DNA of 20,305 nt from the IMG/VR virus record IMGVR_UViG_3300025122_000217, positions 1 to 20,305 of that record; one strand, 5' to 3'. Made by a program: the position numbers and the translations under genes. Source of the stretch: a virus. The notes beneath the pieces were generated by a model. The model ran no database searches. It saw only the letters and a program-made list of their open reading frames with translations, and was not told the origin of the DNA. Below, piece after piece: positions 1 through 20,305 of this stretch; position 1 is the stretch's first letter, and the number at the start of each line of letters is the position of its first letter.

Positions 1-121
1 CCGCCCTGGCCTTCAGAGCGTCCATCGCTTCATTTAAAGCCTGGGCAGTTAATCCGCTGTCCTTGATCATATTGGACAGTCTGACTAAAAACTGCCGGTT
101 TATTGTGGTGCTGTTCATCAT
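1..121 (-). CDS. Hypothetical small protein, partial (cut by left window edge)
   Basis: The minus strand reads open from a tandem ATG ATG at 121-116 to the window edge, giving 40 residues that begin MMNSTTINRQFLVRLSNMIK and continue as a helix-rich, Lys/Ala-containing stretch. I do not recognise the family. The start is supported by an AAAGGA Shine-Dalgarno and the leader AAGGATAAAACA, which also precedes the next two upstream genes. It is the third gene of the leftward operon starting at 722, and its Shine-Dalgarno overlaps the stop codon of the gene before it. The C-terminus lies outside the window, so no function can be assigned. Confidence 0.55.
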   Translation of the reverse strand, partial: MMNSTTINRQFLVRLSNMIKDSGLTAQALNEAMDALKARA

Positions 122-125
122 TGTT

Positions 126-371
126 TTATCCTTTCTTGTTTATGGTTACTGTACAAACACTATTCCCGTTATGATCATTAAATGATCTTTGCTGTGGGAA
201 ATGAATGTTAAATGATTCATTGTCCATTGCTGCTGTACGGCCTATGTACTGGCTAGCTTTATCCATTATGCGCCGCACTTCTTTTCCTTTGTTTATTTCC
301 AGTGCTCCGAATTCCTGCACATCAAAAGCTGCGTTATCTGTGTTGATTGTTATTTCGATCTTGTAAGACAT
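126..371 (-). CDS. Small conserved-type phage protein, paralogue of the 390-722 product
   Basis: 81 residues. The N-terminus (MSYKIEITINTDNAAF) and the C-terminus (D-x-NGN-SVCTVTINK) match the 390-722 product at both ends, so the two are diverged duplicates. An opening beta-strand with TDNAAF and a closing strand with NGN-x-V-x-x-V is a pattern I recall in small accessory phage proteins of unknown function. The start is set by an AAGGA Shine-Dalgarno in the leader AAGGATAAAACA directly before ATG. The gene is the middle one of a three-gene leftward operon, and its stop TAA overlaps the Shine-Dalgarno of the next gene, suggesting coupling. Function unknown; probably early/accessory because it is transcribed away from the virion genes. 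Confidence 0.75.
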   Translation of the reverse strand: MSYKIEITINTDNAAFDVQEFGALEINKGKEVRRIMDKASQYIGRTAAMDNESFNIHFPQQRSFNDHNGNSVCTVTINKKG

Positions 372-389
372 TGTTTTATCCTTCCTTGT

Positions 390-722
390 TTATAGTTGTG
401 TACCACAGATTGAACATTCTTTGATCGGAAATTCTGACAGGGCAGAATCTTCCTGGTTTGTTCTGGTTACTGTATCGCATGGCTCGCAGTATGTCCAGAC
501 TTGGTTTTCTTCTGGTTTGTTAATCACAGTAGTAACCTGGCCTACATTGTTTCCAAATGTATCTATGAGTGATTTCTGCCCGTTTGCATGATCTGCAATA
601 ACTTCCGCGATATGCTGCGGCAGGTCTTCTAGTACTGTGACAGTTTCAGCAAACAATGAAAAGCCAGTTTCATTAAATGCCAGGTTATCAGTATTGAGTG
701 TAATTGTAATTGTGTAATCCAT
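390..722 (-). CDS. Small paralogous phage protein with C-terminal zinc-ribbon-like tail
   Basis: 110 residues. Residues 1-70 or so are the same domain as the 126-371 product (MDYTITITLNTDNLAF at the start, then GNNVGQVTTVINK). About 35 extra residues at the C-terminus carry two Cys pairs, CEPC and CSIC, about 23 residues apart, a spacing compatible with a zinc ribbon; the paralogue lacks this. A metal-bound tail would suggest protein or nucleic acid binding, but that is inference. It is the first gene of the leftward operon, 22-27 nt downstream of a strong sigma70-type promoter, with the leader AAGGATAAAACA before ATG. No enzyme motif is visible. Confidence 0.75.
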   Translation of the reverse strand: MDYTITITLNTDNLAFNETGFSLFAETVTVLEDLPQHIAEVIADHANGQKSLIDTFGNNVGQVTTVINKPEENQVWTYCEPCDTVTRTNQEDSALSEFPIKECSICGTQL

Positions 723-1057
723 TGTTTTATCCTTTTTATTTTTATATTAGCTTTTTTTGTTGCTTCTGTCAACACTCATTTAAATATGCTGCCAGGCAGC
801 GAACAAACCAAAAATAGGAACTTCCGCGGATCTCCAAAACTGCCAGGCCTGGCCCGGTTTTGGTCCTATTTGGTCCAGGCCTGCAATTTGTCCAGGGCGG
901 CCTATCGGTTGCCTTATCCGATATGGCCATTGTTTCAATATGTTACACTCGATTTCCCCCGGTACACCAAGGCCAGCCCGGCCTGGTGCGACTTACCCTG
1001 TCATAGAAATTTCCCCATTTTTGTAAACACTCTTTCATTGTATACTCAAGCAACATA
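723..1057. other. Divergent intergenic region with a cluster of GCCAGGC dyads
   Basis: 335 bp between the leftward and rightward units with no convincing gene. It holds GCTGCC-A-GGCAGC (788-800), a perfect 12-bp palindrome GCCAGGCCTGGC (842-853), further CCAGGC-type copies at about 876-882 and 892-900, and GGCCAG/GGCCTGG arms at 971-987. TTTGGTCC occurs twice (859-866, 869-876) with a near copy ATTTGTCC at 886-893. Such a cluster could be an operator array, a replication origin or a packaging recognition site near the terminase genes; I cannot choose between these. A TATACT box at 1041-1046 may be the -10 of the rightward unit, but I see no good -35. Confidence 0.5.
744..772 (-). promoter_or_regulatory. 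Strong sigma70-type promoter for the leftward operon
   Basis: On the minus strand a perfect TTGACA -35 box (772-767) is followed by a 17-bp spacer and TAATAT (749-744) as the -10 box. Transcription would start near 737, leaving a ~15-nt leader that includes the AAAAGGA Shine-Dalgarno of the gene starting at 722. Box sequence, spacing and placement all agree; it has not been tested. Confidence 0.75.
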
Positions 1058-1390
1058 ATGGAGTCAACCTGGACTATATTGACGGATGCTGACACAGATC
1101 GGTTGATTGACGCGATTGACCAGGCAGATGAGTACATCCAGAAAATGATCGCCTTCCGCAGCGGGCTCATCCCGCAGGAACTGCGCTGGCTCCAGTTAGC
1201 GGCCCACGAGTTTTACGATAGTTTTTCGCCTCGTGAGTTAGAAGTATTCAAGATGAGATGCCAGAAGCACACCTACCCCATCATCGCTGATGAGCTCGGG
1301 ATTTCCGAGGGTAGCTGCAAGATATATTGGGCCCGGTCGATTAAAAAAATAAAACGTGTCATCGATTCCGGTAATAAGTATGAACAGTAA
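1058..1390 (+). CDS. Sigma-region-4-like HTH regulator (possible late transcription activator)
   Basis: 110 residues. Residues about 56-100 (SFSPRELEVFKMRC ... YPIIADELGISEGSCKIYWAR) form a helix-turn-helix of the sigma70 region 4 / LuxR type, with the classic A-x-x-L-G-I-S turn and a basic IKKIKR end. The N-terminal half is helical and acidic and has no recognisable domain. Small sigma-like proteins directly before the small terminase gene are typical of late regulators such as the ArpU/RinA type; that function is inferred from position and fold. The start lacks a Shine-Dalgarno and lies only about 11 nt after a TATACT box, so the transcript could be nearly leaderless. The 3' end overlaps the small terminase start by 11 nt. 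Confidence 0.65.
   Translation: MESTWTILTDADTDRLIDAIDQADEYIQKMIAFRSGLIPQELRWLQLAAHEFYDSFSPRELEVFKMRCQKHTYPIIADELGISEGSCKIYWARSIKKIKRVIDSGNKYEQ
1356..1379 (+). promoter_or_regulatory. Late-element copy 1 (upstream of small terminase)
   Basis: GTGTCATCGATT (1356-1367), then CCGG and TAATAAGT directly before the ATG at 1380. The 12-mer is identical to that before the portal gene (3023-3034). Here it lies inside the end of the upstream reading frame, in a different codon phase from the portal copy, so protein coding does not explain the identity. Proposed role: phage promoter or other regulatory site. Confidence 0.5.
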
Positions 1391-1778
1391 AGACATAGAT
1401 CCTACAAAGGTCCAGATGCTGGCCAGTTTTGGTTGTAGCTACGCTGACCTGGGCAAATACTTCGGATGTGACGAGAGCACTATCCGTAAGAATTTCCGAT
1501 CCCAGTACCAGGCTGGCCGCTCTGAGATGAAGTTAAAATTGAGAAATTTAATGTTTAAATCGGCTCAGAACGGTTCGATTGCCATGCAGATATGGTTATC
1601 GAAGAATTTCTTAAACATGCATGAGCGTACTGCGATTGACATGACTGGCAATTTAGAAACGATCCTGCGCGAATGCGGATTTCAGGAAAACCCGGTTGAT
1701 AAAACGAATAATGAACAAGCAAAAGCTTTGGAAGATCTTGGGGTACACCCCGACTCCACAGCAATTGGCCGTTCATAA
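1380..1778 (+). CDS. terS: Terminase small subunit
   Basis: 132 residues from the ATG at 1380. It would recognise phage DNA and hand it to the large terminase for packaging. The N-terminal HTH (LASFGCSYADLGKYFGCDES, followed by TIRKNF) has the wording typical of small terminases, where a 'which cell/step am I at' helix pair reads DNA. It is followed by basic helices (QAGRSEMKLKLRNLMFKSA) and GSIAMQIWLSKNFLN, another usual small-terminase segment before the oligomerisation region. An in-frame GTG at 1356 would add eight residues, but it lies inside the shared regulatory 12-mer, so I prefer the ATG. The 3' end overlaps the large terminase by 68 nt, as is common for this pair. Confidence 0.8.
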   Translation: MNSKDIDPTKVQMLASFGCSYADLGKYFGCDESTIRKNFRSQYQAGRSEMKLKLRNLMFKSAQNGSIAMQIWLSKNFLNMHERTAIDMTGNLETILRECGFQENPVDKTNNEQAKALEDLGVHPDSTAIGRS

Positions 1779-3040
1779 CGCAGATAATTTTCGCTTTCGC
1801 ATTTGTTTCATGGGTAGGCGCAGTGGGAAGTCCTACATGGCGGCCCATGAGATCATGCCATGGTTATTGACCCCAAAGACCAGGGGCTGGATCGTGGGTC
1901 CCAACTACGCCCTGGCCCAGAAGATTGCCAGGGAGGTCAAGCGAATGGTCATGCAGCAGTTACAGTTGCCATTGGAGACAAAGAAAGAAATAAATGGTGA
2001 GCTTTACAGTATGAAGATTGCCGGTTTGGGTAGTGAGCTCGTAGTGAAGTCAGCGGATGCTGCTGACAGTCTTATTGGCGAGGGTTGACCTTGCGGGGTC
2101 ATTTTGAGGTGTTGATTACTTAATAATAGATGAATTCGCGCTCATATCACGCAATACTTATGAGCAGTATCTCCGGCCCACCCTGGCTGATCGGGAGGGC
2201 TGGGCATTATTCTGTTCCACCCCGCGTGGATTCAACCATGGTTGGGATTACTTCAAATACGGGGAATCTGAGGATTACCCGGAGTGGATTTCCTGGCGTT
2301 TCCCCAGTACTGACAGCCCATATTTCAAGGATAACATAAATGACCTCAAAAGAACGCTTACGAAAGAAACTTTCAGGCAGGAGATACTTTGTGAATTCCA
2401 GTCATACCAGGGAAAATGCTTTCCGCTGGACAGATTTCAAAGTGTTCGCGAAGACATTAAATATGACCCCAATAAGCCAGTATACGCGGGAGTCGATCCC
2501 GGATACCGGCAGGCCCATGTTGTTATCTGTCAGTTACGAAATGAAACCGACAGATTCGCCGACATACATCAGATTGACGAGATCAGCCTGACCAATTCTA
2601 CCACACAGCAGTTAGCGGATGCGATGAAGGCCAAGCCATATCATTATTCGGCGATATATGGTGATCCGGCGGGTAGTGGTATGAATCTTCAATCGGGCCG
2701 ATCGGATTGGAGTGTATTTGCCGCGAATAATTTACGGGTCACCATTAAGCGTGACGCGGTGACCCGAAATGTAGTCAGTGGAGTATCGCATATGCGAAGT
2801 TGGTTTGAGGATGCGGATGGTAAGACACACTTTTTCATGCATCCGAAGTGCAAGGAGTCGCTCAGTTCATACGAAAACTATCATTACCCGGAGCACAAAG
2901 CGGAGCAATCGTTAAGGCATGAGCCGGTCAAGGATGGCCGTGAGCATGCGTGTGATGCGCTTAGATTTATGATAGTTAATCTGTTTCCGATCCGCAATAA
3001 CAAAGCTGGCATGGTTGATTTCGTGTCATCGATTAGGTGA
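1711..3040 (+). CDS. terL: Terminase large subunit, interrupted by a 25-nt putative translational bypass
   Basis: ATPase-nuclease motor that packages phage DNA. The frame from ATG 1711 ends at TGA 2086-2088 after 125 residues; the rest reads from 2108 to 3040 in another frame. Joining GGT 2083-2085 to GTT 2111 gives 434 residues with every expected motif: Walker A GRRSGKS (35-41), Walker B LIIDE (D132, E133), coupling motif STPRG (161-165), and nuclease aspartates in AGVDPGY (D254), GDPAGSG (D310) and EHACDALRF (D407). The junction reads GEGVDYLIIDE, the normal terminase wording, with nothing missing or added. The 3' part has no in-frame ATG, GTG or TTG before 2624, so it is unlikely to be made alone. 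Recoding is inferred; a loss-of-function insertion is the alternative. Confidence 0.85.
2083..2110 (+). promoter_or_regulatory. Putative translational bypass element in terL
   Basis: GGT (2083-2085) is followed at once by the stop TGA (2086-2088). TGACC (2086-2090) and GGTCA (2097-2101) form a perfect 5-bp stem around TTGCGG, and a U-G pair could close a tetraloop. A second GGT (2108-2110) follows, preceded by GA to make GAGG, and then the terminase frame resumes. Matched glycine codons, a stop next to the take-off codon and a hairpin in the gap are the layout of the T4 gene 60 hop, with a 22-nt gap here. Structure is read directly; recoding is inference. Confidence 0.55.
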
Positions 3041-3048
3041 ATATATAG
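3023..3048 (+). promoter_or_regulatory. Late-element copy 2 (upstream of portal)
   Basis: GTGTCATCGATT (3023-3034) followed by AGGTGAATATATAG, ending 4 nt before the portal ATG at 3053. It overlaps the last codons of terL and its TGA stop. The 12-mer is identical to copy 1. The 3' half differs from the TATAATAT of the copies at 5547 and 12748 (AATATATAG). Confidence 0.5.
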
Positions 3049-3052
3049 AGTA

Positions 3053-4438
3053 ATGCTTACTATTCCAGACCTATCTGAATCTTCTGTCATTTCTGCGCTC
3101 AAGCAAACCTTGAACAAGATCGAGGATGCCAGGACTCGCGAGGTGGATTATTTGCTTGACTGGTACGAGGGTACTGAGACAGACCGGTACATTTCCCGTT
3201 ATTTTGGCCGGGAGACATTATCCCAGGCCCCTATCATCCAGCAGAATCTAACTAAGCGCGTGGTGTCTATTCGTTCCATGTCTTTCAAGCGCAGCCCCAA
3301 ACTGACTGTTGGTGATAAGTATCTTGATTCAATTGACAAATTTACTTTGATCTCTCAGCGCAGATTATTAGAACGCCTTACTTTCTTACTTGGCACCATG
3401 GCATTCCGTTCCAGGTGGGATGAGTTGGAAAATAGGCTTACTTACGAAACAATTTCACATTTTACACCATTATTCTTAGCTGGTGACAGTAAAGACAGGC
3501 CGGTAGGCATATGTTATCCCATAGAATTTTATGGAAATGCCAGGGTTGAGAAGCCACTTTTTGCGATTTGGACTGAAGAAAGGTACGGTGTGCCTGGCAA
3601 GCATTATTTGATGGATGAGTTGGGTCACCAGATTAAAGTGAATGAAAGCGATATTAATCCATACGGATTGCTGCCAGTGACATTCAGCCACCGGTACCCC
3701 CCGATCCGCGACTTTTATGTAGGTAATGCCCGGGACATCGCAGATGTTGACCTGGCGGTCAATGTGGCGCAGTTTGAGCTACAGTTGGCCATCCGGTATG
3801 GAGCGATGGGGATAAAGTATGTGACATCAGTTGATTCAGCTAGTGATATCAGAATTGGCAGCGACAAAATTATTTATTTACCTGAAGGCGCAAACTTTGG
3901 AGTAACCAACAGCGGCGGCAGTCTCACAGAAATTGTAGATGCAACCAGGTTCCTGGTTGAATCGGCTTTAAACAATAATCACATTCGCGCGAAGTATGCC
4001 CGTGATGATTCCGGGAATGCGCCGTCGGCGGCCAGTTTAAGCATAATCGAAATGGAAAATGTCGATGAAAGGACAGCAGTGACTGAAGACACCTGGCGGC
4101 CGTGGGAGCATCGGAGATTTGCGGTGGATCGCAGGATCATCCAGGTAGAAACTGGCGTAGATGTGGGCGAAGATTATAAAGTTGATTTTCTGGAGCCAAA
4201 CTATGCTTTAACCCCGGAAAGTGAGATTGCATATTGGGAATGGAAATTCCGACGCGGCTTATCTGAGCCTATTGATTGGTACGACTTTACGAATCCAGAT
4301 GCAAATGACTCAGATAGACAGCGGTTTATTGCGCGGCAGGAAGCAATGAAAGTCCAGCCGGAACCGCAGAATAATTTATTAAACAGGCTACAAAGTGCTA
4401 ATAGATCAAGCAGTCGCGAGCTATTCGGAAACGATTAA
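3053..4438 (+). CDS. Portal protein
   Basis: 461 residues. Portals form the dodecameric ring at one capsid vertex through which DNA is pumped and to which the tail connects. Position directly after terL and before the Mu-F-like protein, the size, and the composition (long helical N-terminal part with LLDWYEGTETDRYISRY, then beta-rich middle and helix-rich end with NNNHIRAKYARDDSGNAPSAASL) fit the SPP1/HK97-type portals seen in aquatic siphophages. The segment SAASLSIIEME, near residue 330, resembles the crown/stem transition seen in this family. The start at 3053 has an AGAG Shine-Dalgarno 4-7 nt upstream. No signal peptide or membrane segment. The 3' end overlaps the next gene by 44 nt. Confidence 0.75.
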   Translation: MLTIPDLSESSVISALKQTLNKIEDARTREVDYLLDWYEGTETDRYISRYFGRETLSQAPIIQQNLTKRVVSIRSMSFKRSPKLTVGDKYLDSIDKFTLISQRRLLERLTFLLGTMAFRSRWDELENRLTYETISHFTPLFLAGDSKDRPVGICYPIEFYGNARVEKPLFAIWTEERYGVPGKHYLMDELGHQIKVNESDINPYGLLPVTFSHRYPPIRDFYVGNARDIADVDLAVNVAQFELQLAIRYGAMGIKYVTSVDSASDIRIGSDKIIYLPEGANFGVTNSGGSLTEIVDATRFLVESALNNNHIRAKYARDDSGNAPSAASLSIIEMENVDERTAVTEDTWRPWEHRRFAVDRRIIQVETGVDVGEDYKVDFLEPNYALTPESEIAYWEWKFRRGLSEPIDWYDFTNPDANDSDRQRFIARQEAMKVQPEPQNNLLNRLQSANRSSSRELFGND

Positions 4439-5084
4439 TGCTTTTCAGGAGGAACTGATTAGTGGGATTGAAAATGAAGAAGATGAATCAATCATTGAAG
4501 AAGTCCTGGTCATTCTGGCCTTACTCAATTTCGGTCGTTTAGTTTATGATGAGGATGACGTTGCTGAAAGCCTGGGCCTGGTGGCCGGGATCAATACCTA
4601 CATGGATTTCAGCGATAATTTATTGGATGGTCTGCCGTATTTCGGGAACCCGAGTGAAGTTCAGATTCAGGCACTTAGACGTATCCACCGTAACGCGATC
4701 AATGGAGTTACGGTAAATGTTGCAGAGTCTATTCGCAGCAGTGTTTCCCAGGGCATTATCAGCAACCTGGATGGTGATCAAATCCGTGACCTGGTGCGCA
4801 ACAATCTTAAAATTACGGTACCCAGGATAGATAATATGGTTGGGACTATGCTATCCAATTATGGCCGTTCTGTAGTGTTAACTATGACAGACGGCCTGCC
4901 GCCAGGAACGCTTTATAGTTATATCGGGCCCCGCGACAATAAGAACCGGCCGGTATGCAGGCAGTTCTTGGATGAGCAGCCATTAACCAAGGCGCAGATA
5001 CGCGATATTAAACCAGATGCTTTGGAAAATGCCGGTGGTGCCAACTGCCGACACTTCTTTATTCCTGAAAATGTTCAAGTTTGA
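4395..5084 (+). CDS. Minor head protein, Mu F / SPP1 gp7-like head morphogenesis
   Basis: 229 residues from GTG 4395, which has AACAGG upstream at suitable spacing. The first ~90 residues are acidic and helical. The C-terminal part (from about residue 175) carries GPRDNKNRPVCRQFLDEQPL and then GGANCRHFFIPE, the D-x-x-x-R-P-x-C ... C-R-H pattern of the Phage_Mu_F / minor head domain, with two Cys and one His that may be structural. Proteins of this family sit inside the head near the portal, and in SPP1 the relative binds the portal and affects DNA retention. It overlaps the portal gene by 44 nt and the next gene by 14 nt, so the three are probably translated together. Confidence 0.75.
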   Translation: MLIDQAVASYSETINAFQEELISGIENEEDESIIEEVLVILALLNFGRLVYDEDDVAESLGLVAGINTYMDFSDNLLDGLPYFGNPSEVQIQALRRIHRNAINGVTVNVAESIRSSVSQGIISNLDGDQIRDLVRNNLKITVPRIDNMVGTMLSNYGRSVVLTMTDGLPPGTLYSYIGPRDNKNRPVCRQFLDEQPLTKAQIRDIKPDALENAGGANCRHFFIPENVQV

Positions 5085-5538
5085 CAAGATCCTGGATTTT
5101 TCTACAGCGCAGATAAAAAAATACGCTGAAGATGTCAAAGAGCAGCATATTGACCAGATGCGTACAGGGATAGATGCGGATGGCCAGAAGTTTAAGGAAT
5201 ATACCAGGGATTACGCCAGGCGCAAGGCTACCGGCAGGACCGGGAAGACTGGCCAGATCAGTTACGGTATTACACCGCCCAATTATATCCTGACTGGCCA
5301 GATGTTTGAAAAGTTCAGAGTCCAGGTGGCAAAAATGCGTAATGACATTCAAATAAAATACGGGATTCGCAAGTCTAAAGCCGGTACCAAGCTGGATGTA
5401 AATAACAAAATACGCAGAGTTGCGGAGAATCAAAATTTAGGACCGCTGGTCGAAGAGAAGATCGCGGTTGGCATAGCTGAAATGGTGGCCAGAAACATAT
5501 CTAAACAACATGGGGCACCGGTGGTGCTCCATATATAA
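5071..5538 (+). CDS. Virion morphogenesis-type protein (Mu gpG / HK97 gp10-like, tentative)
   Basis: 156 residues from ATG 5071, overlapping the previous stop by 14 nt. An upstream in-frame ATG at 5017 would run deep inside the Mu-F-like gene and is less likely. The central stretch GIDADGQKFKEYTRDYARRK, a Gly-rich basic linker, and PNYILTGQMFEKFRV recall phage virion morphogenesis proteins, where a 'D-G-x-x-W/F ... Y-A-x-R-K ... L-T-G-x-L' pattern recurs. These act at the head-tail interface. The protein is basic, without membrane segments. Assignment rests on this remembered pattern and on position before the scaffold gene; a head-tail connector is the other possibility. Confidence 0.5.
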   Translation: MFKFDKILDFSTAQIKKYAEDVKEQHIDQMRTGIDADGQKFKEYTRDYARRKATGRTGKTGQISYGITPPNYILTGQMFEKFRVQVAKMRNDIQIKYGIRKSKAGTKLDVNNKIRRVAENQNLGPLVEEKIAVGIAEMVARNISKQHGAPVVLHI

Positions 5539-5546
5539 ACCGTTTC

Positions 5547-5572
5547 TTGTCATCGGTTAGTGTATAATATGA
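5547..5572 (+). promoter_or_regulatory. Late-element copy 3 (upstream of scaffold)
   Basis: TTGTCATCGGTT (5547-5558) followed by AGTGTATAATATGA; 10 of 12 positions match copies 1 and 2. It lies in true intergenic DNA between the stop at 5538 and the scaffold start at 5597. TATAAT at 5563-5568 could be a -10 box, but no standard -35 lies 17 bp upstream. This transcript would include the AGGAGG Shine-Dalgarno at 5587. Confidence 0.5.
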
Positions 5573-5596
5573 GAATCATAATAAACAGGAGGACAG

Positions 5597-6163
5597 ATGT
5601 CCGAAGATAAAGTGCAGAGCGCACAAATGGCGAGTGAGCAGCCAGTTAATGCTCCAGAGTCGGCAACTAATAGCCAGGATCAGTCAATAGAGCCCAATGT
5701 TGGCGAATTGATCGCGGAAAGCAAGAAGTACCGGGCACGAAGTCAAAAAGTGGAAGCTGAGAATACCAAACTGAAAAAACAGATTGAGGATTCCAGGCAG
5801 AAACAACTTGAGGAGCAGCAGGAATGGCAAACGCTGGCTGAAGAGCGGGCGACCAGGATTGCCGAGCTTGAGCCCATTGTGGAAAGTGCGAAACAGCAGG
5901 AAACTGCAATGCGCCAAGAGCTTCTTAATGATTTTGAAGAAGAAGATCGTGAAACCTTTGGCGACTTGCCGTTTAGCAAGTTAAAAGCCGTTCATGGTAA
6001 AATAATCAGCAGTTCGGAAACTCGCGTGAATGTGGATAATTCCGTGGCCAAGGCACCTACCAATTATGGCGGGTACAACAATATTGTTGAAATGGCTACC
6101 AAAAATCCTAAAGAAGCCGAGAAATGGCTGGCTCAGAATATCCCTAACTACAAGCCACGGTAA
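5597..6163 (+). CDS. Capsid scaffolding protein
   Basis: 188 residues. Scaffolds guide major capsid assembly into a prohead and then leave or are cleaved. The product is acidic, starts with a low-complexity Ser/Gln/Glu-rich stretch, has a long coiled coil at about residues 35-115 (SKKYRARSQKVEAENTKLKK and onward), then a DFEEEDRETFGDLPF acidic linker and a basic, helical C-terminus ending NYKPR, the usual capsid-binding end. This order and its place just before the capsid gene are typical of GP20-like scaffolds. It has the best ribosome-binding site in the window, AGGAGG at 5587-5592, fitting a product needed in many copies. Confidence 0.8.
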   Translation: MSEDKVQSAQMASEQPVNAPESATNSQDQSIEPNVGELIAESKKYRARSQKVEAENTKLKKQIEDSRQKQLEEQQEWQTLAEERATRIAELEPIVESAKQQETAMRQELLNDFEEEDRETFGDLPFSKLKAVHGKIISSSETRVNVDNSVAKAPTNYGGYNNIVEMATKNPKEAEKWLAQNIPNYKPR

Positions 6164-6432
6164 TGACAGAAATAATTGTCAAGCAGAATAAGGAAAAGAT
6201 CAATGACGGCGGTCACAAGCCGTTTGGCGTTGACCTGGATCCTAAAGATGAACTGTGTCATGTTACGACCCCGGATAAGAATGCGGATGCCTACTATAAA
6301 GGGCAAAAGATGAATTACAATGACTATCTGGGAGAGCTCAAGGGACGCTGTGACCGGGCCGCAAAGGGCAAATCGCCCAGGTCTGTTGGATATTTTGCAG
6401 GGATTGGTGAAGGCACGTTAAATAAAAAATAA
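6163..6432 (+). CDS. Hypothetical protein between scaffold and capsid
   Basis: 89 residues, strongly basic and hydrophilic, with one cysteine pair far apart (C32-ish and C63-ish), no membrane segment and no domain that I recognise. The ATG overlaps the scaffold stop in a TAATG junction, so it is translated by coupling to the scaffold gene. A gene at this place is often a head-maturation or decoration factor, but nothing in the sequence proves this. The ending SVGYFAGIGEGTLNKK includes a Gly-rich turn. Confidence 0.65.
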   Translation: MTEIIVKQNKEKINDGGHKPFGVDLDPKDELCHVTTPDKNADAYYKGQKMNYNDYLGELKGRCDRAAKGKSPRSVGYFAGIGEGTLNKK

Positions 6433-6435
6433 TTA

Positions 6436-6474
6436 ACTCTACTTGAAGGCCCACCAGGGCAGTTGATAGAGAGT
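6436..6474 (+). other. Weak composite stem-loop in the capsid mRNA leader
   Basis: ACTCT (6436-6440) pairs with AGAGT (6470-6474), and GCCC (6449-6452) pairs with GGGC (6457-6460) across an ACCA loop. It lies before the GGAG Shine-Dalgarno of the capsid gene and has no U-tract, so it is not a terminator. It may modulate capsid mRNA; the pairing is short and could be chance. Confidence 0.25.
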
Positions 6475-6494
6475 AAAAGAATAGGAGTTATTTC

Positions 6495-7412
6495 ATGGCA
6501 CAAAGTGGCGAAATAACAGATGTCGCTGTAGCGGCTGGTGGTAAGGGTACCGCGGTAGCAGCAGCTATCGTACAGTTCCAAAAAGCCAACATAATGGCAC
6601 AATGTATTACAATGCAAGCAGCCCCTCAAGGGAATGCGGTGGTTAGATTCCCGGTTTACACGAAGTGGAGCTCCGGGACCATTGATCCGACCATGTCGGC
6701 AAACGCAGAAGGCGCAGATGCTGCACTCACAGATGTTGAAACAACCGCTGTGGACGTTACACCAATCAGATACGGTCTGTACGCACAGATCACTGATCTA
6801 TCTTCATTCGTGAATGCGGATGCGGTAATGGTACACGCTGGGCAACTGCTTGGTAATCAACTGGCACGGGTATTCGATGAGAAAATTGCTGCCCTGTTTG
6901 ACGGATTTTCTAATACGTCAAATCTGACAACAGATTTAATCCGTATGGATCAAATCTGGGGCGCAGTTGCATCGCTGGAGCAGAATGACGCTCCGAAACC
7001 GTATCACTGCGTACTGCATCCTCTCCAAATGTGGGGTGGATTCGGTCTTTCTAAAGAGCTAGGATCTGGAACAATAGCTATCGTTGCTGATGTTTCACAT
7101 GGCTCTTTGAATACTGCCAGTAATCCAGTTTCAGATCAATACTATAACAATGGTGTTGTGACGAAACTCGGACCGATCACATTTTACACATCCAGTGCGG
7201 TTAATGCCACATCTGACCAGCATATTGGGGCTATGTTCTCCAGTGACGCTATCGGGTGCGGGTACATTGACATGGGCGGTGGAAGCATGATCGAGATTAA
7301 GTCAGGCCGGGATGAACCCGCGGCATTAACTGAACTCGTTGGGAACGCTTATTTCGATTCCAGCGAATTGGTTGATGTGTATGGTGTTGAAATCAAGACG
7401 GAAACATCTTAA
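6495..7412 (+). CDS. Major capsid protein (HK97 fold)
   Basis: 305 residues. Forms the icosahedral shell. The N-terminus is Ala/Gly-rich, followed by NAVVRFPVYTKWSSG (an N-arm/E-loop type segment), then TDVETTAVDVTPIRYGLYAQ and DLSSFVNADAVMVHAGQLLG, which are the beta strand and spine helix wording of HK97-fold capsids, and DEKIAALFDGFSN. The A-domain region follows, and the ending (SGRDEPAALTELVGNAYFDS, then VDVYGVEIKTE) is a typical closing P-domain strand. There is no obvious fused protease or delta domain, consistent with a separate scaffold. GGAG sits 9 nt before ATG. A stable stem-loop lies just downstream. Confidence 0.85.
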   Translation: MAQSGEITDVAVAAGGKGTAVAAAIVQFQKANIMAQCITMQAAPQGNAVVRFPVYTKWSSGTIDPTMSANAEGADAALTDVETTAVDVTPIRYGLYAQITDLSSFVNADAVMVHAGQLLGNQLARVFDEKIAALFDGFSNTSNLTTDLIRMDQIWGAVASLEQNDAPKPYHCVLHPLQMWGGFGLSKELGSGTIAIVADVSHGSLNTASNPVSDQYYNNGVVTKLGPITFYTSSAVNATSDQHIGAMFSSDAIGCGYIDMGGGSMIEIKSGRDEPAALTELVGNAYFDSSELVDVYGVEIKTETS

Positions 7413-7428
7413 TCAGTAAATGAAATAC

Positions 7429-7455
7429 GCTGGGGGGTATTCATTGCCCCCCAGC
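7429..7455 (+). terminator. Stable 9-bp stem-loop after the capsid gene
   Basis: GCTGGGGGG (7429-7437) and CCCCCCAGC (7447-7455) pair perfectly around a 9-nt loop, 17 nt after the capsid stop. The sequence after it (ACCAACTGG) has no run of T, so classic intrinsic termination is doubtful. Attenuation or protection of the capsid mRNA 3' end is more likely; the latter would help make capsid in excess. Confidence 0.6.
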
Positions 7456-7473
7456 ACCAACTGGAGAAAACAA

Positions 7474-7620
7474 ATGCCAGACTTAGAAAAAAAAGTTACC
7501 AGATATGAGATCACCAAGCCTAACGGCAAAGTGATTTATCGGTCTGAAGCCGAGTGGGATAAAGACGCGAAAAAACGCTATGAATCCAAAGGCTGCAAAG
7601 TAAAAGAAGTACGAGAATAG
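7474..7620 (+). CDS. Small basic/charged hypothetical protein
   Basis: 48 residues, beginning MPDLEKKVTRYEITKPNGKV and ending KVKEVRE; strongly charged, with a YRSEAEWDKDAKKRYESKG helix. GGAG lies 7 nt upstream of ATG 7474. An upstream in-frame ATG at 7420 is not used here, because the segment between them is the perfect hairpin and would encode an unlikely GYSLPPS peptide. Placed after the capsid gene; function unknown. Confidence 0.55.
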   Translation: MPDLEKKVTRYEITKPNGKVIYRSEAEWDKDAKKRYESKGCKVKEVRE

Positions 7621-7688
7621 AATTATTGTGATATAGTTAGCTACTTACAGCTCACTCACGGTAGTCAAACCTTAGAGAGGAAGAAAAT
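7621..7688. other. Short leader before the 114-residue protein
   Basis: 68 bp without a gene. It ends with GAGAGGAAG, a good Shine-Dalgarno for ATG 7689. No convincing promoter or hairpin beyond short AGCT repeats. Confidence 0.4.
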
Positions 7689-8033
7689 ATGGCAAGTTCA
7701 AGACAATTAGCAGTCATCGATGCCCAGAACGCGGCTTTAGGCCAGGGGGGCTCCATTTTAGTTACTGGAACAACTGCTTGTACATGCGCCGAGGGCAACG
7801 GGGTTTTCGTTGCAATCCAATTTATTGAAGACACGGTTTTCGATTCGGGTTCCGGCGGTTTAATCGCAGAAACAGAACAATTATGGCCCGACGATACTGG
7901 CACAGGAACTTTAATTGATGCAAATGCTGGAGCGGCAATAGATAGCGAAACATTTCCCCAGGGTATGACTATCTTCGGCAGATGGAGTGGATTCACCCTG
8001 GCATCGGGGGCTTGCATCGCCTACGTTGGGTAG
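7689..8033 (+). CDS. Putative capsid decoration or fibre-associated protein
   Basis: 114 residues, Gly/Ala/Thr-rich and beta-rich, with no Lys or charged clusters after the N-terminus. It has the order SILVTGTTACTCAEGNGVFV, AIQFIEDTVF and TFPQGMTIFGRWSGFTLASG, then ACIAYVG at the end. I recall short proteins of this build (tail end 'P-x-G-x-x-I-x-G-x-W-x-G-x-x-L-x-S-G') in aquatic phage structural modules. A trimeric decoration or a fibre base is possible, unproven. It is followed directly by the 41-residue gene (TAG then ATG with no gap) and the fibre gene, so a shared virion role is likely. Confidence 0.55.
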   Translation: MASSRQLAVIDAQNAALGQGGSILVTGTTACTCAEGNGVFVAIQFIEDTVFDSGSGGLIAETEQLWPDDTGTGTLIDANAGAAIDSETFPQGMTIFGRWSGFTLASGACIAYVG

Positions 8034-8159
8034 ATGTTAGGATTAAGTTTAAAATTAGCGTCCCACGTTACCCAGGTGGCTCGCCTTGTCCGTGATCTAT
8101 GGAACAAGGTCAATGACATCTGGGAAAATGAAACAAGAAAATGGGAAGACATTGTATAA
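8034..8159 (+). CDS. 41-residue Trp-rich small protein
   Basis: Begins MLGLSLKLASHVTQVARLVR and ends WEDIV, with three tryptophans spaced in a W-N-x-V-N-x-I-W-E-N-E-T-R-K-W helix. The ATG follows the previous TAG with no gap, so translation is probably coupled. I recall very short proteins of this type (N-terminal GLGLxL and repeated W-N/W-E near the end) in aquatic phage structural regions. The role is unknown. An amphipathic helix may associate with membrane or with the neighbouring fibre. Confidence 0.5.
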   Translation: MLGLSLKLASHVTQVARLVRDLWNKVNDIWENETRKWEDIV

Positions 8160-8174
8160 TTATAGGAGAATAAA

Positions 8175-9656
8175 ATGGCAGCATTAACAGGCAATTCTAT
8201 TGCCTCAACTTATACTGGTTTGATAAAAACATCCGATAGCGGAGCAAGAGGTGCAGAAGGTTCTGCTGACCAATGTTCAGATGGTGCAGGAAATACTATA
8301 CCTTTGTTTGTATCGGCTACTGAAGTATATGCAATAGGTAGCGGTACAGGTACATCACATACCGCATTTGGAAAAGATTGCGGTGTAGATTTAGCCGCAG
8401 GTACTGGAAACTCTTTATTTGGTGAAGGAGCAGGAGCGGATTTAAGTACCGGGGAGCATAATGTGGCCCTTGGTTATCGTGCATTATATCAAGGGACTAC
8501 GGAAACAGATGATTGTGTCGCAATCGGATACAACGCCATGAGCGGTGCGTGGACTACGGCCGCAGTAAATGATTGTGTAGTAATAGGTAGTGGTGCTGGA
8601 GCAGGTGCTTTAGTTGCCGCTGCTTCAGGATTGACTGCTATAGGCAAATCTGCCCTTGCTGCCAACACATCTGGTGCTAAAAATACTGCTGTTGGATATT
8701 CCAGTTTAGTAACAAATGTAGATGGCAGTAATAATACGGCTCTCGGCTATGAGTCTTTAACAACATTTGAAGCAGACACTCCTAACCATGGCGAGAATAC
8801 AGGGGTTGGGTATAGAAGCGGTAAGTTTATTTCAACTGGGACTCAAAATACATTTTTAGGTTCAGGTGCTGGTCAAGGCGTAGATGGTACAGAATTAACT
8901 GGCGACCAAAATACCGCAGTTGGAATTGAGTCTGGAGTATTATTACAAGGATCGGGTAACCAGAATACATTTTTAGGGGGTGTCTCTGGGAATACATTAA
9001 CGACTGGCTCGAATAATGTTTGCCTTGGGTATAGTGCAGTCACAGATGATGCTACAGCGACAAATCAAATTGTAATTGGTCATAGCACAACAGGCGTAGC
9101 AGACAACTCAGTCACCCTTGGAAACGCATCTGTCACCGCAGTGTATATGGCTCAGGATAGTGGGGCTACGGTTCATTGTGCTGGTATTGATATGAGTGTC
9201 ACATCAAACGCTGGTGGAATGTCAAGTGAAGTTCTGGATGATTATGAGGAAGGCACTTTTGGAACTTCATCGGCGAATGGTATTCTAAAAGATGGGGGTA
9301 CAGGTTCAGTCACGTGCGGTTCATACTATACTTGTAGTTATACAAAAATTGGCAGATTAGTAACCGTAAATGGATATGTAGTCGTAAGTGCAACAAGTTC
9401 TCCCGACGGTACCTTAAAGATTGTCCTGCCATTTACATCGGCACAGATAACACATTATGGAGGTTTTGCCGCCGGTACTGTGGCTTTACATGAAGCGGCA
9501 TACGCTTCAAGTGTTCAATTAGCAATGACAATAACAGAAGCGACGACGGAAGCGGATATAACTGAATTTGCTACTGGAGCAGGATTAGGTGCCGTTTCTG
9601 CTGCCGATTTGTCGTCAAGCGATGCCGTCTGGTTTACTTTACAATATATAACATAA
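8175..9656 (+). CDS. Fibre/spike protein with YadA-head-like repeats
   Basis: 493 residues. Residues about 60-310 hold many short repeats of the type G-x-x-N-T-A-V/L-G-Y-x-S-L (NTAVGYSSL, NTALGYESL, NVALGYRAL, NTFLGSGAG, NVCLGYSAV), which is the wording of the YadA/Hep_Hag left-handed beta-roll that forms trimeric lollipops. A C-terminal domain follows from about residue 345 (VLDDYEEGTFG ... YTKIGRLVTVNGYVVV ... LKIVLPF), a pattern I associate with phage fibre tips. The likely role is host attachment or head surface display. It lies between head and tail genes, not after the tail tip, so a head fibre is possible. Start 8175 has TAGGAG upstream. Repeats are protein-level; the DNA is diverged. 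Confidence 0.7.
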   Translation: MAALTGNSIASTYTGLIKTSDSGARGAEGSADQCSDGAGNTIPLFVSATEVYAIGSGTGTSHTAFGKDCGVDLAAGTGNSLFGEGAGADLSTGEHNVALGYRALYQGTTETDDCVAIGYNAMSGAWTTAAVNDCVVIGSGAGAGALVAAASGLTAIGKSALAANTSGAKNTAVGYSSLVTNVDGSNNTALGYESLTTFEADTPNHGENTGVGYRSGKFISTGTQNTFLGSGAGQGVDGTELTGDQNTAVGIESGVLLQGSGNQNTFLGGVSGNTLTTGSNNVCLGYSAVTDDATATNQIVIGHSTTGVADNSVTLGNASVTAVYMAQDSGATVHCAGIDMSVTSNAGGMSSEVLDDYEEGTFGTSSANGILKDGGTGSVTCGSYYTCSYTKIGRLVTVNGYVVVSATSSPDGTLKIVLPFTSAQITHYGGFAAGTVALHEAAYASSVQLAMTITEATTEADITEFATGAGLGAVSAADLSSSDAVWFTLQYIT

Positions 9657-9662
9657 TTCAAG

Positions 9663-9680
9663 TTCAATCGGATAATTGAA
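9663..9680 (+). other. Short stem-loop after the fibre gene
   Basis: TTCAAT (9663-9668) pairs with ATTGAA (9675-9680) around CGGATA, 7 nt after the fibre stop. It is A/T-rich, has no T-run behind it and is weak. Confidence 0.25.
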
Positions 9681-9711
9681 TGGAAACGAATAAAAAACAA
9701 AGGAGCCTATC

Positions 9712-9966
9712 ATGGCAATGACGAAGAAAATCACTTACGATTATGAAGTAAGAGGTGAGTTCAAACAAATTCAAGAACGTGCTAAAACAAGCATTATGGA
9801 AGATGGTGAAGAACTTTCTTATTCATATCATAGGCGTGTATTAACGCCCGATGCAGATGTATCTGGTGAATCAGATGAACTTAAAGGTATGGCATCTGCA
9901 TTATGGACAGATGAAGTAAAAGCCGCCTGGGCAGAATTTCAAGCCGCCGATAATCCGGGGGAATAA
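9712..9966 (+). CDS. Hypothetical protein downstream of the fibre gene
   Basis: 84 residues: MAMTKKITYDYEVRGEFKQI at the start, then SIMEDGEELSYSYHRRVLTPD and DADVSGESDELKGMA, ending ADNPGE. No enzyme motif, no membrane segment; mixed beta then acidic helix. It resembles a small protein that I recall next to fibre or glycine-rich structural genes in aquatic phages. A strong AAAGGAG Shine-Dalgarno precedes the start. Possible chaperone or fibre accessory; function not established. Confidence 0.6.
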   Translation: MAMTKKITYDYEVRGEFKQIQERAKTSIMEDGEELSYSYHRRVLTPDADVSGESDELKGMASALWTDEVKAAWAEFQAADNPGE

Positions 9967-9974
9967 CGGGAAAC

Positions 9975-10112
9975 ATGGAAGAGCGTTTAAAGCAGTTAAA
10001 GGCCCGGAAGAAAGCGTTGGATATGGAACTGGGTGAAATCAATCTTTTGATCAAGGCCTATGAGGACACTATCAAAGCCGAAGCCGAGAAGAAAGCAGAT
10101 GAAGCCGAATGA
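9975..10112 (+). CDS. Small coiled-coil protein
   Basis: 45 residues, MEERLKQLKARKKALDMELG at the start and a Lys/Glu/Ala helix to the end (KADEAE), all helical and probably coiled coil. CGGGA lies 5 nt upstream as a weak Shine-Dalgarno. The 3' end overlaps the lipoprotein gene by 14 nt, so the two are probably coupled. First gene of the membrane/lysis island; a role in lysis is positional inference only. Confidence 0.5.
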   Translation: MEERLKQLKARKKALDMELGEINLLIKAYEDTIKAEAEKKADEAE

Positions 10113-10230
10113 GTTTAGAGTATTCGTAGGATTCGTTTTGATACTCCTGGGAATTCTAATTGTCACTGTGGTTTTAACTGGCTGCGGTGGCGGCTGGGAA
10201 GTGGCTGGGTATGAACTTGATAAGATATGA
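10099..10230 (+). CDS. 43-residue lipoprotein (o-spanin-like candidate)
   Basis: Begins MKPNEFRVFVGFVLILLGIL, with a hydrophobic stretch ending in VVLTGC, a good lipobox (Leu -3, Thr -2, Gly -1, Cys29), then CGGGWEVAGYELDKI. Basic residues in the first seven and Cys between 15 and 35 fit the bacterial lipoprotein rules, so lipidation at the inner or outer membrane is expected. The mature peptide has only 15 residues. Rz1-type outer spanins are often this small, but usually Pro-rich, which this is not. It is overlapped by the coiled-coil gene before it and followed by TM/coiled-coil genes that could be its partner. Confidence 0.55.
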   Translation: MKPNEFRVFVGFVLILLGILIVTVVLTGCGGGWEVAGYELDKI

Positions 10231-10258
10231 GTGATGGCGCAAGAAGAAGAAAAAGTAA

Positions 10259-10582
10259 ATGAAAGAATTTGCAGCAATGTACATGGAATTAGGCTTTGCG
10301 GGGCTTACTGCGGTGTTTTTTGGCTACATGATCGTGAATTTAATCAAGAGCCAGAATGCGCAAAATGAAGATTTGGAACAAATCAAGCAGGACTTAACCA
10401 AGTTAGCAACTGAAATGTCCAATTCACAAAGTATGGTAATCAAGCTCGTGGATCGCTGGAACATCAGCGACCAGGGACGCGAGAAGTTTTTCATGGAAAC
10501 TGTCAAGGAAATAAATGATCTGAGCGATGTCATAATGGAAATAAAAGGCTCAGTGTCAAGAATAAATGGCCACGGACGATGA
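10259..10582 (+). CDS. Membrane-anchored coiled-coil protein (spanin or holin-associated candidate)
   Basis: 107 residues. One N-terminal membrane segment at about 10-30 (LGFAGLTAVFFGYMIVNLI), followed by a long coiled coil (NEDLEQIKQDLTKLATEMS and VKEINDLSDVIMEIKGSV). N-terminal anchor plus coiled coil is the build of inner-membrane spanin subunits, and also of some phage accessory lysis proteins. An in-frame TAA directly before ATG fixes the start. Its 3' end overlaps the next gene by 4 nt. No cysteine, so no disulfide. Function inferred from topology and neighbours. Confidence 0.6.
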   Translation: MKEFAAMYMELGFAGLTAVFFGYMIVNLIKSQNAQNEDLEQIKQDLTKLATEMSNSQSMVIKLVDRWNISDQGREKFFMETVKEINDLSDVIMEIKGSVSRINGHGR

Positions 10583-10806
10583 AGATCAATGGCGGCATAT
10601 CAATGGGGAACATTATCACCATAGTGATGCTGGCTGTTGCCATGGCTGTGTCTTGGGGAGCTATGAGTAACAATCTGGCGCAAGTGGAAGAGCAAGTGTC
10701 ACTCAAGGCCGATAAAGCAGTTGTGGACTTGAATTTTGAATATATAAAGCGTGACCTGGCAGAAATAAAAGAATTAGTGAAAAATAATAACAGGAGAAAG
10801 AAATAA
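10579..10806 (+). CDS. Small membrane protein with C-terminal coiled coil
   Basis: 75 residues from ATG 10579. A second in-frame ATG at 10603 (with GGCGG upstream) would give 67 residues and places the hydrophobic segment nearer to the start. The segment NIITIVMLAVAMAVSWGAM is the single membrane span, followed by a coiled coil (LAQVEEQVSLKADKAVVDLN) and the basic end KNNNRRKK. It is built like the 10259 product but shorter, and the two may pair. Its last base overlaps the next ATG region (10806), so translation is coupled. Confidence 0.55.
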   Translation: MKINGGISMGNIITIVMLAVAMAVSWGAMSNNLAQVEEQVSLKADKAVVDLNFEYIKRDLAEIKELVKNNNRRKK

Positions 10807-11033
10807 TGGAATGGATACAATCACATTGGATAGCCGTGGCTGGCAGTATTGTAAGTATTATCGCACTTGGGTGGCTGCCGTTTACACGAGTAGTCCTGCG
10901 AAAAGGTCTTAATGTAGTGATGTCGGAAGCTTTTTTAAAAGAATTGTTTTTCGACCTGGCAGAAAAATACGTTAAATCAACCAAAACCAAACTGGACGAC
11001 AAATTCTTAACGCAGCTAAAAAACTCGTTCTAG
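10806..11033 (+). CDS. Small membrane protein, holin-like candidate; may be -1 frameshifted into the endolysin frame
   Basis: 75 residues, preceded by the strong AGGAG at 10791-10795. A membrane segment lies at about residues 8-28 (WIAVAGSIVSIIALGWLPF), then basic residues (VVLRKGLN) and a soluble helical tail. One or two spans just upstream of an endolysin suggest a holin or anti-holin role, which cannot be proved here. Near the end, A AAA AAC at 11018-11024 lies in the canonical slippery phase. A -1 slip there would avoid the stop at 11031 and run through a second hydrophobic stretch into the endolysin. Confidence 0.5.
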   Translation: MEWIQSHWIAVAGSIVSIIALGWLPFTRVVLRKGLNVVMSEAFLKELFFDLAEKYVKSTKTKLDDKFLTQLKNSF

Positions 11034-11071
11034 CGTTATGCATTTTATTTTCTTCATGCAGTCATAAAACG
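11003..11071 (+). other. In-frame lipoprotein signal immediately upstream of the endolysin start
   Basis: Reading the endolysin frame back from ATG 11072 gives KKLVLALCILFSSCSHKT: two lysines, a hydrophobic core and FSSC, which satisfies the PROSITE-type lipobox pattern, with Ser at +2. The frame is open from 10976 but has no ATG, GTG or TTG. The possible initiators are ATT 11003 (GGACGAC upstream) or a -1 slip at A AAA AAC (11018-11024). Cys would be residue 19 from ATT 11003. Confidence 0.45.
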
Positions 11072-11560
11072 ATGTTAGATAAAAAGCAAGTTCGCAGTAT
11101 CATTAATGATGTGCTTCAAAAGATGGGTGAGAAGTATTCATCACCGGAAGCATTGGAGTTGATATACAATACTGGTCTGGTGGAGTCAAAGTATGTCTAT
11201 ATGATGCAAGTAGGCGGCAATAATGTCGCCCGTGGCCTGTTCCAGTGTGAACCATGGGTAGCGGTAGATGTGATAAAGAATTATCTATCTCACAGGCCAG
11301 CATTGATGAAAGAAGTTGCTAACGCGTGTAATCTGGATTGGAAATACTTTACCGATCCGCAGGAAGATGACTGGCGATTCATTTTGACAACAAACATAGC
11401 AGCACAGATAGTGATGGCGAGACTCCACTACCGGCGTGTACCAAAACGCTTGCCGAAAACATTGGAAGAACAGGCAACTTATTGGAAAGATTTTTACAAT
11501 ACCGCGAAAGGTGCTGGAACACCAACCAAGTTTATGGAAATGGTAACAAAATATGGATGA
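11072..11560 (+). CDS. Endolysin, lysozyme/transglycosylase-like
   Basis: 162 residues from ATG 11072. It would cut the peptidoglycan glycan chain at lysis. The segment LELIYNTGLVESKYVYMMQV then GGNNVARGLFQCEP has the lytic transglycosylase/lysozyme signature: catalytic Glu38 in VES, then the G-L-F-Q motif (55-58). The N-terminus MLDKKQVRSIINDVLQKMG resembles the usual start of aquatic phage lysozymes, so the 11072 product looks complete. No Shine-Dalgarno is visible before it. The same frame extends upstream through an in-frame lipoprotein signal, so an exported, lipidated form is possible. The 3' end overlaps the next gene by 8 nt. Confidence 0.75.
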   Translation: MLDKKQVRSIINDVLQKMGEKYSSPEALELIYNTGLVESKYVYMMQVGGNNVARGLFQCEPWVAVDVIKNYLSHRPALMKEVANACNLDWKYFTDPQEDDWRFILTTNIAAQIVMARLHYRRVPKRLPKTLEEQATYWKDFYNTAKGAGTPTKFMEMVTKYG

Positions 11561-11768
11561 AGCGCAGCAGATAGACCATTTAATTAATGTAATGCACCAG
11601 CTACAGGATATGTGTAAAGAGTTGAACAAACAAGACAGTTCGCGCCATATGATTATTGGTCTGATGATTGCCATGATTATATCCACACCGGTACCGGACA
11701 TCACGATTCTTTCAAACAAAGAAACACAATATTATACACCACATCATACACAGGTAGGTATAGCATGA
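11553..11768 (+). CDS. Small membrane protein
   Basis: 71 residues. A soluble helical N-terminus with Gln/Asp/His (MDEAQQIDHLINVMHQLQDM) is followed by one short membrane segment (MIIGLMIAMIIST, about 33-45) and a polar tail. It overlaps the endolysin stop by 8 nt and the next gene by 4 nt. Possibly part of the lysis cassette (anti-holin or accessory), from position only. I do not recognise the family. Confidence 0.5.
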   Translation: MDEAQQIDHLINVMHQLQDMCKELNKQDSSRHMIIGLMIAMIISTPVPDITILSNKETQYYTPHHTQVGIA

Positions 11769-12748
11769 GTTACTTAACAGCATTCTGCAACAGCACAACT
11801 GACCTCCAGGCGGTTGTGAGTGACATTGACAAATATGACAGGAAGCGTGTGCTTCCTCCGAACTGGGTTGAGTCAGGCACATCTAACCTTTATTATCTAT
11901 TTAACACTGGATATATATCCCAGCTTTACAAGGATGGTGCCGAGCAGACCAGTGTTTCCGACACACCAAACGCAAACAACGAATTTGAGTGGGATAGCAA
12001 TTCTGATATGCTCCAGTTTTTCATGGGCGGCCTTAGTACATCATCAATGAATTCTACTGTGTTTGAAGCAGGCCAGGACTGGACCACACTCAAAAATACT
12101 GTATGTAAGGAACAGGCTTCATTCATCCGCAGTTTTTTAAACGATCGCGCAATCTACAAACGCGGTAATAGCAATTACCAGGGCGCAGAAGACCGCGACT
12201 ATGACTATGTTATTATTAAGTCTAATGCTATCCTGGCCTGTGCAGACCTTATTCGCTCATATGACACTGAAAAAGCAGATGAGCTATATGAGTTGGCTAT
12301 GGGCGAGAACGGGCTTCTAACGCGCATTAAGCGCGGTGATTTCGCATTGTGGCATGAAACTACTAAATCCACTCAGGGCCAGCCGACAATCAGCGAGATT
12401 TCGATAAATGGAAGTACGACCGGATATATTGAGGATATTAGAATGATAGCGGGACCCGTATTTACAAGCTATGACCAGGTCATAGTAGAAATTGAAACCG
12501 GCGGATCTTTCGTATTGGGCACTGCCAGTCCAGTTTATTATAATATTTATACAAAAAACGCTACCGGACTGAAAATGACCAAGATTGTGAATAATAAGCA
12601 AGTCAACGGTGATTACCAGTCTCTGGCTTATGGAGCCGATATCAGATTTCAATGTGGTGTTTTTACCGCCGCAGATCAATGGCTGGTCACTTTCCAGAAC
12701 GATGCAATGCCGATAGGCAGCGTGTCAACTGGCCAAGTGTACCGGTAG
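11765..12748 (+). CDS. Head-tail connector-like structural protein (tentative)
   Basis: 327 residues with no signal peptide. Residues ~15-200 are helical (VSDIDKYDRKRVLPPNWVES, then SFIRSFLNDRAIYKRGNSNY and IIKSNAILACADLIRSYDTE), similar in feel to connector/adaptor proteins with bundled helices. Residues ~210-325 are beta-rich (TISEISINGSTTGYIEDIRM onward) and may be a jelly-roll extension. It sits between the lysis island and the tail terminator gene, which is where neck genes occur. An AGGTAGG Shine-Dalgarno precedes the ATG. Family assignment is weak; a virion neck role is the best guess. Confidence 0.45.
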   Translation: MSYLTAFCNSTTDLQAVVSDIDKYDRKRVLPPNWVESGTSNLYYLFNTGYISQLYKDGAEQTSVSDTPNANNEFEWDSNSDMLQFFMGGLSTSSMNSTVFEAGQDWTTLKNTVCKEQASFIRSFLNDRAIYKRGNSNYQGAEDRDYDYVIIKSNAILACADLIRSYDTEKADELYELAMGENGLLTRIKRGDFALWHETTKSTQGQPTISEISINGSTTGYIEDIRMIAGPVFTSYDQVIVEIETGGSFVLGTASPVYYNIYTKNATGLKMTKIVNNKQVNGDYQSLAYGADIRFQCGVFTAADQWLVTFQNDAMPIGSVSTGQVYR

Positions 12749-12773
12749 TGTCATCGATACTGGTATAATATAG
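12748..12773 (+). promoter_or_regulatory. Late-element copy 4 (upstream of tail terminator)
   Basis: GTGTCATCGATA (12748-12759) followed by CTGGTATAATATAG, directly before ATG 12774; 11 of 12 positions match copies 1 and 2. TACCGGTA (12740-12747) can pair with TACTGGTA (12758-12765), leaving most of the motif in the loop. If transcription started at the end of the element, the tail terminator mRNA would be almost leaderless. Confidence 0.5.
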
Positions 12774-13208
12774 ATGGCTATTACTTATGAAAATGTCATC
12801 TACGATCGGGTCATTGATTCGCTCCAGACGATTTTGGCCGATGAATTCAGTATCCCGGTGCTTTTTGACGATACGGCAGAACGGGGCAACCAGAGTTTTC
12901 TAATTACTCCGGCTGGTGATGATCTGGAAGAACCAGTGGTTACTGGCCAGGTGCGGAATTACACGGTAAGCATTAATTACGAATTGCTATCTGCCGGGAA
13001 CTACACGAAAAACAGTGTAAAACAGGTTACAGAAATAACTGAAAGACTAAAAAGATTGCTGTACAATAACAGGACATATTCGGTGTCCGGGACAAATAGA
13101 TTTTACAATGGTTCAGTCAATACCATTGCATATGAACGCGATGAAGATGATCCAGGCATAATACGCAGTATCACTTCATTAACTGTGACAACTATGGAGT
13201 TAATATAA
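12774..13208 (+). CDS. Tail terminator / tail completion protein
   Basis: 144 residues, alpha-beta, with an N-terminal helix (YDRVIDSLQTILADEFSIPV), LFDDTAERGNQSFLITP, then strands and a C-terminal pair of strands ending SLTVTTMELI. This order and size are those of the lambda gpU / HK97 gp10 / tail completion group that closes the tail tube and joins it to the head. Position before the major tail protein agrees. No Shine-Dalgarno is visible; instead the late element abuts the ATG. The stop overlaps the next ATG (TAATG). Confidence 0.65.
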   Translation: MAITYENVIYDRVIDSLQTILADEFSIPVLFDDTAERGNQSFLITPAGDDLEEPVVTGQVRNYTVSINYELLSAGNYTKNSVKQVTEITERLKRLLYNNRTYSVSGTNRFYNGSVNTIAYERDEDDPGIIRSITSLTVTTMELI

Positions 13209-13399
13209 TGAAATACAAAGCAAAGCCAACTTATAAGGAACTAAAGAACTCAGAAAACTTTGTGTCTCTGGGTGCTGCATCTAAGCATATTTGGCTTATG
13301 GAAGGCATGGCTATTGACTTCAATGGTAAAGTCCCAGATAAACTAAAAAAACATATTGAAGAAGTCAAATCGGCATCTAAATCTAAAGGAGAGAAATAA
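13208..13399 (+). CDS. Hypothetical small basic protein
   Basis: 63 residues, Lys-rich (MKYKAKPTYKELKNSENFVS at the start, KSASKSKGEK at the end), with one hydrophobic patch (GAASKHIWLMEGMAIDFNGK). Coupled to both neighbours by TAATG junctions. No domain recognised. It may be a tail assembly accessory because it sits between terminator and tube genes. Confidence 0.6.
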   Translation: MKYKAKPTYKELKNSENFVSLGAASKHIWLMEGMAIDFNGKVPDKLKKHIEEVKSASKSKGEK

Positions 13400-14418
13400 T
13401 GGCAAGTGCAAATTATCAAGTAACAAGTAATACTAAGGTACTAATTGGTACAGAAGTCACACTGGGAGCGGCTGCTGTTGCGGGTTGTGCAGCAGTTGAA
13501 ATGCCTGTGACTGAATACAGTTTCACTGATATTGGTTCTGGTGGTCAAACCTTAGATGTCGCACCGTTCAGAGCCGGTGTAGGCGGGCAAACTCAAAGTG
13601 ATGACATGGTCAAAGCAAGAAGGCATGATAGGATGTATGAAGTTAGTATGACATTCCATTGCACTGACCTGGCTACAAAGCGAGTCTTATTAAACTTATA
13701 TGAAGATGGTGCAAGTGGCGGTATTTCAGCTTTAATTGGTTCAATGCCAACTACAAGCAAATTTGCTGATGATACTTCAAACGCAATACCTGTTACCATA
13801 ATAATTGAGAATGGTGGCCATAGCGCACCCGCTGGGGCTGATAAGGATATGGTATTTAGAGCATGTATGTGTACTGGCTTAACTTTTAGTGGCGACCTGG
13901 CAAGTAATGGTGGGGTGGTTATGTGTACTGCGACTTTCACTACAGGATATCGGCCAACGGCCACTACCAATATTAACTATACTGTTGCTACTGCTGTCAG
14001 CGCACAGCAAACTATGTTTAATATGCATGATCTCACAACTACAAATTTTGCGAGCCAAGATTTAATTTTGCATGGCTTTGAGATTTCAATAGCAAGACCT
14101 GTTACAAGGGTATCGTTTAAGGTTGCGCCAAGTTATAATCCTTATGGATACTCTTTAGGGCCATACGAAGTAACAGGAAGTCTTACTTGCAAACGGGATG
14201 ACCTTGCATTGACGGCATCCGCCGAAGGACAATCCGCTGTAGCTCTGGATTTAGATACTGGTGTATATCAAATATTAGCACCTACCTGTATGAACGATCA
14301 GTCATCCGTGAACCTGGAAGAATCTGGGTGGACAATGACCTTGCCGTTTAGGGCAGTATATAGTGGTGCAACGACTGCTACAATCTTTTCATTTGCTGGA
14401 GCAGCAGGCGATAGTTAA
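13399..14418 (+). CDS. Major tail (tube) protein
   Basis: 339 residues, almost all beta, Thr/Ala/Gly-rich, without a signal peptide. It has an N-terminal strand set (YQVTSNTKVLIGTEVTL), repeated strand-turn units and a possible extra C-terminal beta domain (residues ~210-330). Size, beta content and position between tail terminator and chaperone pair are those of siphovirus tube proteins, which stack as hexameric rings along the tape measure. A good GGAGAG Shine-Dalgarno precedes ATG 13399, which overlaps the previous stop. The C-terminal third may be an Ig-like decoration. Confidence 0.7.
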   Translation: MASANYQVTSNTKVLIGTEVTLGAAAVAGCAAVEMPVTEYSFTDIGSGGQTLDVAPFRAGVGGQTQSDDMVKARRHDRMYEVSMTFHCTDLATKRVLLNLYEDGASGGISALIGSMPTTSKFADDTSNAIPVTIIIENGGHSAPAGADKDMVFRACMCTGLTFSGDLASNGGVVMCTATFTTGYRPTATTNINYTVATAVSAQQTMFNMHDLTTTNFASQDLILHGFEISIARPVTRVSFKVAPSYNPYGYSLGPYEVTGSLTCKRDDLALTASAEGQSAVALDLDTGVYQILAPTCMNDQSSVNLEESGWTMTLPFRAVYSGATTATIFSFAGAAGDS

Positions 14419-14440
14419 TCAATAAATAACACGAGACAAA

Positions 14441-14704
14441 ATGAAAGTATCCACCGCGCATGGCGATTATACCGTCAATGCAATTTCATTTAAGGATCGG
14501 CGTAAACTCCATCGCATGGAGTTAAGCTCAGTTAATGCTGACGAATCCATTAATCAGTCCGGCTTTATGGACATGATGGATTGGGTCATGGAGTTTGCAT
14601 TTGATGACCCGGAGAAAGTCCTGGGTAAACTTGCAGATCACGAAGTTGATGAAGTTCTTATCGCCGTCTACAACAGTTACAAAGAACCGCCTAAAAAAAA
14701 GTAA
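14441..14704 (+). CDS. Tail assembly chaperone G
   Basis: 87 residues, with helices (AISFKDRRKLHRMELSSVNA and SGFMDMMDWVMEFAFDDPEK) and a lysine-rich end EPPKKK before TAA. Lambda gpG-like proteins coat the tape measure during tail building. Near the stop, A AAA AAG (14695-14701) is in the phase expected for -1 slipping, and the next frame stays open through 15108. The frameshifted product would be ~222 residues (G joined to T through VIKARVG). Size, place before the tape measure and slippery site agree. Confidence 0.75.
   Translation: MKVSTAHGDYTVNAISFKDRRKLHRMELSSVNADESINQSGFMDMMDWVMEFAFDDPEKVLGKLADHEVDEVLIAVYNSYKEPPKKK
14695..14701 (+). promoter_or_regulatory. Programmed -1 frameshift site, A AAA AAG
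   Basis: A AAA AAG sits in zero-frame register (AAA 14696-14698, AAG 14699-14701) directly before TAA 14702-14704. After a -1 slip the next codon is GTA at 14701 and the frame is open to 15108. This is the usual arrangement in tail G/GT genes. I see no obvious downstream pseudoknot. Confidence 0.75.
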
Positions 14705-14721
14705 TCAAGGCGCGAGTCGGA

Positions 14722-15108
14722 ATGTGGATGTCCTTCAATAACGCCACCACCCGCGTCCTTGAATTTCCTTACCAGGCCAAGAGCCCAACACTCAAGAAAG
14801 TCATTACTTTCGATGAAGCGGAGCTCTGGCGTGAAGTGGATCGTATCCTGGCAGAAGACACTGAGCGCAAGTACACGGTTGGCACCAACCTGTACTATAA
14901 TATGCTGCTTTGCAGCGATATAAATTACTGGCTGGACCAGGACACCCAGTTATACCTGGAAGAATTCATGGCCATGAAACAATTTAATATTCCACTTTCC
15001 AGCAATATAGACGACACAGACTACCACCGATTTGTCATCTTTTCTGGTATTTATGAAGAGTATAATTCTTGTATAGAAGCACAACAAAAAAAGAAAAGTA
15101 ATGGCTGA
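14722..15108 (+). CDS. Tail assembly chaperone T region (made as G-T fusion by -1 frameshift)
   Basis: The -1 frame continues through GTA ATC AAG GCG CGA GTC GGA to ATG 14722 and on to TGA at 15108, adding about 135 residues to G. Its own ATG has no clear Shine-Dalgarno, so fusion to G is the likely main product. T regions bind the major tail protein, so this links tube subunits to the tape measure during assembly. Residues are helix-rich and acidic, with an ending KKKSNG. The 3' end overlaps the tape measure start by 8 nt, which couples the two. Confidence 0.65.
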   Translation: MWMSFNNATTRVLEFPYQAKSPTLKKVITFDEAELWREVDRILAEDTERKYTVGTNLYYNMLLCSDINYWLDQDTQLYLEEFMAMKQFNIPLSSNIDDTDYHRFVIFSGIYEEYNSCIEAQQKKKSNG

Positions 15109-17323
15109 AGACCGCAGATTTATTATAGAAATACGCAGTAAAGGCTTCCAGAAAGCCAAACGCAACCTGGTCCAGGTTAAACAGGATGCAGATAAACTGG
15201 CCGCATCCACTAAAGTTGCCGCTGCCCAGACCAGGTCCCATGTAGCTGCAATGAATAATGCATCCGGCGCGGGAGCCACATTCCGGCGTGAGATGTCCGC
15301 ACTGCGTAATAACATGCTCCTATATACATTTGCTGTTGGCGGTGCTGTAGTAGCTATAGGAAACCTGGTAAGCGCATTTGCCGATGCCCAGGATACCACC
15401 AACCGTTTTAGAGCCGTGTTCAAGGAATTAGCCCCGGAAGCAGAAGCATTTGCAGTATCATTTGGTCAGCAGTTTGGCTACGCCAGGACCGAAGTGATGA
15501 AGATGATGGAGACATTCCAGGGCCTGTTTGTGCCACTGGGATTCAGCCGTGAAGCCGCTGCCGGTTTATCTGAGGCCATGGTCAAGCTTGCTATGGATGT
15601 GGGGTCATTCCGTGATGTAGATCCGACCCAGGTAGCGCAGATGTTCACAAGTGCCTTGATTGGTAACCATGAAGCAGTAAAAAATCTTAGAATACAAATA
15701 ACAGAAACATCAGTAAAAAATGCTGCACTTGCACATGGTTTTGCATTAACAAAAGATACTGTTTCTGAACAGGCAAAAGTCCTGGGCCGCTTTACAGAAA
15801 TGCTGCGTCAATCTGAAGATGCCATCGGTGATAGTATTAGAACTTATGATGATTATAATAACCGTGTCCGCAGACTTAATCAGCAATTTTATGAGTTGCG
15901 CGAGAATGTAGGTGAAGCTTTATTACCAACAGCAGAATTAGGTGTTAAACTAGCTGAAGATGCGTTGCAGACCAATGTGCTCAAAAATACACTAGGCACA
16001 CTTATATTTACAACCGGAGTATATAGAGCCGCCACGGCAGGAGCAGCAGCAGCCACAGCGTATTTAGCTTCTGGTACTATAGGATTAAGAGCAGCACTTA
16101 GTGCCTTAATACCAGGCGCGGGTACAGTGATAGCAATATTTACAGTACTTGCTGGTGGTCTTACAATACTTTCTAACAAATTAAAGGAAGCACAAGAACA
16201 AACAAAGAAAATGGCTCAAGAAGAGCAAGATTTACAAGCTCTGGTTAAAAAGCTAAATGAAGATTTAAATATTAAAGCGCAACACTTGAAGATGGTTGCT
16301 GAACTCAGTGCAGAATTACTCGAAGCGCAGGAAAAGCGAATAAAAAAGCTTACTATTGAAGCATTAACAGTTGGCGAAAATAATCGTCTTATTAAAGAAA
16401 TGGTTAAGGCGAGGATTGACGAAAATCGACAACTATCTGAAACCGAGATCCAGTTAATTTCTGTAATCATGCAGCGCAAAGCAGATGCAGAAGCTGCGAA
16501 AGACCAAGCCCAGGCACTTAAAACATTGCGTGATGAATTAAATCAGTTAAGAATCACCAACCAGGCGTTCATTGCTGGACAAATCGCTGGTGATCCAATG
16601 TGGGAACAATTAGAAAACATTAGGCTGAATACTATCGAAAAGATGGTGAGTGCTATGGGAGCACTTGGCGGTGAAACGGAAAGTTTTCGCGAATTTATAA
16701 CCACTCTGGATCTTCAAAAATTACTGAAATTCAATTTTGATGTATTTGAAAAAGAAATAACAGGAAGCGCATCAGCATTACGGGCATTCCAGATAGATGC
16801 AGGAGCAGCAGCATTGGCTGCTATGGAAACATCCAAAAGCTTTGATAAGACTGCTCAAGATTCTCAGAAAATGGCTAATTCGATCCTAAGCGCAGCAAAT
16901 GCAGTAAAGTCATTAACAGGAGAATTTAAAGACGGGAAAGACGCTGCCAGGGCATTCTTGAGTGTTGCAGGGTATTTAATTGGTGCGTCCAACCCGGCAT
17001 TGGGAGCAGCCTTACAGGTAGGATCAATGCTGTTTGGACACACTGGCGGTTTGGTTAAAAACAATGGTATCCAACGCTTTGCCCAGGGTGGTACTGTACG
17101 CGGCCAGGACAATGTGCCCATCATGGCCCAGGCTGGTGAGTTTGTCATGCGCCGGGATGCTGTACGGAATATCGGAGTGCAGAACTTAGCCGAGATGAAC
17201 CGCAGTGGATCAAGTGGCGGTGTAACTGTAAATATCCAGGGTAATATGATTGGCAACGAATCATTTGTCCGTGATGTCCTGGTCCCAGAAATAACCAGAG
17301 CACAAAGGATGAACCTTGCGTAA
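15101..17323 (+). CDS. Tail tape measure protein
   Basis: 740 residues; sets tail length and helps DNA cross the cell envelope. Long helices and coiled coil throughout, two hydrophobic segments (about 71-93, MLLYTFAVGGAVVAIGNLVS; and about 340-360, GTVIAIFTVLAGGLTIL) and the usual C-terminal stretch FAQGGTVRGQDNVPIMAQAG EFVMRRDAVR, seen in many siphovirus tape measures. The fixed-length rule of about 1.5 angstrom per residue would give a tail near 110 nm (inference). The start overlaps the chaperone stop by 8 nt. No zinc-peptidase or muramidase motif is visible. Confidence 0.85.
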   Translation: MAEDRRFIIEIRSKGFQKAKRNLVQVKQDADKLAASTKVAAAQTRSHVAAMNNASGAGATFRREMSALRNNMLLYTFAVGGAVVAIGNLVSAFADAQDTTNRFRAVFKELAPEAEAFAVSFGQQFGYARTEVMKMMETFQGLFVPLGFSREAAAGLSEAMVKLAMDVGSFRDVDPTQVAQMFTSALIGNHEAVKNLRIQITETSVKNAALAHGFALTKDTVSEQAKVLGRFTEMLRQSEDAIGDSIRTYDDYNNRVRRLNQQFYELRENVGEALLPTAELGVKLAEDALQTNVLKNTLGTLIFTTGVYRAATAGAAAATAYLASGTIGLRAALSALIPGAGTVIAIFTVLAGGLTILSNKLKEAQEQTKKMAQEEQDLQALVKKLNEDLNIKAQHLKMVAELSAELLEAQEKRIKKLTIEALTVGENNRLIKEMVKARIDENRQLSETEIQLISVIMQRKADAEAAKDQAQALKTLRDELNQLRITNQAFIAGQIAGDPMWEQLENIRLNTIEKMVSAMGALGGETESFREFITTLDLQKLLKFNFDVFEKEITGSASALRAFQIDAGAAALAAMETSKSFDKTAQDSQKMANSILSAANAVKSLTGEFKDGKDAARAFLSVAGYLIGASNPALGAALQVGSMLFGHTGGLVKNNGIQRFAQGGTVRGQDNVPIMAQAGEFVMRRDAVRNIGVQNLAEMNRSGSSGGVTVNIQGNMIGNESFVRDVLVPEITRAQRMNLA

Positions 17324-19506
17324 TGGCCTTTGGCGACTCCATAAAATTTGGGAATATTCAAGAAAACTGGCTGTTCAAGTTCGCAAATGACGCTTCAGGA
17401 TATTTATACTTTTCCTTTGCAGATGTAACCTATGCCGGGAATTTCTATCGCGGTGTAGTCTTAAATAAACCAACCATCCGTGAGTCCATAGACCTTGCAA
17501 AAGGCACAAGCAAGGCGGGCAATTTATCAATCACCATCCCAGATTTCACCTATCTGGGAGCTCCTATATCTGAAGAATTATACGGCGGGTCAGGCCGATA
17601 CATAAACCAGGTTGTAACTATCCATTCCCAGGCTGATCCTATTTCTGATTATTTATGGGAAGATGAAACAGGAGTTTGGGGAAATGCTACCTGGGACTGG
17701 GAAGATACTGCTGACTATACTGCACAGATTGGCACATATCGCTTAACTGATATGTCGTCAAATGGAAGCGAGATCACTCTGTTGCTGACTGCTCATCGCC
17801 CCTGGGATTATATAAGTATTCCGCTGGATAAAAGCAGTACTGGCGTATATGAGCCTATTGTGTATGGCAATTTTACTAAGAATTCGCAAAATGCCATTAG
17901 CCCCACTGCAAGTTTTCTGACCAGCAAAGACCTTTTCCCGCTGCCCAATATGAAACAGGGTAAAAACAGCTATGTATACTTCATATACCCACAGTCATAC
18001 GCATCAGATGCGGAGCCCCATTTCTATGACAGATTCCTGGATGAGTTTATTCCATTTGACGGAACAGCTACCGCAACCGCGTCATTCAACAGTTCAGACA
18101 CAGTTGGCGTTCCGATACACATGGAGCGGGGATCGTTTGTGAAAAGACCGCTTACCGCTACAAGTTCAGCAGGATGGACGAATACGGACCAGGCCATTAA
18201 TACTGATGAATCAGATTGGGCTACTGGCGAAGCGATTGGGATTGTTGGCCCCCCAGTACCTGTTTATAAAACAATAACCTTCGATATGCCATCCGTAGAC
18301 GGCGAATTGACTGAATTTAAAATATATATTAAAGCGTCTATTACTGTCCTTGAGGAGGGTACTGATCCAGATGGCACAGGGTCTATTATAATTAGAGCCT
18401 ATAGTGCGGATACCAATGTTCTACAAAGGTCAACAAATGGGACATCTACAACGGCGGGCAGTACATTTGAAGGCGACAGCGCATATCAATACGCCGATTT
18501 TATGACTGCTTACGGCACTACAAAAACTATCCCAGATACTTTTGATATCAAGGTAAACTCAACCATTACTGGCGATTCAAACGATACAATAACATCCACT
18601 GTGAAACTTTATGATGTTGTTGTTCAGATGAAGCTCAAGAACGATACTGACTCAGAGCCAACAGCCTCACACGAAAAAGCAGCTTCATTGGATTTTGCTT
18701 ATGCGGGTGTGGATGGGCTTACAAACTCATGGGACTCATCTGCGATAACAGAGATCCATGAGGCGCATAGAGATATGCTTATACGCTACGCAGGAGTCAC
18801 AACAGACACTCCCGATGGCTGGAGCACATTAGATACTAATAAAGATTGGGGAATCCGCTGGTGGGCTACGAAACCCGCGAAACTTGAGGACACTTTAAAT
18901 AAACTGGCTTATGAAGGCGGGTTTATTTTCCGCTGGAAAAATGACGGCTCACCGCAGTATATCCATATCCCGGATGGGGCTATAACACCAAGCTACACTT
19001 TAACCAAGAATGATATATCCGATATTAAACTGGGTCCCACATCTTTATCTGAATTGCAGACACACATGGATATCAACTACGATAAACACCCCGCAGAGAA
19101 TAGATACATCACATCTGTCAGTTCGTCCAATTCGACGCTAAGAACACATTGGAATATTGGCGCAAAGGAGAACAAGCAGCAAATTAACCTGGATGCCTAT
19201 GTCTCTCCAACAGTGCCCACAACAGGCTCATCCAATCCTAATGATGATTTCTACACTTATTATGCCACTATTTTCGGCTCAATAGGATTCACTGTATCGG
19301 GGACGATTATCAATCCGGCCTTTTATGCAATGGAAGTCGGTGATTTTATAGATTTCAGCAATACCGATATGTGGCCCGTAAAGCCATTTGGATATAATCT
19401 TTTAAACAATCCAAGTGTAGCTGGAGCCTGGGTGGGCCTTGATTTCATTGTAACATCTTTAACCAGGACTCCAGGACAATTAAAATTTGAAGCGAGGAAA
19501 ATATAA
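17323..19506 (+). CDS. Tail tip / hub protein (distal tail or baseplate hub, tentative)
   Basis: 727 residues, beta-rich with aromatic-rich segments and several WxxD/WDW patches (NATWDWEDTADYTAQIGTYR). Residues ~325-450 may be an inserted beta domain with carbohydrate-binding character (TITFDMPSVDGELTEFKIYI). The C-terminal part (residues ~470-727) resembles hub-type folds: TSVSSSNSTLRTHWNIGAKE and AFYAMEVGDFIDFSN. Position directly after the tape measure (TAATG junction) is that of distal tail, hub or tail-associated proteins, which touch the host surface. Family name is uncertain. Confidence 0.55.
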   Translation: MAFGDSIKFGNIQENWLFKFANDASGYLYFSFADVTYAGNFYRGVVLNKPTIRESIDLAKGTSKAGNLSITIPDFTYLGAPISEELYGGSGRYINQVVTIHSQADPISDYLWEDETGVWGNATWDWEDTADYTAQIGTYRLTDMSSNGSEITLLLTAHRPWDYISIPLDKSSTGVYEPIVYGNFTKNSQNAISPTASFLTSKDLFPLPNMKQGKNSYVYFIYPQSYASDAEPHFYDRFLDEFIPFDGTATATASFNSSDTVGVPIHMERGSFVKRPLTATSSAGWTNTDQAINTDESDWATGEAIGIVGPPVPVYKTITFDMPSVDGELTEFKIYIKASITVLEEGTDPDGTGSIIIRAYSADTNVLQRSTNGTSTTAGSTFEGDSAYQYADFMTAYGTTKTIPDTFDIKVNSTITGDSNDTITSTVKLYDVVVQMKLKNDTDSEPTASHEKAASLDFAYAGVDGLTNSWDSSAITEIHEAHRDMLIRYAGVTTDTPDGWSTLDTNKDWGIRWWATKPAKLEDTLNKLAYEGGFIFRWKNDGSPQYIHIPDGAITPSYTLTKNDISDIKLGPTSLSELQTHMDINYDKHPAENRYITSVSSSNSTLRTHWNIGAKENKQQINLDAYVSPTVPTTGSSNPNDDFYTYYATIFGSIGFTVSGTIINPAFYAMEVGDFIDFSNTDMWPVKPFGYNLLNNPSVAGAWVGLDFIVTSLTRTPGQLKFEARKI

Positions 19507-19508
19507 AT

Positions 19509-20305
19509 ATGAGTTATCAAAGAATAGTCAAGCCAAGAGTGTATGTCTCAAGCGTAAACTGGCTGTTAGGTCTGGGGAAAATGACATCTTTAGACATAAC
19601 AAGTTCGGGCCTGTCAATGGCAAGCGGATCATCATTGATTGAGATGTTTGATCTAAGGCCGTCCAATGTCCAAACGATCACCGCTAACGGAGTTGGAACG
19701 GTACACTACATAAAAATGGACACTAATGTCGAAACTAATGCCAACCAGGACGCTAACTTTCTTCTCATTATGGGCCATAATTTGAATACCGCAGGTGTCA
19801 AGTTTAAGATTGAAACCGATGACAATGACAATTATAGCGGTTATTCAACACCAACGATGACAGAAGTGGTCAACAGCACAATCTCCGCTGGGTGGGCTGT
19901 CCCAGCCGCTGATGGATGGAGCCTGGTGACATTCACACAGGCGACAGATAATAAAAATGTCAGAATAGTATTCGATGATGTGACTTCTAATTACAATGCA
20001 GATATAAAAATAGCTGTTATCAGTCTGGGGGAACATTTTTCATTTCCCCACTCCCCGGATATGCAGATTGAAAAATCCCTGACCTATGATGGCGTGAAAC
20101 TTATGGAGTCAGTAGGCGGGAATACATATTCCAACGCAAGCTATCTCGCATCGCCTCAATGGAACACCAGCCCGTTCTTCACGGCTGATAATGCAGTACG
20201 AAAAACAGGCCGCTTGAATGTAGACATGAATTTTAGTTATGTTGCCGACACTGACCTATTCCCGGAAGAGTTATACGACCCAACAAAACAAAGCACAAGC
20301 AACAG
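19509..20305 (+). CDS. Minor tail / tail tip protein, partial (cut by right window edge)
   Basis: Open from ATG 19509 with GAGGAAA upstream; 265 residues to the window edge. Begins MSYQRIVKPRVYVSSVNWLL, then SLIEMFDLRPSNVQTITANG, and later FLLIMGHNLNTAGVKFKIET. The wording 'MFD-x-RPSN' followed by a 'LGHN-x-x-x-AGV-x-F' strand pair is one I recall from aquatic siphophage tail-tip proteins. Beta-rich, no signal peptide. It follows the hub gene by 2 nt and is probably part of the tail tip; the C-terminus is outside the window. Confidence 0.6.
   Translation, partial: MSYQRIVKPRVYVSSVNWLLGLGKMTSLDITSSGLSMASGSSLIEMFDLRPSNVQTITANGVGTVHYIKMDTNVETNANQDANFLLIMGHNLNTAGVKFKIETDDNDNYSGYSTPTMTEVVNSTISAGWAVPAADGWSLVTFTQATDNKNVRIVFDDVTSNYNADIKIAVISLGEHFSFPHSPDMQIEKSLTYDGVKLMESVGGNTYSNASYLASPQWNTSPFFTADNAVRKTGRLNVDMNFSYVADTDLFPEELYDPTKQSTSN

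Follow-up and report, generated by a model that had tools for sequence, protein, structure and literature searches.

A hairpin-bearing insert in the large terminase gene of a metagenomic phage contig as a probable site of T4 gene 60-type translational bypassing

The window analyzed here, that is, the whole stretch of 20,305 nt of the IMG/VR record IMGVR_UViG_3300025122_000217, carries a gene for the large terminase subunit (terL) that is divided between two reading frames by 25 nt. The gene likely starts at ATG 1711, and the alignment of its 5′ part with the uninterrupted relative L007 begins at the first residues. This start overlaps (1711-1778) the end of an upstream gene (1356-1778), which likely encodes the small terminase subunit, based on a weak match to phrog_309. 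Upstream of the terminase genes, a small protein (1058-1390) had similarity to sigma-70 region 4 and the GerE helix-turn-helix, and this sigma-factor-like gene suggests a bacterial host. Elsewhere in the window, a 493-residue open reading frame (8175-9656) with repeated NTALG/NTFLG-like motifs and no Pfam match perhaps encodes a fibre or adhesin-like protein. No relative of the window portal was found among phage records, and TerL relatives in isolates were distant only, the best having about 29% identity. Among genome contigs there was one distant relative, without the insert. The features of the locus are as follows, class A referring to inserts that open with a stop codon.

1711-2085, + strand: 5′ part of terL, from Walker A (GRRSGKS) to SLIGEG
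2049-2067, + strand: possible 5′ stem-loop GTCAGCGG-ATG-CTGCTGAC (predicted fold)
2083-2085, + strand: proposed take-off codon GGT (Gly), after which the 5′ frame no longer matches relatives
2086-2110, + strand: whole insert (proposed bypassed gap), 25 nt, missing from the insert-free relatives L007, L008, and L010-L012
2086-2088, + strand: in-frame stop TGA (context UGAC), adjoining the take-off codon and in the same place in all class A relatives
2086-2101, + strand: take-off hairpin UGACCU-UGCG-GGGUCA (predicted fold), the corresponding hairpins of relatives covarying
2102-2107, + strand: tail between hairpin and landing codon, with A at 2107 only in the window and T in relatives
2108-2110, + strand: proposed landing codon GGT (Gly), not decoded, the same as the take-off codon
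2111-3040, + strand: 3′ part of terL, from Walker B (VDYLIIDE) to the nuclease domain, resuming at GTT 2111

The 5′ frame of terL ends in GGC GAG GGT TGA, with the stop at 2086-2088. The frame that encodes the rest of the protein contains a separate stop, TGA 2105-2107, after which it runs uninterrupted from GGT 2108-2110 until the stop that ends at 3040. These two frames do not overlap, and hence no simple frameshift can join them. The preliminary description had proposed that the protein breaks off after the first GGT and resumes after the second with no residue missing, and this held: over 431 residues the joined TerL was 67% identical to its uninterrupted counterpart in L007, without a gap at the junction, and the profile phrog_2 (terminase large subunit) matched both halves at adjoining positions (264-360 and 365-600). 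Its statement that the 3′ part lacks ATG, GTG, and TTG for 171 codons was likewise correct, the first of these being ATG 2624. Among insert-bearing relatives, dN/dS in the 3′ part was about 0.04-0.15, with dS saturated in some pairs, and this part is under purifying selection.

Relatives both with and without the 25 nt were recovered. The insert was present, with one base different, in five further IMG/VR contigs (L001, L002, L004, L005, and L006; L002 and L006 were also fetched in duplicate as L016 and L017, respectively). These five inserts were identical to each other and differed from that of the window only at position 2107, where the A of the window creates the sequence GAGG and the T of the relatives gives GTGG. 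The suggestion that GAGG acts as a Shine-Dalgarno-like aid to landing was not upheld as a conserved feature, because the motif is private to the window contig. Between L001 and L005, dS in the 3′ part of terL was 0.61, yet the insert was identical and sat in a tract of near-complete identity reaching about 50 nt upstream and nearly 100 nt downstream, compared to 66-90% elsewhere, a pattern that resembles a conversion tract. A general co-conversion tract around the inserts was rejected, being clear in L001/L005 alone; in other pairs the hairpin was common to both and the flanks had diverged.

Hairpin inserts of 25-52 nt were found in about 36 terL contigs of the window's family, nearly all at the codon used in the window, between G and [IV]DYL, immediately before Walker B. 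In one tally, there were 27 distinct insert-bearing versus 60 distinct uninterrupted sequences, the latter including some distant relatives. Three insertion sites were used in this family: the common site, a site two codons upstream (between SLIG and EG; L137, L139-L142, and L152), and one a single codon downstream, in L143, with take-off at Ile ATT and landing at Ile ATC. Class A inserts opened with GGY TGACC-GNRA-GGTCA or GGY TGAATRGG, or were of the window type. Class B inserts (L003, L085, L137-L142, L152, L182, and L267 in this family) comprised long hairpins around GCCCC..GGGGGGC and lacked the adjacent stop. The class A motif, GGYTGACCGNRAGGTCARTCA, occurred in 12 IMG/VR stretches, in every case at the terL site of the window's family. 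On a tree built from 76 different C-terminal parts of TerL, insert-free relatives were interspersed with the various insert types, and switches between insert types alone numbered at least 11. For example, L008 and L010 were without an insert and L009 had one, and L003, with a class B insert of 44 nt, was placed beside L001 and the window, with 25 nt, at 98% identity. The GNRA hairpins were nearly identical between lineages, with flanking coding DNA only about 55-85% identical, which reflects either recent exchange or strong constraint. Gain, loss, or exchange of the elements is frequent, and they are present in three terminase families.

The hairpin TGACC/GGTCA named in the preliminary description is present at 2086-2101 and is predicted to fold as 6 bp closed by a UGCG (UNCG-type) tetraloop, at −7.0 kcal/mol (z −1.1); this energy alone is modest and not exceptional. 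It begins at the stop codon, leaving the take-off GGT unpaired. Of the parts that the window had been said to share with T4 gene 60, the matched glycine codons (GGT/GGT) and the adjacent stop were borne out. Using AF158101 as the T4 control sequence, we found that gene 60 (GAT GGA TAG CC TTCG GG CTA TC) and the commonest class A type (GAT GGT TGA CC GAAA GG TCA ATC) align without gaps and both fold as ((((((((....)))))))), such that the glycine codon forms the first three bases of an 8-bp stem and is followed by the stop and CC-tetraloop-GG. The GNRA relatives thus have the take-off codon in the stem as in T4, and the window type does not. The stop adjoining the take-off codon is shared with gene 60 by the window (UGA) and all class A inserts, but is absent in class B.

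Across class A and T4, four of the eight stem pairs had two-sided changes, and covariation was 0.300 versus 0.158 in shuffles. Covariation extended to the third base of the take-off codon (GGU..A, GGC..G) and was low once stem partners were slid. Because the rows are related, the shuffle counts are not probabilities. Upstream of the insert, the flanks of insert-bearing relatives folded at a mean of −11.6 kcal/mol versus −8.0 kcal/mol in insert-free ones. Together with the predicted 2049-2067 stem, this could be a counterpart of the 5′ stem-loop of gene 60; it is only suggestive, as the rows are related and GC content was not controlled. As regards a stimulatory nascent peptide in the exit tunnel, a further part of gene 60 bypassing, the KKEI segment upstream of the junction is also present in insert-free L007, and the TerL sequence is constrained anyway.

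That the insert arose by assembly or sequencing error, or marks a decaying gene, could be entertained insofar as the window is itself a single metagenomic contig. However, identical inserts came from several metagenomes, the same codon bears differing hairpins in relatives, with covarying stems, and the low downstream dN/dS is at odds with decay. We give this explanation almost no credence; error is refuted as a general account and stays possible solely for the private base at 2107.

We also found elements beyond the window's terminase family. Scanning for the class B motif recovered 113 stretches, mostly outside split genes; where it split a recognizable gene, this was nearly always a terminase. 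As a terL-specific element the motif was rejected, given that most matches lay outside split genes and one split gene was not a terminase. In a second family (phrog_9, Pfam TerL_ATPase), unrelated to that of the window, 18 of 81 loci were split, by gaps of 47 or 50 nt, at four sites: between EGL and NIH (CTG/CTA), FDEL and HAQ (CTG/CTG), RLW and DAL (TGG, landing at AGA or CGC), and RYR and LNV (CGG/CGG). The codon phase in which the element started was constant across these sites, and the joined protein aligned in one piece with terminases of isolate phages. Here, too, the take-off codon is predicted to open the stem (CUG in L293, UGG in L290), and two-sided changes were seen in 8 of 20 stem pairs (covariation 0.497, shuffles 0.252, with low values for slid partners and the same caveat about related rows). 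A third terminase family (phrog_38) contributed one split case, L204 (TGC/AGC). The non-terminase candidate (phrog_1574, of unknown function) had TGG/TGG around a 50-nt gap in L192, L236, and L239; its element, at 3084-3133 of L192 and the same in the other two, lies between GAFW and SQVNTRVMEQ, and has the hairpin GGTTGAGCCCC, with the same hairpin start. Separately, the hairpin GCCCCYYGGC-loop-GCTGGGGGGC was also observed between genes in unrelated phage contigs (L165, L167, L170, and others), often shortly before a ribosome-binding site.

Take-off and landing codons were synonymous in 27 of 35 distinct inserts, as against 0-3 of 35 when the landing position was slid by 1-12 nt. Counted per site-by-element group, 13 of 16 were synonymous (1.6 expected), a number reached in none of 200,000 simulations. 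The synonymous pairs encoded Gly, Ile (ATT/ATC, L143), Leu (CTG/CTG and CTG/CTA), and Arg (CGG/CGG), and those that were not identical were mostly readable by one tRNA (GGT/GGC, ATT/ATC, CTG/CTA), with a looser pair, GGG/GGT, in L182. Target-site duplication could partly explain the matching, in that it accounts for identical codon copies, but it accounts less well for codon phase and the pattern of change. Gap lengths (25-52 nt) represented all three classes modulo 3, which excludes a fixed frameshift, readthrough, and a decoded insert. A simple +1 frameshift, readthrough, or UGA recoding was accordingly rejected, the frames also being without overlap and several inserts containing further stops. 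AGGAG preceded the take-off codon in 10 of 20 rows with inserts versus 2 of 50 without; as a signal specific to inserts it was set aside, since the difference was not significant among distinct 12-mers.

Landing codons did not match in the remaining cases. GGY was paired with AGC in five distinct inserts (L066, L067, L074, L075, and L084), TGG with AGA or CGC at family-2 site 202 (11 contigs), and TGC with AGC in L204. At the mismatched junctions (the foregoing five, L204, L290, and L307), several tails ended in ACAAGC or ACAAGA; the same endings also directly preceded the CTG landing codon in L293 and L311. Why these landings are mismatched remains unexplained, and they do not fit a bypassing account. 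An alternative is that the hairpin is a tiny RNA intron, which some unknown RNA-processing system of bacterial or phage origin would excise from the mRNA before rejoining the ends. In its favor, the insert is absent from the protein at any length modulo 3, some landings are unmatched, such as TGG to AGA/CGC, and the long stable hairpins of family 2 would suit a structure-recognizing nuclease. Yet excision would leave unexplained why the codons match synonymously, why codon phase is constant, why an in-frame stop is adjacent, and why the geometry is T4-like. The inserts, at 25-52 nt, are too short for known self-splicing introns, and no Rfam family, including group I or II introns, matched the window and five relatives at the gathering score. 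Nor was an archaeal bulge-helix-bulge mRNA intron borne out: predicted structures consisted of the insert hairpin with or without the take-off codon, lacking bulge-helix-bulge pairing to the 3′ exon in folds that included little of that exon, and the sigma-factor-like gene suggests a bacterial host. We consider RNA excision improbable.

A further possibility is that TerL is made as two polypeptides, with termination at the insert, restart at a non-standard codon just after it, and assembly of the halves. Both halves are indeed intact and the 3′ half is under selection, but the codons at which coding resumes (GTT, GTC, GTA, ATT, ATA, TTA, GAT, CAC, CTC, and others) follow the protein rather than any start-codon rule, and the window offers no ATG, GTG, or TTG for the 171 codons noted above. 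Moreover, no conserved Shine-Dalgarno sequence was found in the insert tails, close relatives make TerL as one chain, and restart has no need of matched codons. We regard split expression as very improbable.

The best explanation is that the insert of the window programs translational bypassing like that of T4 gene 60, as first proposed from the sequence of the window alone, and we hold this with high, though not complete, confidence. It is supported by the observed insert anatomy and recurrence, matched codons, adjacent stop, covarying hairpin, frame-independent length, constant codon phase, and downstream purifying selection. Against it stand the lack of a stop beside the take-off codon in class B and, in the window, the unexceptional hairpin energy and unpaired GGT. 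In the mechanism envisaged, ribosomes would translate terL to GGT 2083-2085, bringing UGA into the A site, where the downstream hairpin and weak stop context would uncouple peptidyl-tRNA(Gly) from its codon; the ribosome would then slide 25 nt, re-pair at GGT 2108-2110, and decode from GTT 2111 onward, yielding one full-length TerL. No experiment was run and there are no protein or RNA data, so the hop is inferred only, as are the ribosome being what skips the gap, the order of events, their efficiency, and the production of one polypeptide from two frames.

More broadly, we lean towards, without being certain of, a scenario in which gene-60-type bypassing exists as a recurrent class of horizontally exchanged hairpin cassettes. 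These would insert into the terminase genes of three or more unrelated families, and perhaps into further genes of phages; take-off could be from codons for Gly, Ile, Leu, or Arg, and perhaps for Trp or Cys, and class B would need no adjacent stop. The cassettes may control how much terminase is made, or they may be DNA elements that are mobile or protective. To our knowledge, efficient bypassing in bacteria has so far rested essentially on one gene, T4 gene 60. New here is the range covered, with many elements in three terminase families, several codons in use, and frequent gain and loss. Such a bypass family was not described in the literature searched, the scope of which did not include bioRxiv and many subscription journals, and an earlier report is not excluded. 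If the interpretation is correct, marine phages rely on ribosome hopping to make an essential packaging enzyme, and gene finders split such terminases. Moreover, dozens of natural elements with differing codons, loops, and gap lengths, together with insert-free sisters, would allow evolution to reveal the rules of take-off and landing, which simple swaps could then test.

Several known systems bear comparison. At the +1 frameshift site of prfB (RF2), the P-site codon is directly preceded by a Shine-Dalgarno-like AGGAG and followed by UGAC. Many class A inserts share this layout, but a gap is skipped rather than one base, and the window type lacks AGGAG. The byp elements of Magnusiomyces capitatus comprise 81 inserts in a yeast mitochondrion, whereas the terL inserts are in phages, and numerous inserts across the protein genes of one genome were not seen, the window having one and the class A motif being confined to the terL site in all 12 IMG/VR stretches. 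Mitochondrial byps also include unmatched take-off and landing cases (PMC5009743). The Hau3 bypass is, like that of the window, in a terminase gene with a short gap (PMC5009743); without a sequence comparison, it differs in its UUA codon and much shorter gap from the window, with its take-off GGT, A-site UGA, and hairpin. The closest known system is the programmed bypassing of T4 gene 60 (PMC5009743, PMC11194080), where the processivity of sliding is reported not to differ for gaps of up to 56 nt (PMC11194080), a range that includes all gaps found here (at most 52 nt). The terL inserts differ from gene 60 in residing in an essential packaging gene rather than a topoisomerase, in the window's gap of 25 nt as opposed to 50 nt, in their GNRA or UNCG tetraloops, in having no known nascent-peptide signal, and in their occurrence in many lineages, at several sites, and with non-glycine codons. 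Nevertheless, most of the tested defining sequence features of T4 gene 60 bypassing were met.
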